A stretch of DNA of 64,000 nt from Zafaria cholistanensis (GTDB taxonomy: Bacteria; Actinomycetota; Actinomycetes; Actinomycetales; Micrococcaceae), in NCBI RefSeq assembly GCF_008580665.1, contig NZ_BKDJ01000002.1, positions 62,001 to 126,000 of the forward strand, in the 5' to 3' direction. Positions within the stretch are counted from its first letter, which is position 1; the number at the start of each line of letters is the position of its first letter. The translations under genes and the position numbers were made by a program. Below, piece after piece: positions 1 through 64,000 of the stretch. The notes below the pieces were generated by a model. The model did no database searches. It was not told the origin of the DNA and worked only from the letters and a program-made list of their open reading frames with translations.

Positions 1-101
1 CGGGCATCGCCGGCAGCGAATACGCGGTCCTGGACGGCGGAACCGTCGTCGGACTGCTTTTCCAGGGGACGGTCGTCGACGCCGTCACCAAGCGCCGCTG
101 A
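1..101 (+). CDS. C-terminal fragment, probable M50 (site-2) protease with CBS domain
   Basis: Only the last 32 codons are inside the window; the reading frame begins at base 3 and ends with TGA. The tail (GSEYAVLDGGTVVGLLFQ) has the pattern of the last beta-alpha unit of a CBS domain. A CBS-containing site-2 protease is often found just upstream of trmI in Arthrobacter-type genomes, which together with the tail suggests this identity. The catalytic part lies outside the window, so the call is an inference from a short fragment and the neighbourhood. Confidence 0.45.
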   Translation, partial: GIAGSEYAVLDGGTVVGLLFQGTVVDAVTKRR

Positions 102-151
102 CGCCCCCCGCACCGCCCCCACTTCCACCTTTCGCAGAACCACCGACCGGA

Positions 152-1273
152 ATGAGCCCCAGCATGACACAGAGCCCGAACCCCTCCACCGCCCCGCACG
201 GAGCCGACGTCCGCCGCGGTCCGTTCCGCGCCGGCGACCGGGTCCAGCTCACCGACCAGAAGCGCCGCATCAACACGATTACCCTCACCCCCGGCGGGTC
301 CTTCCACACGCACAAGGGCGTACTGGCGCACGATTCCCTGATCGGGCAGCCCGAGGGCGTGGTGGTGGAGAACACCACGGGACACCGCTACCAGGCGCTG
401 CGCCCGCTGCTGAAGGACTTTGTGCTCTCCATGCCCCGCGGTGCCGCCGTCGTCTATCCCAAGGACGCCGCGCAGATCGTCACCATGGGCGACATCTACC
501 CCGGGGCCCGCGTGGTCGAGGCCGGCGTCGGCTCCGGGGCCCTCTCCATCTCCCTGCTGCGCGCCGTGGGCGAGCACGGCTACCTGCACAGCTACGAGCG
601 CCGCGAGGAGTTCGCGGACATCGCCCGCGGCAACGTCGAAACCATCTTCGGCGGCCCGCACCCGGCCTGGCAGATCAGCATCGGCGACTTCCAGGACGAG
701 GTCCTCAAGAAGGAGGAGCCCGGCTCCGTGGACCGGGTGGTGCTGGACATGCTGGCCCCGTGGGAGTGCGTGGACGCCGTGGCGACGGTGCTGGCCCCCG
801 GCGGCGTGTGGGTCAACTACGTCGCCACCGTCACCCAACTCTCCCGCACCGCCGAAGCCATCCGTGCCGACGGCCGCTTTACCGAGCCCGAGGCCTGGGA
901 GTCCATGGTGCGCGGCTGGCACCTGGATGGCCTGGCCGTGCGCCCGGACCACCGGATGGTCGCCCACACCGGGTTCCTGATGACCTGCCGCCGCCTGGCC
1001 GACGGGGCCGTGGGGATCCCCGGGCAGAAGCGGGTGAAGAACACCGAGTTCGCGCAGGAGGACCTCGACGCCTGGACGCAGGGACATGACGAGGAGGCGT
1101 GGCACGCCGCCGGACTGGGCGAGCGCGGGGTCTCCGACCGCAAGCTGCGCCGCGCCGCCAAAGACGCCGCCTCCACCGCCCAGCGCGGGGCCTTCCGTTC
1201 CGCCGATGCCGGCCAGTCCGTCACCGGGCAGGCGGCGGAGGCCGGGGAAGCGGAGGCCGGGCAGGAGCAGTAG
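152..1273 (+). CDS. trmI: tRNA (adenine(58)-N(1))-methyltransferase TrmI
   Basis: SAM-dependent enzyme that makes m1A58 in the T-loop of tRNAs, normally as a homotetramer. The 373-residue product has the family beta-rich N-domain (residues 25-95), then the SAM-binding motif VVEAGVGSGALS at 121-132, and LDMLAPWE further on as the catalytic-loop signature. The last ~60 residues are Ala/Glu-rich and low complexity, typical of actinobacterial versions. ATG at 152 and ATG at 164 are both possible starts; neither has a strong ribosome binding site. TrmI immediately upstream of mpa is the usual actinobacterial arrangement. Confidence 0.93.
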   Translation: MSPSMTQSPNPSTAPHGADVRRGPFRAGDRVQLTDQKRRINTITLTPGGSFHTHKGVLAHDSLIGQPEGVVVENTTGHRYQALRPLLKDFVLSMPRGAAVVYPKDAAQIVTMGDIYPGARVVEAGVGSGALSISLLRAVGEHGYLHSYERREEFADIARGNVETIFGGPHPAWQISIGDFQDEVLKKEEPGSVDRVVLDMLAPWECVDAVATVLAPGGVWVNYVATVTQLSRTAEAIRADGRFTEPEAWESMVRGWHLDGLAVRPDHRMVAHTGFLMTCRRLADGAVGIPGQKRVKNTEFAQEDLDAWTQGHDEEAWHAAGLGERGVSDRKLRRAAKDAASTAQRGAFRSADAGQSVTGQAAEAGEAEAGQEQ

Positions 1274-1592
1274 TCCCGGCCCTGCTTTTCCGCAGGGCGC
1301 ACGCGGGCCGGGCCTGGATTCGCCGGTCCCTGCCGTTCCGTCCCGCCCGTTACCCGCCGCCCGCCGCCCGCCGCGCGGCAGCGGGGCAGCGGGGCAGAAC
1401 GGGTCGGGAGGATGAGGTGCGGGCCCCGAGTGCAGGACGGGTGGTGACAGGTTCCGTCCCCCGGAACGGCCCCTGCCGCAGCCGCCGGCGGGGGAGAACC
1501 CGCCGCCCCTAGGGGTTGGTCCCGGCGCGCCGCTGACTAGGATGGAATGAAGACCGTCCGGTCGGGGCGGTGAGCGACGAAGGGACAGGGAC
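1274..1592. other. Intergenic region before the proteasome locus
   Basis: No gene is seen in these 319 bases. A small hairpin with 7-bp arms (GCCCTGC / GCAGGGC) and a T-rich loop at 1279-1298 directly follows the trmI stop and may terminate it. The rest is very GC-rich and repetitive until the promoter candidate at 1516-1543. Confidence 0.5.
1516..1543 (+). promoter_or_regulatory. Candidate promoter of mpa
   Basis: TTGGTC (1516-1521), 16 bases, then TAGGAT (1538-1543) fits a housekeeping sigma promoter. Transcription would start about 45 bases before the mpa ATG, and AGGGACAGGGAC supplies the ribosome binding site. Confidence 0.45.
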
Positions 1593-3383
1593 ATGCCGAC
1601 GGAGCACGGAGCGGGCGGCCCAGGCGTTCCGGAAGGAACCCCCAGGCCGACCGAACGCGAGTCACAACTGGAAAGCCGGCTTGGCGCCGCCGAACGCCAG
1701 GTCGCCGTGCTGCGGGACAAGGCGCGGAACCTGGACCGGCAGCTGGCCACGGCCGCGCAGAACAACAGCCGGCTGGTGGGGGTCCTCGAGCGCACCCGCG
1801 AGGAGATCCTCGCGCTCAAGGCCGCCTTGGAGAAGGACGGGGAAACCCCGTTCAGCTTCGGCACCGTCGTGGCGCCCAACCCGCGCGGCCAGGCCGAGGC
1901 CGGCCGCTCGATCGCCGCCGCGGCCGTGCAGAGCGCGGACATTGTCCAGGGCGGGCGCAAGCTGCGCGTGGCGGTCAGCCCGCTGCTGGACTTCGACGCG
2001 CTGGAGCCGGGCCAGGAGGTGCTGCTGAACGAGTCCCTCACGATCGTGGCGATCCTTGGCTTCGAGCGTGCCGGCGAACTGGTGGCCGTCAAGGAGGTCC
2101 TCGACGACGGGCGGGTGCTGGCCGTGGGCCGCGCCGATGACCAGAAGGTCATCAAGCTGGGCGGGGCACTGCTGCGCGAGACGGTGCGCGTCGGGGATTC
2201 CCTGGCCGTGGAGCCGAAGTCGGGGCTGGCAATCGAGCGCGTGCACCTGAGCGACATGCAGTCGCTGGTCCTGGAGGAGATCCCGGACATTGCCTACACG
2301 GACATCGGGGGCCTGGGACCGCAGATCGAACAGATCCGCGACGCCGTGGAGCTGCCGTTCCTGCACGCGGACCTCTACCGCGAACACGGCCTCAAGGCAC
2401 CCAAGGGCATCCTGCTCTACGGCCCCCCGGGTTGCGGCAAGACGCTTATCGCCAAGGCGGTGGCCCACTCGCTGGCCGAACGCACCGCGGAGCTGCGCGG
2501 GACGCCCACCGCGCGCAGCTACTTCCTGAACATCAAGGGCCCGGAGCTGCTGGACAAGTACGTGGGCGAAACCGAGCGCCACATCCGGCTGATCTTCGCC
2601 CGCGCCCGCGAAAAAGCCACCGGAGGCAACCCGGTGGTGGTGTTCTTCGACGAGATGGACTCGCTCTTCCGCACCCGCGGCACCGGCGTCTCCTCCGATG
2701 TCGAGACCACGATCGTGCCCCAGCTGCTCTCCGAGATCGACGGCGTGGAGCAGCTGGACAACGTGATCGTGATTGGCGCGTCCAACCGCGAGGACATGAT
2801 CGACCCGGCGATCCTGCGCCCGGGCCGCCTGGACGTGAAGATCAAGGTCAGGCGTCCCGACGCCGAGGGCGCGGCGGAGATCTTCGCCAAGTACCTGACC
2901 ACCGACCTGCCGCTGCACGCGGCCGACCTGGCCGAGCACGGAGGCGATGCCGCCGCCACCGTGGAGGACATGATCCGGCGCACCGTCGAATCCATGTACG
3001 CCACCGGCAAGGAAAACGAGTTCCTGGAAGTCACCTACGCCAACGGCGAGACCGAGGTGCTCTACTTCAAGGACTTCAACTCCGGGGCCGTGATCCGCAA
3101 CGTCGTGGACCGGGCCAAGAAATCGGCGATTAAGGCGTTCCTGCGCTCCGGCGAGCGCGGCCTGCGCATGGAGCACCTGCTGGAGGCGGTGGCCGAGGAG
3201 TTCCGCGAGCACGAGGACATGCCCAACACCACGAATCCGGACGACTGGGCGCGCATCTCCGGCAAGAAGGGGGAGCGGATCACCTACATCCGCACGATCG
3301 TGCAGGACAAGGACGGCACCGACGCCGGACGCAGCCTGGAGGCCGAGAACCCCCGCCCCTACTCGACGGGACAGTACCTGTGA
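1593..3383 (+). CDS. mpa: Proteasome-associated AAA ATPase Mpa (ARC)
   Basis: Hexameric ring ATPase that binds Pup through its N-terminal coiled coils, unfolds the tagged protein and passes it into the 20S proteasome. In this 596-residue product the coiled-coil segment is at about 20-80, followed by tandem OB domains and one AAA domain: Walker A GPPGCGKT at 277-284, Walker B VVFFDEMD with D353/E354. The protein ends in GQYL, the C-terminal tail that docks into pockets of the PrcA ring. The length is normal. The ATG is preceded by a purine-rich site. The stop codon overlaps the GTG of dop, so the two are translationally coupled. Confidence 0.97.
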
Positions 3384-4978
3384 GCGTGCACCGGGTGATG
3401 GGGCTGGAGACGGAGTACGGCGTCCTGGCCCCGTCCCAGCCGGGTGCGAACTCGACCCTGCTCTCGGCCCAGGTGGTCAACGCCTACGCCGCCACCGTCC
3501 GGGCCGGCTACGGCCACCTGGCCGGGACCCGGTGGGACTATGCCGACGAGCATCCGCTCGACGACGCCCGCGGCTGGACGGTACCGCGCTCGGCTGCCGA
3601 CCCCAGCCAGCTCACCGACGAGCCGGCGGAACTCACCGCGGAGGAGATCGCCCTGGCCGGCGGGGACGCGCGGGCCGGGTCGACCCTGTATTCGGAGCGG
3701 GAGGCCGGCGGGCACGTGCTCATGAACATGGTGCTGGGCAATGGGGCGCGCCTGTACGTGGACCACGCCCACCCCGAGTACTCCTCCCCGGAGACGACCA
3801 ACCCCCTCGATGTGGTCCGCTGGGACCAGGCCGGGGACCTGGTGGTGCTGGCCGCGGCCCGGCGCATCGCCCAGACCCCCGGGTTCGCGGAGGTGCTGCT
3901 GTACAAGAACAACACCGACAACAAGGGCGTCAGCTATGGCGCCCACGAGAACTACCTCATGCCGCGCAAGACCAGCTTCGATGCGATTGTTGCCGGGCTG
4001 CTGCCGTTCTTTGCCACCCGGCAGGTCATCTGCGGGTCCGGGCGCGTGGGCCTGGGTTCGGCCGGGCACGGGCCCGGCTTCCAGGTCAGCCAGCGAGCCG
4101 ACTTCTTCGAGACGGAGGTGGGCCTGGAGACCACGATCCGCCGGCCGATGGTGAACACCCGCGACGAGCCGCACGCGGTGTGGGACAAGTACCGGCGCCT
4201 GCACGTCATCATCGGGGACGCCAACCTTGGCCAGGTCTCGACGTATCTGCGGGTCGGGACCACCGCGCTGGTGCTGTCCCTGATCGAGGCGGGCGAGGCG
4301 CCGGCGCTGCGGCTGCGCCACCCGGTGGCTGCCCTGCGGCAGGTCAGCCACGACCCGACGCTGCGCACCGCCGTCGAACTGGCCGACGGAAGGCGGATGA
4401 CCGCGCTGGACATCCAGGAGGCCTACCTGGTGGCGGCCCGCGCCCACTGCGAACGCTCGGGAGCCGGGGACGCCCAGACCCGCGACGTGCTGGAGCGCTG
4501 GCAGCGCACGATCGATACGCTGCGCACCGACGTCCTTGCGGCCGCCTCCACGGTGGACTGGGTGGCCAAGTACCGGTTGATGGAGCAGTACCGCGACCGG
4601 CACGGGCTGGGCTGGGACGATCCGCGCATCGCCCTGATGGACCTGCAGTGGGCGGACATCCGTCCGGAGAAGGGCCTCTACCACCGGCTGGCCGCGCGCG
4701 GGCTGGTGGAGACCCTGCTGCCGGCGGAGTCGGTCGCGGCGGCGGTGGCGGCCCCTCCGGAGGACACGCGCGCCTACTTCCGCGGGCGGTGCCTGACCGA
4801 TTTCCCGGAGGACGTCGTGGGCGCCAGCTGGGACGCGGTGATTTTCAGCGTTCCGGGCCGGGCCGGGCTGGAACGCGTGCAGACGCTGGAGCCCCTGCGC
4901 GGGACCCGTGCGCTGGTGGGCCCGCTGTTCGAGGCGGGCCTGGGGATTGCCGAGTTCGTGGATCAGGTCAGGTCCTGA
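3380..4978 (+). CDS. dop: Deamidase/depupylase Dop
   Basis: Carboxylate-amine-ligase-fold enzyme that deamidates the C-terminal Gln of Pup to Glu and also cleaves Pup off substrates. The N-terminus [13 protein letters not shown] is the ATP/Mg-binding signature shared with PafA. An insertion of about 60 residues follows it (the Dop loop, missing from PafA). The nucleophilic Asp is D128, in [13 protein letters not shown]. At 532 residues it is the normal length for Dop and longer than PafA. The GTG start overlaps the mpa stop (GTGA). A 97-base gap separates it from pup. Confidence 0.96.
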
Positions 4979-5075
4979 CATTTCATGCCTGACAAGGGGC
5001 ACCGCAGCGCCAAGACAGTGACAAGATAGAGGCGGGAGGGCCGCACGGCCCGCCCGAAGAGAGCAGGAGGACGCC

Positions 5076-5276
5076 ATGGCCCAGGAACAGTTCAAAGCCC
5101 AGCCCGCCCAGGGCGCGCAGGAGGAGGAGACCGAAGCTGCCGTTTCCGCCGGTCCCTCCGCCGCGGCCCAGGAACAGGTCCAGGCAGTGGACGACCTGCT
5201 GGACGAGATCGACGGGGTGCTGGAGCGCAACGCCGAGGAGTTCGTTCGCGGCTTCGTCCAGAAGGGTGGCCAGTAA
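5076..5276 (+). CDS. pup: Prokaryotic ubiquitin-like protein Pup
   Basis: 66-residue, acidic, intrinsically disordered tag that is attached through its C-terminal Glu side chain to lysines of target proteins. The C-terminus is GGQ, so this is the Gln form that must be deamidated by Dop before PafA can use it. The helix that binds the Mpa coiled coil is the segment around [22 protein letters not shown] before the ATG is a strong ribosome binding site, in line with the high level expected for a tag. prcB starts two bases after its stop. Confidence 0.98.
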
Positions 5277-5278
5277 CG

Positions 5279-6064
5279 GTGGTGGAGTTGCCCGCGGGGC
5301 CGTCCTTCCTCGAATACCTGGTGCGCGAGCGTCCGGACCTGCTGCCGTCCGGGGCCCTTCCCGAAGGGGTCCCCGCCGGGGTCCCGCACGCGACCACGAT
5401 CGTGTCCCTGGCCTTCGAGGGCGGGGTGGTGGTGGCGGGTGACCGCCGCGCCACCATCGGCAACGTGATTGCCAGCCGCCACATCGAGAAGGTCTTCCCG
5501 ACCGACCGCTACTCGGTGGTGGGGATCGCCGGTTCCGCAGGCATCGCCATGGACATCGCCCGCCTCTTCCAGGTGGAGCTTGAGCACTACGAGAAGATCG
5601 AGGGCACGCTGCTGAGCCTGGACGGCAAGGCCAACCGGCTGGCGTCCATGGTGCGGGGCAACCTGGGCATGGCCATGCAGGGCATGGCCGCGGTGCCGCT
5701 GTTCGCCGGCTACGACGAACTGCGCGGGACCGGGCGCCTGTTCTCCTTCGACGTCACCGGCGGGCGCTACGAGGAACGGGAGCACCACAGCATCGGCTCC
5801 GGCTCCATGTTCGCGCGCGGGGCGCTCAAGAAGCTCTGGAAACCGGGGCTGGCCCGCGAAGACGGCGTGAGGGTGGCCGTGGAGGCGCTCTTCGACGCGG
5901 CCGACGACGACTCCGCCACCGGCGGGCCCGACCCGCTGCGCCAGTTGTGGCCGGTCGTGTACGCGGTCGACGCCGGCGGGGCCACGCGGGTGGATGACGG
6001 CGTGCTGGCGGAGATCTCCGCCGCGATCATCCGCCAGCGCTCCATCGCGGGACGGGAGGCCTAG
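5279..6064 (+). CDS. prcB: 20S proteasome beta subunit PrcB
   Basis: Catalytic subunit of the proteasome core. The 261-residue precursor has a 38-residue propeptide; autocleavage before T39 (PHA/TTIVSL) would expose the nucleophilic N-terminal threonine. Downstream, AGDRRAT and the MVRGNL and [11 protein letters not shown] segments are the conserved PrcB blocks. The GTG start lies two bases after the pup stop and the gene ends directly against the prcA ATG, so pup-prcB-prcA form one translational unit. Confidence 0.97.
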
Positions 6065-6775
6065 ATGTCCGCACAGTTCTACGTTTCGCCCGAGCAGCTG
6101 ATGAAGGACCGGGCGGACTTCGCCCGCAAGGGCATCAGCCGGGGCCGGTCCGTGGTGGTGCTCAGCTGCCGCGACGGCATTGCCCTGGTCGCCGAGAACC
6201 CGTCCGGTTCGCTGCGCAAGATAGGGGAGCTGTACGACCGGATCGCGTTCGCGGCGGTCGGCAAATACAACGAGTTCGAATCGCTGCGCCAGGCCGGGGT
6301 GCGCTACGCCGACACCCGAGGCTACTCCTACGCCCGCGAGGACGTCACCGGGCGCGGCCTGGCCAGCGTCTACGCCCAGAGCCTCGGCGGGGTCTTCACG
6401 GCCGAGAGCAAGCCCTTCGAGGTGGAACTGGCGGTCGTGGAGGTCGGCGAGAGCCGGGTCTCGGACCACCTGTTCCGCCTCACCTTTGACGGATCCATCG
6501 CCGACGAGCCCGGCATGATCATCATGGGCGGCGACGCCGAGACCATCTCCGCCAGCCTGGCCGAGGCCTGGGGCGGGGCCGCAGGGGTGGAGCAGGGCTT
6601 CGGCGAGGCCATCCGGGCCGCGGCCGCGGCGCTGCCGGGCGTTCCCGAGGGGCCCGAGGGCGCGGCGATGCTGGAGGTGGCGGTCCTGGACCGCGACCCG
6701 CAGGCGCTGCGCGGGCAGCGGCGGTGCTTCCGCCGGCTGGACAAGAGCGAACTCGCCGTCATCCTGGCGGCCTGA
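6065..6775 (+). CDS. prcA: 20S proteasome alpha subunit PrcA
   Basis: Forms the outer rings that gate the proteasome and receive the Mpa C-terminal tails. The 236-residue product begins MSAQFYVSPEQLMKDRADFA, matching the gating N-terminus of actinobacterial alpha subunits, and continues with FARKGISRGRS and the alpha-subunit fold with no active-site threonine. There is no gap to prcB and 15 bases to pafA, whose ribosome binding site (AAGGGGGTAGG) lies in that space. Confidence 0.96.
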   Translation: MSAQFYVSPEQLMKDRADFARKGISRGRSVVVLSCRDGIALVAENPSGSLRKIGELYDRIAFAAVGKYNEFESLRQAGVRYADTRGYSYAREDVTGRGLASVYAQSLGGVFTAESKPFEVELAVVEVGESRVSDHLFRLTFDGSIADEPGMIIMGGDAETISASLAEAWGGAAGVEQGFGEAIRAAAAALPGVPEGPEGAAMLEVAVLDRDPQALRGQRRCFRRLDKSELAVILAA

Positions 6776-6790
6776 CCAAGGGGGTAGGAC

Positions 6791-8152
6791 GTGGACCGCA
6801 GGATCTTCGGCATTGAGACCGAGTACGGCGTCACCTACTCGGCTCCGGGCGGGCGCCCTGTTTCGCCCGAGGACGTGGCCCGGTACCTGTTCCGCAGGGT
6901 GGTCGCCTGGGGGCGCAGCTCCAACGTGTTCCTGACCAACGGATCGCGGCTGTACCTCGATGTCGGTTCCCACCCGGAGTACGCGACCGCCGAGTGCGAC
7001 GACGTCGCCCAGCTGATCGCGCACGACCGGGCCGGCGAACTGATCCTGAACGACCTGGTGACCAACGCCGAGGCCCGCATGCGCGAGGACGGGTACAGCG
7101 GGTCCATCTACCTGTTCAAGAACAACACGGACTCGGCGGGCAACTCCTACGGCTGCCACGAGAACTACCTGATCCCGCGCCGGCTCGAGTTCTCCCGGCT
7201 GGCCGAGATCCTGATCCCCTTCCTGGTCAGCCGCCAGCTCTTCAGCGGCGCCGGCAAGGTGGTCCCGGTGGACGGCGAGCACCGCTTTTCGTTCTCCCAG
7301 CGCGCGGACCACGTCTGGGAGGGGGTATCCTCGGCCACCACCCGGTCCCGGCCGATCATCAACACCCGCGACGAGCCGCACGCCGACGCCGAGCACTACC
7401 GGCGCCTGCATGTGATCGTGGGGGATTCGAACATGTCGGAGACCACCCAGCTGGTCAAGGTCGGCTCCACCGACCTGATGCTGCGCATGATCGAGGCCGG
7501 CACGATCATGGACGACTTCCGCCTGGAGAACCCGATCCGCAGCATCCGCGAAATCTCCCACGACCTCACCGGCCGGGCCCCGGTGCGCCTGGCCAGCGGG
7601 CGGGAGACGAGCGCGCTGGAGCTGCAGCGGCACTTCCTGGACAAGGCCACCGCTTTCGTGGACCGCGAGGGGGCCCACACCCCGCACGTGCCGCGGGTCC
7701 TGGACCTGTGGGGCCGGGCCCTGGACGCGGTGGGCTCGGGGGACCACTCCGGGATCGACACCGAGATTGACTGGGCCATCAAGCACAAGCTGATCGAGGG
7801 CTACCGGCAGCGCAGCGGGATGCGCCTGGATGCCCCGCGCATCGCCCAGCTGGACCTGACCTACCATGACATCTCGCCCACCCGGGGCCTGTTCAACGTG
7901 CTCCGCGCCCGCGGGCTGGCCGCTACCGTGGTCGGGGACGCCGACGTCGAGGCGGCGCGCACCGTACCGCCGCAGACCACCCGGGCCAAGCTGCGGGGGG
8001 ACTTCGTGCGCGCGGCCAAGGACGCCGGGCGGGACTTCACCGTCGATTGGGTCCACCTCAAGCTCAACGACCACGCCGGGCACACCATCCTGTGCAAGGA
8101 CCCGTTCGCGAATACGGACCCGCGCGTGGAGGAACTGATCTCCCTGATCTGA
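6791..8152 (+). CDS. pafA: Pup--protein ligase PafA
   Basis: ATP-dependent ligase that phosphorylates the C-terminal Glu of Pup and joins it to substrate lysines. The 453-residue protein starts with the nucleotide-binding motif FGIETEYGV and carries the acidic catalytic motif [14 protein letters not shown] with D57 as the likely catalytic Asp. It lacks the insertion loop present in Dop, which separates the two paralogues. The start is GTG with a good Shine-Dalgarno sequence 5 bases before it. It is the last gene of the tight mpa-to-pafA cluster; a 110-base gap follows. Confidence 0.96.
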
Positions 8153-8262
8153 CGCCTTTTTTCCGCAAGGCTTGGCGATCTCACAGTCAGACCCCCTAGG
8201 CTGGGTGTGGTCCGGCGCCAGCGTGCCCGGACCACACCCGGCCGTCCGACGAAAGTGAACAC

Positions 8263-9249
8263 GTGCGCAAGCTCTTGGCCCTACTCCTCGCCTCCGCGAT
8301 GCTTCTGCTCGCCGGCTGCAGCGCCTCCGGCGGCAAATCGGTCGGGGACGCGGCCCCGCTGGCCTCTGTGAAGATCACCCCCGCCGACAACGACACCACC
8401 GCCCCCGCGGTCACCTTCGACACCCCCCTGACGGCAACGGCCCCCGGAGCGAAGGTGGTCATCGAGGGCGACGGCGCCGAGATCGCCGCCGGACAGAACG
8501 TCACCTACAAGCTCGCCGGCTACAAGGCCAGCGACGGCACCGTCCTGGGCGACACCTTCGGCGCCGGCGACCAGACGCTCTCGCTCGTGGACGAGCTGAA
8601 GGAAGCGGACCCGGAGATCTACGGGATCCTGGTCGGCTCCACCGTGGGCTCCTGGATCGCCTACGTGCGTCCCTCCACCGAGGGGGCCGCCACCGAAAGC
8701 GAAGCCCCCGAAGGCGGCTCCGCCGAAAGCGAATCCGCCGCTCCGGCTACCGCGAGCGAGATCCTGATCCTGAAAGTCACCGGCGCCCAGGACGCCCCCC
8801 GCCTGCTGGGCCAGGACGAGGTCAAGCAGCTCGACGAGGCCGGAGCCCTGCCCGCCGTCAAGTTCGGCAAGGACGGCACCCCCACCATCTCCATCCCGGA
8901 GGGCAAGGAGCCGCCGAACGGGCTGGCCGTGAAGGTCCTGAAGGAGGGCGACGGCAAGGTCCTCGCCGCCGACTCGACCGTGACCGTCGACTACGTCGGG
9001 GTGCAGTGGGCCGACGGCCCCAACCACAAGGCCGGGGAGGCCTTCGACTCCAGCTACGAGACCGGCCAGCCGGCCACGTTCGGGCTGGGCCAGGTCATCG
9101 CCGGCTGGACGAAGGGCCTCACCGGCCAGAAGGTCGGCTCCACCGTCCTGCTGACCATCCCCGCCTCCATGGCCTACGGCGATGACGGCTCCAGCGGCGG
9201 CCCCACCGGCACGCTAGTGTTTGTGGTCGACATCAAGTCGGCCGAATAA
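8263..9249 (+). CDS. FKBP-type peptidyl-prolyl isomerase lipoprotein
   Basis: 328 residues from a GTG start. The signal sequence ends in the lipobox LLAGC with C19 as the lipidated residue, so the protein is anchored outside the cell membrane. Residues 220-328 form a complete FKBP domain (VDYVGVQW, AFDSSYETG, VIAGWTKGLTGQKVGS, PASMAYGDDG). Residues about 50-165 resemble a second, degenerate FKBP unit (VIEGDGAEIAAGQNVTYKLAGY), and the two are joined by a Glu/Ser/Ala-rich linker. A likely role is folding of exported proteins. The paired FKBP genes between pafA and pafBC are a regular feature of actinobacterial proteasome loci. Confidence 0.88.
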   Translation: MRKLLALLLASAMLLLAGCSASGGKSVGDAAPLASVKITPADNDTTAPAVTFDTPLTATAPGAKVVIEGDGAEIAAGQNVTYKLAGYKASDGTVLGDTFGAGDQTLSLVDELKEADPEIYGILVGSTVGSWIAYVRPSTEGAATESEAPEGGSAESESAAPATASEILILKVTGAQDAPRLLGQDEVKQLDEAGALPAVKFGKDGTPTISIPEGKEPPNGLAVKVLKEGDGKVLAADSTVTVDYVGVQWADGPNHKAGEAFDSSYETGQPATFGLGQVIAGWTKGLTGQKVGSTVLLTIPASMAYGDDGSSGGPTGTLVFVVDIKSAE

Positions 9250-9266
9250 CCACAGGAAAGGACCCC

Positions 9267-9662
9267 ATGTCTTTCGGTAAGCGCGAATACGACCGCACCA
9301 AGCCCGAGATCGAGTTCCCCGGCGATACCCCGCCGAGCGAGCTCGTCGTCGAGGACCTGATTGTCGGCGACGGCGCCGAGGCCGTCCCCGGCAGCACCGT
9401 TTCCACCCACTACGTCGGCGTCGCCTGGTCCACCGGCGAGGAGTTCGACTCCTCGTGGGGCCGCGGCGCGCCGCTGGACTTCCGGGTGGGCGTCGGACAG
9501 GTCATCCAGGGCTGGGACCAGGGCCTGCTGGGCATGAAGGTCGGCGGCCGCCGCCGCCTCGAGATTCCCTCCCACCTGGCCTACGGCGACCGCGGGGCCG
9601 GCGCCCTGATCGGCCCGGGCGAGACCCTGATCTTCGTCGTGGACCTGGTCGGCGTCCGCTAG
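9267..9662 (+). CDS. Cytoplasmic FKBP-type peptidyl-prolyl isomerase
   Basis: 131 residues with no signal sequence: a single FKBP domain with THYVGVAW, EFDSSWGRG, VIQGWDQGLLGMKVGGRRRLEIP and LAYGDRGAG, covering most of the active-site aromatic residues of the FKBP family. It starts 17 bases after the lipoprotein FKBP with AGGAAAGGA as the ribosome binding site, so the two are probably co-transcribed. The cytoplasmic/extracytoplasmic pairing suggests one acts on each side of the membrane. Confidence 0.93.
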   Translation: MSFGKREYDRTKPEIEFPGDTPPSELVVEDLIVGDGAEAVPGSTVSTHYVGVAWSTGEEFDSSWGRGAPLDFRVGVGQVIQGWDQGLLGMKVGGRRRLEIPSHLAYGDRGAGALIGPGETLIFVVDLVGVR

Positions 9663-9714
9663 GACACCGGACAGGAAACCCGCCGGCCGGAGCACCTTGC
9701 GGCACGGCCAAGGC

Positions 9715-9756
9715 CCGGGCGGGCCGGATGCGCCAGCGCGCGTCCGGCCCGCCCGG
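9715..9756. terminator. Hairpin terminator after the FKBP genes
   Basis: Perfect 14-bp stem (9715-9728 with 9743-9756) and a GC-rich 14-base loop that can pair further. There is no U tract, as is common for actinobacterial terminators. Confidence 0.6.
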
Positions 9757-9795
9757 CGCATGAAGCCTTTCCCCGCCGGCGGACCCGGCGCGTAG

Positions 9796-9801
9796 TAACG
9801 T
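9796..9801 (+). promoter_or_regulatory. -10 element for a leaderless pafBC transcript
   Basis: TAACGT ends 7 bases before the GTG of pafBC and no Shine-Dalgarno sequence is present, so transcription probably begins at the start codon itself. Confidence 0.45.
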
Positions 9802-9808
9802 TGCCCCC

Positions 9809-11839
9809 GTGCCAGCCAAACGAATCGACGACGCCCCGTCACGGACCGAAAAGCTCGTCAGCCTGACGTACGCCCTGCTGTACCGCAAGCGCGGCTACTC
9901 GCGGGCGGAGCTGCGCGAGATCGTCGACGACTACCGCGGGCTGGGCGACGAGGCCTTCGAGCGCAAGTTCGAGCGCGACAAGGAGGACCTGCGCCAGCTG
10001 GGGATCCCCGTGGAAACCCTCACCGAGGAAGGCTTCTTCGACGGGGACCGGCAGCTGACCCGCTACCGCATCCTGCCCGAGAAGTACCGCCTGCCCCCCG
10101 TCTCCTTCGACCCCGCCGAGGCCGCGGCACTGGCCCTGGCCTCCAAGGTCTGGAAGGACCCGGTCCTGGGCACGGCCGCTTCCCGCGCCGCCAGCCGGAT
10201 GCTGCTGGCGGGCCTGCTCGACGCCGGCGCCGCCTTCCAGGGCCATGCGGCGCGGCTGCACGCCGGCGACGCGGTCTTCACCGATGTCCTGCGCGCCGCC
10301 TGGGAGGAGGCGCCGATCCGCTTCACCTACCGGGCCGTCGACGGCACCGAATCCCACCGCCGCGTTGAGCCCTGGGGTGTTGGCAGCCGGTTCGGCAACT
10401 GGTACCTGGTCGGACTGGACCGGGACCGCGGGGAGGAACGCATGTTCCGCCTTTCCCGCATCACCAGCGGCATCGCCCGCCTCGGCGGCACCATGAAGCG
10501 GCCCGAGGGGTTCCGCATCGCCGCGCACCTGGACCGGCTGGACCCGGCCTCCGCCATGACGCCCGCGGCCGTGGAGCTGCTCCCGGGCCGGGGCCTGGCC
10601 CTGCGCATCGCCGCCGCCGACGACGCCGGCCCTGACGGCAGCGGCCGGGAAGGCGGCGCCGGGTCCGGCACGGTCACCCCCGACGGCCGCGACCGCGTCG
10701 CCTTCCGCTACCACGACGCGGAGGCGGCCGCCGCCGAACTGGCCGAACTCGGCCCCGCGGCCCGGGTCGCCGGCCCGCCGGAGCTGCGCGACGCCGTCGT
10801 GCAGCGGCTGCGCGCGGCGCTGGCTGCCCAACGCGCGCCCCGGCCGTCCTACCAGCTCAAGCCCTCCCGCCCGAGCGGCCGCCCGGCCGCGACCAAGGTG
10901 GTGGCCCGGGCCCTGGACATCGTGGCCTACGTGGTCCGCCACGGCGCGCCCACGGTGGAGGAGACCGCCGCGCATTTTGGCCTGAGCAAGGCCGCGCTCC
11001 TGGAGGACCTGGCCATGATTCGCATGTGCGGGGTTCCCAACGGGCTGCCGGACGAGCTGATCGAGGTCGAATGGGAGACCGGGGTGGTCACCGTGGGCAA
11101 CGCCGAGGGCCTGGCCGACCCGGTCCGGCTGAATCTGCTGGAGGCGTTCTCGCTGACCGTGGGCCTGCAGGCGATCCTGGATTTGCCGCACGCGGGCGAG
11201 CGCGCCGCCGTCGCCTCTGCGCTGGCCAAGCTCACCGAGGCGGCGGGGGAGTTCGGGCAGCTGGGCCGGATCGTCTCCACGCGCCTGGCCTCGGCCGAGG
11301 ACGCGGACCGGACCGCGGTGCTGGCCCAGGCCGTCCACGCCCGCAGCGTGCTGCGCCTGGAGTACCACAATCGGGTGCGCGAGGAGATCACCGTGCGCGA
11401 GGTGGAGCCGGTGCGACTGCTTGAGGACGGCGGGCGCACCTACCTGCAGGCCTGGTGCCGCCACGCCGGCGCCCCGCGCAACTTCCGCGCCGACCGGATC
11501 CTGGACGCCACGCCCTCGGGAGAGACCTTCGAACCCGGCGCGCGCCACGCCGGCGTCGGGGAGGAGCTGTACACGGCGGCCGACACGGACGCGGTGGTTG
11601 TGCTGGGCTTCTCCGCACGCCTGGGCCGGCTCGTGGAGGACTACGCGCCCACCCGCACGGCCGCCCTGGCGGGGGGCGGGACGGCCGCCGAGGTGCGCAT
11701 CGCGGCCCCCGGCCACCTGCCCGGGCTGGTGGCCCGCCACGGCGGCGAGGTCGCCGTGCTGGAGCCTGCCGGGCAGGCGGCCGCCGTGGCCGAATGGCTG
11801 GAATCGGCGCTGTCGCTTTACGGAAAGGAGGGCCTGTGA
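9809..11839 (+). CDS. pafBC: WYL-domain transcriptional regulator, PafB-PafC fusion
   Basis: Regulator of the RecA-independent DNA-damage response in actinobacteria. In mycobacteria PafB and PafC are separate proteins that act together; here both are joined in one 676-residue chain, as known from Arthrobacter. The first half has a winged HTH (residues 8-75) and a WYL domain with W198-Y-L. The second half, from about 360, repeats the HTH (ARALDIVAYVVRHG onward) and a second WYL-like domain around GGRTYLQAWCR, in which the WYL triplet itself is not conserved. The two are joined by a Pro/Arg-rich linker near 345-358. The stop codon overlaps the start of the next gene (TGATG). Confidence 0.93.
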   Translation: MPAKRIDDAPSRTEKLVSLTYALLYRKRGYSRAELREIVDDYRGLGDEAFERKFERDKEDLRQLGIPVETLTEEGFFDGDRQLTRYRILPEKYRLPPVSFDPAEAAALALASKVWKDPVLGTAASRAASRMLLAGLLDAGAAFQGHAARLHAGDAVFTDVLRAAWEEAPIRFTYRAVDGTESHRRVEPWGVGSRFGNWYLVGLDRDRGEERMFRLSRITSGIARLGGTMKRPEGFRIAAHLDRLDPASAMTPAAVELLPGRGLALRIAAADDAGPDGSGREGGAGSGTVTPDGRDRVAFRYHDAEAAAAELAELGPAARVAGPPELRDAVVQRLRAALAAQRAPRPSYQLKPSRPSGRPAATKVVARALDIVAYVVRHGAPTVEETAAHFGLSKAALLEDLAMIRMCGVPNGLPDELIEVEWETGVVTVGNAEGLADPVRLNLLEAFSLTVGLQAILDLPHAGERAAVASALAKLTEAAGEFGQLGRIVSTRLASAEDADRTAVLAQAVHARSVLRLEYHNRVREEITVREVEPVRLLEDGGRTYLQAWCRHAGAPRNFRADRILDATPSGETFEPGARHAGVGEELYTAADTDAVVVLGFSARLGRLVEDYAPTRTAALAGGGTAAEVRIAAPGHLPGLVARHGGEVAVLEPAGQAAAVAEWLESALSLYGKEGL

Positions 11840-12195
11840 TGCCCTGGTGGTCCTGGACCCTGCTGTGGATGTTCCTGGCCGTGGCCGCGGCCCTGTTCGT
11901 GGTGCTGTGCGGCATCCGGCTCTTCCGCGGCTTCATGCGGCTGCTCGACGACGCCGGGGAGGCGATGGACCGGCTGCGGCCCGGCGCCCCGCGGGAATCC
12001 GCCCGGGGCGACGCCGGCCGCGCACCCGCCGGCGTCCCCGTGGGGGTGGAGGCGCTCTTCCAGGATCCGGGCGAGGCGCGCCGGCACTACCGGGACGGCA
12101 GGCGGGACCGGCGCGAGGCCAGGCGGGAGCGCCGGATCGCGCGCAAGCGCAGTGCCGGACAGCCGCAGCGCTGGCGGGACCTTTACCCACTCTGA
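11839..12195 (+). CDS. Small membrane protein of unknown function
   Basis: 118 residues. One transmembrane helix (about residues 5-27, starting [15 protein letters not shown]) is followed by a soluble tail rich in Arg and Ala with a likely coiled region ([17 protein letters not shown]). The ATG overlaps the pafBC stop, so translation is coupled to it. I do not recognise a family. A gene of this kind between pafC and tatA occurs in related genomes. Confidence 0.7.
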
Positions 12196-12226
12196 CGTAG
12201 ACTTGAATGGACGAAAGGAAGTTCCC

Positions 12227-12454
12227 ATGTTTGCTGGCCTCCAGGGATGGCATCTGGTCATCATCATCGTGCTCGCCCTCCTGCTTTTTGGGGCCCCGAA
12301 GCTTCCGGGCCTTGCCCGCTCCATCGGCCAGTCGCTGCGCATCTTCAAGTCCGAGGTGCGCCAGATGAAGGACGAGGATCCAAAGGCCGGCGCCCCCGGC
12401 GAAACCGTCGAGGGCAAGGTCGTCGAACCCGACCAGCGTGACCGCAACGCCTAG
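12227..12454 (+). CDS. tatA: Sec-independent translocase subunit TatA
   Basis: 75-residue pore-forming component of the twin-arginine protein exporter. It has a short N-terminal transmembrane helix ([15 protein letters not shown]), the [15 protein letters not shown] hinge and amphipathic helix, then an acidic tail. The start at 12227 is preferred because GAAAGGAAG precedes it and the conserved TatA N-terminus begins there. TAGACT at 12198-12203 may be its -10 element. tatC follows after 6 bases. Confidence 0.95.
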
Positions 12455-12460
12455 CAGAAC

Positions 12461-13312
12461 GTGACGACGAAGGCAGCGGGGCGCAAGTCCAACCCCGAAG
12501 GGCGGATGGCGCTCAAAGAGCATCTGATCGAGCTCCGCAACCGGCTTCTTGTGGCGCTCGTGGCGCTTTTCCTTGCCACCATCGGCGGGTTCTTCCTGTA
12601 CTACCCCGCCCTTGAGCTGCTGATGCAGCCGCTGGTGGCCATCGGCGGCACGCCCAACTTCGGAACCGCCGTTTCGCCCTTCGACATGATGATCAAGGTC
12701 TCGGTGTTCCTGGGCCTGATCATCGCCAGCCCGGTGATCCTCTACGAACTGTGGGCGTTCATCGTCCCGGGCCTGAAAAAGAAGGAAAAGCGCACCGCGC
12801 TGGCCTTCATCGCCGCCGCCGTGCCGCTGTTCCTGGGCGGCATCTGGCTGGGCTACTGGGTCCTGCCGCACGCGCTGGGCTTCTTCATCTCGCTGACCCC
12901 GGCCAACGCCGAAAACTTCATCCTGGCCAACGAATACCTGGCCTTCGTCCTGCGCCTGCTGCTCGCCTTCGGCATCGCCATGCTCATCCCGGTGCTGATG
13001 GTGGGCCTGAACCTGGTCGGCATCCTCCCCGGGAAGCTGATTGTCAAAAACTGGCGCATCACCGTCTTCCTGATCGCCCTGGTCTCCGCCATGGCGGCTC
13101 CGGGCGGCGACGCGATGACCATGTTCGTGCTGGCCGGTCCGCTGCTGGTGCTGTTCGCCGCCGCGACGGTCGTGTGCCTGTCCAACGACAGGCGCCGCGC
13201 CAGGCGCCTGGCGGCGCTGGAGGCGGAGAACGCCGCGGCCGCCGGCGGAGCCACCGGCCCGCTCGGCGGGGCGGGCGGAATCGACGCCCCGAAGGACCTC
13301 GAAAACATCTAG
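12461..13312 (+). CDS. tatC: Sec-independent translocase subunit TatC
   Basis: Receptor of the twin-arginine translocase; it recognises the RR motif of folded exported proteins. The 283-residue product has six predicted transmembrane helices and the conserved N-terminal MALKEHLIELRNRL, the first periplasmic-loop segment FDMMIKVS and the ELWAFIVPGL motif. It starts with GTG. The tatA-tatC pair downstream of pafBC is standard in this group; no tatB is present here. Confidence 0.96.
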   Translation: MTTKAAGRKSNPEGRMALKEHLIELRNRLLVALVALFLATIGGFFLYYPALELLMQPLVAIGGTPNFGTAVSPFDMMIKVSVFLGLIIASPVILYELWAFIVPGLKKKEKRTALAFIAAAVPLFLGGIWLGYWVLPHALGFFISLTPANAENFILANEYLAFVLRLLLAFGIAMLIPVLMVGLNLVGILPGKLIVKNWRITVFLIALVSAMAAPGGDAMTMFVLAGPLLVLFAAATVVCLSNDRRRARRLAALEAENAAAAGGATGPLGGAGGIDAPKDLENI

Positions 13313-13383
13313 GGCCGCCCGGGGATCGCCTCCCGGAGGCGCCGTCCCGGGGCCGGCCCACCGACCCCCGAAAGGCAGGCACC

Positions 13384-16221
13384 ATGAGCTCCCCGGCCGA
13401 ACGCTACGCGGCATCGCGCGAGAGGGCCGCCGAGGCCAAGACCCGGCTGTACGCCTTCCGGCAGACCCTTGACTTCGAACTGGACCCGTTCCAGGTGGAC
13501 GCCTGCCGGGCGGTGGAGTCCGGCAAGGGCGTCCTGGTGGCGGCCCCGACCGGGGCCGGCAAGACCGTGGTGGGGGAGTTCGCCGTCTACATGGCCCTGC
13601 AGCGGGGGCTGAAGGCGTTCTACACCACCCCCATCAAGGCCCTGAGCAACCAGAAGTATGCCGACCTCGCCGACCGTTACGGGGCCGAGCGGGTGGGGCT
13701 GCTCACCGGGGACACCACTATCAACGGCGACGCCGACGTGGTGGTGATGACCACCGAGGTGCTGCGCAACATGCTCTACGCCGACTCGGACACCCTCTCC
13801 GGCCTGGCCTACGTGGTGATGGACGAGGTCCACTACCTCGCCGATAAGTTCCGGGGCGCCGTGTGGGAGGAAGTGATCATCCACCTTCCCGCCGAGGTGC
13901 AGGTGGTCTCCCTCAGCGCCACGGTCTCCAACGCCGAGGAGTTCGGCGGCTGGCTGGACACGGTGCGCGGGGATACCGAGATCGTGGTCACCGAACACCG
14001 CCCGATCCCGCTGTGGCAGCACGTCATGGTCGGCGGGCGGCTGGTGGACCTGTTTGCCGGGGAGGTCTCCTTCGACGAGGCGGCGGCGGAAGGAACCACC
14101 GGCGCCGAACAGCGCATCGCGGTGAACCCCGAACTGACCAAGCTCGCCCAGCGCGACATGCGCAGCGGCTTCCGCTCCGGCGGGGCCCGGGGCCGCGGCC
14201 CCGGGCGCGGACGGGGGCCTGCCCGGCCCCAGCAGGCCCCGGTGGACCGGTACAAGATCACCCGCCCGGAGATGGTCCTGTCCCTGGACCGGGCCGGACT
14301 GCTGCCGGCGATCGTGTTCATTTTCTCCCGCAAGGGCTGCGACGCGGCGGTCGCCCAGTGCGTGCGCTCGGGGCTGGCCCTGACCACGGAGGCCGAGGCG
14401 CAGCGGATTGAGCAGGCCATTGACCTGGCCGCCTACGAACTGCCCCCGGATGACCTGGAGGTGCTCGGCTTCTGGGCCTGGCGCGAGGGCCTGCTGCGCG
14501 GCTTCGCCGCCCACCACGCCGGCCTGCTCCCGATCTTCAAGGAGGTCGTGGAGAAGCTCTTTGCCCAAGGGCTGGTCAAGGCCGTCTTCGCCACCGAGAC
14601 CCTGGCCCTGGGCGTGAACATGCCCGCCCGGTCCGTGATCCTGGAGAAGCTGGAGAAATTCAACGGGGAGCAGCACGTCTCCATCACCGCCGGCGAGTAC
14701 ACCCAGCTCACCGGCCGGGCCGGCCGCCGCGGCATCGACGTGGAGGGGCACGCGGCCGTGCTCTGGCAGCCGGGCACCGATCCGGCGGCCGTGGCCGGCC
14801 TCGCCTCCCGGCGCACCTACCCGCTGAACTCCAGCTTCCGGCCCACCTACAACATGAGCCTGAACCTGACCGCCCAGTTTGGGCGGGAGCGGGCCCGCAG
14901 GATCCTGGAGTCCTCCTTTGCCCAGTTCCAGGCGGACCGCTCCGTGGTGGGGTTGGCGCGCCAGGTGCGCAGCCGGGAGGATTCGCTGGCCGGCTATGCC
15001 CGGGCGATGACGTGCCATCTGGGCGACTTTTCCGAGTACGCCAAGCTGCGCCAGGAGCTGGAGGCTGCCGAGCAGGACGCCTCCCGCACGGCCCACCGGG
15101 CCCGCCGCAGCGCGGCCGCCGAGTCACTGGAACAGCTGGTGCCCGGGGACGTCATCGACATTCCAGGCCCCCGCCACCTGGGCCGGGCCGTGGTGATTGC
15201 GCTGTCCGATTCGCTGCGCGACCCGCGCCCCACCGTGCTCACCGAGGACCGGCAGATCCGGCGCATCGGCCCGCATGATTTGAACGGACCGCTGGAGGTG
15301 ATTTCGCGTATCCGCATCCCCAAGGCGTTCACCGGCAAGTCGCCGAAGGAGCGCCGGGACCTGGCCGCCGCGATGCGCAACGCCCTGCACGAACACCGTC
15401 CCCCGCGCCGCGGGTCCGCCGGGTTCGATTTCGCCGGCAGCGACCGGCAGGAGGCGCGCATTGCCGACCTGCGCCGCCGGCTCAAGCGCCACCCCTGCCA
15501 CGGCTGCTCCGAGCTGGAGGACCACCTGCGCTGGGCGGACCGGTGGGTGAAGCTTCGCCAGGAGACGGACCGCCTTGCCGCGCAGATCAGCGGCCGCACC
15601 AACACCATCGCCAAGACCTTTGACCGTGTCTGCGCGGTGCTGGCCCACTACGGCTACCTCCCGGCCGGGTCCGATCGGCAGGAGGACGGGGATGCCCCGG
15701 CTCCGGCGTTCCCGCCGGCCGGGAACCGGTTGCGCCGGATCTACGGGGAACGGGACCTGCTGACCTCGCTGGTGCTCGAATCCGGCGTGCTGGAGGGGAT
15801 GAACGCCGCCGAACTGGCCGGATTCGTCAGCACGCTGGTCTACCAGGCCAAGCGCGAGGAGGGCGGCGTGGGCCCGAAGATGCCCACCGCGGCCATCGAA
15901 AAGGCGTGGGAAACGGCCGTGCGGGCGTGGTCGGAGCTGACCGACCTGGAGGAGGCCAACCGGCTGCCGCAGACCGCCGAACCCGAATCCGGGCTGGTCT
16001 GGCCCATGTACCTTTGGGCCCGCGGCAAGGACCTGAAGCAGTGCCTGCTCAGCACCGACCTGGCCGCCGGGGACTTCGTGCGCTGGGCCAAGCAGGTGAT
16101 CGACACCCTGGACCAGCTGGCCAAGGTCCCGGACCTGCCGCGGCCGCTGGCCCGGCAGTGTGTTGCGGCAGTCGAGTCCATCCGCCGCGGCGTCGTCGCC
16201 TACTCGAGCGTCGCCGAATAG
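13384..16221 (+). CDS. helY: DEAD/DEVH-box helicase of the Ski2/Mtr4 type (HelY)
   Basis: 945-residue ATP-dependent RNA helicase. Residues 30-230 hold RecA domain 1 with Walker A APTGAGKT at 54-61, motif II DEVH at 147-150 and SAT in LSATVSN. The second RecA domain includes ATETLALGVNMPAR and QLTGRAGRRG. The C-terminal third is the Ski2-type winged-helix/helical region and contains CHGCSELEDH. ATG 13384 is chosen because it follows GAAAGGCAGG and the open frame further upstream overlaps tatC. In cells it is expected to act in RNA metabolism; the substrate is not known from sequence. Confidence 0.93.
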   Translation: MSSPAERYAASRERAAEAKTRLYAFRQTLDFELDPFQVDACRAVESGKGVLVAAPTGAGKTVVGEFAVYMALQRGLKAFYTTPIKALSNQKYADLADRYGAERVGLLTGDTTINGDADVVVMTTEVLRNMLYADSDTLSGLAYVVMDEVHYLADKFRGAVWEEVIIHLPAEVQVVSLSATVSNAEEFGGWLDTVRGDTEIVVTEHRPIPLWQHVMVGGRLVDLFAGEVSFDEAAAEGTTGAEQRIAVNPELTKLAQRDMRSGFRSGGARGRGPGRGRGPARPQQAPVDRYKITRPEMVLSLDRAGLLPAIVFIFSRKGCDAAVAQCVRSGLALTTEAEAQRIEQAIDLAAYELPPDDLEVLGFWAWREGLLRGFAAHHAGLLPIFKEVVEKLFAQGLVKAVFATETLALGVNMPARSVILEKLEKFNGEQHVSITAGEYTQLTGRAGRRGIDVEGHAAVLWQPGTDPAAVAGLASRRTYPLNSSFRPTYNMSLNLTAQFGRERARRILESSFAQFQADRSVVGLARQVRSREDSLAGYARAMTCHLGDFSEYAKLRQELEAAEQDASRTAHRARRSAAAESLEQLVPGDVIDIPGPRHLGRAVVIALSDSLRDPRPTVLTEDRQIRRIGPHDLNGPLEVISRIRIPKAFTGKSPKERRDLAAAMRNALHEHRPPRRGSAGFDFAGSDRQEARIADLRRRLKRHPCHGCSELEDHLRWADRWVKLRQETDRLAAQISGRTNTIAKTFDRVCAVLAHYGYLPAGSDRQEDGDAPAPAFPPAGNRLRRIYGERDLLTSLVLESGVLEGMNAAELAGFVSTLVYQAKREEGGVGPKMPTAAIEKAWETAVRAWSELTDLEEANRLPQTAEPESGLVWPMYLWARGKDLKQCLLSTDLAAGDFVRWAKQVIDTLDQLAKVPDLPRPLARQCVAAVESIRRGVVAYSSVAE

Positions 16222-16264
16222 CCTCCGGGCGTTGCCCGGCACCCCCTTGGAAAGGAACACCCCC

Positions 16265-17881
16265 ATGTCTTCGCTGGTCCTGTACCGCAACGGTTCCATC
16301 TACACCGCGGCGGACCCCTTCGCCACCGCCATGCTGGTGGAGGGCGGGACCGTCGCGTGGGTCGGGTCCGAATCCGCGGCATCGGCGCTGCTGGATTCGC
16401 GCATGGAGGTCGTGGACCTCGAGGGCGCCCTGGTGGCCCCGGCATTCTTCGACTCGCACGTGCACTTGACCGAAACCGGGCTGGCACTGACCGCCCTGGA
16501 CCTGCGCGGGGCCGGTTCGCTGGCGCAGGCCCTCGATGCCGTCGCCGGACACGCCGCCGCCGGGCCCGGCCCGGTGCTCGGTTCCGGATGGGACGAGACC
16601 GCGTGGCCGGAAGGCCGCGGCCCTTCGGCCGAGGAGCTGGAGCGCGCCGCCGGCGGCCGCGACGTCTACCTGGCCCGGGTGGACCTGCACTCGGCGGCCG
16701 TCAGCACCGGCCTGGCCGTGCGCGCCGGGCTCGCCGCGCACGAGGGCTGGGACGGCGCGGGGGGAGTGCGCGGGCCGGCCCACGCGGCCATCCGTGCCGC
16801 CGTCCTGGACCTGGACGGCACCACCCGCGCCGGGCTCCAGCGCCGCGGGCTGGAACACCTTGCGTCCAACGGCTACGCCGCGGCCGCCGAAATGGCCGCC
16901 CCGCACATCGCCGGGCGCGCCGATTTGGAGGCCCTGTTCCACCTGCTGGACGCCGAGGGCGAGGCCCTGCCCCGCATCTACGCGTACTGGGGCGAAGCCG
17001 TGGGGACCGCGGAGCAGGCCCGTTCCCTGGCCGGATCCTTCGGCGGACCCCTGGCGGGGCTGGGCGGGGACCTGTGCGTGGACGGGTCGATCGGCTCGCG
17101 CACGGCCCGGCTGCGCGCCCCCTACACAGATGCCCCTGAAACCCGCGGCACCCTCCACCTCGACGCCGCCGCCATCGCGTCCCATGTCGCGGCCTGCTCG
17201 GCCGCCGGCATCCAGGCCGGCTTCCATGCGATCGGCGACGCCGCGATTGACGAAACCGTCGCCGGGCTCGGCCTGGCCGCCGAACGCGTGGGCCTGGCGG
17301 CGGTGCAGGCCGGGCGCCACCGGATCGAGCACGCGGAAATGGCGGACGACGCCGCGATCGAAGCGCTGCTCGGGTTCGGCGTGACGGCCTCTCTCCAGCC
17401 GCTGTTCGACGCCGCCTGGGGCGGGGCCGAGGGGCTCTATGCCAGGCGCCTGGGCGCCGGGCGGGCCGCAGGCATGAACGAGGTCGGCCGGTTCCTGGCC
17501 GCCGGAGTCCCGGTGGCCCTGGGCTCGGACAGCCCGGTGGTTCCGGCCAGCCCCTGGCTGGCGGTAAAGGCCTGCCTGGAACTGACCTCCGAGCGGGCCA
17601 GAATCTCGGCCCGTGCGGCATTCCTGGCCCACACCCGTGCCGGGTACCGGGCCGTGGGGGAGCCGTCACCGCTGGCCGGACAGCTGGGCCCGGGCACGGA
17701 GGCCACCTTCGCCGTGTGGCAGGCCTCCGAACTGGCCGTGCAGACCCCGGACCTTAGGGTGTCCTCCTGGAGCACCGATGCCCGCGCCGGCACTCCCATG
17801 CTGCCGGTACTGGACGAAGGGGCTCCGCGGTGCCTGCGCACGGTGCGCAACGGGCGCGTGATTTTCGACGCCACAAAGTAA
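16265..17881 (+). CDS. YtcJ-like metal-dependent amidohydrolase
   Basis: 538 residues. Amidohydrolase-superfamily TIM barrel of the YtcJ/Amidohydro_3 type: metal motif H65-x-H67 in DSHVHLTETG, then GFHAIGDAAIDE, HRIEHAEM and LGSDSPVVP, which carries the late Asp metal ligand. The start ATG is preceded by GGAAAGGAAC, 44 bases after helY. The family hydrolyses C-N or related bonds; the substrate cannot be told from sequence. Confidence 0.88.
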   Translation: MSSLVLYRNGSIYTAADPFATAMLVEGGTVAWVGSESAASALLDSRMEVVDLEGALVAPAFFDSHVHLTETGLALTALDLRGAGSLAQALDAVAGHAAAGPGPVLGSGWDETAWPEGRGPSAEELERAAGGRDVYLARVDLHSAAVSTGLAVRAGLAAHEGWDGAGGVRGPAHAAIRAAVLDLDGTTRAGLQRRGLEHLASNGYAAAAEMAAPHIAGRADLEALFHLLDAEGEALPRIYAYWGEAVGTAEQARSLAGSFGGPLAGLGGDLCVDGSIGSRTARLRAPYTDAPETRGTLHLDAAAIASHVAACSAAGIQAGFHAIGDAAIDETVAGLGLAAERVGLAAVQAGRHRIEHAEMADDAAIEALLGFGVTASLQPLFDAAWGGAEGLYARRLGAGRAAGMNEVGRFLAAGVPVALGSDSPVVPASPWLAVKACLELTSERARISARAAFLAHTRAGYRAVGEPSPLAGQLGPGTEATFAVWQASELAVQTPDLRVSSWSTDARAGTPMLPVLDEGAPRCLRTVRNGRVIFDATK

Positions 17882-17957
17882 CCGGCACCCCCGTACGCCG
17901 GGGCTCCTACCCGCCGCTGACGTGGGGTGACGTTGGTCGTCACTGGTCAGGAATCGG

Positions 17958-17985
17958 TTGACAGGGGGCACCTTCCGGATACGCT
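17958..17985 (+). promoter_or_regulatory. Candidate housekeeping promoter
   Basis: A perfect -35 TTGACA (17958-17963), 16-base spacer, and TACGCT (17980-17985). It would give a leader of about 410 bases for the downstream mannosyltransferase gene. Confidence 0.5.
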
Positions 17986-18006
17986 GGAGCTGCAACGGCG
18001 AACCCC

Positions 18007-18054
18007 TCCCACGCGGCTTAGGTCCCACGCGGCTTAGGTCCCACGTGGCTTGGG
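18007..18054. repeat. Tandem repeat, 16 bp x 3
   Basis: Three head-to-tail copies of TCCCACGCGGCTTAGG; copies 1 and 2 are identical and copy 3 has two changes. Confidence 0.9.
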
Positions 18055-18401
18055 CGGGTTCGGCGCGCCGGGAATCCGGCGGCGGCACAGGGCAAGGCCC
18101 CGGGAACAGTAGAAAACAGGCATCCCTGCCACAGTCGTCTTTTCGGGGGATCCTGGTCCGAAGTTCCCGGGGTCTTTTCGCGCCCTTCCCGCCCGCCCTT
18201 CCCGCCCGGCTTTCCCGCCCGGACTGCCCGCCGGCAGGGCGCCGGAACCACTGCGGGGGCGGGGATATACTGGCACTTTGGTTTCCCGGCGTGCGCCGCA
18301 TGGAGCGTCCATGCGTGCGGCCGGGAAAGGGGCCCGCGGTGCCGCGGGCCGGTTCGTCGGGCCCGCGGGCCCGTCCACGTGTGCAGAAGGGTACAAACCG
18401 C

Positions 18402-19133
18402 GTGCGGGTAGTCACCATCATTCCCACCTACAACGAGCTCGAGTCGCTGCCGCTGACCGTCGGACGGCTGCGGGCAGCCGTCCCGGACTCCGACGTGCTG
18501 GTTGTCGATGACAACAGCCCCGACGGGACCGGGCGCCTGGCCGACGAGATGGCGGCGGCGGATTCCAGCATCCATGTGCTCCACCGGACGGGCAAGGGCG
18601 GCCTCGGCGCCGCTTACATTGCCGGGTTCCGCTGGGCGCTGGAGCGCGGCTACGACGTGCTCGTCGAACTCGACGCCGACGGCTCCCACCAGCCCGAGCA
18701 GCTGCCCAGCCTGCTGGCGGAGATCCCGCGCGGGGCGGACCTGGTCATCGGCTCGCGCTGGGTCAAGGGCGGAAGCGTCGTCAACTGGCCGCTGCGCCGC
18801 AAGCTGCTTTCCCGTGCCGGCAGCCTGTACTCACGTATCATGCTCGGCATCGGCGTGCGGGACATCACCGCGGGCTTCCGGGCCTTCCGCCGCGAAACCC
18901 TTGAGGCCCTGGACCTCTCCGCGGTCGAATCGGTGGGATACGGATTCCAGGTGGACATGACCTTCCGGGTGGCCAAGCTGGGCAAGCGCATCGTCGAGGT
19001 GCCCATCACCTTCGTCGAGCGCGAGCTGGGCGTTTCCAAGATGAGCGGAAATATCGTGGTCGAGGCCATGCTCAACGTGACCAAGTGGGGACTGGCAGCC
19101 CGCTGGCGCAAGCTCGCCGGCCGGCAGGCCTAG
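18402..19133 (+). CDS. Polyprenol monophosphomannose synthase (GT2)
   Basis: Transfers mannose from GDP-mannose to polyprenyl phosphate, the donor for mannosylation of glycolipids and proteins outside the membrane. The 243-residue protein is a GT2 domain of the dolichol-phosphate-mannose-synthase type: IIPTYNE at the N-terminus, [11 protein letters not shown], the catalytic metal motif [12 protein letters not shown], and GSRWVKGG. It has no membrane segment, like the Ppm1 catalytic domain of corynebacteria. GTG 18402 is chosen because the GT2 fold begins directly there and AGAAGGG lies ahead of it; the upstream extension is not protein-like. Confidence 0.9.
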
Positions 19134-19156
19134 CAGGGCACGGCCCGGGAACCGTC

Positions 19157-19213
19157 CCGGTATATGGAAGGGGTCCACACCGTTCAACGGTGCGGACCCC
19201 TTCCATATACCGG
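19157..19213. terminator. Bidirectional terminator between convergent genes
   Basis: Inverted repeat with arms of about 26 bp and one mismatch around TTCAA, centred between the mannosyltransferase gene and rbpA. The arms contain A/G-rich and C/T-rich runs so that it can act in either direction. Confidence 0.85.
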
Positions 19214-19236
19214 CCCGGGACGGCGGATGGCCTGCC

Positions 19237-19584
19237 TTAGGCGTCGACCTTTTCGCCGCGGGCGGCGCGGAGCTTGTCCAGGCGGTCCTTGAGGATCTGC
19301 TCGAGCTCTTCGACGGAACGGCGCTCCAGCAGCATGTCCCAGTGGGTGCGGACGGGCTTCTCGTTGCTGTCCACCGGCTTTTCGCCGTTGACCAACGTCG
19401 CTTCCTTGCCGGTCTTGGAGATCCAGGTCGGCGGGATTTCGGCCTCGGAGGAGAAGGTCACGAAGACCTGCTCGCCATCCTCGCAGCGGTACTCGACCCG
19501 CTGGCGCGGGGCCGGCTCGACGCCCGCCTCGGTTTCCATGCTCTGTGCGCCCAAGCGCATGCCGCGCAAACTGCGATCGCTCAT
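19237..19584 (-). CDS. rbpA: RNA polymerase-binding protein RbpA
   Basis: Actinobacterial transcription factor that binds RNA polymerase and the primary sigma factor and stabilises open complexes. The 115-residue product has the family start (SDRSLRGMRLG), the RbpA core with the C-terminal-tail segment CEDGEQVFVTFSSEAEIPP, a basic linker, and the sigma-interacting helix near THWDMLLERRS. GGGAG lies in front of the ATG. The upstream region carries a match to the SigR/SigH promoter (19629-19655), which fits the known stress induction of rbpA in Streptomyces. Confidence 0.97.
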   Translation of the reverse strand: MSDRSLRGMRLGAQSMETEAGVEPAPRQRVEYRCEDGEQVFVTFSSEAEIPPTWISKTGKEATLVNGEKPVDSNEKPVRTHWDMLLERRSVEELEQILKDRLDKLRAARGEKVDA

Positions 19585-19628
19585 GATTACTCCCTACTGC
19601 GTTCGAGAAGACGAAGGCTACTTGGATT

Positions 19629-19655
19629 CAACGTCTCCGGCGGGAATCACATTCC
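19629..19655 (-). promoter_or_regulatory. SigR/SigH-type promoter of rbpA
   Basis: On the minus strand GGAAT (-35), exactly 18 bases, then GTTG (-10) matches the consensus GGAAT-N18-GTT for the thiol-oxidative-stress sigma factors SigR and SigH. Transcription would start about 40 bases before rbpA. Part of the spacer is inside a GGCGGGAAT/ATTCCCGCC inverted repeat. Confidence 0.65.
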
Positions 19656-19735
19656 CGCCGGGACGGAAGACTCGAAGAAACCAGTATATCGTGCGGACAA
19701 GGCCCCTTCCGCGCCCCGGTCCATGCCTTCCCGGG

Positions 19736-20659
19736 CTACGGCGCCGGGGGCCGGGGGGCTTCCCTGTCCTCCGGCACCAGGTTTCCCAGGGCGCCGCCGA
19801 TGCCCTTGAGCGCCTCCCCAACCTCGCTGGGGATGATCCAGAGCTTGTTGGAGGAGCCCTCGGCCAGCTTGGGAAGGGTCTGCAGGTACTGGTAGGCGAG
19901 CAGCTTCTGGTCCGGATTGCCGGCGTGGATGGCGTCGAAGACCTTCTGGATGGCCTGGGCCTCGCCGTCGGCGCGCAGGATGGCGGCCTTCGCGTCGCCC
20001 TCTGCCTTGAGGATCGCCGCCTGGCGGTGCCCCTCGGCCGTGAGGATGTCCGCCTGCTTGGTGCCCTCGGCGGTGAGGATCGCGGCGCGGCGGTCGCGTT
20101 CGGCGCGCATCTGCTTCTCCATGGAGTCCTGGATGGACAGTGGCGGGTCGATCGCCTTGAGTTCGACCCGTGACACGCGGATGCCCCACTTGCCGGTCGC
20201 CTCGTCCAGGACCCCGCGCAGTTGGCCGTTGATCTGGTCGCGGCTGGTCAGCGCCTCCTCCAGGTTCAGCCCACCCACCACGTTGCGCAGGGTGGTGGTG
20301 GTCAACTGCTCGACGGCCTGGATGTAGTTGGCAATCTCGTAGGTTGCCGCGCGCGGCTCGGTGATCTGGTAGTAGACCACGGTGTCGATGGAGACCACCA
20401 GGTTGTCCTCGGTGATCACCGGCTGCGGCGGGAAGCTCACCACCTGTTCACGCAGGTCCAGCAGCGGCAGCAGCCGGTCCACGAAGGGAATGAGCAGCGT
20501 CAGGCCCGGGTTGAGGGTCCGGTTGTACTTGCCCAGCCGCTCCACGATGCCCGCCCGGGCCTGCGGGATGATCCGCACCGCCCGGACCACGACGATGATG
20601 ACGAAGACCGCCAGCACCGCCAGGACGATTGCGACGCCTGTGCCTGGAGAATCGAACAT
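19736..20659 (-). CDS. SPFH/band-7 (stomatin-like) membrane protein
   Basis: 307 residues with one N-terminal transmembrane helix (residues 7-28), then a band-7/SPFH domain (VRIIPQARAGIVERLGKYNRTLNPGL), and a coiled coil built of AERDRRAAILTAEGTKQ-like repeats. Such proteins form large membrane rings. The start is chosen at the hydrophobic helix, with AGGGGGTAGC directly upstream. The NfeD-like gene just upstream on the same strand is the usual partner. Confidence 0.9.
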   Translation of the reverse strand: MFDSPGTGVAIVLAVLAVFVIIVVVRAVRIIPQARAGIVERLGKYNRTLNPGLTLLIPFVDRLLPLLDLREQVVSFPPQPVITEDNLVVSIDTVVYYQITEPRAATYEIANYIQAVEQLTTTTLRNVVGGLNLEEALTSRDQINGQLRGVLDEATGKWGIRVSRVELKAIDPPLSIQDSMEKQMRAERDRRAAILTAEGTKQADILTAEGHRQAAILKAEGDAKAAILRADGEAQAIQKVFDAIHAGNPDQKLLAYQYLQTLPKLAEGSSNKLWIIPSEVGEALKGIGGALGNLVPEDREAPRPPAP

Positions 20660-20784
20660 GCTACCCCCTTGTGTGGTGCACCGTGCGGCGCACCGTGTCG
20701 TGTACCCCTGCATGCGCCCGGCCGAAGGTCCGGGCCTGAAAATCTGCCGTGGCGGACGCCGCACGCGGTCCGGCACGCAACGGC

Positions 20785-21264
20785 TCAGCTGCCGGCGGCC
20801 CCGGCGGTGGAGGTCCGCCCCCGAACGGTGATGTAGGCGGTGGCCCCCTCGATACGGATCACGGTTCCGTAGGTGCCCGGCTCCAGCGGGGCCTCGTCCT
20901 CGCTGCGGGCGCTCCAGGTCTCGCCGCCGATCTTGGCGCTGCCGGCGATGCGGCTGGTTGGCTCCAGCACCAGCGCGTCCTCGCCGATCAGGCGGTCCAC
21001 GTTGGTGCGCAGTCCGGGCGGACCCTTATGCAGGTGCCTGAGGGCGAGCGGGCGCAGGAACAGGACCATGGCCAGGGCCAGGACGCAGAACACCAGCGCC
21101 TGGAGCCAGAACGGCCCGCCGGCGAGCGCGACGAACACGGCTCCCAGGGCGCCGCCGGCGAGCATGATGAAGTACAGGTCCAGGGACATCATTTCCACGA
21201 TGGCCAGGATCAGGAACAGCGCCAGCCAGAAGACCCAGCCGTTGGTCACGATCCATTCGAGCAT
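20785..21264 (-). CDS. NfeD-like membrane protein
   Basis: 159 residues from ATG 21264. Three hydrophobic segments (about residues 5-25, 28-48, 50-70) are followed by a C-terminal OB-fold NfeD domain with GSAKIGGETWSARS and EPGTYGTVIRIEG. NfeD proteins pair with SPFH proteins in membrane organisation, and here the partner is the next gene downstream. The shorter start is preferred since GAGGAC stands before it and the protein then begins with its first membrane helix. Confidence 0.88.
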   Translation of the reverse strand: MLEWIVTNGWVFWLALFLILAIVEMMSLDLYFIMLAGGALGAVFVALAGGPFWLQALVFCVLALAMVLFLRPLALRHLHKGPPGLRTNVDRLIGEDALVLEPTSRIAGSAKIGGETWSARSEDEAPLEPGTYGTVIRIEGATAYITVRGRTSTAGAAGS

Positions 21265-21408
21265 GTTGTCCTCGCCGACCTTCCCGGGAGGGCCCGGCAG
21301 GCCCTCGCTTCCCTCCATCTTGCCCGATGCCCGGGCCCTCCCTCATCAGCCTTCAGGCGTATCTGGGCCCGTCCGCCCCGCGGGCGGATCGGCCAACAAG
21401 CCAATCAG

Positions 21409-22269
21409 CTAGCGGCGGGTGAACGCCTGGACGCGGAACGCCGCGGTGATCACCGGGGGCACGCCCCCGCGCTGCAGGCGCGCACGCAGCGCGGCGGCGT
21501 CCAGGTGGTGTCCGGCCGGGCCCATGACGGCCAGCCGCACGGCGTCGTCCACGTCCAGGCGCAGTTCGGTGCGGACTTCGCGCACGGGCCCGGCCGCGAA
21601 GCCGGGCCCCAGCGCGGCAGCCACCGTGGCCTCCTTGTCCGGGGCGATGGAGAGCAGGCCCAGGGATTCGGCGGCCTCGCCCAGGTGCCCGGGCAGGGGA
21701 GTGGCCACCACGGCGGCGCCCCCGGGGACGAGCACCCGGGCGAATTCGTCACCGTTGCGCGGGGCAAACACGTTCAGCACCACGTCCACCGCGGCGTCCC
21801 CCAGCGGCAGCGGGCGCCACAGGTCCCACACCACGGCGGTGGTTGCGGGCACCTTGGCGGCCCGGCGCATCGCGTACCGGGAGATGTCCAGTGCGACGGC
21901 GGAGGCGGGGCCGCCGGTGGCGGCGCGGAAGCTGTCCATCACCGCACCAAGGTAGTACCCGGTGCCGGCGCCGGCGTCGAGCACGCGAAGGTCCGCCGCC
22001 GCACCCGGAAGCGAGTCCAGCACGGCGGCCGCGACGGCCTCGGCCAGCGGAGCGTAGTGGCCGGCCCCCAGGAACTCGGCACGGGCGGCGACCATGGCCG
22101 CGGTGTCCTCGCGGAACGGGGTCCCCCGGCCGGTGAGCAGGTTGAAATACCCCTGCCTGGCGGCGTCGAAGCGGTGCCCCGCGGCGCAGAGCAGGGTGCG
22201 GGGCAGCCGTTCGAGTTCCTCCCCGCACACGGGGCACAACAGGGTGACGGGGCGGGTGGGAAGCGGCAC
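21409..22269 (-). CDS. rlmA: 23S rRNA (guanine(745)-N(1))-methyltransferase family protein (RlmA)
   Basis: 286 residues. An N-terminal zinc ribbon (CPVCGEELERLPRTLLCAAGHRF, ligands Cys, Cys, Cys, His) precedes a class-I methyltransferase fold with SAM motif LDAGAGTGYY. This order is specific to the RlmA/TlrB family, which methylates G745 or G748 in helix 35 of 23S rRNA; TlrB members give tylosin resistance, but sequence alone does not assign the exact base. The GTG start is chosen because GAAGGA precedes it by 8 bases and it opens right at the zinc ribbon. Confidence 0.85.
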   Translation of the reverse strand: MPLPTRPVTLLCPVCGEELERLPRTLLCAAGHRFDAARQGYFNLLTGRGTPFREDTAAMVAARAEFLGAGHYAPLAEAVAAAVLDSLPGAAADLRVLDAGAGTGYYLGAVMDSFRAATGGPASAVALDISRYAMRRAAKVPATTAVVWDLWRPLPLGDAAVDVVLNVFAPRNGDEFARVLVPGGAAVVATPLPGHLGEAAESLGLLSIAPDKEATVAAALGPGFAAGPVREVRTELRLDVDDAVRLAVMGPAGHHLDAAALRARLQRGGVPPVITAAFRVQAFTRR

Positions 22270-22391
22270 GGCTCTGGTTCCTTCAACATCTATTTCAGGT
22301 ATGTGCCCGCTGCGGCGGCGGAGCCGCGGGGGTTTCGGACCACTGTATCCGCGCCCGGGGCCGCGGCGCCTCCCCGGGACCGGGCGCGGGA

Positions 22392-23081
22392 CTAGAAGCC
22401 CAGTCCGGCGCGGGCGCCCTCGATGCCGGGGGACGCCCAGCGTTGCAGGTAGTTGGCGTTGGTGGTGAGGCTGCGGGTCAGGGCCCGGTCGATGTACACG
22501 ATCCCGTCGAGGTGGTCGGTCTCGTGCTGGAAGATGCGCGCCTGCCACCCGGAGAAGGCCTCCTGCCTGACAGCTCCACCGGGCTCCTCCCAGCGTGCGT
22601 CGATGTCCGCGGGGCGGTCGACGACGCCCTGGAACCCCGCGAAGGACAGGCAGCCCTCGTAGAAGGCGGCCCGGCGCGTCCCGCGGGGCGCATATGTGGG
22701 GTTCAGCGCGGCGAAGAAGTCCAGCGGACGGCGTTCGCGCACGTCGGCGGTTTCCGGGGAGACCTGGAACTGGTCCTCCAGCACGGCCATCCGCAGGGGG
22801 ACGCCCAGCTGCGGGGCGGCCAGTCCGACGCCGGGCGCGGCGTGCATTACGGCGCGCATCAGGCGCAGGAAGCCATCCAGCAGCCCGTCGTCGAGCTGTC
22901 CGTCCACCTCCGCCGCGCGCATCCGCAGCGCCGGATGCCCCAGCTGCACGATGGGCGGCAGTTCGCCGGTGGTGCCGTGGCGTTCCACCATGGACCCGAC
23001 GGTTTCGCGCAGCCACGCCGCGGAGGCCATGGTGGCGGGGGACGGATCGCTGGGGGAGCCCGTGGGGTGGCGGTCAGGCAT
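22392..23081 (-). CDS. def: Peptide deformylase
   Basis: Removes the formyl group from the initiator methionine of new proteins. The 229-residue product has all three deformylase motifs: GVGLAAPQ, EGCLS and HETDHLDG, whose Cys and two His bind the metal. It is longer than the typical ~170-190 residues because of a ~50-residue N-terminal extension. The ATG at 23081 has AAGGAACC upstream. Confidence 0.93.
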   Translation of the reverse strand: MPDRHPTGSPSDPSPATMASAAWLRETVGSMVERHGTTGELPPIVQLGHPALRMRAAEVDGQLDDGLLDGFLRLMRAVMHAAPGVGLAAPQLGVPLRMAVLEDQFQVSPETADVRERRPLDFFAALNPTYAPRGTRRAAFYEGCLSFAGFQGVVDRPADIDARWEEPGGAVRQEAFSGWQARIFQHETDHLDGIVYIDRALTRSLTTNANYLQRWASPGIEGARAGLGF

Positions 23082-23182
23082 TGCGTGGTTCCTTCGGGAC
23101 AGGCGGGGTGGGCAGCGGGCATGGCTCCGGGCGGCCCCGGCCGAACCTCGACGCCCCGTGCCGAACAGAGCATAGTGGACCC

Positions 23183-23560
23183 ATGGCCGACGATGCTGAG
23201 GTGACGCTGTCCGCCGTGGTCCTCGGAACCCCCGAGCCTGGCGCGCTGGCGCGGTTCTATGCGGCCCTGCTGGGTTGGGAACTGCTGCTTGAGGAGCGCG
23301 GCTGGGTCTCGATCGGCCCACCGGACGGCGGCGTGGGGCTGTCCTTCCAGGAGGAGGCGGAGCATGTTCCCCCCACGTGGCCGGCGGCCGCGGGGGAGCC
23401 GCAGATGCAACTGCATCTCGATTTCAGGGTGCGGGACCTGGAGGCCGCCAGCGCGAGGGCGGCCCGCCTGGGCGCCAGGCCGTCGGGCCACCAGCCCGAG
23501 CCGGGCGTCAGGGTCTTCGTGGATCCGGCCGGGCACCCGTTTTGCCTGTTCGAGGGCTAG
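23183..23560 (+). CDS. VOC-superfamily (glyoxalase-like) protein
   Basis: 125 residues with two beta-alpha-beta-beta-beta units of the vicinal-oxygen-chelate fold (FYAALLGWEL; LHLDFRVRDLEAASARAARLG; FVDPAGHPFCLFEG). It may be a metalloenzyme or a binding protein; the substrate is unknown. No ribosome binding site is present, but CATAGT ends 6 bases before the ATG, pointing to a leaderless message. It converges on zapE. Confidence 0.85.
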   Translation: MADDAEVTLSAVVLGTPEPGALARFYAALLGWELLLEERGWVSIGPPDGGVGLSFQEEAEHVPPTWPAAAGEPQMQLHLDFRVRDLEAASARAARLGARPSGHQPEPGVRVFVDPAGHPFCLFEG

Positions 23561-23608
23561 GTCCCTTCAGGGCCAGGTTCCCTCAGGGCCAGGTTCCCTC
23601 AAGCCAGG
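23561..23608. repeat. Tandem repeat, 16 bp x 3
   Basis: Copies of GGTTCCCTCAGGGCCA start directly after the stop codon of the VOC gene; the first and third copies are imperfect. Confidence 0.85.
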
Positions 23609-23630
23609 GCCAGGGCCGCGGCCTGTTTCG

Positions 23631-23698
23631 GCGCAGGATCAATTCCGGTGCAGCGTCGGTTCCGGTGCAGGATCAGTTCCGGTGCAGGATCAGTTCCG
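23631..23698. repeat. Tandem repeat, 17 bp x 4
   Basis: Four copies of GGTGCAGGATCAGTTCC, the last two identical. The array runs over the stop codon and last codons of zapE. Confidence 0.9.
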
Positions 23699-24961
23699 CC
23701 GAAGGGCTGCGAGCCGGCTGGCCAGCCGTGAGGCGTCCACCGGGTGGCCAAGGGCCCTGGCCGGTTCGATGTCCCCGGCCCCGATGAGGTCAAGCCGCAC
23801 GTCCTGGTCGTAGAGGACGTCGACCAGGTTGGCAAACCGCCTCCAGCCGCTGGGAGAAGCGTCCTTTAGGGCGGGGATGGAGCCGAGGACCCAGTGCCGG
23901 TGGGCCGCGGCAAGGGCCAGGTAGTCGGAGGTCGCCGAGGGGGCCTCACACAGGTCGGCGAACCGGAACCAAAGCTGCCCGCCGGTGGCCCGCCGGGCGG
24001 TGAAGGCGTGTGTTGTGGGCTTGACGAGGGCCTCCTCAGAGGGCGCGGGTTCCTCCAGGCCCGCGGAGGCCAGCTGCCCGGCAGTGCCGGGGACCAACAG
24101 GTGGCCGGCGGCGTAACCGGCCACCGGGTTGGACGGCCGCAGCGTGCGGTAGTCCACGGGGCCGGCGAGTTCCAGGACGGACATGCGCTCGGTGATCAAG
24201 CCGATCGCCGGCTCGAAGAGGTGGTGGAACATCGGGTCCGGAAGCAGGTCCTGCGGGGCGTAGTTGGAGGTGACCACCAACAGGATCCCGCGGGCAAAGA
24301 TCTCGCGCAGCGCACGGGTCACCAGCATACCGTCGCCGGGATCGTGCACGTGGAACTCGTCGAAGAAGAGGATGCGTGCTCCTCCCAGCATTCCGTCAAG
24401 GGCCTCGGCGATGGCTGCGCCCTGGGCGCCGGCCGCAGAACCCGACGCCGACGCCGGCGTCTGGGCCGCCGGCCCGGCCTGCCGCTGCGTTCTGGCGGAC
24501 TCCGGCGCTCCGACGGCAGGTGGCACTCCGGTGGCGTGGGCAGCGGTGGCGTGCCGCCGGGCTGCGATGCGGTCCTGCGAGGCCCGATGGGTGCGTGCAT
24601 GGAGTTCGCGGAAGAAGCCGTGGAAGTGCACCCTGCGCACGGGCGCCCCGGCCAGGGAGTTGCACACGGAGTCCATGAGCCAGCTCTTGCCCCGCCCCGG
24701 CGGGCCCCAGACGTAGAGGTGCTCGCCCGGTGCCGCCGCTGGGGTGCGCCGGGCCAGCGCCCGCGCGGCGGAACCGGCCAGCGCGCCGGCGACGTGCAGC
24801 TGGCCGGCGTCGAGCACCAGGCCCTGGGCTGCCGCGGCCTCCTGCACCGCCTCCAGCAGCCGGGCCGGACGGTTCCTGCCCCTGCCGGTCCTCAGGGGGC
24901 CGATCCCGGCAGGGCCCTGCCGGGGGGCGGAAGCGAATGCGGGGGGCGGAGCGGAACTCAT
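23690..24961 (-). CDS. zapE: ZapE/AFG1-family ATPase
   Basis: AFG1-type P-loop ATPase; the E. coli member ZapE acts on the FtsZ ring and mitochondrial AFG1 in membrane-protein turnover. In this 423-residue protein Walker A is GPPGRGKS at 86-93, Walker B ILFFDEFHVHD, followed by TSNYAPQDL (sensor 1), all typical. An Ala/Gly/Gln-rich insertion (near residues 150-180) is not part of the core. The ATG is chosen where the family homology region begins; no clear ribosome binding site is seen. Confidence 0.88.
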   Translation of the reverse strand: MSSAPPPAFASAPRQGPAGIGPLRTGRGRNRPARLLEAVQEAAAAQGLVLDAGQLHVAGALAGSAARALARRTPAAAPGEHLYVWGPPGRGKSWLMDSVCNSLAGAPVRRVHFHGFFRELHARTHRASQDRIAARRHATAAHATGVPPAVGAPESARTQRQAGPAAQTPASASGSAAGAQGAAIAEALDGMLGGARILFFDEFHVHDPGDGMLVTRALREIFARGILLVVTSNYAPQDLLPDPMFHHLFEPAIGLITERMSVLELAGPVDYRTLRPSNPVAGYAAGHLLVPGTAGQLASAGLEEPAPSEEALVKPTTHAFTARRATGGQLWFRFADLCEAPSATSDYLALAAAHRHWVLGSIPALKDASPSGWRRFANLVDVLYDQDVRLDLIGAGDIEPARALGHPVDASRLASRLAALRRN

Positions 24962-25713
24962 GGCTACGAGTGTGGCCCAGCGCACCGGTGCCAGGCAAAA
25001 CGCGGCAGGCGGCTGCACGGGCCGTCGTTGGACGCTTGCACAACGGCGGGGCAGGGGGCGCATAGTTATGTCAACCAAGCGTTATCGGTCAACGAGCCGT
25101 GCGCTGGGGGCGCGGGGACCGGCCGCATTGGCCCGAGGCTCAGAGTGCACTCCGGCGATTTTGGAGTTTTTGGAGTTGGCGTCCACGCCGCGCGGGACGG
25201 AACCGGCGTGGACGGGTGCCGCCGACGCGGGATTCGGGCGGGCCGACTGAAGGGAAACGAGCGAAATTCAGGCCAAATTGGGGGATGTGGATCCAGGGGG
25301 AGAAAGGTCCGGATTTACGCCCGAACCCCTTCCGGAGACCCCCCAACAAAACGCCGATAATCTACATTATGTCAACTTATGCGCAGGAGGGCACCAGGGC
25401 GGCACCGGGAAGGCTCCCCCAACCGATTGTTGTCGGTCAAAAGGGCAGCCCGCCCCCATACTGCACCCCTTGGGCGTTGCGTCACCCGGTCCCGGCGGCC
25501 ATCTCGCCATCCGAAGGTATCGCGGCGCCTTGGGCGGGACATTTTCGCATTGCATGACGCCGCGCTTGTGATCCCGGGGCCGAACACGTGCACCCATGTT
25601 GCGCGGGTAGCGCCCCTGGCCCGATACGGCGCCTCCCGGCCGGGGCGGAAGCCTGTCCAAAAGTGCCGGTCAGGCCCATGGCAGGAATGCCGCCCATGCG
25701 GAAGGGTGGAAAC
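24962..25713. other. Gene-poor region between zapE and the oxidoreductase
   Basis: 752 bases with no supported gene. The base composition drops below that of the neighbours. The decamer TTATGTCAAC occurs twice (25066-25075 and 25367-25376), and TTATCGGTCAA near 25082 is echoed by TTGTCGGTCAA near 25431. An AT-rich dyad, ATAAT-CTAC-ATTAT, lies at 25357-25370, overlapping GATAAT, which could be a -10. A 62-codon open frame begins at 25369 but its codon use is poor. Confidence 0.5.
25357..25370. promoter_or_regulatory. AT-rich dyad, possible operator
   Basis: Perfect inverted repeat ATAAT-N4-ATTAT in a roughly 70% GC background, placed next to a repeated TTATGTCAAC. The size suits MarR- or TetR-type binding, but no regulator gene is adjacent. 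Confidence 0.3.
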
Positions 25714-26661
25714 ATGAAAGAAATCACCATGCGCGCCGTTCGCCAGGATGAGCTGGGCGGACCCGAGGTCCTGAAGATCGTTGATGTCCCCCGCCCCCAG
25801 GTTCGCGCCAATGAAATCCTTGTACGCGTCCACGCCGCTGGCCTTAACCCCACGGACTGGAAGCACCGCGCCACCGGCGGCTTCCTCGGGGAGCCACCCT
25901 TCACCCTGGGCTGGGACCTGTCCGGCGTGGTGGAGGAGACGGGAGTCGGGGTCGCCCGCTTCCGGGTCGGCGACGAGGTCATGGGCATGCTCTCGTACCC
26001 TTTCGGCCACGGTTCCCACGCGGAGTACGTCACCGCACCGGCCCGCTGGTTCGTGCGCAAGCCCCACAGCATCGACCACGTGGAGGCCGCGGCCCTGCCG
26101 CTTGTGTCGCTGACCGCCTGGCAGGCCCTCGTCGAGAATGCCGGCCTTCAGGCCGGCCAGCGCGTCCTCATCCATGCCGCCGCCGGCGGCGTGGGCCACG
26201 TCGCCGCGCAGATCGCCAAGGCCCGGGGAGCCCATGTCACCGGCACGGCGAGCAAGGGTAAACACGAATTCCTGCGCAGCATCGGTGTCGATGAAGCAAT
26301 CGACTACCGCACCACCGACTTCGCCGAAGCTGTGGCGAACGCGGATGTCGTACTCGACACCCTTGGCGGGGATCACTCGATCCGGTCCTTGCATGTGGTC
26401 CGTCCCGGCGGGGCCGTGGTGTCCATCGTGCCTGTCGGGACGGAGGAGTTCTACGAGGAAGGGAAACGGCTGGGAGTTCGCGCGATCCGGATGCTGGTCG
26501 ACTCTTCCCATGCCCACCTGGACGCGATCACCGAACTTGTCGAGGCTGGGCAGCTGCGCGCCACGATCGCCGCGGCCTTCCCGCTCGCTGAGGCCGCCGA
26601 AGCCCACCGGCTGGGCGAGACCAACCGAACGAGCGGCAAGATCGTCCTCACGATGCCCTAG
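25714..26661 (+). CDS. NADP-dependent quinone-reductase-like oxidoreductase (MDR superfamily)
   Basis: 315 residues. GroES-like N-domain (MRAVRQDELGGPEVLKI; HAAGLNPTDWKHR) and a Rossmann domain with AAAGGVGHVAAQIAKARGA. Catalytic and structural zinc cysteines are absent, so it belongs to the zinc-independent quinone oxidoreductase group. The start is chosen for GAAGGGTGG ahead of the ATG and because the family N-terminus opens there. It stands alone between two gene-poor regions, followed by its own terminator. Confidence 0.9.
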   Translation: MKEITMRAVRQDELGGPEVLKIVDVPRPQVRANEILVRVHAAGLNPTDWKHRATGGFLGEPPFTLGWDLSGVVEETGVGVARFRVGDEVMGMLSYPFGHGSHAEYVTAPARWFVRKPHSIDHVEAAALPLVSLTAWQALVENAGLQAGQRVLIHAAAGGVGHVAAQIAKARGAHVTGTASKGKHEFLRSIGVDEAIDYRTTDFAEAVANADVVLDTLGGDHSIRSLHVVRPGGAVVSIVPVGTEEFYEEGKRLGVRAIRMLVDSSHAHLDAITELVEAGQLRATIAAAFPLAEAAEAHRLGETNRTSGKIVLTMP

Positions 26662-26703
26662 CCGAAACGTCCCCCACGCACTGGCGGGCTGCCCTCGGTG
26701 CGG

Positions 26704-26742
26704 GGGCCTGCCCGCGGCCAACCCCGCACCGCGGGCAGGCCC
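26704..26742. terminator. Hairpin terminator after the oxidoreductase
   Basis: Perfect 14-bp stem (26704-26717 with 26729-26742) and an 11-base loop, 42 bases after the stop codon. Confidence 0.7.
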
Positions 26743-27532
26743 GCGCACAAGCCATTCACACTTGGCCGTGCTCCGCGGCCGGACGGCGTGTCCCAGTGCG
26801 GCGGACCCATGTTTCGACCTGCAGATCACCACTACGCCTGTCACGCATCCCCGGAGCAGTCGGAGGGAACACTCACGGCGGGATGCGCCCGGGCGGCCGG
26901 GGGAAATCCGGGCACCCGGGCCATGCCCTTGAAGGGGTGGTAAACATCAACTTGATGACAAGGGCCCACTCCCCCGCGCTCCGCTGCCATGTATCCCGTC
27001 CTTCCCGGTCCGGCGGTCATTTCGCCCCTCAGAGGTGAGTATTTACCGAAGTCCCCGGGCGGATTCGGGGTCGGGACGCTGCGGCTATCGGGCTTCACGG
27101 CGTGGTGTGGATGGATGTCACCGCCATGCACTAAAGGCACATCATTCCCTGTACCCTCCGGGACCGCGACGCCATCCGTGCGAGTTGATGAGTGCTTCCC
27201 GGCACGGTCTTGCAACGGGAAGGATGTAAGACGAGTCGGCCAGGCAGGATGCCAGTCCCTGGGAAGGGCCATCCAGGGCGGCTGCCGATCTCTTGGCGGA
27301 CGCCGATTTGAGCGATCCCTCGGTGGAGTGTGGACTGGACGGTGCCAGGTCCCGATCGAGGCAGGCGGGGGTGCGCCGGCGCCCATGGGGCCGTGGGTGG
27401 TGGTGATTTGGCTGGTGGCGACACGCTGCCGGAGGTCCGGCGTTTGGCCGTGCCGGAGGGATTAGGGTTCAGTGGCGGAGGCGAGGATTGCCTGGGGCGC
27501 AGCCCCTAGTCAGGTGCCGGGTTTCTTGGCCG
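26743..27532. other. Gene-poor region upstream of the ECF41 locus
   Basis: About 790 bases in which I can support no gene. Open frames on both strands (for example 26989-27465 plus and 27131-27424 minus) have irregular codon use and resemble no family I know. There are no transposon ends or long repeats. It could be an eroded gene or a non-coding leader. Confidence 0.4.
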
Positions 27533-27559
27533 TGTCACGTTTCGGTCCCCTGCGGTGTC
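27533..27559 (+). promoter_or_regulatory. ECF41-type sigma-factor promoter
   Basis: TGTCACG (27533-27539), exactly 16 bases, TGTC (27556-27559). The published ECF41 consensus is TGTCACA-N16-CGTC. It lies 37 bases before the FAD oxidoreductase gene, which is followed directly by the ECF41 sigma gene, so the sigma factor probably drives its own operon. Confidence 0.7.
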
Positions 27560-27596
27560 CTATGTTCAAACGTTCGTCCAGCGATAGGAGTCTGCA

Positions 27597-28766
27597 GTGT
27601 CAGCACGTTGTCGGGTGGTTATCATCGGTGCCGGATATGCCGGGGTCATGGCCGCGAACAGGCTTGCCGGAAGCCGGCAGTTGTCTGATTCCATCAGCAT
27701 TACTGTCCTCAACCCGGTTGCCGAGTTCGTGGAAAGAATCCGTCTTCACGAGGTCGCGGCCGGAAGCCGGGAATCAGCCTCAGTACCGATGAGCTCTCTT
27801 CTGCATGAGGGTGCGAAGGTGGTCGAAGGCACCGCTTCGCGTATCGATCCTGAACGCCGCAAAGTGTACTTATCAGACGCCAGTGCCCCGCTCGACTACG
27901 ATGTCCTGCTGTACGCCGTGGGGAGCACCCAGGCATCGAGCAGGATCCCGGCCGGAGCGTACGGGCTGAAGGATGCCGGGGACGCACGCCGTGTGCAGGC
28001 GAGGCTGTCCCAGTTGGATCCGGGCGCGACCGTCAGCATCATCGGAGCCGGCCTGACCGGCATCGAGGTTACTGCCGAAATTGCGGAAAAATATCCGCAG
28101 CTGCAGGTGCGTCTCATTTCCCGCGGAGCCATCGCGGAGAACCTCTCCGGATCCGGCCGGCAGGCGATCATGACACGGCTTTCAGCCATTGGTGTCGACT
28201 TGGTGGAGAACACCGAAGTGCAACGCTGCGATGATTTTTCGGTCATGACTTCCGGCGGTGACACCCTGCAATCTGACTGCACGATCTGGACCGCCGGATT
28301 CACCGCACCGGACCTGGCACGGGACAGCGGGCTGCCAACGGACTCCTTGGGGCGCCTGATGGTCAACGAATCGCTTTCGTGTCCGCAATACCCCGACATT
28401 TTCGGTGCAGGCGATGCCATACGCGCCCCCCAGACGGTCGGCGGTCACCTGCGCATGAGCTGCGCGACGGCCCTGCCACTTGGTGCCCACGCGGCCGACA
28501 GCATCATCGCCCGCCTCGAAAAACGAACTCCAACCCCGCTTTCGGCCGGATACATGCTCAGGTGTATCAGCCTGGGCCGCCGCTCGGGGCTTGTTCAAAC
28601 CGTGCGTGCCGACGACCGGCCGCGCCGTTTCGTTCTTCGGGGCCGCCTCGCTGGATTGGCGAAAGCGCAGATGTGCCAAATGACGCTTTCATGGATCAGG
28701 GGCGAGCGTCGCCGGAGTGGTTCGTACACCTGGCCCAAGGGCCCCCGGCCGGTGGAAGCCAGGTAA
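27597..28766 (+). CDS. FAD-dependent NAD(P)H oxidoreductase (NDH-2-like)
   Basis: 389 residues. First dinucleotide fold VVIIGAGYAG (GAGYAG at 11-16) for FAD; second VSIIGAGLTGIEV for NAD(P)H; third FAD contact PDIFGAGDA. The architecture matches the pyridine-nucleotide-disulfide/NDH-2 family, without a redox disulfide and without a clear C-terminal membrane anchor. The GTG start is preceded by GATAGGAG. It is the usual operon partner of ECF41 sigma factors in actinobacteria. The natural electron acceptor is unknown. Confidence 0.88.
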   Translation: MSARCRVVIIGAGYAGVMAANRLAGSRQLSDSISITVLNPVAEFVERIRLHEVAAGSRESASVPMSSLLHEGAKVVEGTASRIDPERRKVYLSDASAPLDYDVLLYAVGSTQASSRIPAGAYGLKDAGDARRVQARLSQLDPGATVSIIGAGLTGIEVTAEIAEKYPQLQVRLISRGAIAENLSGSGRQAIMTRLSAIGVDLVENTEVQRCDDFSVMTSGGDTLQSDCTIWTAGFTAPDLARDSGLPTDSLGRLMVNESLSCPQYPDIFGAGDAIRAPQTVGGHLRMSCATALPLGAHAADSIIARLEKRTPTPLSAGYMLRCISLGRRSGLVQTVRADDRPRRFVLRGRLAGLAKAQMCQMTLSWIRGERRRSGSYTWPKGPRPVEAR

Positions 28767-28770
28767 GGCT

Positions 28771-29664
28771 GTGGAAAGCGCCGGAGTGTTCGAGGAACAC
28801 CGTTCCCTGCTTTTCACCATTGCCTACGAAATCACCGGGACCGCGACCGATGCCGAGGACGTCGTTCAGGACAGCTTTCTGAGATGGTCCCAGGTTGATG
28901 CGAAAACTGTCCAAAATCCGCGCGCCTATCTCGCCAAAACGGTCACGCGTCAAGCGCTGAATTCCCTCAGGGCAGCCCAACGACGCCGGGAAGACTACAT
29001 CGGTCCGTGGCTCCCGGAGCCTGTGGTCACGGCCCCGGACGTCGCTGAGCATGCCGTACTGAGTGAAGCGCTGTCTTTTGCGATGCTCGTGGTGCTTGAG
29101 ACACTCTCCCCCGATGAGCGCGCCGTTTTCGTCCTTCGCGAGGTTTTCGATTTTCCCTACGCGGAGATCGCCGAAGCCACGGACAAGTCGCTCGCGGCCG
29201 TCCGTCAGATGGCAAGCCGGGCAAAGGCGCACGTCCGCGCACGGCAACCGCGCTTCGAGGTGGATGCACAGCGGCAACGGGCGGTTGCCGACCGGTTCCT
29301 CGAGGCTCTGCTGGGAGGCGACATGCAGTCCCTGATGGATACCCTCGCCCCGGGCGCCGTCCTGCTCTCCGATGGCGGAGGAAAAGTCACAGCGGCCCGC
29401 AAACCCGTTATCGGCGCAGACAACATCACCCGCTTCCTTGCCGGAATCGCTAAAACCCCGGTGCCCCAGATGCGGGTGGAACTGTCATCCCTCAATGGAA
29501 TGCCGGCCCTCGTCGTATACAGCGGAGACAGGGTCGACGTTGTGGCACTTGTTGAATCAAACAACGAGTACGTTACCGGCATCTACCTCGTACGGAATCC
29601 GGACAAACTCGGCGCGACCACCGAGGCCCGCGCCTTCCACTACGTCATCACCGCCGGAAAGTGA
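28771..29664 (+). CDS. ECF41-family RNA polymerase sigma factor with SnoaL-like C-terminal domain
   Basis: 297 residues: sigma region 2 (residues 5-75, with TDAEDVVQDSFLRW), region 4 (105-160, LSPDERAVFVLREVFDFPYAEIAEA), then a SnoaL/NTF2-like extension (about 175-297, with the ECF41-typical DGGGKV). In ECF41 proteins this extension replaces an anti-sigma factor and tunes activity from within. GTG 28771 is chosen because AGGTAAGG precedes it; it follows the oxidoreductase stop by 4 bases, so they form one operon under the promoter at 27533. Confidence 0.9.
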   Translation: MESAGVFEEHRSLLFTIAYEITGTATDAEDVVQDSFLRWSQVDAKTVQNPRAYLAKTVTRQALNSLRAAQRRREDYIGPWLPEPVVTAPDVAEHAVLSEALSFAMLVVLETLSPDERAVFVLREVFDFPYAEIAEATDKSLAAVRQMASRAKAHVRARQPRFEVDAQRQRAVADRFLEALLGGDMQSLMDTLAPGAVLLSDGGGKVTAARKPVIGADNITRFLAGIAKTPVPQMRVELSSLNGMPALVVYSGDRVDVVALVESNNEYVTGIYLVRNPDKLGATTEARAFHYVITAGK

Positions 29665-29787
29665 GTTTTGCAACGGCCCTTTGAAATCGCCGGAGGGATG
29701 CACGACGGTTGTGTCGAGACATAAGGTCCCCGGATTCAGGTTTCAGCCCCGGCCGGCCTTCCTCCCTATTCGGAGCCTTGCGCGGCA

Positions 29788-29819
29788 GGGGCTCCCCGTA
29801 ACGATGTGCGGGGAGCCCC
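29788..29819. terminator. Bidirectional terminator between convergent genes
   Basis: Perfect 11-bp stem, GGGGCTCCCCG with CGGGGAGCCCC, and a 10-base loop, between the ECF41 gene and the secreted-protein gene. Confidence 0.7.
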
Positions 29820-29849
29820 ACCACGCCCGAGCCGGCGCGGTGCAGCAGG

Positions 29850-30389
29850 TCAGCGTCCGCCGATCACGCCCTTTTCGACCGCCTTGGTGACCGCGTCGGC
29901 CTCCTGCTGCGTCAGGGTTCCGTCCCCGACCGCCGTATCCAGCCTGGACTTGAGCTTGGCCGCACGCTCGCTCTGCCGCGCCTCACGAATCTCTTCCAGG
30001 GCCGCAGTGACCTTGTTTTCCTCAACGTCGAGCGATTCGGCCAGAGATACTGCCAGCGCCGAGTCCCTGGCCGAACGGTCCGGCTTGGTGGCGCCGCCGG
30101 CGTTCTCGACGGTCCGGTTCGCTTCCCTGAACGCTTCCAAGGCCTCGGCCACTTTGGCTTCCTCGACGCCGAGCCTGGTGGCCAGGTCCGCCGCCAGTTC
30201 TCCCCGGTCACCGTGGTGCCCGCCCCTGCCCTGCATGGAGTTGCTCTCCTCCCCGGCCGCGCTGGAGGTGGTCTCCGACGTGGAGGCCGGCAGCTCGGAT
30301 GCCGACGCGGCCCCCGCAAGGCCCAGCCCTGCGGCCAGCGCCAGCGCAGCGGCGGAAGTTCCCAGCGTGATGGTTTTTCTCGTTGCCAT
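29850..30389 (-). CDS. Secreted helical-repeat protein of unknown function
   Basis: 179 residues. Signal peptide (residues 1-31, MATRKTITLG then a hydrophobic stretch ending ASA), a Ser/Thr/Gly-rich spacer, and two copies of a ~35-residue helical unit: LAADLATRLGVEEAKVAEALEAF and LAVSLAESLDVEENKVTAALEEI. The C-terminus has LTQQEADAVTKAVEKG. Similar units are common in exported actinobacterial proteins of unknown role. GGAGGGAA stands before the ATG. Confidence 0.75.
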   Translation of the reverse strand: MATRKTITLGTSAAALALAAGLGLAGAASASELPASTSETTSSAAGEESNSMQGRGGHHGDRGELAADLATRLGVEEAKVAEALEAFREANRTVENAGGATKPDRSARDSALAVSLAESLDVEENKVTAALEEIREARQSERAAKLKSRLDTAVGDGTLTQQEADAVTKAVEKGVIGGR

Positions 30390-30652
30390 ATTCGTTTCCC
30401 TCCATGGGCCGCCACAGGCGGTGCCGTCGGTTGGCCGGCGGGGTTTCACCGGCCACCCTCCACCCTCCTCAAGCCGGTTGAAACGGACCTGTCATGGGGC
30501 TATCAACGGGCTGTGCGCTTCCGGCCCGCATGCCTGCCGAAGGGAAGCTGAAGGCCGATTGCTTTGCCCGGTGCACTCCGCTTGCCACGCAGCCCGCGGT
30601 CAACGCGCGTCACTTTCCAGCGGCGGACAGCCTGCCGCCTTATGCTCTGAAT
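30390..30652. other. Divergent intergenic region
   Basis: Non-coding space between the secreted-protein gene (minus) and the DUF808 transcription unit (plus). It holds the ribosome binding site of the former near 30400 and a possible -10, TATGCT (30641-30646), for the latter; nothing else stands out. Confidence 0.45.
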
Positions 30653-30727
30653 ATGCCTACCATGCGCCTCATCCCCAAACTCCACGCCCAGCCTTCCGCC
30701 GGCAAACGGTTCAGGGGCAACCTGTGA
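30653..30727 (+). CDS. Possible 24-residue leader peptide coupled to the DUF808 gene
   Basis: Begins at an ATG 6 bases after TATGCT, with no ribosome binding site (leaderless arrangement), encodes a basic peptide beginning MPTMRLIPKLHAQ and ends at a TGA that overlaps the GTG of the DUF808 gene by four bases (GTGA). The position and overlap suggest translational coupling. The peptide matches nothing I know and could be chance. Confidence 0.35.
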   Translation: MPTMRLIPKLHAQPSAGKRFRGNL

Positions 30728-31737
30728 GCGGCGGTCTCGTCGCGCTGCTGGACGACATCGCCGCCCTGGCCCGCATAGCGGCCGCTTCGGTGGACGACGT
30801 CGCTGCCGGGGCCACCAAGGCGGGGGCCAAGGCCGCCGGCGTGGTGATTGACGACGCCGCCGTCACCCCGCAGTACGTATCCGGGGCGGATCCGTCCCGC
30901 GAACTGCCGATGATCAAGCGCATCTTCTGGGGCTCGCTCCGGAACAAACTGCTGATCATCCTGCCGGCCCTGCTGCTCATCAGCGCCTTCATCCCGGGGG
31001 TCGTTCCCTTCATCCTCATGCTGGGTGGCACCTACCTCTGCTACGAGGGCGCCGAGAAGGTCTGGCATAAGCTGCGCGGCCACCACGCGGGGGAAACGGC
31101 GCCGGCGGTCCAACAGGGCCCGGAGGCGGAGGCCAAGGTCACAAAGGGGGCCATCACCACCGATTTCATCCTGTCCTGCGAGATCATGGTCATCTCAATG
31201 AACGAGGTGGCCGATGAGCCCCTGTGGGTCCGGGCGGTCATCCTGGTCGTCGTGGCGCTCGCGATCACCGTGATTGTGTACGGCGCCGTCGCACTCATCG
31301 TCAAGATGGACGACATGGGCCTGCACCTGGCCGGCAGGAAATCTCCGGGCTCCCGGCGCCTCGGTGAACTGCTTGTCAAGGGAATGCCCGCCGTACTGGC
31401 CGCGATCACCTTTATCGGGACGATCGCCATGCTCTGGGTTGGCGGTCACATCATGCTCCAGGGTGCCTATGACCTCGGCTGGCACGGGCCGTATGACCTG
31501 GTCCACGCCCTTGAGGGCCCTGTCGCCGGAATCCCGGTGGCCGGCAGCGCCCTGGCCTGGCTCGTGAACACCCTGTGCTCGGCCGTCCTGGGACTGGCCT
31601 GGGGCCTCGCCGTCATGGCCATCGTGCACCCGCTGCTCAAAGTGCTCCCGTTCGGCAGGAAGGGCGGGCACGAAGAGGGAGACCTCCGTGCCGCCGCCGC
31701 CGGCTACCGCCCGGGCGAACGCGACGCCACTCCCTAG
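30724..31737 (+). CDS. DUF808 (YedI-type) inner membrane protein
   Basis: 337 residues. The N-terminus SGGLVALLDDIAALARIAAASVDD and the segment VSGADPSRELPMIKRI are the DUF808/YedI signatures; about six to seven transmembrane helices follow (LLIILPALLLISAFIPGV; GGTYLCYEGAEKV; several in the second half). The function is unknown in all organisms. The GTG start fits the family N-terminus and follows AGGGGC; the longer open frame upstream has no family similarity. Confidence 0.9.
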   Translation: MSGGLVALLDDIAALARIAAASVDDVAAGATKAGAKAAGVVIDDAAVTPQYVSGADPSRELPMIKRIFWGSLRNKLLIILPALLLISAFIPGVVPFILMLGGTYLCYEGAEKVWHKLRGHHAGETAPAVQQGPEAEAKVTKGAITTDFILSCEIMVISMNEVADEPLWVRAVILVVVALAITVIVYGAVALIVKMDDMGLHLAGRKSPGSRRLGELLVKGMPAVLAAITFIGTIAMLWVGGHIMLQGAYDLGWHGPYDLVHALEGPVAGIPVAGSALAWLVNTLCSAVLGLAWGLAVMAIVHPLLKVLPFGRKGGHEEGDLRAAAAGYRPGERDATP

Positions 31738-31770
31738 CCCTGGCGCTTGGTTTAGCCGTGGCGCTTGGCG
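31735..31770. repeat. Tandem repeat, 18 bp x 2, covering two stop codons
   Basis: TAGCCCTGGCGCTTGGTT is followed by a copy with 15 of 18 bases identical. The first copy opens with the DUF808 stop TAG, and the second overlaps the stop and last codons of the convergent cupin gene. Confidence 0.8.
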
Positions 31771-32120
31771 TAGTCGGCGTAGCCCTGCCAGTCCAGGACC
31801 ACGCACGGCTCATTGCCGATGACCCATGCGTCGTGGCCCGCGGGGATGGACAGGTAGTCGCCGGCGGTGAACTCGTTTTCCTCGCCGTCGTCCATGACTA
31901 CCTTGATCCGCCCGGACAGCACGTAGCCGACGTGGGGCGCCTGGCAGCTGTCCGTCTGGACAATCGGCTTGACGTGCTTGGACCACTGCCAGCCGGGCTC
32001 GAAAACGGCCCGGCCGACCACGCCCGCCTCCAGATTGACCAGGTCCACCCTGCCTTTGCCGTCCTCGAAGGGCCGGGTTTCCTCGGGTTCGTCCAGACTC
32101 TTGCGGATCATGCCTGCCAT
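31752..32120 (-). CDS. Cupin-domain protein
   Basis: 122 residues, one cupin barrel. Motif 1 is present as W-x12-H-x-GYVLSGRIKVVMDDGEE with a reduced metal set, and motif 2 as GDYLSIPAGHDAWVIGNEP. The ATG at 32120 follows CAGGAGGTCCCC, a strong ribosome binding site. No enzymatic role can be assigned. Confidence 0.85.
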   Translation of the reverse strand: MAGMIRKSLDEPEETRPFEDGKGRVDLVNLEAGVVGRAVFEPGWQWSKHVKPIVQTDSCQAPHVGYVLSGRIKVVMDDGEENEFTAGDYLSIPAGHDAWVIGNEPCVVLDWQGYADYAKRHG

Positions 32121-32317
32121 GGGGACCTCCTGTGAACCACGACTTTGGATCAGATCGCGACAGCTTCCAGTATGGAAACCTCCCGGGGAGCCGGTCAATG
32201 GATCGGCCGGTCGCCGTGGAGGCAGCCAGGTTGGCCCCAGGCTGGACACAGCCCGGACATGAAATCGCCAGGGTAGGTGTACCGTCTTCGCGACAGCACA
32301 CCCGCCCTGGCGGGGAC

Positions 32318-32512
32318 TTACTCGTCGTGACCCTGGTCAGCGCTCATCTGGTCCTCGGCCGGCGGAGTCTCTCCCGGGGGAACACCGCCGCCGGGTTCAA
32401 GCCCCGTGATCCTCTGGGCCAGCGGATCCGGGTTCGCCGAGGCTGCCTGGTCCGTGGAGGCGCGCTTCCCGCCTCCATCCTCAAAGGGTTCGTCCTGCCG
32501 GCTTCTATCCAT
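32318..32512 (-). CDS. DUF6480-like small protein
   Basis: 64 residues, acidic and Pro/Gly-rich. NPDPLAQRITGLEPGGGVPPGETPPAE corresponds to the core of the DUF6480 family (NPDP...GLEPGGGVPPGETPPAE) of unknown function. The members I know of often carry membrane helices after this core; this one ends there with SADQGHDE. A GGGGAG site precedes the ATG. Confidence 0.7.
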   Translation of the reverse strand: MDRSRQDEPFEDGGGKRASTDQAASANPDPLAQRITGLEPGGGVPPGETPPAEDQMSADQGHDE

Positions 32513-32568
32513 TGCCACCACTCCCCTTGCTGGCCTTGGCCCCATAACTGGCCTTGGCCCGCCGGCTG

Positions 32569-33012
32569 TTACAGGCCGGCGGTTGGCCCGCCGGGCGCCG
32601 TTCCGCCCTCACCGGCCTGGTCCCCCTCGTCGGCCGAGGCGGGAACAGACAGGTCATTGGCTCCGGCTTGGGTGTCCCGATCCAGCCCGGTGTGGCCGCC
32701 GTACCCCTGGTCGATGTCTGCCGCGGATCCCTGGCTGGCCTCCGCCGCGGATCCCTGGCTGGCCTCCGCCTGCCCGCGGCGGGAGGGCTGGATCTTCTCT
32801 TTGACGGTGGAGGCGGCACCGGCCACTGCGTGCCCGACTTCGGGCGCCTTGGCCTTGACCGTTTCCTCCACATGGTGGACGGCTTCCTGGGTCTTGGGAT
32901 TCCTCCAGAAATCCTGCGCACTGGCCACGATCCGGTCGTAGGTTTCCCGGCCGGACCGGGAGCCGAGCAGGAACCCCACGGAGGCTCCGACGATAAAAGT
33001 CAATGGCCGCAT
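32569..33012 (-). CDS. YtxH-domain protein
   Basis: 147 residues. The N-terminal hydrophobic glycine-rich helix (FIVGASVGFLLGSRSGRETYD) is the YtxH signature, followed by a coiled, charged segment (WRNPKTQEAVHHVEETVKAKAPEV) and a disordered tail. In the tail an 8-residue unit EASQGSAA is duplicated, encoded by a perfect 24-bp tandem repeat (32720-32767). YtxH proteins are general-stress-associated and otherwise uncharacterised. Confidence 0.85.
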   Translation of the reverse strand: MRPLTFIVGASVGFLLGSRSGRETYDRIVASAQDFWRNPKTQEAVHHVEETVKAKAPEVGHAVAGAASTVKEKIQPSRRGQAEASQGSAAEASQGSAADIDQGYGGHTGLDRDTQAGANDLSVPASADEGDQAGEGGTAPGGPTAGL

Positions 33013-33243
33013 GTCTTCTCCTCAGGGCTGTGGGGCCGTCCAGGCGCTTGGCCGGCGCTACCGGCGGAACGCTTGGACAGCGGTGATGCTCAGCATCCTT
33101 GTGGGGATCCAGGGGCACGTCAAGACCTGGGACCGCGGCTGCCGTCGGAGGTGGAGATTCGCGGGGGTGCCGCAGGGGATCCCGTGCCACCCTCCGGCCG
33201 CCCCGCCTGGCCGGAAGCAGCCGGCGTGGCTCCGTCCGAACGG

Positions 33244-33825
33244 CTAGCGGAGCAGCATCCCGACGCCCGTGCAGGCGCAGGCCCACAGCACGCTGGCAAA
33301 GGTTCCCAGGATGAACCGCTCGGCCGCCCCGTCCTTGTCCAGTTCCGAGTACCGCCCCAGTCCCTTGACGGCAAGGACCACGGCGAGGCCTTCGGGCCAC
33401 CCGGCCCACAAGGTCGCGGCGATCCCCGTCCGTTCGAGCAGGCCGATCCACGTTCCCCCCCGCAGCGCTGCGGCCCCTGAGGCGGCCGCCAGGGCGCCCG
33501 CGGCGGCGCCGGCACCCTCGGGGGTGCCCGCACCGGCTTCCGCCTCCTCCAGGTCGGCCCGCCGGGACAGCCGCAGGACCGCCACTGTGAGGGGCCCTCC
33601 ACCCAGCGTGGCAGCCGCCACGGAAAAGGCCACCGCCACCGGCGCCGCCGGTCCCGCCGAACCGTCGGAGGCAAGGGCCACCACCGCGGAGGTACCCAGC
33701 AGCACCGACTGGACCACGGCGAACCCGTACAGCGCCCGGTATCCCCGGCCGCGGAAGCGGGCAAAGTACTGGGGCAGGCCCACGATTCCCGACATCACCA
33801 GCAACACCAGGGCCAGGGCGCTCAT
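33244..33825 (-). CDS. Membrane protein of unknown function, partner of the SatD-like gene
   Basis: 193 residues with four likely transmembrane helices (near 1-20, 35-55, 62-82 and 168-190) and an Ala-rich middle. The ATG overlaps the stop of the upstream gene (ATGA), so translation is coupled; small membrane proteins paired with SatD-like genes occur in several actinobacteria. No known domain is recognised. Confidence 0.75.
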   Translation of the reverse strand: MSALALVLLVMSGIVGLPQYFARFRGRGYRALYGFAVVQSVLLGTSAVVALASDGSAGPAAPVAVAFSVAAATLGGGPLTVAVLRLSRRADLEEAEAGAGTPEGAGAAAGALAAASGAAALRGGTWIGLLERTGIAATLWAGWPEGLAVVLAVKGLGRYSELDKDGAAERFILGTFASVLWACACTGVGMLLR

Positions 33826-34442
33826 GCCACTCCCCCGCTGCGCTCGCCGGCCGCGTCGGCGGAGTCGGACAGCCGTCCCAAGGCGGCCCCGGCCTCGCGA
33901 AGCAGCGCACGCGTGGGCTGCCACAGGCCCGCGGCCAGCCGCGCCGACACCGCCTGCTGGGTGATGCCCAGCCGCTCCGCGGCTTCCCGCTGGGAGAACC
34001 CCTGTTCGATCAGCAGCCCCGCCTCGGCCGCAGCCGGGCTGCGGCGCGCCTCCAGTTCGGCCACCAATTGCAGTTCAGCCTCCAGCCGGGGTCCCTCCGG
34101 CTCCGGACCCACGACGGCCAGCGAGGCCGGAGAATGCTTGGCCCGTTCGACGGCGGCGCGTGCGTTCTCGAACGCGGGACCCGCTCCGGCGCGGGTCTGC
34201 GCGGGCAGCGGCAGGCGCACCGCTCCAACCCCCACCCCGATGCTCCAGGCCCGGGTTGCGGCCACCTCGAGGGCCAGGGCGGCGGCGGCAGGACCGTCGT
34301 CGAGCACGCCCTGCAGCTCGTCTCCGGCCGTGCGCTCGAAGGGACGCACCAAGGGATATCCGGTGTTCAGCCGGTCGATCAGCTGGTCCACAAGGTCGGC
34401 ACGGCGGCGCGAGGCCCGCTGGTCAATGGTGGCGACAATCAC
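33822..34442 (-). CDS. SatD-like protein with C-terminal helix-turn-helix
   Basis: 206 residues. The N-terminal half (MIVATIDQRASRR; PFERTAGDELQGVL; IGVGVGAVRLPLP) resembles the SatD family, named for a gene in the streptococcal sat secretion locus and of unclear function. Residues ~145-180 (LLIEQGFSQREAAERLGITQQAVSARL) form an HTH, suggesting DNA binding. It starts with GTG. A dyad of CTTGTAG sites lies directly upstream, so autoregulation is plausible. Confidence 0.7.
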   Translation of the reverse strand: MIVATIDQRASRRRADLVDQLIDRLNTGYPLVRPFERTAGDELQGVLDDGPAAAALALEVAATRAWSIGVGVGAVRLPLPAQTRAGAGPAFENARAAVERAKHSPASLAVVGPEPEGPRLEAELQLVAELEARRSPAAAEAGLLIEQGFSQREAAERLGITQQAVSARLAAGLWQPTRALLREAGAALGRLSDSADAAGERSGGVA

Positions 34443-34458
34443 TCCACAAGGCTATCGG

Positions 34459-34478
34459 CTTGTAGGTCAAACTACAAG
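34459..34478. promoter_or_regulatory. CTTGTAG-N6-CTACAAG dyad, possible operator
   Basis: Perfect 7-bp arms 17 bases upstream of the SatD-like gene start. Further half sites follow: ACAAG at 34446-34450 and CTTGTGG at 34487-34493 and 34502-34508, the last two inside a 15-bp tandem duplication. The cluster spans the divergent space to the DUF3054 gene. Confidence 0.5.
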
Positions 34479-34558
34479 GCTCAGGGCTTGTGGGCTCGGT
34501 GCTTGTGGGCTCAGCCCGGACTCCGGTCCTGCCCGGCAGCGCGCCTAATATTAAAGGT

Positions 34559-34948
34559 ATGGACCGCCGCAGCCCCTGGATTCCTTTGTTCCTCCTGGAC
34601 GCCCTGCTGGTGGTGCTTTTCGCCGCCCTGGGCCGCCAGTCCCACGAGCACGGGCTGACCCCACTGGGCATCCTGCAGACGGCGGCCCCGTTCCTGGCCG
34701 CGCTGGCCCTCTTCACCTGGGCCACACGGCCGCGTGCGACCATCTCCCGGACGTGGCCCGCCGGGGTCATCGTCTGGGCCGGCACCGTCGTGCTGGGCCT
34801 GGCGCTGCGCGTAGGCACCGGCGCCACCGCCGCCGTGCCCTTCGTCGTCGTCACCGCCGTGACCCTCGGGGTGTTCCTGCTGGGCCGCCGCGCCGCCGTC
34901 GGGCTGGCCGCCCGCCGCAAGGTGCGCGCCGGGCGCGCGGTGAACTAG
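34559..34948 (+). CDS. DUF3054 membrane protein
   Basis: 129 residues with four transmembrane helices and the DUF3054 pattern (FLLDALLVVLFAALGRQSHEH; W..GVIVWAGTVVLGLALR). The function is unknown. TAATAT ends 7 bases before the ATG and there is no Shine-Dalgarno sequence, which points to a leaderless transcript. Confidence 0.85.
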   Translation: MDRRSPWIPLFLLDALLVVLFAALGRQSHEHGLTPLGILQTAAPFLAALALFTWATRPRATISRTWPAGVIVWAGTVVLGLALRVGTGATAAVPFVVVTAVTLGVFLLGRRAAVGLAARRKVRAGRAVN

Positions 34949-35007
34949 GCTCGGAGGCAGTGCCGCCGGTCCGCCCGCGGCGACAGCAAAAAGTGGAGGC
35001 AAAGAGC

Positions 35008-35286
35008 GTGGTTACCGCATTTGTGATGATTCAGACCAAGTCAGACCGCATCCCGGAGTGCGCCCAGGAAATCTCGGAGATCGACGGCATCAGCGAGGTC
35101 TACTCCGTTGCCGGCGACTGGGACCTGATCGCCGTGGTCCGCGTCCGCCAGCACGAGCAGCTGGCGGAAGTCATCGCCAACCGGCTCTCCAAGGTGGAGG
35201 GCGTGCTGGAGACCTCCACCCACATCGCGTTCCGCGCCTACTCCCGGCACGACCTCGACGCCGCCTTCTCCCTCGGGCTCGAGTAG
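35008..35286 (+). CDS. Lrp/AsnC ligand-binding-domain protein (stand-alone)
   Basis: 92 residues: only the RAM/ACT-like effector domain of Lrp-type regulators (AFVMIQTKSDRIPECAQEISEIDGI; VAGDWDLIAVVRV), without the N-terminal HTH. Such stand-alone domains bind amino acids and form ring oligomers. The GTG start is preceded by GGAGGCAAAG. The gene is followed by a strong terminator. Confidence 0.88.
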   Translation: MVTAFVMIQTKSDRIPECAQEISEIDGISEVYSVAGDWDLIAVVRVRQHEQLAEVIANRLSKVEGVLETSTHIAFRAYSRHDLDAAFSLGLE

Positions 35287-35328
35287 CGGCGGGTCCCGGG
35301 AAGCCGTGCCCGGGGCAGCCACTGCCGG

Positions 35329-35386
35329 GCACGGAAAAAAGGGGGGGCACCGGCCGGCGGCCGGTGCCCCCCCTTTTTTTCCGTGC
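35329..35386. terminator. Strong bidirectional terminator
   Basis: Long hairpin (arms of about 27 bases) with GC-rich core and A6/T7 runs in the outer stem, giving a U tract in both directions. It lies between the Lrp-domain gene and trpD. A perfect 17-bp tandem repeat (TTTTTCCGTGCGGCACC, 35376-35409) begins in its right arm. Confidence 0.85.
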
Positions 35387-35532
35387 GGCACCTTTTTCCG
35401 TGCGGCACCGCGTCGAGACTGTTGCCTTTCCGGGCCAGTGGCCGGCCGGAGGTCGGGTTCGAACTGTGCAGTTCTGGCGCAGTTCCGGCGCAGGCCGGGG
35501 CAGGCCGGGGGCATGCCGGGCGCCCGGCAGGC

Positions 35533-36591
35533 TCAGGCGGAGGAGGAGGCGGCCACCCACCGCTCCAGCGCGGCGGCCGCCCGGCCCGAGTCAATGGCCT
35601 CCTCCGCGCGGACCTTCGCCGCGGCGAGCCGCTCGTGCAGCGGGCCGTCCGCCGTTGCCGCGTAGGCCACCAGCGCGGCGGCGGCATTGAGCACGACGGC
35701 GTCGCGTACCGGGCCCCGCTCCCCGCCCAGGACGCGCCGGACCACAGCGGCATTTTCCGGAGCCAGCCCCCCACGCAGGTCCTCCAGCGTGGCCCGCGCA
35801 ATGCCGAGGTCGCGCGCGTCGAGCGTACTCTCGGTGATCCTGCCCTCACGGACCTCCCACACGCGGTTGGACGAGGTCGTGGTCAACTCGTCAAGGCCGT
35901 CGTCGCCGCGGAACACCAGGGCGCGGCTGCCGCGGACCGCCAGCGCGCCGGCCATCAGCGGGGCCATTCGCGCATCCGCGCAGCCGATCGCCGAGGCACT
36001 GGGGTTGGCCGGGTTGATCAACGGTCCCAGGAAGTTGAACACAGTCGCCACGCCCAACTCACGGCGGGGCACGGCGGCGAAGCGCATGGACGGGTGGAAG
36101 ACCTGCGCGAAGCAAAAGGTGATGCCCGCGGCGTCCAGCACGGATTCAAGACCCTCCGGCGGCACCTCAAGGCGGACACCCAGGGCTTCAAGCACGTCCG
36201 CCGACCCGGACGAGGAAGACGAGGCCCGGTTGCCGTGCTTGACGATCCGGGCACCGGCACCGGCGCACACCAGGGAGGCCATGGTGGAGATGTTGACGGT
36301 GTTCTGGCGGTCGCCTCCGGTTCCGACGATGTCCAGCTTCTCGCCCGGAATGTGCAGCGGCCGCGCATTGGCGACCATCGCATCGACGAATCCGGTGAGC
36401 TCCTCCACGGTTTCGCCCTTGGCGCGCAGTGCCACCAGGAAACCGGCGATCTGCACATCGCTGGCGTTTCCGGCCATGATCTCCCCCATGGACCATGCGG
36501 CGTCCCCGCGGGAAATGTCTTGGCCACCAATCAAAGTGGTCAACACCGAGGGCCAGTTAGGGAACTTCTTCGGGGCTGGAATCGTTGGCAC
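35533..36591 (-). CDS. trpD: Anthranilate phosphoribosyltransferase
   Basis: Second step of tryptophan synthesis: joins anthranilate and PRPP. The 352-residue product has the PRPP/Mg motif [14 protein letters not shown], the anthranilate motif [21 protein letters not shown] and the second metal motif around DDGLDE. The GTG start has no ribosome binding site, but TAACCT ends 6 bases before it, so a leaderless transcript is likely. It is separate from other trp genes. Confidence 0.95.
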
Positions 36592-36603
36592 CAGACAAGG
36601 TTA

Positions 36604-36618
36604 TCTACGTTTTGTAGA
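36604..36618. promoter_or_regulatory. Small dyad over the trpD promoter
   Basis: TCTAC-N5-GTAGA, just upstream of the proposed trpD -10 element. It may be an operator; there is no direct evidence. Confidence 0.3.
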
Positions 36619-36696
36619 AAGTGCGGAATTGTTAATCCCTTGTGATTCCGGGGATCCAGGGGCTGAGCAGCTCCCAGAGCCGCCACTCCGGGCCTG

Positions 36697-36732
36697 TTGC
36701 ATTGGTGTGCCCGGCACTTTTATAGACATAAT
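36697..36732 (+). promoter_or_regulatory. Promoter of the ctaE-qcrCAB operon
   Basis: TTGCAT (36697-36702), 18 bases, TATAGA (36721-36726), or the overlapping CATAAT (36727-36732), which ends 6 bases before the ctaE GTG. Either choice gives a leader of 0-6 bases. A three-codon frame ATG-GCT-CTG-TGA (36731-36742) overlaps the start codon. Confidence 0.5.
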
Positions 36733-36738
36733 GGCTCT

Positions 36739-37377
36739 GTGACAACTGCGACTCATGCCATAAATGCCCCGGCGCACGCTGCGCCGAACCGTCCCAACAT
36801 GGTGTCGGTGGGAACTGTCGTCTGGCTTTCCAGCGAGCTGATGTTCTTTGCCGCGCTCTTCGCCATGTACTTCACGCTGCGTGCCGCGGCCCCCGAGATG
36901 TGGGCTACGGAGAGCGCTAAGCTGAACGTGCCGTTCGCCCTGATCAACACGATCATCCTGGTGTCCAGCTCCTTCTCCTGCCAGATGGGCGTCTTCCGCG
37001 CCGAAGACCTGAAGCCCCGCCGCACCGGCGGCCTCTTCAACTTCAAGGAATGGGGCATGGTCGAATGGTTCATCCTGACCTTCATCCTCGGTGCCATCTT
37101 CGTCTCCGTCCAGGCGTACGAGTACACCGAGCTGGTCCACCACGGCGTCGCGCTTAACTCCAACGCCTACGGATCCGCCTTCTACATGACCACCGGGTTC
37201 CACGGCCTCCACGTGGCGGGCGGCCTGATCGCCTTCCTGCTAGTCATTGGACGCGCCTACATCGCGCGCAACTTCGGCCACTTCGAGGCGACCTCGGCCA
37301 TCGTGACGTCGTACTACTGGCACTTCGTCGACGTCGTCTGGATCGCCCTGTTCGCGATCATCTACTTCCTGAAGTAG
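36739..37377 (+). CDS. ctaE: Cytochrome c oxidase subunit III
   Basis: Membrane subunit of the aa3-type terminal oxidase. The 212-residue product has five transmembrane helices; [45 protein letters not shown] and [15 protein letters not shown] are the subunit III signatures. GTG 36739 is chosen because the family N-terminus starts there and promoter elements sit right in front. It is the first gene of the operon with qcrC, qcrA and qcrB, as in other actinobacteria, where oxidase and bc1 complex form a supercomplex. Confidence 0.95.
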
Positions 37378-37439
37378 CACCGGCCAAACCCGGCCCCCGG
37401 CATTACAAGACCCAAGAAACTCTAGTGAGGAACCAGCAA

Positions 37440-38228
37440 GTGAAGGCTCTTTCGCAAAGGCGCCGCCATCCGCTCGCCGCCGCAGCCCTGCTCCTGATCG
37501 GACTGGTCGCCACCGGCGGCCTGTACACGGCTGCCGGCAGTGTCAACGAGGCCAAGGCCTCGACTGTCTACACCGCGAGCGATGTCGAAGAAGGCAACAA
37601 GCTCTTCGTCGCCAACTGCGCCACCTGCCATGGCCTCAATGCCGAGGGCACGCCGAACGGCCCCTCCCTGGTTGGCGTCGGAGCTGCCTCCGTCGACTTC
37701 CAGGTGGGTACCGGCCGCATGCCGATGCAGATGCAGGGCCCCCAGGCCCAGGCCAAGCCGGTGCAGTTCTCCGACGAGCAGATTGTCCAGCTCTCCGCAT
37801 TCGTTGCCTCCCTCGGTGCCGGTCCCGCAGTGCCGCACGAGGAATGGCTCGACACCTCCCTGGGCAACTCGGCCAACGGTGGGGCGGTCTTCCGCACCAA
37901 CTGCGCCATGTGCCACAACGCAGCCGCCGCAGGCGGTGCCCTGACCCGCGGAAAGTTCGCCCCGTCCCTGGACGGCGTGTCCGAGGCCCACATCTACGAG
38001 GCCATGGTCACCGGCCCGCAGAACATGCCGGTGTTCAACGACTCCAACATCTCCCCCGAGGAGAAGCGCGACGTCATCACCTTCCTGAAGGAAATCGAGT
38101 CGCAGGGTTCCCCGGGCGGTGCCGCCCTTGGTTCGCTGGGGCCGGTCTCCGAGGGCCTGTTCATCTGGACGGCGGGACTGGGAATCATCATCGCCTTCAC
38201 TATCTGGCTGACCTCCCGCTCCTCCTAA
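37440..38228 (+). CDS. qcrC: Cytochrome bc1 complex diheme cytochrome c subunit QcrC
   Basis: 262 residues. N-terminal membrane helix (residues 10-32), two cytochrome c domains with heme sites C60-x-x-C-H64 (CATCH) and C155-x-x-C-H159 (CAMCH), and a C-terminal membrane anchor. In actinobacteria this diheme subunit passes electrons straight to the oxidase in place of soluble cytochrome c. The GTG at 37440 is preferred over the one at 37425 because TGAGGAAC lies before it and the family N-terminus (KALSQRRRHPLAA) begins there. Confidence 0.95.
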   Translation: MKALSQRRRHPLAAAALLLIGLVATGGLYTAAGSVNEAKASTVYTASDVEEGNKLFVANCATCHGLNAEGTPNGPSLVGVGAASVDFQVGTGRMPMQMQGPQAQAKPVQFSDEQIVQLSAFVASLGAGPAVPHEEWLDTSLGNSANGGAVFRTNCAMCHNAAAAGGALTRGKFAPSLDGVSEAHIYEAMVTGPQNMPVFNDSNISPEEKRDVITFLKEIESQGSPGGAALGSLGPVSEGLFIWTAGLGIIIAFTIWLTSRSS

Positions 38229-38299
38229 AGGCCTGCCGGCGGCCCGCAACGGCCGGTTCACTACGTACCTAGATATTTGAGAGAAGGATGAGAGACAAC

Positions 38300-39343
38300 A
38301 TGGGCGACCATAGTCACGGCGGTCCGAACGACACGGGCACCGTTGCTAAGGCTGGCCCGGGGCCGCTGGACACGTTCCAGGACCCCGGCCTCCCGCCGCA
38401 CCGGAAACGCCTCGCGGACACCGATCCGCGGGCAGAGAAGCGGGCAGAGCGTCAGGTGGCGTGGCTGTTCGTCATCTCGATCATCGGAACGCTGTCGTTC
38501 TTCATTGCCTACTTCGTCATAGGCAGGACCGACTCGATCAGCGCCCTTCGAACCCAGAACATGCTGCTGGGCCTGGGCACCGCCTTCGCGATGCTCGGCA
38601 TCGGGGTGGGCATCGTCCACTGGGCCAAGACCCTGATGCCGGACCACGAGGTGTCCGAATCGCGCCACGAGATCCGCACCGAGGCCGACCGCCAGGACGC
38701 GGCGAAGATCATCGGTGACGTGATCGAGGAAACGGGCATCAAGCGCCGTCCCCTGATCCGCAACACCATCATCGGCGCCATTGCCCTGGCTCCGATCCCG
38801 GCGATCTTCATGTTCCGCGACCTGGACCGCACCGGCGCCACCGCCGGCCAGATTGTGGACCGCCTGCGCTACACCATGTGGGACAAGGGCGTGAAGCTGG
38901 TCCGCGACCCGTCCGGCACCCCGATCAAGGCGTCCGACGTTCAGATCGGCTCCACGTTCCACGTGATCCCGGAGGGCCTCAGCGAAACCGAGCACCCGCT
39001 GAACGAGAAGGCCAAGGCCGTCGTTCTGCTGATGCGCCTGGACCCGGGCAAGATGAACATCTCCCCCGGGCGCGAGGACTGGCACTACAACGGCATCGTT
39101 GCCTACTCCAAGATCTGCACGCACGTGGGTTGCCCGGTCGCGCTGTACGAGCAGCAGACGCACCACCTGCTGTGCCCGTGCCACCAGTCGACGTTCGACC
39201 TCACGCAGGAATGCAAGGTCATCTTCGGCCCGGCCGGCCACGCGCTTCCGCAGCTGCCGATCACCGTGGACTCCGAGGGCTTCCTGGTGGCGCAAAGCGA
39301 CTTCACCGAACCCGTCGGTCCGAGCTACTGGGAGCGTGGCTAA
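38300..39343 (+). CDS. qcrA: Cytochrome bc1 complex Rieske iron-sulfur subunit QcrA
   Basis: 347 residues; three N-terminal transmembrane helices as typical for actinobacterial QcrA (bacterial and mitochondrial Rieske proteins usually have one). The Rieske domain has CTHVGC at 273-278 and CPCH at 292-295: C273, H275, C292 and H295 bind the 2Fe-2S cluster, and C278/C294 form the disulfide. ATG 38300 is preferred over 38288 since AAGGATGAGAG is then placed correctly. qcrB starts 3 bases after its stop. Confidence 0.95.
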   Translation: MGDHSHGGPNDTGTVAKAGPGPLDTFQDPGLPPHRKRLADTDPRAEKRAERQVAWLFVISIIGTLSFFIAYFVIGRTDSISALRTQNMLLGLGTAFAMLGIGVGIVHWAKTLMPDHEVSESRHEIRTEADRQDAAKIIGDVIEETGIKRRPLIRNTIIGAIALAPIPAIFMFRDLDRTGATAGQIVDRLRYTMWDKGVKLVRDPSGTPIKASDVQIGSTFHVIPEGLSETEHPLNEKAKAVVLLMRLDPGKMNISPGREDWHYNGIVAYSKICTHVGCPVALYEQQTHHLLCPCHQSTFDLTQECKVIFGPAGHALPQLPITVDSEGFLVAQSDFTEPVGPSYWERG

Positions 39344-39346
39344 TCC

Positions 39347-41017
39347 ATGAGCACTGCAACTGAGTTCCAGGCCAAGACCCGGACCGGACGCATCGCGGAC
39401 TTCGTCGACCAGCGCGTCGGCGGCTCCACGATGGTCAAGGAGTTCGGGCGAAAGATCTTCCCGGACCACTGGTCCTTCATGTTCGGCGAAGTGGCCCTGT
39501 ACACGTTCGTGATCCTGCTGATCTCCGGCACGTTCCTGACGTTCTTCTTCGACCCCTCGATGGCGGAGACCCACTACGCCGGCTCCTACAACCCGCTGCG
39601 CGGGGTGGAAATGTCGGTGGCCTACGCCTCCAGCCTGGACATCTCCTTCGATGTCCGCGGCGGCCTGTTCATGCGCCAGGTCCACCACTGGTCCGCGCTG
39701 CTGTTCGTGGCCTCCGTGTCCGTGCACATGCTGCGCGTGTTCTTCACCGGCGCGTTCCGCAAGCCGCGCGAGCTGAACTGGGTGGTCGGCGGCGTGCTGC
39801 TGATCCTGTCCCTGGCTGCCGGCTTCACCGGCTACTCGCTCCCCGACGACCTGCTCTCCGGCAACGGCCTGCGGATCATCGACGGCGTCGTCAAGGCCCT
39901 CCCGCTCGTGGGCACCTACATCTCCGCCTTCCTCTTCGGCGGCGAGTTCCCGGGCACCGCCATCATCGGCCGCCTGTACATGCTGCACATCATGCTGGTT
40001 CCGGCGCTTATCCTCCTGATGGTCGCCATGCACCTGTTCATGGTGGTCGTGCACAAGCACACCCAGTACCCCGGCCCGGGCCGCACCGAGGACAACGTCG
40101 TCGGCTTCCCGGTCGGACCGGTGTACGCCGCCAAGGCCGGTGGCTTCTTCTTCATCGTCTTCGGCGTCGTTGCCCTGATCTCCGGCTTCTTCACGATCAA
40201 CCCGATCTGGAACTACGGCCCGTACGACCCCTCCCCCGTGTCCGCCGGCACCCAGCCGGACTGGTACATCGGCTGGGTCGACGGCGCGCTGCGCCTGATG
40301 CCGGGCATGCTGGGCAACTTCAGCTTCGAGTGGATCATCCCGTTCCCCTGGGGCGCCAACACCCTGGTGCTGAACGTGCTGCTCCCGGCGCTGGTTCCGG
40401 CCATCGTCCTCCTGGGCCTGATGTTCGCCTGGCCGTGGATCGAGCGCTGGGTCACCCGCGACGACCGCGAGCACCACATCCTCGACCGCCCGCGCAACGC
40501 TCCGTTCCGCACGGCCGTTGGTGTCGCCGGCGTGGTCTTCTACAGCGTGATGTGGGCCGCAGCCAGCTCCGACCTGGTGGCGACGCACTTCCTGGTGTCC
40601 CTGAACGACGTCACCTACTGGCTGCGCGCACTGTTCTTCCTGGGCCCGGTCATCGGCTTCATCGTCACCCGCCGCATCTGCCTGGCCCTGCAGCGCAAGG
40701 ACCGCGACATCGTGCTCCACGGCCGTGAGGCCGGCATCATCGAGATGTCGCCCGAAGGCGGCTTCTCCGAGCGCCACGAGCCGCTCGACGAGTACAAGCG
40801 CTACCGCCTGGTGGCCTTCGACTCGCCGGACGTCGTCCCGGCCCAGCCGGACGCCGTCGGCCACATCTCCCGCGCGGAGAAGCGCCGTGGCGCCCTTTCG
40901 AGGCTCTTCTTCGAGGACCGGGTCGCCCCGGTTACCCCGGAGGAACTCGCCGAGGCGCACGCCCACCACGGCCACGCGGCCGTCGAGGGCGGCGAGAAGG
41001 CCCAGATCGGCCACTAG
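39347..41017 (+). CDS. qcrB: Cytochrome bc1 complex cytochrome b subunit QcrB
   Basis: 556 residues with eight or more transmembrane helices. Heme-binding His residues lie in the VHHWSALLFVASVSVHMLRV and RLYMLHIMLVP/VAMHLFMVV segments, and PDWYIGW takes the place of the PEWY motif at the quinol-oxidation site. The C-terminal ~120 residues form a cytoplasmic extension rich in charged residues and His, a feature of actinobacterial QcrB. It is the last gene of its operon, followed by a perfect hairpin. Confidence 0.95.
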   Translation: MSTATEFQAKTRTGRIADFVDQRVGGSTMVKEFGRKIFPDHWSFMFGEVALYTFVILLISGTFLTFFFDPSMAETHYAGSYNPLRGVEMSVAYASSLDISFDVRGGLFMRQVHHWSALLFVASVSVHMLRVFFTGAFRKPRELNWVVGGVLLILSLAAGFTGYSLPDDLLSGNGLRIIDGVVKALPLVGTYISAFLFGGEFPGTAIIGRLYMLHIMLVPALILLMVAMHLFMVVVHKHTQYPGPGRTEDNVVGFPVGPVYAAKAGGFFFIVFGVVALISGFFTINPIWNYGPYDPSPVSAGTQPDWYIGWVDGALRLMPGMLGNFSFEWIIPFPWGANTLVLNVLLPALVPAIVLLGLMFAWPWIERWVTRDDREHHILDRPRNAPFRTAVGVAGVVFYSVMWAAASSDLVATHFLVSLNDVTYWLRALFFLGPVIGFIVTRRICLALQRKDRDIVLHGREAGIIEMSPEGGFSERHEPLDEYKRYRLVAFDSPDVVPAQPDAVGHISRAEKRRGALSRLFFEDRVAPVTPEELAEAHAHHGHAAVEGGEKAQIGH

Positions 41018-41035
41018 GTTCCGGCCTGGCCCGGC

Positions 41036-41087
41036 GGGCACATGAAAGGGGCCCCATCCATTTGGATGGGGCCCCTTTCATGTGCCC
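41036..41087. terminator. Perfect bidirectional terminator
   Basis: 25-bp perfect inverted repeat with only TT between the arms (41036-41060 with 41063-41087), carrying GAAAGGGGCCCC / GGGGCCCCTTTC so that it can act both for qcrB and for the convergent GntR gene. Confidence 0.9.
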
Positions 41088-41127
41088 GGGAATCTCCCCA
41101 CTCCCCCGCCGCGGCGGCCCCCTGGGA

Positions 41128-41916
41128 TTAGAAGTCGTCCTCGTCGTAGGCGCGCGGGGGGCGGGCGCCCGGGCGCTGCAGCGGCACCCACAGCTTGTAG
41201 CGGTCGGCACGGTACAGCGAGATGGAGTAGTCCACCAGGTTTTGGCGGACGTAGGCGTGCCGCTGGATGCGCAGCAGGGGGCTTCCGGCGTCGACGCCCA
41301 GGTGCTGGGCGTCCGCCGGCGACGCCGCGGACGCCTCGATCTGGTCCTCGCCCCATTCCATGACCAGCCCGTAGCGTTCGTTCAGGCAGCTGTAGAGGGA
41401 CGTGGGTGCGGGCTCGTCCAGGAACCCCGGCACCCGCGCCGAGGGCAGGTAGTTCTCGTCCAGGCTCATCGGCTGCCCGTCGGCGAGCAGCAGGCGGCGG
41501 AACCGGATCACGGGGGTCCCCTCATCCAGTTCCATTTCGCGGGCAACCGCTACGGTTGCCGGTACCTCCTCGAAGCGCAGGACGCGGGCGGCGGGAACCA
41601 TGCCGCGGCGCTGCATCTCCTCCGTGTAGGAGGTCAGCTTTACCTGCAGGTCCATCTTGGGGCGGGCAATGAACGTGCCGACTCCCACGACGCGCTCCAG
41701 TACCCCCTCTTCGACCAGGGTGTCGATCGCGTGCCGCAGCGTCATCCGGGCCACCCCGAAGTGCGTGGTAAGGTCGCGTTCGGAGGGAATGGGCTGGCCG
41801 GGGCGTCCGTGGGAGTCAATCTCCTGCTTGAGGGCGGATTTGACCTGCAGGTACTTGGAACCGTTGGAAGACGGGTCAAGGGCGGCCCGGACGACGAGCG
41901 GACGGCTGTGGGGCAT
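41128..41916 (-). CDS. GntR-family regulator, HutC/UTRA type
   Basis: 262 residues. Winged HTH (residues 15-85, with PSERDLTTHFGVARMTLRHAIDTLVEEG) and a UTRA effector domain (LTSYTEEMQRRGM to the C-terminus). The HutC/DasR subgroup senses sugar phosphates, amino-sugar phosphates or urocanate. AGGAG precedes the ATG. An imperfect dyad (GCTA-N11-TAGC) lies near 41944-41962, close to a possible promoter. It sits between the bc1 and oxidase operons, but no sugar-uptake genes are nearby, so its target is unclear. Confidence 0.88.
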   Translation of the reverse strand: MPHSRPLVVRAALDPSSNGSKYLQVKSALKQEIDSHGRPGQPIPSERDLTTHFGVARMTLRHAIDTLVEEGVLERVVGVGTFIARPKMDLQVKLTSYTEEMQRRGMVPAARVLRFEEVPATVAVAREMELDEGTPVIRFRRLLLADGQPMSLDENYLPSARVPGFLDEPAPTSLYSCLNERYGLVMEWGEDQIEASAASPADAQHLGVDAGSPLLRIQRHAYVRQNLVDYSISLYRADRYKLWVPLQRPGARPPRAYDEDDF

Positions 41917-41998
41917 GCAGGGACTCCTGAGCTGGCGGAAGGGTGCTACCCCCATGGTATAGCCCCCGGTGCCGGGGCCCTCTCCGGCCGGAGACCAG

Positions 41999-42047
41999 AA
42001 ACGCCGGTGGCGGCATCCCCTTCGTGGGGATGCCGCCACCGGCGTTT
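41999..42047 (-). terminator. Terminator of the ctaCDF operon
   Basis: Perfect 22-bp stem (41999-42020 with 42026-42047) and a 5-base loop, 18 bases beyond the ctaF stop, with AAA/TTT at the stem base. Confidence 0.85.
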
Positions 42048-42065
42048 GCTGCTGCGGTTACCGCC

Positions 42066-42467
42066 CTAGTGGGCGTGGTCGCCGCGGCTGTACTCGTACA
42101 CCCAGCCGATGATGCCGATCACGGCCAGGCCCACACCCAGGTACAGGATCCAGTACCCGATGGCCAGGCCCAGGAAGCCGACGGCTGCGGCGGAGGCCAG
42201 CATCAGCGGCCACCAGCTCCACGGGGCAAACTTGCCGATCACGCCGGCGTTCTCGTGGATCTCGCCGTCGAGACGGTCCTCGGGACGGGGACCGACGCGC
42301 TTGGCCGTGTAGTACAGGTAGAACCCGATCATGCCGGCCATGCCTGCCACCATGAACAGCGCCGGGAAGCCGACCCACTCGTTCCACTCGGTCATGACGC
42401 CGTAAACGATGCCTACCGGGATGAAGAAAAAGATTCCCCCGAGGAAGAGCCAGGACTCAATCTTCAT
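42066..42467 (-). CDS. ctaF: Cytochrome c oxidase subunit IV (actinobacterial)
   Basis: 133 residues with four transmembrane helices; MKIESWLFLGGIFFFIPVGIVYG and YEYSRGDHAH are characteristic of the actinobacterial CtaF subunit. Two bases separate it from ctaD, in one operon ctaC-ctaD-ctaF. Confidence 0.93.
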   Translation of the reverse strand: MKIESWLFLGGIFFFIPVGIVYGVMTEWNEWVGFPALFMVAGMAGMIGFYLYYTAKRVGPRPEDRLDGEIHENAGVIGKFAPWSWWPLMLASAAAVGFLGLAIGYWILYLGVGLAVIGIIGWVYEYSRGDHAH

Positions 42468-42469
42468 GT

Positions 42470-44188
42470 TTACAGGTCCTTCTGGTCGGCGGGGCCAAAG
42501 ATCTTGGCAACGGCGGTGTCCGGCGTGTGGCGCGCGCTCAGCTCCGGGTGGTGGAGGTCAAGGGCCGGGCGCTCCGAACGGATGCGGGGGATGGAGTGGA
42601 AGTTGTGGCGCGGGGGCGGGCAGGAGGTTGCCCACTCCAGGGAGCCGCCAAAGCCCCACGGGTCGTCCACGGCGACCTTCTTGCCGTGGCGGGCGGTGAC
42701 CCACACGTTCCAGAAGAACGGGATCATCGACATGCCCAGCAGGAAGGCGAACACGGTGGAGAACTGGTTCATCCCGGTGAATCCGTCTTCCGGCATGTAG
42801 TCGGCGTAGCGGCGCGGCATGCCCATGACACCCAGCCAGTGCTGGATCAGGAAGGTGCCGTGGAAGCCGATGAACAGCATCCAGAAGTGGATCTGGCCCA
42901 GGCGCTCGTTGAGCATCTTGCCCGTCCACTTCGGCCACCAGTAGTAGAAGCCCGCGAACATCGCGAACACCACGGTGCCGAAGACGACGTAGTGGAAGTG
43001 GGCGACGACGAAGTAGGTGTCGGAGACGTGGAAGTCCAGCGGCGGGGCCGACAGGATGATGCCGGTGAGGCCACCGAAGAGGAAGGTGGCCATGAAGCCC
43101 AGGCTCCACAGCATCGGCGTCTCGAACGTAACCGATCCACGCCAGAGGGTGCCGATCCAGTTGAAGAACTTCACGCCGGTGGGGACCGCGATCAGCATCG
43201 TCATGAAGCCGAAGAACGGCAGCAGGACGGCGCCGGTGACATACATGTGGTGGGCCCACACGGCCACGGACAGAGCGGCGATGGCGATCGTGGCGAAGAT
43301 CAGGCCCTTGTAGCCGAAGATCGGCTTGCGGCTGAAGACCGGGAAGATCTCCGAGACGATGCCGAAGAACGGCAGGGCGATGATGTACACCTCGGGGTGG
43401 CCGAAGAACCAGAAGAGGTGCTGCCACAGGATGGGGCCGCCGGCCTCCGGGTCGAAGATGTGCGCCCCGAAGCGGCGGTCCGCGCCGAGGGCGAACAGTG
43501 CGGCGGCCAGCGGCGGGAACGCCATCAGGACCAGGATCGAGGTGATCAGCGTGTTCCAGGAGAACACCGACATGCGCCACATGGTCATGCCGGGGGCGCG
43601 CAGGCAGATGATCGTGGTGATGAAGTTCACCGCACCCAGGATGGTGCCGAAGCCGGAGAGGGCCAGGCCGAAGACCCAGAGGTCACCGCCGGCTCCGGGG
43701 CTGAAGGTGCTGTTGGACAGCGGCGCGTAGGCGAACCAGCCGAAGGAGGCGGCACCCTGCGGGGTGATGTAGCCGGAGACCGCGATGGTGGATCCGAAGA
43801 GGAAGAACCAGAACGCCAGCGCGTTCAGGCGCGGGAAGGCCACGTCGGGGGCACCGATCTGCAGGGGCATCATGACGTTGGCGAAGCCGGCGAACAGCGG
43901 CGTGGCGAACATCAGCAGCATGATGGTCCCGTGCATGGTGAACAGCTGGTTGTACTGTTCCTTGGTCTGCAGGATCTGCATGCCCGGTTCGAACAGCTCG
44001 GCACGGATGAGCAGGGCCATCACGCCGCCAAGGCAGAAGAACAGGAAGGACGCGATCAGGTACATGTACCCGATGGTCTTGTGGTCGGTGGTGGTGATCC
44101 AGTTGACGACGATGCGTCCCTTGGAGACCGGCACGACGCGTGGGGCGATCGCCTTGGCGTCTTCGGTCGCGTATTCGTAGGTGGTCAT
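42470..44188 (-). CDS. ctaD: Cytochrome c oxidase subunit I
   Basis: Catalytic subunit with heme a, heme a3 and CuB. The 572-residue product has twelve transmembrane helices. FGHPEVY carries the CuB His with the cross-linked Tyr, WAHHMYV the two other CuB His, and VAHFHYVV the axial heme ligands. The C-terminal ~50 residues are a Pro/Arg/His-rich cytoplasmic tail. ctaC lies 6 bases upstream. Confidence 0.96.
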
Positions 44189-44194
44189 TGCTGA

Positions 44195-45076
44195 CTACTC
44201 TCCTTCGCCGTGGGACGTGTTGGCGGAAGAATTGACGGTCCCGGGGATGCGGTCGTACTCCGCGCCGAGGTGGCCGTCCTCGAGCGTGGCGAGGTGCGCC
44301 TCAAACTCGGCTTCGGAAACGACCTTCACGTTGAAGAGCATTTCGGAGTGGTATTCGCCGCAAAGCTCCGCGCACTTGCCGTCGAACGTGCCCTCGACCT
44401 GCGGGGTCAGGTAGATGTGGTTGGTCCGGCCCGGGAACATGTCCAGCTTCTGCAGGAATGCGGGAATCCAGAACGAGTGGATGACGTCGCGGCTGTTCAG
44501 CTCGAAGTGGACGGAGCGGTTGACAGGCAGGTACAGCGTCGGCAGGGTCTCCTCGACGCCCTCGGTGCCGTCAAGCTGCGCCTGGACGCCGGCAAAGTGC
44601 TTCTCCTGGCCCTCCCAGGTGTAGTTGAAGTCCCAGGACCACTGCTTGCCGCGCACGTCGACAGTCAGGTCGGAGTTCTCCACCGGGTTCGCGATGCTGC
44701 GCTCGGTGTCGTCCGAGAAGCCGAAAAGGGTCAGGACCAGCATCAGCGGAACGGCCGTGTAGAAGATCTCAAGCGGCAGGTTGTAGCTGAGCTGGCGCGG
44801 GTAGCCGGTGTCGCCCTTGCGGCGGCGGTAGGCCACCATGCACCAGATGATCAGCCCCCACGTGAGCAGGCCGATCAACAGCGCGGCGATCCAGGAATTG
44901 ACCCAAAGGTCCTGGATCATACCGGTGTGGTTGGTGGTATCCCGGTTCTCGTTGGGGAGCCAGCCACGCTGGACCTGCTCCGAACAACCCGTCAACAACA
45001 GCGCGCCTGCGGCGGCGACGGCCAAGACCTTGGCCCCGCCCCCGCGCCTGCTGCTGGTTCGGTCTTGCGAACTCAC
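44195..45076 (-). CDS. ctaC: Cytochrome c oxidase subunit II
   Basis: Electron-entry subunit with the CuA centre. The 293-residue product has a lipoprotein-type signal (LLTGC, C31), two transmembrane helices (about 60-82 and 101-120) and a cupredoxin domain with the CuA ligands H200, C235, E237 (main chain), C239, H243 and M246 (CAELCGEYHSEM). The start is GTG. It is the first gene of the ctaC-ctaD-ctaF operon; its promoter should be in the 216-base gap to erpA. Confidence 0.95.
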   Translation of the reverse strand: MSSQDRTSSRRGGGAKVLAVAAAGALLLTGCSEQVQRGWLPNENRDTTNHTGMIQDLWVNSWIAALLIGLLTWGLIIWCMVAYRRRKGDTGYPRQLSYNLPLEIFYTAVPLMLVLTLFGFSDDTERSIANPVENSDLTVDVRGKQWSWDFNYTWEGQEKHFAGVQAQLDGTEGVEETLPTLYLPVNRSVHFELNSRDVIHSFWIPAFLQKLDMFPGRTNHIYLTPQVEGTFDGKCAELCGEYHSEMLFNVKVVSEAEFEAHLATLEDGHLGAEYDRIPGTVNSSANTSHGEGE

Positions 45077-45230
45077 AGACGGCCCTTCCTCTTTGATAGT
45101 GCTGAATGATGCTTCAGCCCACCGCCGACCGGCATCTTTTGCTGGGAAGCAGCCGTGGCATGGCTAAAGAAATCCATAGTTTTACTACTCATCGTAGAGC
45201 TTACCCCTTTGGGGCCCCCAAACGTGACAG

Positions 45231-45277
45231 AAACTCCGCCCCTCCCGCTGGTTTACCCACGGGTGCGGGCGGAGTTT
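45231..45277 (-). terminator. Probable terminator after erpA
   Basis: Inverted repeat AAACTCCGCCC / GGGCGGAGTTT (11 bp) with a 25-base loop that also pairs internally (CCCGC/GCGGG), 15 bases beyond the erpA stop. Confidence 0.6.
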
Positions 45278-45292
45278 CCGGCCATCGGCTCC

Positions 45293-45667
45293 TTAGTGGA
45301 AGGAGTCGCCGCAGGCGCACGAGCCGCCTGCGTTCGGGTTGTCGATGGTGAATCCCTGCTTCGAGATGGTGTCCTCGAAATCGATGGATGCGCCGTTGAG
45401 GTACGGCACGCTCATCTTGTCGACAACGACCTCGACGCCGTCGAAGTCGCGCACTGCGTCACCGTCGAGGAGCCGCTCGTCGAAGTAAAGCTGGTAGATC
45501 AGGCCCGAGCAGCCGCCCGGCTGGACGGCCACGCGCAGGCGCAGGTCGGTGCGGCCTTCCTGCTCAAGGAGGCTGCGGACCTTGCCGGCGGCGACCTCGG
45601 ACAGCTGGACCTCGTGGGTCGGCAGTTCGGTCGAGTCGGCGGTGGTGTCGTTGGTGGCGGCTGTCAT
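45293..45667 (-). CDS. erpA: Iron-sulfur cluster insertion protein ErpA (HesB/IscA family)
   Basis: A-type carrier that hands Fe-S clusters to apoproteins. The 124-residue product carries the three conserved cysteines: C53 in GGCSG and C117/C119 in SCACGDSF at the C-terminus. GGAGGAC precedes the ATG. Its position next to respiratory genes fits their need for Fe-S and heme proteins. The N-terminal Thr-rich ~18 residues are an extension. Confidence 0.93.
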   Translation of the reverse strand: MTAATNDTTADSTELPTHEVQLSEVAAGKVRSLLEQEGRTDLRLRVAVQPGGCSGLIYQLYFDERLLDGDAVRDFDGVEVVVDKMSVPYLNGASIDFEDTISKQGFTIDNPNAGGSCACGDSFH

Positions 45668-45751
45668 GGTTGTCCTCCGTTGCTGCTCATGGCGGGCCTC
45701 CGGGACCAGGCCGGTCCCGCCCTTGTATCAATGGTACGTCGGCTGGGATGC

Positions 45752-47161
45752 TTACGCCTCTTGCCCGTCCAGCTGCGCCAGAAGCAGGGCCTCGGCGAGG
45801 ATGGCGTTGCGGAAGTCCCCCAGGTGCAGCGATTCGTTCGGCCCGTGCGCGCGCGAGTCCGGGTCCTCCACCCCGGTGACGAGGATGCGGGCCTGCGGGA
45901 AGATTTCGGCCAGGTCGGCGATGAACGGGATGGAACCGCCCACCCCGATCTCCACGGCGGGCACCCCCCAGGCCTGTTCCAGCGCCCACAGGCAGGCCCG
46001 GGCGGCCGGGGCCAAGGTGTCCGTGGTGAAGGCGTGTCCCGCCTCCACGGGCTCGAAGCGGACCTGCGCGCCAAACAGGTCCTGCGCCAGCACGTGCCGT
46101 TCCAGCGCCGCCAGCGCGGCCTGGGGGTCCTGGCCGGGGGCCAGGCGGAGGCTGACCTTGAACCGGGCTGCCGGGACCAGCGCGTTCGAGGACAGGGCCA
46201 CGGACGGGGCATCGAAGCCGATCACGGACAGCGCGGGCTTGTTCCAGAGCCGGTCGGCGAGGCTGCCGCTGCCGGCCAGCCGGTAGCCCTCCACGACGGC
46301 GGCGTCGGCGCGGAACGCGTCCTCCGGGTAGTCCACCGCCGCCCCTTCCCGGGCGTGGAGCCCTTCGACGGCCACGTTCCCTTCGGCGTCATGGAAGCTG
46401 GCGATCAGCCGGGCGGCCAGGGTCGGGGCATCCAGCACCGGGCCGCCATACATGCCCGAGTGCACCGCGTGTTCCAGCACGCGCACCTCCACCACGGCCG
46501 CGGCCAGTCCGCGCAGGCTGGTGGTCAGCGCCGGGACGCCAACCTTCCAGTTCATGGAGTCGGCCACCACGATCACGTCGGCGGCCAGCAGGTCCCGGTG
46601 TTCCTCGAGGAAGCGGCGGAAGGTGGGCGAGCCGGCCTCCTCTTCCCCCTCGATGAACAGGACCACGCCGAGCCCGAAGTCCGCGGTGGTCTCCAGCACG
46701 GCGCGCAGCGCCGCGACGTGGACCATGATCCCGGCCTTGTCATCCGCCGCCCCGCGTCCGTACAGGCGGCCGTCGATTTCCGTGGCGGTGAACGGTGGCG
46801 TGTTCCACAGGGCCTCGTCGCCCGGGGGCTGCACGTCGTGGTGGGCGTAGAGGAGGATGGTGGGCTTGCCCGCGGCGGCGGGCCGGCGGACGACGACGGC
46901 GGGTCCGCCGGGCAGGCCTCCCGGGGCCTGCGTGCGCAGGATGCGCACCTCCCCGAGCCCGAGGCCGCCCACGAGGCCGGCTACGGCCTCGGCGCTGTGC
47001 TGGAGTTGCTCCGGGTCGAAGGAGTCCCAGGCGATGCCCGGGACCGCCACCAGATCCTTCAGCTCCGCGAGGGTTCGCGGCAGGGCGGCGTCCACCGCCG
47101 CCGCCAGAGCGGTGCCCGGCGCCGCGGCGTGACCGTGATATGCCGTGTCAGGGGTAGTCAT
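45752..47161 (-). CDS. M20-family metallopeptidase (dipeptidase)
   Basis: 469 residues. Zinc ligands lie in LLYAHHDVQPPG, GRGAADDKAG and EGEEEAGSP, with the Asp bridging and Glu general-base residues in their usual places; the lid domain is inserted around residues 200-340. This is the CNDP/ArgE-like dipeptidase group within M20. The ATG has no Shine-Dalgarno sequence, but on its strand TAGGCT ends 7 bases before it, indicating a leaderless message. It diverges from the DUF3043 gene with only 39 bases between. Confidence 0.9.
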   Translation of the reverse strand: MTTPDTAYHGHAAAPGTALAAAVDAALPRTLAELKDLVAVPGIAWDSFDPEQLQHSAEAVAGLVGGLGLGEVRILRTQAPGGLPGGPAVVVRRPAAAGKPTILLYAHHDVQPPGDEALWNTPPFTATEIDGRLYGRGAADDKAGIMVHVAALRAVLETTADFGLGVVLFIEGEEEAGSPTFRRFLEEHRDLLAADVIVVADSMNWKVGVPALTTSLRGLAAAVVEVRVLEHAVHSGMYGGPVLDAPTLAARLIASFHDAEGNVAVEGLHAREGAAVDYPEDAFRADAAVVEGYRLAGSGSLADRLWNKPALSVIGFDAPSVALSSNALVPAARFKVSLRLAPGQDPQAALAALERHVLAQDLFGAQVRFEPVEAGHAFTTDTLAPAARACLWALEQAWGVPAVEIGVGGSIPFIADLAEIFPQARILVTGVEDPDSRAHGPNESLHLGDFRNAILAEALLLAQLDGQEA

Positions 47162-47168
47162 GTGGCAC

Positions 47169-47194
47169 AGCCTACCGCCGGTCCGGGCTAGACT
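47169..47194. promoter_or_regulatory. Back-to-back -10 elements of a divergent leaderless pair
   Basis: Minus strand TAGGCT (47174-47169) for the M20 gene and plus strand TAGACT (47189-47194) for the DUF3043 gene; spacers to the start codons are 7 and 6 bases. The -35 regions must overlap within the 39-base gap or lie in the opposite gene. Confidence 0.5.
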
Positions 47195-47200
47195 TGGCGG

Positions 47201-47788
47201 GTGTTTGGACGCAAGAAGGACGAAGCCGCCGCCCAGCCGGCCGCCGCAGAGGAACTGACCGAGACCCCCACCCAGGGCAAGGGCGCCCCGACCCCGAAGC
47301 GCAGTGCCCAAGTGGCCAGCCGTAAGCGGCCGCTGGTGCACACTGACCGCAAGGCTGCGCGCAATGCCGCGCGCGCCGAGCGCCTGGCCGCCCAGGAGCG
47401 CCTGCGGATCGCCAACGAGACCGGCGACGACCGTTACATGATGGCCCGCGACAAGGGACCGCAGAAGCGTTTCGCACGCAACTTCGTCGATGCCCGCTTC
47501 ATGGCGGGCGAGTTCCTGATGTTCGCCATCTTCGCCTTCCTGATCTTCTCGCTGGTGATGCCCTCCAGCGCCGAAATACAGGTCGGCATCACCTTCGCCC
47601 TGTGGGGGGTGCTGGGCATCACCGTCCTGGACGCCTTCATCATGACCCGCCAGCTCAAGAAGCGCCTGGCGGCGAAGTTCGGCCAGGTGGAACGGGGCGT
47701 GCTCTGGTACGCCGCCATGCGCGGGCTCCAGTTCCGCAAGCTGCGCGTGCCCAAGCCGCTGGTCAAGCGCGGCCAGGACGTCGGCTGA
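47201..47788 (+). CDS. DUF3043 membrane protein
   Basis: 195 residues: N-terminal basic/Ala-rich region (FGRKKDEAA; RKRPLVHTDRKAARNAARAE), the conserved GPQKRFARNFVDARF motif, and two transmembrane helices (about 105-127 and 132-150). The DUF3043 family is actinobacterial and uncharacterised. It starts with GTG and has no ribosome binding site. Confidence 0.9.
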   Translation: MFGRKKDEAAAQPAAAEELTETPTQGKGAPTPKRSAQVASRKRPLVHTDRKAARNAARAERLAAQERLRIANETGDDRYMMARDKGPQKRFARNFVDARFMAGEFLMFAIFAFLIFSLVMPSSAEIQVGITFALWGVLGITVLDAFIMTRQLKKRLAAKFGQVERGVLWYAAMRGLQFRKLRVPKPLVKRGQDVG

Positions 47789-48253
47789 CCGCACGGCCCT
47801 ACACAGCCGGCAGAGACAGAAGCGGCCCTGCAGAGACAGAAGCGGCAGGGTGCAGTATCAGGGGCAGGGGCGCTACCGGCGCCCCTGCCCCTGCCGTTGG
47901 GGCCCGCCGCGCGCCAGTGGCGCCCGGACCCCCTCCCGGCCACACGTCATTGGAGCCGTTCCCTTGGCGCCCCCGTTTTTCGCCCGTACGCCCCCAAGAC
48001 ATCCGGGTGGACCCGGCGCGGGTCCCCTGCGCAGGCGCCGGTTTGACCCTACGGGCGGTCCGGGCGGGGCGCACGGGTGGAGGGGTACCCGATTCCGGCA
48101 TGCGGCTACGTGGAACCGCCCGCCCCGGCTTCCCGGGCCCGCCCGGTGTTGCGCGGGAGCGCCGGCGGCCGGGCACGGGGAAAGGCTGTAAATACTACGC
48201 AGGGGAGGCTTCCGTGCTGGAAGCCTCCCCTGCGTTGTGCTGGAAGGAAAAGG
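47789..48253. other. Convergent intergenic region with two terminators
   Basis: No gene is seen. It holds a 20-bp tandem repeat (47811-47850, CAGAGACAGAAGCGGC core), a perfect 15-bp hairpin at 47859-47893 (terminator for the DUF3043 gene), a GC-rich stretch without pattern, and a perfect 16-bp hairpin with a 5-base loop at 48198-48234 (terminator for pyrD on the minus strand). Confidence 0.75.
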
Positions 48254-49327
48254 TCAGCCGCGGGCCAGCGCCTTCCGCAAGCCGCGGTTGATGCGTGCGG
48301 CCCAGAAGGGACCCTCGTAGAGGAACGCGGTGTAGCCCTGGACCAGGTCTGCCCCCGCGTCCAGGCGCTCGAGCACGTCCTGGGCGGTTTCGACGCCGCC
48401 GACGGACACCACCGCGGTCTCCGGGCCCAGGCGCCCGCGCAGGCGCCGCAGCACCTCCAGCGAGCGGGCCTTGAGCGGGGCCCCGGAAAGCCCGCCCGCG
48501 CCGATCTCCTCGATGCGGGCCGCAGGCGTGGCCAGTCCCTGCCGGGCGATGGTGGTGTTGGTGGCGATCACCCCGTCCAGCCCCAGGTCCCTGGCGAGGT
48601 CGGCGACGTCGTCGATGTCCTCGTCAGCCAGGTCGGGGGCGATCTTCACCAGCAGCGGCACGTGGCGTCCGGCCACGCGGTCCGCTTCCGCCCCCACCGC
48701 GGAGAGCAGCGGGCGCAGCGACGCGATGTCCTGCAGCAGGCGCAGGCCCGGGGTGTTCGGGGAGCTGACATTCACTACCAGGTAGTCCGCGTGCGGGGCC
48801 AGCAGCCGGGTGCCGGCCAGGTAGTCCTCCACGGCGTCCTCGAGTTCGACCACCTTGGTCTTGCCGATGTTCACGCCCAGCACCGGACGGGCCGCGGGGA
48901 AGCGGCGGGCCAGCACCGGTCGGGCGGCCCGCACGCGCGGGGCCACCGAGGCGGCGCCGTCGTTGTTGAAGCCCATGCGGTTGATCACCGCGCGGTCCTC
49001 CACCAGGCGGAACAGGCGCGGCTTGGGATTGCCCGGCTGGGCTTGGCCGGTAATGGTCCCGACCTCCACGTGCCCGAAGCCGAGGTCGGCCAGCGCCGCG
49101 ACGCCGTGGCCCTCCTTGTCGAAGCCGGCGGCCAGCCCGAACGGGGACGGGAAGTCGATGCCCATGACGGTCCGGCGCAGCGAGGGGTGCGGCCGGGTGA
49201 TCCTGCGCAGCAGCGCCGACGCCTTGGTCTCCTCCGTAAGCCGGATCAGCCGGAAGCCGATGTGATGGGCCTTTTCCGGGTCCATGCCGGAGAAGACGAG
49301 GCGGAAGAAGGTCGGGTAAATGCGCAT
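48254..49327 (-). CDS. pyrD: Dihydroorotate dehydrogenase (quinone), class 2
   Basis: Oxidises dihydroorotate to orotate in pyrimidine synthesis and reduces membrane quinone. The 357-residue product has an N-terminal amphipathic helix domain for quinone access ([17 protein letters not shown]), [13 protein letters not shown], the catalytic Ser in [11 protein letters not shown], and the FMN-phosphate segment [12 protein letters not shown]. The ATG was chosen at the conserved family N-terminus ([12 protein letters not shown]). Confidence 0.95.
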
Positions 49328-49387
49328 GGGTTCCAGTTTTCCGTGTGGGTGCACGGGCGGCAACTTGGGGGTGGTTATGCTCATCAC

Positions 49388-50515
49388 ATGGTGATGGACA
49401 CGGAAGCGTGGGCAGCCGACACGCCGCCGGGGTACGCGACGGACACCCTGCCCGGCCAGTGGGTCCCCGACCTGCTGGGGCGGGGTTTCGAATACACCAC
49501 GCTGCATGCCGGGGAGGACGAGGACGGGCCGTTGTGCGCCACGCTGGTGCGCTACGTGCCGGAAGGTCCCGCCAGCCCCGCCGAGCACGGCCCGCGCCTG
49601 CGCGGAAGGGTGGCGGGGCTGGTGGGGCGTGCCGGGGCGCGCCACCCCGGGCCCGGTGCGCCGGTGCCGGCGGTGCTGGCCCTGCACGGCTGGACCGACT
49701 ACTTCTACAACGTGGAACTGGCCCGCTACTGGACCCGCCGGGGCTACCGCTTCTATGCCCTGGACCTGCGCCGCTACGGGCGCAGCCTCCGCGCGTGGTC
49801 CACGCCGGGTTTCACCACCGACCTGTCCGAGTACGACGCCGACCTCGAGGCCGCGTTCGCGGCGATAGCGGCGGATGTGGGCAGGCTGGGCGACGTGGTG
49901 TGCGTGGCCCACTCCACGGGCGGGCTGATCGCCAGCCTGTGGGCGGACCGGAACCCGGGACGGTTTTCCGCGCTGGTGCTCAACAGCCCGTGGCTGGAAA
50001 CGCAGGGCAGCTGGCTGGTGCGCAACGCCGCCGCCGGCCTGCTGGACCCGGTGGCGCGGCGGCGGCCCAAGACCCGTTTGAAGCTGCCGGAGGTGGAGTC
50101 ATACTGGCAGTCCATGAGCCGCGAGGGGCACGGGCACTGGGACCTGCATCCGCTGTGGCGCCCGCGACACGCCTTCCCGGTCACCGTGGGGTGGCTCACC
50201 GCGGTGATGGCCGGGCACGCGGCCGTGGCCCGGGGGCTGGACATCCACGAGCCGATCCTGGTCCTGACCGCCAGCCGGACCCGCTTTGGTACCGTCTACG
50301 ACCCGGAAATGCTGCGGGCGGACAGCGTCATCGAGGTGGACACGGTGCGCCAGCGCGCCGTGGGCCTGGGGCGGGAGGTGTCGGTGGTGCGGGTCCACGG
50401 AGCCATGCACGACGTCTTCGCCTCGTCGCTTCCGGCGCGCCGCGCCGCCTACGCCGCGCTGTCGCGTTGGGCGGGGGGCTACCTTCCCGCCCCGGAGGAG
50501 CCCGGCCGGGCCTGA
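49388..50515 (+). CDS. Alpha/beta hydrolase (monoacylglycerol-lipase-like)
   Basis: 375 residues. LALHGWTDYFYN forms the oxyanion region, AHSTGG carries the nucleophilic Ser, and VHGAMHDVF near the end supplies the catalytic His; the Asp is probably in ILVLTASRTR...D. The N-terminal ~95 residues are an extension. TATGCT ends 6 bases before ATG 49388, supporting this start (rather than the ATG 6 bases later) and a leaderless transcript. Confidence 0.85.
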   Translation: MVMDTEAWAADTPPGYATDTLPGQWVPDLLGRGFEYTTLHAGEDEDGPLCATLVRYVPEGPASPAEHGPRLRGRVAGLVGRAGARHPGPGAPVPAVLALHGWTDYFYNVELARYWTRRGYRFYALDLRRYGRSLRAWSTPGFTTDLSEYDADLEAAFAAIAADVGRLGDVVCVAHSTGGLIASLWADRNPGRFSALVLNSPWLETQGSWLVRNAAAGLLDPVARRRPKTRLKLPEVESYWQSMSREGHGHWDLHPLWRPRHAFPVTVGWLTAVMAGHAAVARGLDIHEPILVLTASRTRFGTVYDPEMLRADSVIEVDTVRQRAVGLGREVSVVRVHGAMHDVFASSLPARRAAYAALSRWAGGYLPAPEEPGRA

Positions 50516-50540
50516 CCGGACCTCACCTGACCGGACCTGC
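50511..50540. repeat. Tandem repeat, 15 bp x 2, spanning a stop codon
   Basis: CCTGACCGGACCTCA is followed by CCTGACCGGACCTGC. The TGA in the first copy is the stop of the hydrolase gene. Confidence 0.8.
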
Positions 50541-50569
50541 CCGGAGGGGGTGGAGCGGGCCGGGTGCGG

Positions 50570-51382
50570 CTAGGGCGCGGCCTTGTCCACGGCGCCGCCG
50601 TAGCGGCGGTCCCGGCGCGCGTAGATCTCCACGGCCTCCCACAGGGTGCGGCGGTCGACGTCGGGCCAGAGCACGTCCATGAAGACCATCTCGGCGTAGG
50701 CGGACTGCCACAGCATGAAGTTGGAGGTGCGCTGTTCGCCGGAGGTGCGCAGGAACAGGTCCACGTCCGGAAGGTCCGGCTCGTCCAGGTACCGCGCCAC
50801 GGTCTTTTCGGAGACCGCGGAGGCCTTGAGCCTGCCGGCGGCGACATCGCGGGCGATCGCCGCGGCGGCGTCGGCGATCTCCGCCCGTCCGCCGTAGTTC
50901 ACGCACATGGTGAGCCGGCACAGGCTGTTGTGTTTGGTCTCCTCCTCCGCGTCGCGCAGTTCGTTGACCACGGATTTCCACAGCCGCGGCTCGCGTCCGG
51001 ACCAGCGGATGCGCACCCCCCACTCCCCCAGCTGGCGGCGCTGGCGGCGCAGCACGTTGCGGGAAAAGCCCATGAGGAAGCGCACCTCCTCGGGGCTTCG
51101 CTTCCAGTTTTCGGTGGAGAATGCGTATACGGTCACGAACTCGATCCCCAGCTCGATCGCGCCCGCCACGACGTCCACCAGCGCGGCCTCTCCGGCCCGG
51201 TGCCCCTCGGTGCGCGGCAGGCCGCGTTCGTTCGCCCAACGCCCGTTGCCGTCCATGACGATCGCGACGTGCCGCGGCACCAGCGCCTTGGGGATCGGCG
51301 GGGGCACCGCCCCGCTGGGGTGGGGTTCGGGGGCTTGGGGAGCACGGCCGGACGGTCCGCGCTTACTGCTCAGGGAATTCAC
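50570..51382 (-). CDS. uppS: Isoprenyl transferase (undecaprenyl diphosphate synthase type)
   Basis: cis-prenyltransferase that makes the lipid carrier for peptidoglycan precursors. The 270-residue product has MDGNGRWA with catalytic D44, [12 protein letters not shown], the [13 protein letters not shown] loop, [21 protein letters not shown] and DVLWPDVD. The GTG start overlaps the recO stop, and GGAGAG precedes it. Confidence 0.93.
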
Positions 51383-52140
51383 GCTCTCTCCACATGTTTG
51401 AGTGACTTGACCACCCGTTCCAGATGCCACTGCAGGTATCCTGCCACGATGCCGGCCGCTTCCCGGCGGGCCCCGGGGGGGCTGCCGTTGGCGCGGGACC
51501 AGTCCCCGCTCAGCAGGGCCGCGAGCAGCCCGACGGTTTCCGGGGCCGGGGACTGCGAGCCGGCCGGGCGGCAGTCGTGGCAGACCACCCCGCCCAGCGG
51601 GATATTGACCGCGGTGTGCGGGCCCGGCGCCCCGCAGCGCACGCAGTCCGTGAAACTGGGCGCCCATCCGGCGGTCGCCAGGGCCCGCAGCAGGTACGAG
51701 TCCAGCAGCAGGCCGGGGTCGGTGTCCCCGCGGGCCAGCGCGGCCACCGCCCCGTGCAGGAGCCGGAACTGCGCCGCCCCGGACTCGCCGTCGGTCTCCG
51801 TGAGCCGCTCGGCGGTTTCCGCCATCGCATGCGCGGAGGTGTAGCGGGCGTAGTCGGCGGCCAGGGCCTGCCCGTAGGGCGCCCGCAGCTGCGCCTGGGT
51901 GACGACCTCCAGGGTCCGCCCGCGCACCAGCTGCACGTCCACGAACATGAAGGGCTCCAGCGTCGCGCCCAGCTTGGAACTGGTCCGCCGCACACCTTTG
52001 GCCACGGCGCGCACCTGACCGTGCTCCGGGGTCAGCAGGACCACGATCCGGTCCGCCTCCCCCAGTTTGTGCGTGCGCAGCACCAGGGCCGGGGTCCGGT
52101 AGGACTTGGCTGCGAAAAGGGAGGGGGACACGGGTTCCAT
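51379..52140 (-). CDS. recO: DNA repair protein RecO
   Basis: Loads RecA onto SSB-covered single strands together with RecR. The 253-residue product has an N-terminal OB fold ([40 protein letters not shown]), a helical middle and a four-cysteine zinc site (CVRC and CHDC). The start is uncertain: ATG 52140 is used; GTG 52131 and GTG 52170 are alternatives. It is coupled to uppS by overlap. Confidence 0.92.
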
Positions 52141-52210
52141 TGTCCCAGAGAACCGCCGTGCCCGCGGCACGCCCTCCGGGGCCGGTACGACGCCGGAGCG
52201 GGCGGTGGGG

Positions 52211-52288
52211 GCGGAACGGGTTGTGGGGACGGACCGGGTTGTGGGGGCGGACAGCGGACAGGGCCGGGGCGCCGCCCCGGCCCTGTCC
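52211..52288. terminator. leuA terminator preceded by a short tandem repeat
   Basis: Perfect 15-bp hairpin (52256-52270 with 52274-52288), loop GCC, 14 bases beyond the leuA stop. An 18-bp unit (CGGACCGGGTTGTGGGG core) is repeated at 52211-52246 next to it. Confidence 0.75.
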
Positions 52289-52302
52289 GTTGCGGACTGC
52301 TC

Positions 52303-54045
<1,743 letters not shown>

Positions 54046-54130
54046 TCAGGTGGCCTTTTCAGTGGGGATGAAATGGGTGGCCGGCAACATCGGAACTCCG
54101 CCGCGAGGGGTCGGCCCAGGACCGCTGGTC

Positions 54131-54166
54131 CTATCTGGCCTCGCAGCGGCGGCTAAGTAGCAGCAT
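54131..54166 (-). CDS. leuA leader peptide (attenuator)
   Basis: 11-codon peptide MLLLSRRCEAR with three consecutive leucine codons (CTG, CTA, CTT), the last two being less used in high-GC genomes. It ends 88 bases before leuA. Ribosome stalling at the Leu codons when charged tRNA-Leu is low would change folding of the downstream RNA. A possible -10 TACTGT is at 54190-54185 on this strand. Leaders of this type precede leuA in other actinobacteria. Confidence 0.75.
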   Translation of the reverse strand: MLLLSRRCEAR

Positions 54167-54278
54167 TCCCGAACTCACGCCCTTACAGTAGCACCCGCCC
54201 ACTTCGTGCCGGGCATTGTTGCGCCGGCGGCAGGCGGCAGGCAGCAGGCGGGCGGGTGCGCCCGCCCGCCCGCGCCGG

Positions 54279-55301
54279 TCAGAAGCCCAGGCGTCCCAGC
54301 TGCTTGGGGTCGCGCTGCCAGTCCTTGGCGATCTTCACGTGCAGGTCCAGGTAGACGCGGGTGCCCAAGAGTGCCTCGATGCCCTTGCGGGCGCGGGTGC
54401 CGACCTCGCGCAGGCGGGCGCCGCCACGGCCGATGATGATGGCCTTCTGCGAGGAGCGCTCGACGTAGAGGTTCACGCGCACGTCCAGCAGCGGATTGTC
54501 CTCGGGGCGCCCTTCGCGCGGAACGATCTCCTCCACCACCACAGCGAGCGAATGGGGAAGCTCGTCCCGCACGCCCTCGAGGGCGGCCTCGCGGATCAGC
54601 TCGGCGACCATGACGGCCTCCGGCTCGTCAGTCAGTTCCCCGTCCGGGTAGAGCGGCGGGGAGACCGGCATCTGCTGGACCAGGATGTCGGCGACGGCCT
54701 GGACCTGGAAGTCCTTGGTGGCGGAGACCGGCACGACGGCGGCCCAGCCCCCCGCCCCGAGCGTTTCGGTGCCCAGGGCCTCCACGGCGACCAGCTGCCT
54801 GGCGAGGTCGGAGCGGTCGACGAGGTCGGCCTTGGTGACGATCGCGACGATGGGCTTGCGCTGCAGCTGCGCCAGCTGGGTGGCGATGAAGCGGTCGCCG
54901 GGGCCGATCTTCTCGTTGGCGGGGATGCAGAAGCCGATCGCGTCGACCTCGGAAAGGGTTTCCGCGACGAGGTCGTTCAGGCGCTGCCCCAGCAGGGTGC
55001 GCGGCCGGTGCAGGCCGGGGGTGTCCACGAGCACCAGCTGGGCGTCGTCGCGGTGCACGATGCCGCGGATGGTGTGCCGGGTGGTTTGGGGCTTGGCCGA
55101 GGTGATGGCCACTTTCTGCCCCACCAGCGCATTGGTCAGCGTGGACTTTCCCGCGTTGGGGCGGCCCACGAAGGACGTGAAGCCGGCACGGTAGCCTTCC
55201 GGCCACTGCGTCGGGAGCAGGCCCGGCACCTGGATGGGGGTGCCCTCCTGCCTGCGGTCCCCCCGGCCTTGATCCTTGGGGCCCGTGTTCCTGGAAGCCA
55301 T
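54279..55301 (-). CDS. era: GTPase Era
   Basis: Ribosome-assembly GTPase that binds the 3' end of 16S rRNA. The 340-residue product has G1 GRPNAGKS at 46-53, G3 VDTPG, G4 TKAD and G5 SATK, then a KH domain (IIIGRGGARLREVG). The ~35-residue N-terminal extension is longer than in E. coli. It lies 3 bases after the CBS protein gene, in the run phoH-ybeY-CBS-era. Confidence 0.95.
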   Translation of the reverse strand: MASRNTGPKDQGRGDRRQEGTPIQVPGLLPTQWPEGYRAGFTSFVGRPNAGKSTLTNALVGQKVAITSAKPQTTRHTIRGIVHRDDAQLVLVDTPGLHRPRTLLGQRLNDLVAETLSEVDAIGFCIPANEKIGPGDRFIATQLAQLQRKPIVAIVTKADLVDRSDLARQLVAVEALGTETLGAGGWAAVVPVSATKDFQVQAVADILVQQMPVSPPLYPDGELTDEPEAVMVAELIREAALEGVRDELPHSLAVVVEEIVPREGRPEDNPLLDVRVNLYVERSSQKAIIIGRGGARLREVGTRARKGIEALLGTRVYLDLHVKIAKDWQRDPKQLGRLGF

Positions 55302-55304
55302 CGG

Positions 55305-56639
55305 CTACTCCTCGTTCCGGTCGCCGCGCAGCGCGGCGTCCTTTTCCTTGCGGCCCTGCGGGCCGTCGTCGTCTGTGTCTTTGGGGGCCGGCTCGTCCTC
55401 GAGCCAAGCCAGCAGGGTGCCGAGGCGGTTGCGCCGGCCCTGGAGCCGTTCGGCCTGCAGGCGGATGCCGTGCACCGAGACTTCGGAGCCGACGATCGGC
55501 ACGCGGCCCAGCGTCTTGGCCAGCAGTCCTCCGGCCGTGTCGACCTCGTCCTCCTCGATCTCCCGGCCGAACAGCTCGCCCAGGTCGTCGATGCCCAGCC
55601 GGGCGCTGATCCGGTACACGCCGCCGCCGAGGTCCTCGGTCTCCGGGCGGGACCGGTCGTACTCGTCGTCGATCTCCCCCACGATCTCTTCGATGAGGTC
55701 CTCCAGGGTGACCAGGCCCGCCGTGCCGCCGTATTCGTCTATCACGATGGCCACGTGGGTGGATTCGCGCTGGAGTTCGCGCAGCAGGTCCCCGACCAGC
55801 TTCGATTCGGGGACGTACCTCACCTCCCGGCTGACCGACTCCACGGTGCGGTGCTCGTCCGGGTGCGCATGGAGCCGGGCCGCGACGTCTTTGAGGTAGA
55901 CGATGCCCGTGACCTGGTCGGCACTGTCGCGGATCACCGGAATGCGCGAACAGCCCGAGCGCAGGAACAGGCTCATCGCCGACTCCAGCGGGGTGCCCTG
56001 CTCCACGGTGACCATGTCGGTGCGCGGAACCATGACCGAGCGCACCCGGGTGTCGCTGAGGGCGAACACGGAGTGGATCAGGTCCGCCTCCGCGTCCTCG
56101 AGCACGTCGGCCTCGTTGGCCCGGTCCACCAGATCGCGCAGCTGCTCCTCGGTGAAGAACGCGTCCTCGGCGTCGGGGGCATTGGGGGCGACGGCTGTGC
56201 CGATGGCGACCAGCCAGCCCGGGACAGGCCCCAGGATGAGGCGCAGCAGCCGCACCAGCGGCGCGGTGAAGGCCACGACGCCGGCGGCATGGTTGCGGCC
56301 GTAGCGTCGGGGGGACACGCCCACCAGTACGAAGCCGATCGCGGCCATGGTGGCGGTGGCCAGCAGGCCGGCCACCCAGATGCTGCCGAACAGGTCGTGG
56401 TAGAGGATCGCGATCGCGACGGCGGAGGCGGTTTCGAACCAGATCCTCCAAAACCGCACGGCGTGCGTGTGCGCCGTCGGCTCGGCCAGGATCCGGCGCA
56501 GCCGGGGCCGGGGGCGTTCGGCCAGCATCTGTTCGGCGTCGTGGCGCGGGAGGTGGAGGAAGGCCGCCTCGGCGGCGGTCAGCAGTGCGGCGCAGAGGAT
56601 GAAAAGGACGGCAAGCAAAGCCAGGACGCCCGGGATCAC
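55305..56639 (-). CDS. CNNM/CorC-type membrane protein with CBS pair
   Basis: 444 residues: N-terminal CNNM transmembrane domain with three to four helices, a CBS pair (VMVPRTDMVTVEQGTPLESAMSLFLRSGCSRIPVI; VGIVYLKDV-type second unit) and a C-terminal CorC_HlyC domain. Annotated in many genomes as hemolysin-like; the family is linked to magnesium/cobalt efflux. The GTG start overlaps the ybeY stop (GTGA). Confidence 0.92.
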   Translation of the reverse strand: MIPGVLALLAVLFILCAALLTAAEAAFLHLPRHDAEQMLAERPRPRLRRILAEPTAHTHAVRFWRIWFETASAVAIAILYHDLFGSIWVAGLLATATMAAIGFVLVGVSPRRYGRNHAAGVVAFTAPLVRLLRLILGPVPGWLVAIGTAVAPNAPDAEDAFFTEEQLRDLVDRANEADVLEDAEADLIHSVFALSDTRVRSVMVPRTDMVTVEQGTPLESAMSLFLRSGCSRIPVIRDSADQVTGIVYLKDVAARLHAHPDEHRTVESVSREVRYVPESKLVGDLLRELQRESTHVAIVIDEYGGTAGLVTLEDLIEEIVGEIDDEYDRSRPETEDLGGGVYRISARLGIDDLGELFGREIEEDEVDTAGGLLAKTLGRVPIVGSEVSVHGIRLQAERLQGRRNRLGTLLAWLEDEPAPKDTDDDGPQGRKEKDAALRGDRNEE

Positions 56640-57109
56640 TGCATCGTCTCCCGCGGGGCCGGGCGGCCGAGGAAGGCCTCCAACAGACTGCGCTGCAGGC
56701 CGAACATCTCTTCCTTCTCGGCCGGGTCCTCATGGTCGTAGCCGAGCAGGTGCAGCATCCCGTGGGTGGCCAGCAGCAGGATCTCGTCCGCGGTGGAGTG
56801 CCCGCCGGCGCGGGCCTGCTGGGCGGCGACCTGCGGGCAGATCACGATGTCGCCGAGCATCCCGGCCGGGGTGGGGCTGCCCGGGCTGCCCGGGCGCAGT
56901 TCATCCATCGGGAAGGACATGACGTCGGTGGGCCCGGGCAGGTCCATCCATTCCAGGTGCAGGCGCTCCATCGCGTCCTCGTCCACGAGGATTACCGAGA
57001 CCTCGGCCTCGGGGTGGACGTAGAGGCTGTCCAGGATGTGGCGGCCCAGCGCGGCGACGGCCTCGAGGTCGGCCTCCATGGAGGATTCGTTGTTGACTTC
57101 CACGGACAC
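56636..57109 (-). CDS. ybeY: Endoribonuclease YbeY
   Basis: Zinc enzyme for 16S rRNA 3'-end maturation and ribosome quality control. In the 157-residue product the metal motif is HGMLHLLGYDHE (H116, H120, H126); TDVMSFPMDE is the other family block. Start GTG, 3 bases after the phoH stop. Confidence 0.95.
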   Translation of the reverse strand: MSVEVNNESSMEADLEAVAALGRHILDSLYVHPEAEVSVILVDEDAMERLHLEWMDLPGPTDVMSFPMDELRPGSPGSPTPAGMLGDIVICPQVAAQQARAGGHSTADEILLLATHGMLHLLGYDHEDPAEKEEMFGLQRSLLEAFLGRPAPRETMQ

Positions 57110-57112
57110 GGG

Positions 57113-58210
<1,098 letters not shown>

Positions 58211-58579
58211 GCTGCTGGCGGACCTCCCCGTTGGTTCGCGCCGGCGGATCCGGCCGCGGGCTCTCCCGGGCCTTTCCGGCGCCCTTCCATCGTACTTGAC
58301 CTTGTCGGCGCGTCCCCGGGCCGGCCCCTGCATAAGGGATGGAGCACGCCGGGCGCACGCACCGTGCATCCTGTTAGGGTGCGCTGTGAAGTTCCCTGCG
58401 TGGTGCCCTGTGAGGTGTTGGGACCAAAGGACACGGGCCAGTCACGGACGGAGGCTTTGGTATCGCTTGTGCAACGTTCCGGGCGGCAGGCCCTCGGGTG
58501 CCGCGCCTCCCCGGCGGGCTGTGCCAAGCTGGGTTAAGCGCCGCTTGGCTGTCCGTGTTTTCGCAGGAAGGAATGACCC
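58211..58579. other. Divergent region between phoH and the GerMN lipoprotein gene
   Basis: 369 bases with no gene. A hairpin GCCAAGC-N13-GCTTGGC lies at 58523-58549, just before the ribosome binding site (AGGAAGGAA) of the lipoprotein gene, and could affect its translation. No clear promoter was recognised. Confidence 0.45.
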
Positions 58580-59512
58580 TTGACCCGCCACACCCGCCTC
58601 AGGACCCGCGCCCGTATCGCCGCGCTGGGACTGGCGGCGTGCCTGGCGATGGTTTCGGCCTGCGCGGAGGGGCCCGGCGGGGCGTCCAGCACCATGCCGG
58701 TGCCCACCGAGGCCCTGCAGAAGGTGCCCGCGGCCGCCAGCGGCACGGCCCTTGAGCCGGTTGCCTCCCGCAGCCTCTCCCCCGTCTACTGGCTGGGAGA
58801 ACGCGACTCCACCGTCTACCTCTACCGCGAGTACGTGCGGGCGGAGGACCAGGGCGATCCGGTAACCACCAGCATCAAGCACATGCTGGAGCAGTCACCG
58901 GAGGACCCCGACTTCTTCAACGTGTGGAGCCCCGCCAGCCGCATTGGCACCTCGATCTCGGCCGACAACGTGATCACGGTGGACCTCTCAGCCGACGCGT
59001 TCGCGCGCCGGCTGGACGCGGGGCTCGCCCAGCGCGCCATCCAGCAGCTGGTCTTCACCGCGACGTCGGCGGCGGCCAACGCCGGCCTGCTGGGGGGAGC
59101 CGCCGCGGAGGTGGTCCTGCTGGTGGACGGGCGTGCCGGCCACGAAGCCTTCGGCCACGTTCCCCTGGATCGTCCCCTGTCCCGGGACGCGACCTTTGGC
59201 GCCCCGATCTGGATCGTGGACCCGGTGCAGGGCGGGGTCGCCACGGGCAACCCCGTGCGCATCCACGGCTACGCCGCGGACTTTCCCGCCGGAACCCGCT
59301 GGGAGGTGCGGCAAACCGACGGCGGGAAGGCCGATCCGGTGGTCGCCTCCGGCACCGTCCGGACCGGGGAGGCGGACCTGGCCGCCAACGAGTTCGAGAT
59401 TTCCCTGACGCTCCCCCGGGGCAGCTACCGGCTCGCGGTCTGGGGTGCGCCCCCCACCGGCACCGGGCGACTGGCCGAGGACACCAAGGACTTCACCGTC
59501 CAGGGGAACTAG
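58580..59512 (+). CDS. GerMN/Gmad2-domain lipoprotein
   Basis: 310 residues from a TTG start with AGGAAGGAA at a suitable distance. Signal peptide with lipobox VSAC. Residues ~65-175 form a GerMN domain (VYWLGERDSTVYLYREY; ISADNVITVDLSADAF) and ~205-308 a Gmad2 Ig-like domain (IWIVDPVQGGVATGNPVRIHGYA). Such proteins are cell-surface and often occur near cell-wall genes; the role is unclear. Its TAG stop is part of the CTAG target site used by the adjacent IS element, but the protein is complete. Confidence 0.88.
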   Translation: MTRHTRLRTRARIAALGLAACLAMVSACAEGPGGASSTMPVPTEALQKVPAAASGTALEPVASRSLSPVYWLGERDSTVYLYREYVRAEDQGDPVTTSIKHMLEQSPEDPDFFNVWSPASRIGTSISADNVITVDLSADAFARRLDAGLAQRAIQQLVFTATSAAANAGLLGGAAAEVVLLVDGRAGHEAFGHVPLDRPLSRDATFGAPIWIVDPVQGGVATGNPVRIHGYAADFPAGTRWEVRQTDGGKADPVVASGTVRTGEADLAANEFEISLTLPRGSYRLAVWGAPPTGTGRLAEDTKDFTVQGN

Positions 59513-60922
59513 TACTACAGTCGCGTTTATTTCCGCTCTTGGCGTGTCCGGTAGTGGTGTTTTCGGGCGTTGTGCTGGTGTTTTCGGCGCCAGCGTGAGC
59601 GGTCCAGGACGTGCTCGGGGTTGGGGATGTGGGCCCAGGCGAGGCGGGTGATCAGGTGCCGGATCTCGGGCAGGGAGAGTGCTACGAGGCCTGGCCGCCC
59701 GGGTCCGGTGCCCCCTTTTTGGCCTTGACGGCGGTCAGGAAGGCGTGGGCGATCATGGACAAGGTGATGTGCCGGTACCAGCCGGTGTATTGGCGGACCT
59801 GGTAGTGGTCCAGGCCGGTCTGGCCCTTGGCGGTCTGGAAGGTCTCCTCGATGGCCCACCGGATCCCGGCGATCCGGGCCATCTCGGCCAGCGCGACGCG
59901 CTTGGGGGTGTGGCAGATGAAGTACGCGGCCTCGGAAGGGTCGGCCAGGGACCGTCGGGCCAGCAGCCAGTGCTCGGCACGCCCGTCCTCGGCCCCGTTG
60001 ATGCGCACCCTCGCCCAGGCGTAGTCGCGCACGCCCTTGGACCCGGACCCGGCCGAACGGGTCCGCCACGCGGTCGGGACCAGGTCCGCCACCGCCTGAT
60101 CGGCGCGCTTTTCGGTGCCGAGCCAGGACCCGTCCTTGACCACGACGCGCTGGGAGACCGGGACCGCGAGCACGTAGAAGAGCCCGCGTTCCTCCAAGGT
60201 CCGGCGCAGCCGGTGGTACTGGCCGTAGACCGCGTCCCCGGCCACCCACCAGGCGGGTACCCCGGCGTCCACGGCGCGCTCGATCATCTGAATCGCCAGG
60301 TCGCCCTTGGTCTTGAACCCGCGCCCTTCCGGGATGCCGGCCGCCGCGCAGCGGTCCGGGTCCTCCGTCCATTCCTTGGGCAGGTAGAGCTCGCGGTCCA
60401 GGAACGTGCGGCCCTGATTGGTGGCGTAGGTCAGGAACACCCCGATCTGGCAGTTCTCCACCCGGCCCGCGGTGCCCGAGTACTGGCGGGCCACCCCGGC
60501 CGAGCGCTTCCCCTTCTTCAGGAACCCGGTCTCGTCCACGATCAGCACCCCCTCCGGGTCACCGAGCCGATCCACGACGTAACCGCGCAGGTCATCCCGC
60601 AGCCCGTCCGGGTCCCAGTCCGTGCTCGAGAGCAAACGCTGCATCCGATCCGGCACCCGATGCCCGGCCCGCTCCGAAAGGGTCCAGGAATTCTTCCGCT
60701 CCGCTTCCGAGAGCAGCCCCCGCACGTACTCCACCGCGTTCGCCCGCGGCTCCGAGCGGGCGAATCTGCCCCCGATCAGCTCCCCGACCTCGACAAGGCC
60801 CTCGGCCCACTCCCGCACTTCCGCCACGCAAACATCATCGCCCACCCGTAAGGATTAACACGATGACGGCGGGTGGACCCGGCAACACGCCGGGCCCACC
60901 CTAAGCAAACGCGACTGTAGTA
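59513..60922 (-). mobile_element. IS701-family insertion sequence, complete
   Basis: 1410 bp. The ends are perfect 16-bp inverted repeats (TACTACAGTCGCGTTT at the left, its complement at the right), flanked by the 4-bp target duplication CTAG (59509-59512 and 60923-60926). IS701 members insert at YTAR sites and duplicate 4 bp. With an intact transposase gene and perfect ends it looks recent and possibly active. About 150 bases between the left end and the transposase stop are non-coding. Confidence 0.9.
59682..60845 (-). CDS. IS701-family DDE transposase
   Basis: 387 residues from a GTG start. RNase-H-fold DDE residues: D104 in LIVDETGFLKKG, D204 in WWVAGDAVYGQ, and E333/E334 in IRWAIEETFQTAKGQTGLDHYQVR. 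GVARQYSGTAGRVENCQIGVFLTY and GWYRHITLSMIAHAFL are IS701-group signatures. There is no frameshift or stop, so it should be functional. Confidence 0.93.
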   Translation of the reverse strand: MGDDVCVAEVREWAEGLVEVGELIGGRFARSEPRANAVEYVRGLLSEAERKNSWTLSERAGHRVPDRMQRLLSSTDWDPDGLRDDLRGYVVDRLGDPEGVLIVDETGFLKKGKRSAGVARQYSGTAGRVENCQIGVFLTYATNQGRTFLDRELYLPKEWTEDPDRCAAAGIPEGRGFKTKGDLAIQMIERAVDAGVPAWWVAGDAVYGQYHRLRRTLEERGLFYVLAVPVSQRVVVKDGSWLGTEKRADQAVADLVPTAWRTRSAGSGSKGVRDYAWARVRINGAEDGRAEHWLLARRSLADPSEAAYFICHTPKRVALAEMARIAGIRWAIEETFQTAKGQTGLDHYQVRQYTGWYRHITLSMIAHAFLTAVKAKKGAPDPGGQAS

Positions 60923-60956
60923 CTAGGCCGCAGCAGCCCCTCCGGTTTTCGGCCGT

Positions 60957-61781
60957 TCAGTCCAGCAGGCCCGCCAGGTGGCGCACCAGCACCAGCGCGG
61001 CGGGACCGGCCGTGGAGGCCCGCAGGACGTGGGAACCCAGGCGTGCCGGTACCGCGCCGGCAGCGGCGAGCCTTTCCACCTCCGTGTCAGAAATTCCGCC
61101 CTCCGGACCAACAATCAGCAGGATCTCCCCGGGAAGCGCCTCCGCGGGGGCCGGCGCCTCGGGGGCCTCGTAGCGGGCCCGTGCGGCCATCCACTCCGCC
61201 ACCACCGCGCCCAGCGGCCGCTGCGCCTGCTCGTGCAGCACAATGGCGAGCCGTTCCGCGGCGGCGCTGCCTCCGCCCGTTGCGCAGCGCGCGGCGAGCT
61301 GCGCCGTCGTCAGTACGGGTTCCACGGCGGGCAGGCGCGAGCGGCGCGACTGCTTGAGCGCGGCGCGCACCGTCGATTCCCACTTGGCCTGTCCCTTGGC
61401 GGCGCGGTCGCCCTGCCAGCGCACCACGCAGCGCTCCGCCTGCCACGGCACCACCCGGTCGATGCCCAGTTCAACGGCGGACTCGACCGCCAGCAGGTCG
61501 CGGTCGCCTTTGGCGAGGGCCTGGACAAGGACCGTGGAGACCGCGGGTGCCGGGTCGGTGTGCAGCTCGTCGACGCGGGCGTCCAGCCCCGCCTTGGCGG
61601 TTGCGGTGACGGTGCACACGGCGCGGCGGCCGCGTCCGTCCACGAGGTCGATGGCCTCCCCGGCCCTGACCCGCTTGACCGCTACGGCATGGTGCCCCTC
61701 GGGGCCGTCGAGGGTAAGCGTGTCCCCGGCCCGAACCCCGTCGAGGGCTCCGGGCCCGGCCAGGAACGACTGGTTGCTCAT
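60957..61781 (-). CDS. rsmE: 16S rRNA (uracil(1498)-N(3))-methyltransferase RsmE
   Basis: SPOUT-class methyltransferase for m3U1498 in the small subunit. The 274-residue product has an N-terminal PUA-like domain (GPEGHHAVAVKRVRAGEAIDLVDG) and a knotted domain with GPEGG at 225-229 and LGSHVLRASTA from 248. It is coupled to dnaJ by an ATGA overlap. The IS701 element lies 31 bases past its stop. Confidence 0.94.
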   Translation of the reverse strand: MSNQSFLAGPGALDGVRAGDTLTLDGPEGHHAVAVKRVRAGEAIDLVDGRGRRAVCTVTATAKAGLDARVDELHTDPAPAVSTVLVQALAKGDRDLLAVESAVELGIDRVVPWQAERCVVRWQGDRAAKGQAKWESTVRAALKQSRRSRLPAVEPVLTTAQLAARCATGGGSAAAERLAIVLHEQAQRPLGAVVAEWMAARARYEAPEAPAPAEALPGEILLIVGPEGGISDTEVERLAAAGAVPARLGSHVLRASTAGPAALVLVRHLAGLLD

Positions 61782-62899
61782 CAGCCGCGCAGCTTGTCGC
61801 GCAGGCGGGAGAACACCCCGCGGTGCTCAAAGCGGCCCTCGGCCACGTGGTCGCCGCGCAGCTCGGCCAGCCGCTCCAGCAGCTCGCGCTGCTCGGCGTC
61901 CAGCCGGGTCGGGGTCTCCACCTCGATGGTGACGATCAGGTCGCCGCGGCCGGTGCCGCGCAGGCGCGGGACTCCCAGCTGGGCAAGGCGGACGCTTTCG
62001 CCGGACTGGGTACCCGGCTCCACGGTGACGGTCTGGCTGCCGTCGAAGGTGTCCAGGGAGATGTCGGTACCCAGTGCGGCGGCGGTCATGGGAACTTTCA
62101 GCGTGGCATGCAGGTCGTTGCCGTCGCGCTCGAAGACCGGGTGCCGGCGCACCTCGATCTCGACGTAGAGGTCCCCGGCCGGGCCCCCGCCGGGGCCGGC
62201 CTCGCCCTGGCCGGCCAGGTGGATGCGGGTGCCGGTGCCGACGCCGGCGGGCACCTTGAGCTGCTTGCTGACGCGCTGGCGCACGCGGCCCTGGCCCATG
62301 CACTCGTTGCAGGGGCTTGGCAGGGTGGTTCCGTAGCCGCGGCAGGCGCTGCAGGTCTCCACGGACATCATCTGGCCCAGGAAGGAGCGCACCGGGCGCT
62401 GCACCTGTCCACGCCCGTGGCAGATGGTGCATTCCACGGGGTGGGTGCCGGGCCGGCAGCAGCTGCCGTTGCAGGTGGGGCAGGTGACGGCGGTTTCCAT
62501 CTCCAGCGGGTACACCACGCCCCGGACGGCGTCCTGCAGGTCGATGGTCGCGGTGATGAGCGCGTCGCGGCCCCGGCTGGTCCGGGACATGGGGCCCTGC
62601 TGGCCTCCGCCGGCGCCGAAGAACTGCTCGAAGATGTCGCTGAAGCCGAAGCCGGCCCCGGCTCCGCCCGCGCCAAATCCGCCGGTGCCGTTCTCGTTGC
62701 CCGTCGCGTCGTAGTTGCGCCGTTTCTCGGTGTCGGAGAGGACCTCATAGGCCCGCGTCACCAGCTTGAACTGCTCGGCCGCCTCCTCGCCGGGGTTCAC
62801 GTCCGGGTGCAGCTTGCGGGCCAGCTTGCGGTAGGCCTTCTTGATTTCCTCGGTGCTCGCGTCCTGCGCGACGCCCAGGACGTCGTAGTGGGTGCTCAC
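61781..62899 (-). CDS. dnaJ: Co-chaperone DnaJ (DnaJ2 type)
   Basis: DnaK co-chaperone. The 372-residue product has a J domain (residues 2-68, HPD at 31-33), a G/F linker, a zinc domain with four Cys motifs ([32 protein letters not shown]) and the C-terminal substrate domain. The first zinc motif ends with Cys in place of Gly. The GTG start is used. The gene order hrcA-dnaJ-rsmE identifies the second DnaJ copy of actinobacteria, apart from dnaK-grpE-dnaJ1. Confidence 0.95.
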
Positions 62900-62949
62900 A
62901 GTCTTCGCTGTGTCCTTTCGTGAGGGTGAATTCTTGGCGCGGGGCCGGG

Positions 62950-63963
62950 TCAGCCGGCGAGGATCCGCGACAGGTACCGGGCGACGGCACGCACGGCCGC
63001 GATGCTGTTGGGGTAGTCCATGCGGGTCGGGCCCAGCACTCCGACCTTGGCGGTGGATCCGGGGACGTAGCCGGTGGCCACCACCGAGGTCTCCGCCAGG
63101 CTGCCGTGGGCGTGCTCGCTGCCGATGCTCACCGAGATCCCGTGCGCGTCCTGCTCCATCTCGGAGAACAGGCGCAGCAGCACCACCTGCTCCTCGAGGG
63201 CCTCCAGCACCGGGGTGATGGTGTGGGAGAAGTCTCCGGTGGCGCGGGCCAGGTTCGCGGTGCCGGCCATGATGATGCGCTCGGCGCCGCTGTTGCGGGC
63301 CAGCGCGCCGACCGCGGCGGCCAGCTGGGCGCCCGCCGGCGCGAGCCGGGGCGGCAGCTGGTCCGCGGCGCCCTGGCACAGGTCGCGGACGTCCTCCATG
63401 CGCCGGCCGGACAGGGCGGCCAGGAAGGCGGACTTAAGGTCGTGCAGGTCCTCGTCGGTGGTTTCCGGGGCCAGCGGAACGACCCGCTGCTCCACCTTGC
63501 CGGTGGTGGAAATGAGCACCACGAGCACCTGTCCGGCGCCGAGTCCGACGAGTTCGATGTGGCGGACCTTGGCGTCGCTGAACCGGGGCACCTGGATGAC
63601 GGCGACCTGGTGGGTCAGCTGGGCGAGCAGGCGCACCGTGCGGTCCAGGACCACGTCCATGTCGTCCGAGCCCTCCAGCAGCGACTGGATGGCGCGGCGT
63701 TCGGCCGGCGAAAGCGGCTTGACGTCCTCGATGCGGTCCACGAAGCGGCGGTAGCCCTTCTCGGTGGGAATGCGCCCGGCCGAGGTGTGCGGGGCGACGA
63801 TCAGCCCCTCCTCCTCGAGCGAGGCCATGTCGTTGCGGATGGTCGCCGCCGAGACCCCGAGGCGGTGGCGCTCCACGAGCGCCTTGGAGCCCACGGGCTC
63901 GCGCGAGTGTACGTAGTCCTCGACGATGGCCCTTAAGACCTCAAGCCGCCGCGGTTCGGACAT
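62950..63963 (-). CDS. hrcA: Heat-inducible transcription repressor HrcA
   Basis: Repressor of groE and related heat-shock genes through CIRCE elements. In the 337-residue product the N-terminal winged HTH ([34 protein letters not shown]) is followed by the GAF-like HrcA domain. Upstream of the ATG only 37 bases are in the window and no CIRCE repeat is seen there. dnaJ starts 50 bases downstream. Confidence 0.95.
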
Positions 63964-64000
63964 GGTCCCACCCTCCGTGCTCTCTTTCGCCGAGGCCTTA

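Follow-up and report, generated by a model that had tools for sequence, protein, structure and literature searches.

A probable self-activating ECF41 sigma factor operon in Zafaria cholistanensis, and a sigma residue that co-varies with the -10 base ahead of GTC

Gene content of the locus

Within a 64,000-nucleotide stretch of the genome of the soil-type actinobacterium Zafaria cholistanensis (hereafter, the window), we analyzed two plus-strand genes that lie end to end. The first (27597..28766) encodes a 389 aa FAD/NAD(P) oxidoreductase (Pyr_redox_2) with a type II NADH dehydrogenase (NDH-2) fold, and the second (28771..29664) a 297 aa ECF41 sigma factor, identified through Pfam and NCBIfam family models, motifs, and solved relatives. 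The mechanically called ORF of the sigma gene begins at 28717; we chose the GTG at 28771, which sits 4 nt past the oxidoreductase stop, as the most likely start by comparison with relatives.

The sigma factor scored 352.2 bits against TIGR02957 (SigX4), passing the curated cut-off of 323.25, and only 88 bits against TIGR02960 (SigX5), for which the cut-off is 264.75. We take TIGR02957 to represent ECF41, and the equation of both models with ECF groups is likewise our own reading. The linker between sigma2 and sigma4 carries the WLPEP motif (residues 80-84, 29008..29022), present in all 110 loci of the first comparison set described below. The C terminus holds a SnoaL_2-like domain (29290..29541) that scored 22.3 bits (E 0.0002), under the Pfam cut-off of 27. 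Two conserved motifs of the extension, DGGGK and NPDKL, were also found: the former (29371..29385) was exact in 43 of the 110 loci, while the position of the latter (29596..29610) read NPDKL in 80 and NPEKL in 20. The published section on the ECF41 extension describes three motifs, which its text leaves unnamed (PMC3426412). The first-pass annotation had called an ECF41 sigma factor with a SnoaL-like extension 3' of the oxidoreductase, and the TIGR02957 score together with WLPEP, DGGGK, and NPDKL bears this out.

An AlphaFold2 model of the oxidoreductase, built from 45 aligned sequences, had a mean pLDDT of 94.7 and shared its fold over the whole length with NDH-2 enzymes (PDB 9a63, 5kmq, 4nwz, 5na1); the best six rows of the comparison gave Z 43.8-45.7 and rmsd 2.0-2.1 over 354-359 residues at 21-26% identity. 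The quinone site of NDH-2 is marked by the motif AQxxxQ. Here, CATALP aligned with AQIAWQ of YjlD, and the 45 sequences gave the consensus CQxAxP at this place. Unlike NDH-2, the oxidoreductase thus has a proline, Pro294, in place of the second Gln of the motif, conserved in at least 90% of the 45 sequences, and Cys289 was invariant among them. We did not give the protein the NDH-2 label and regard it as a probable NAD(P)H-dependent flavin enzyme. It reached no cut-off among the 24 NCBIfam families listed and had no match in a PHROGs search.

The promoter and leader

A motif of the form TGTCACG-N16-TGTC (TGTCACGTTTCGGTCCCCTGCGGTGTC) occupies 27533-27559, 37 nt upstream of the oxidoreductase GTG at 27597, so that the sequence and placement given for it in the first-pass annotation were both confirmed. 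Its -35 element, TGTCACG (27533..27539), and its -10 element, GGTGTC (27554..27559), are supported by alignment with four near relatives. The T at 27556, within the -10 element, is the base that co-varies with sigma residue 64. The leader (27560..27596) contains AGGAG at 27586-27590 ahead of the start codon. In Sinorhizobium meliloti, the rpoE9 operon is transcribed from a point 9 nt past a motif of this kind (PMC3616915); by analogy, a start near 27568 is predicted here, which would make the 5' leader about 29 nt long.

The ECF41 consensus, located ahead of the partner gene, is TGTCACA-N16+/-1-CGTC (PMC3426412), from which the window site differs by two letters. The departure behind the first-pass description of the promoter as near-consensus probably has a cause, in that TGTC is the form paired with Asn64 of the sigma factor (see below). 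The promoter of Bacillus licheniformis ydfG, an ECF41 target that has been tested, also departs at this place, with a -10 that ends in TGTT (PMC3426412).

Conservation of the promoter

As a bare string, the promoter match has no significance. Chance alone predicts 1.11 matches to the pattern TGTCAC-N15..18-YGTC over 64 kb, and the pattern turned up in 71 of 100 shuffles, as would suit a chance match ahead of an unrelated gene pair; significance comes from position and conservation. We assembled a first set of 110 ECF41 loci, of which 48, counting the window itself, had a relative of the oxidoreductase immediately upstream in the same orientation (47 distinct upstream sequences), and sought a strict site (TGTCAC-N16..18-YGTC) within 230 bp upstream of each pair. 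The strict site was present at the same place in 37 of the 48 loci and on the antisense strand in none (0/48), while coding windows yielded 2 in 876 and shuffled sequences a mean of 0.17 of 48, with a maximum of 1 over 200 rounds. This footprint leads us to reject chance as the source of the site and leaves that explanation next to no probability. In the 11 pairs that lacked a strict site, the best candidate had one mismatch in five cases and two in six. In one pair with a strict promoter (L008), the oxidoreductase gene, otherwise 66% identical, is interrupted by an in-frame stop at the 28th codon of the frame as read.

In the four near relatives (L035, L037, L007, L036), the block conserved with the window begins at the -35 element or up to about 10 bases before it and extends through the -10 element into the leader, with little similarity further upstream. 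Within the 160 bases that lead up to the start codon, similarity to the near relatives was low upstream of the -35 region. No gene is assigned to the roughly 870 bases ahead of the promoter (26662-27532).

The upstream sequence shared with the near relatives is centred on the ECF41 elements, which also speaks against a reading in which another sigma factor mainly transcribes the operon and the ECF41 site is minor or inactive. One sigma-70-like match does occur in 26600-29900, at 27597-27625, and ECF41 deletion strains have been reported to give no reproducible phenotype (PMC3426412). The match, however, begins at the start codon itself, and chance alone would give 0.6 matches of this kind over the region searched. 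We consider transcription mainly by another sigma factor quite unlikely.

Neighboring genes and genome-wide targets

Neither immediate neighbor of the gene pair matched an anti-sigma family when the two were scanned against Pfam and NCBIfam. Together with the Pyr_redox_2 neighbor, this places the locus within the described ECF41 context, in which the sigma gene is accompanied by a carboxymuconolactone decarboxylase, oxidoreductase, or epimerase and by no anti-sigma gene (PMC3426412). One neighbor encodes a zinc-binding dehydrogenase. The other, a 199-residue ORF on the minus strand (29850-30449) with an N terminus that resembles a signal peptide by eye, had no match in Pfam or NCBIfam and no counterpart in the collected loci besides the window's own. 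The dehydrogenase matched at two loci only (L143 and L159, 36-37%), a comparison mainly informative for L035-L114, as many loci extend just ~1.5 kb past the sigma gene. Outer neighbors thus generally do not appear to travel with the gene pair. Just past the dehydrogenase gene, a strong inverted repeat at 26698-26748, with 20 nt arms that are 95% complementary and separated by 11 nt, is perhaps a transcription end; it was absent from the list produced by the terminator scan. No RNA family reached its gathering score in 25000-31000.

The oxidoreductase is not a universal partner, given that 62 of the 110 first-set loci had no such gene directly upstream. Several loci carried a second related oxidoreductase, located downstream in L046 and further upstream in L057 and L071. 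In L061 the second gene (5020-6204) is downstream of the sigma gene and is preceded, at a distance of about 100 nt, by a second ECF41-type site of the GGTGTC form near position 4916.

In the source genome, one sigma factor exceeded the TIGR02957 cut-off, and the next match to it was 25% identical. A genome scan for the promoter, as the first-pass annotation had proposed, returned three strict sites at the window spacing, compared with five for the reversed control. Apart from that of the operon, both sites were inside ORFs, which appear on visual reading to encode an ABC transporter and a membrane protein. Sites of the GGTGTC form with one mismatch numbered 11, against 7 for the reversed control, which is no clear enrichment. 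We therefore rejected a wider regulon at this spacing. The three sites, with two of them intragenic, fit the single target operon that Wecke et al. report for ECF41 sigma factors (PMC3426412, section 25).

Co-variation of residue 64 with the promoter base

The window combines Asn64 in sigma region 2 (codon at 28960..28962) with T before GTC, and all 13 loci with a sigma identity of at least 67% (L006-L015, L035-L037) had GGTGTC. The link between residue and base first emerged when promoters were set against sigma sequences. We pursued it in 214 distinct sigma factors, mostly from Actinomycetota, with some from Pseudomonadota and Cyanobacteriota plasmids, using a promoter pattern with two free positions, the one ahead of GT and the final one. 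Loci were chosen by similarity and by hand and are thus non-random; 100 were hand-picked before either the residue or the promoter was known, and 16 plasmid records were taken from 60 of 405 that matched. Before sigma factors were counted, L002-L005 (pattern hits and an unrelated sigma) were excluded, and removal of one identical sigma reduced the set from 215 to 214.

A site was found for 141 of the sigma factors and for none of the other 73. Asn64 was accompanied by T in 73 cases and by G in four, while every other residue at this position was accompanied by C (Asp 53, Glu 7, Ser 3, Gln 1). The correspondence of Asn with T and of other residues with C was accordingly kept by 137 of the 141, the exceptions being the four Asn64 loci with G before GTN (L060, L111, L211, L218). 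Six loci held more than one site, and the choice among them followed a rule that ignored the residue; with the last site taken in place of the first, T became G in a single Asn row. A looser -35 pattern added three non-Asn rows with A or G. The rule was not kept by similar strings within the sigma gene or immediately past its end, which served as a control in 11 loci, with Asn accompanied by T in four, C in two, and G in one.

This agreement could reflect drift between lineages, with the T/C difference unrelated to residue 64, given that large clades share both states and that other alignment columns partly track the base (column 61, the next best, 0.661 bits; column 20, 0.643 bits). Column 64, however, alone predicted every T/C row, holding 0.997 of the 0.997 bits available (137 rows, columns with at most 30% gaps). 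On a quick tree inferred with column 64 omitted, the residue and the promoter base each changed nine times, and seven of seven independent pairs agreed (sign test p 0.0156). Residues 60 and 61 fell short, the promoter base changing along with them on average in 0.7 of 4 pairs and 3.2 of 7 pairs, respectively. Residue 60 (Arg/Asn) was also rejected as the determinant since Arg occurred with all three bases (T 73, C 49, G 4). Finally, in 40 further loci gathered after the rule had been written down, all 25 with a site obeyed it (Asn with T, 16/16; Asp with C, 9/9), and no site was found in the other 15. Lineage drift is, on this evidence, an unlikely explanation.

It is thus probable that residue 64, as Asn or as Asp/Glu, sets the base before GTC, and that there are two classes of ECF41 promoter, TGTC and CGTC, between which repeated, matched switches of residue and base pair have occurred. 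Viewed across the aligned loci, the TGTC of the window does not look like promoter decay, and Asn at residue 64 is predicted for the B. licheniformis Ecf41 sigma factor from the TGTT of its target promoter.

In one oxidoreductase-linked subgroup with CGTC (L054, L059, L062, L063, L065, L066, L074, L080), the site is longer by one base, for a total of 28, and residue 64 is Glu, Asp, or Gln. Additionally, Streptomyces ECF41 loci (e.g., L069, L075, L077, L079) have AID at residues 62-64, lack any strict site within 2.5 kb, and resemble the orphan ECF41 sigma factors that have been described (PMC3426412).

A possible structural basis for the proposed role of residue 64

Published structures offer a candidate contact. 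In the open complex of sigmaH, the template base of the -10 G:C pair is hydrogen-bonded by N92, and N88 contacts the next base; Mycobacterium tuberculosis SigJ has Arg at the place of N88 (PMC6411747). Arg60 of the window sigma factor aligns without gaps to this Arg, which puts Asn64 at the place of N92, adjoining the pair that varies. At the position of Asn64, SigJ has Asp, and its holoenzyme is reported to favor C-G ahead of the -10 (PMC6372665), a combination that fits the rule for residue 64. The scaffold of the sigmaL structure lacks that C-G and is hence uninformative on the contact (PMC6372665).

The alignment, with the co-variation, suggests that residue 64 contacts the base pair before GTC directly. 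In ordinary protein-DNA chemistry, Asn would read adenine, and thereby T:A, while Asp or Glu would accept a bond from cytosine.

Relation to known systems and proposed mechanism

The arrangement of an enzyme gene followed by the sigma gene, with the promoter before the enzyme and no anti-sigma factor, was published for ECF41 in 2012 (PMC3426412). There, 97 of 107 such loci had a promoter before the enzyme and none before the sigma gene, and Pyr_redox_2 enzymes are on the list of partners. The window has in common with the ECF41 group of Wecke et al. the order sigma2-WLPEP-sigma4-extension, the enzyme gene in first position, the lack of an anti-sigma gene, and a promoter of the TGTCACA-N16-CGTC type before the enzyme gene of a single target operon. 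It differs in that its -10 reads TGTC (GGTGTC) rather than CGTC, and in its oxidoreductase partner, as the two members that those authors tested have carboxymuconolactone decarboxylases. The best solved relative by sequence is SigJ of M. tuberculosis (PDB 5xe7; E 5.3e-49, residues 6-234), which shares WLPEP and the C-terminal SnoaL-like extension (PMC8999054) and differs by the Asp noted above. ECF56 and other SnoaL-bearing ECF groups also have a SnoaL-like C-terminal extension (PMC8999054); unlike these, the window sigma factor passes TIGR02957 and falls far below the TIGR02960 cut-off.

Overall, we put the probability at about 85% that the gene pair is a two-gene, self-activating ECF41 operon in which Asn64 reads T:A before GTC. 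RNA polymerase carrying the ECF41 sigma factor would read TGTCAC-N17-TGTC at 27533-27559, and the oxidoreductase and sigma genes would be transcribed together from this site. Transcription from the site and the resulting autoregulation are what the sequence comparisons lead us to expect. In place of an anti-sigma factor, the fused SnoaL-like extension would set sigma activity; such control has been published for other ECF41 members, and a partly shortened extension was reported to give higher activity (PMC3426412). Asn64 would read the pair before GTC as T:A, while sister sigma factors with Asp, Glu, Gln, or Ser at this position would read C:G. The first-pass proposal of a self-driven two-gene operon without an anti-sigma factor is therefore supported, by the conserved promoter, the published arrangement, and the absence of an anti-sigma neighbor, with autoregulation as its inferred part.

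Our literature search, which covered the openings of abstracts and had Todor 2020 outside its scope, returned no statement of the residue 64 rule or of a T/C split in ECF41. A later paper (PMC11588781) cites Todor 2020 for amino-acid/nucleotide pairs across 41,665 ECF sigma factors. The residue-base rule might thus be the one part that is new, and its value would drop to confirmation within ECF41 if a general ECF specificity study already lists the pair.

The operon adds one case to the published ECF41 pattern. The co-variation offers a reason for the departure of its promoter from the published consensus and predicts which ECF41 sigma factor reads which promoter form, such that residue 64 would be a one-residue handle on -10 specificity in ECF41. 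If the rule is true, two ECF41 copies within one genome could be insulated from each other by their pairing of residue 64 with the promoter base.
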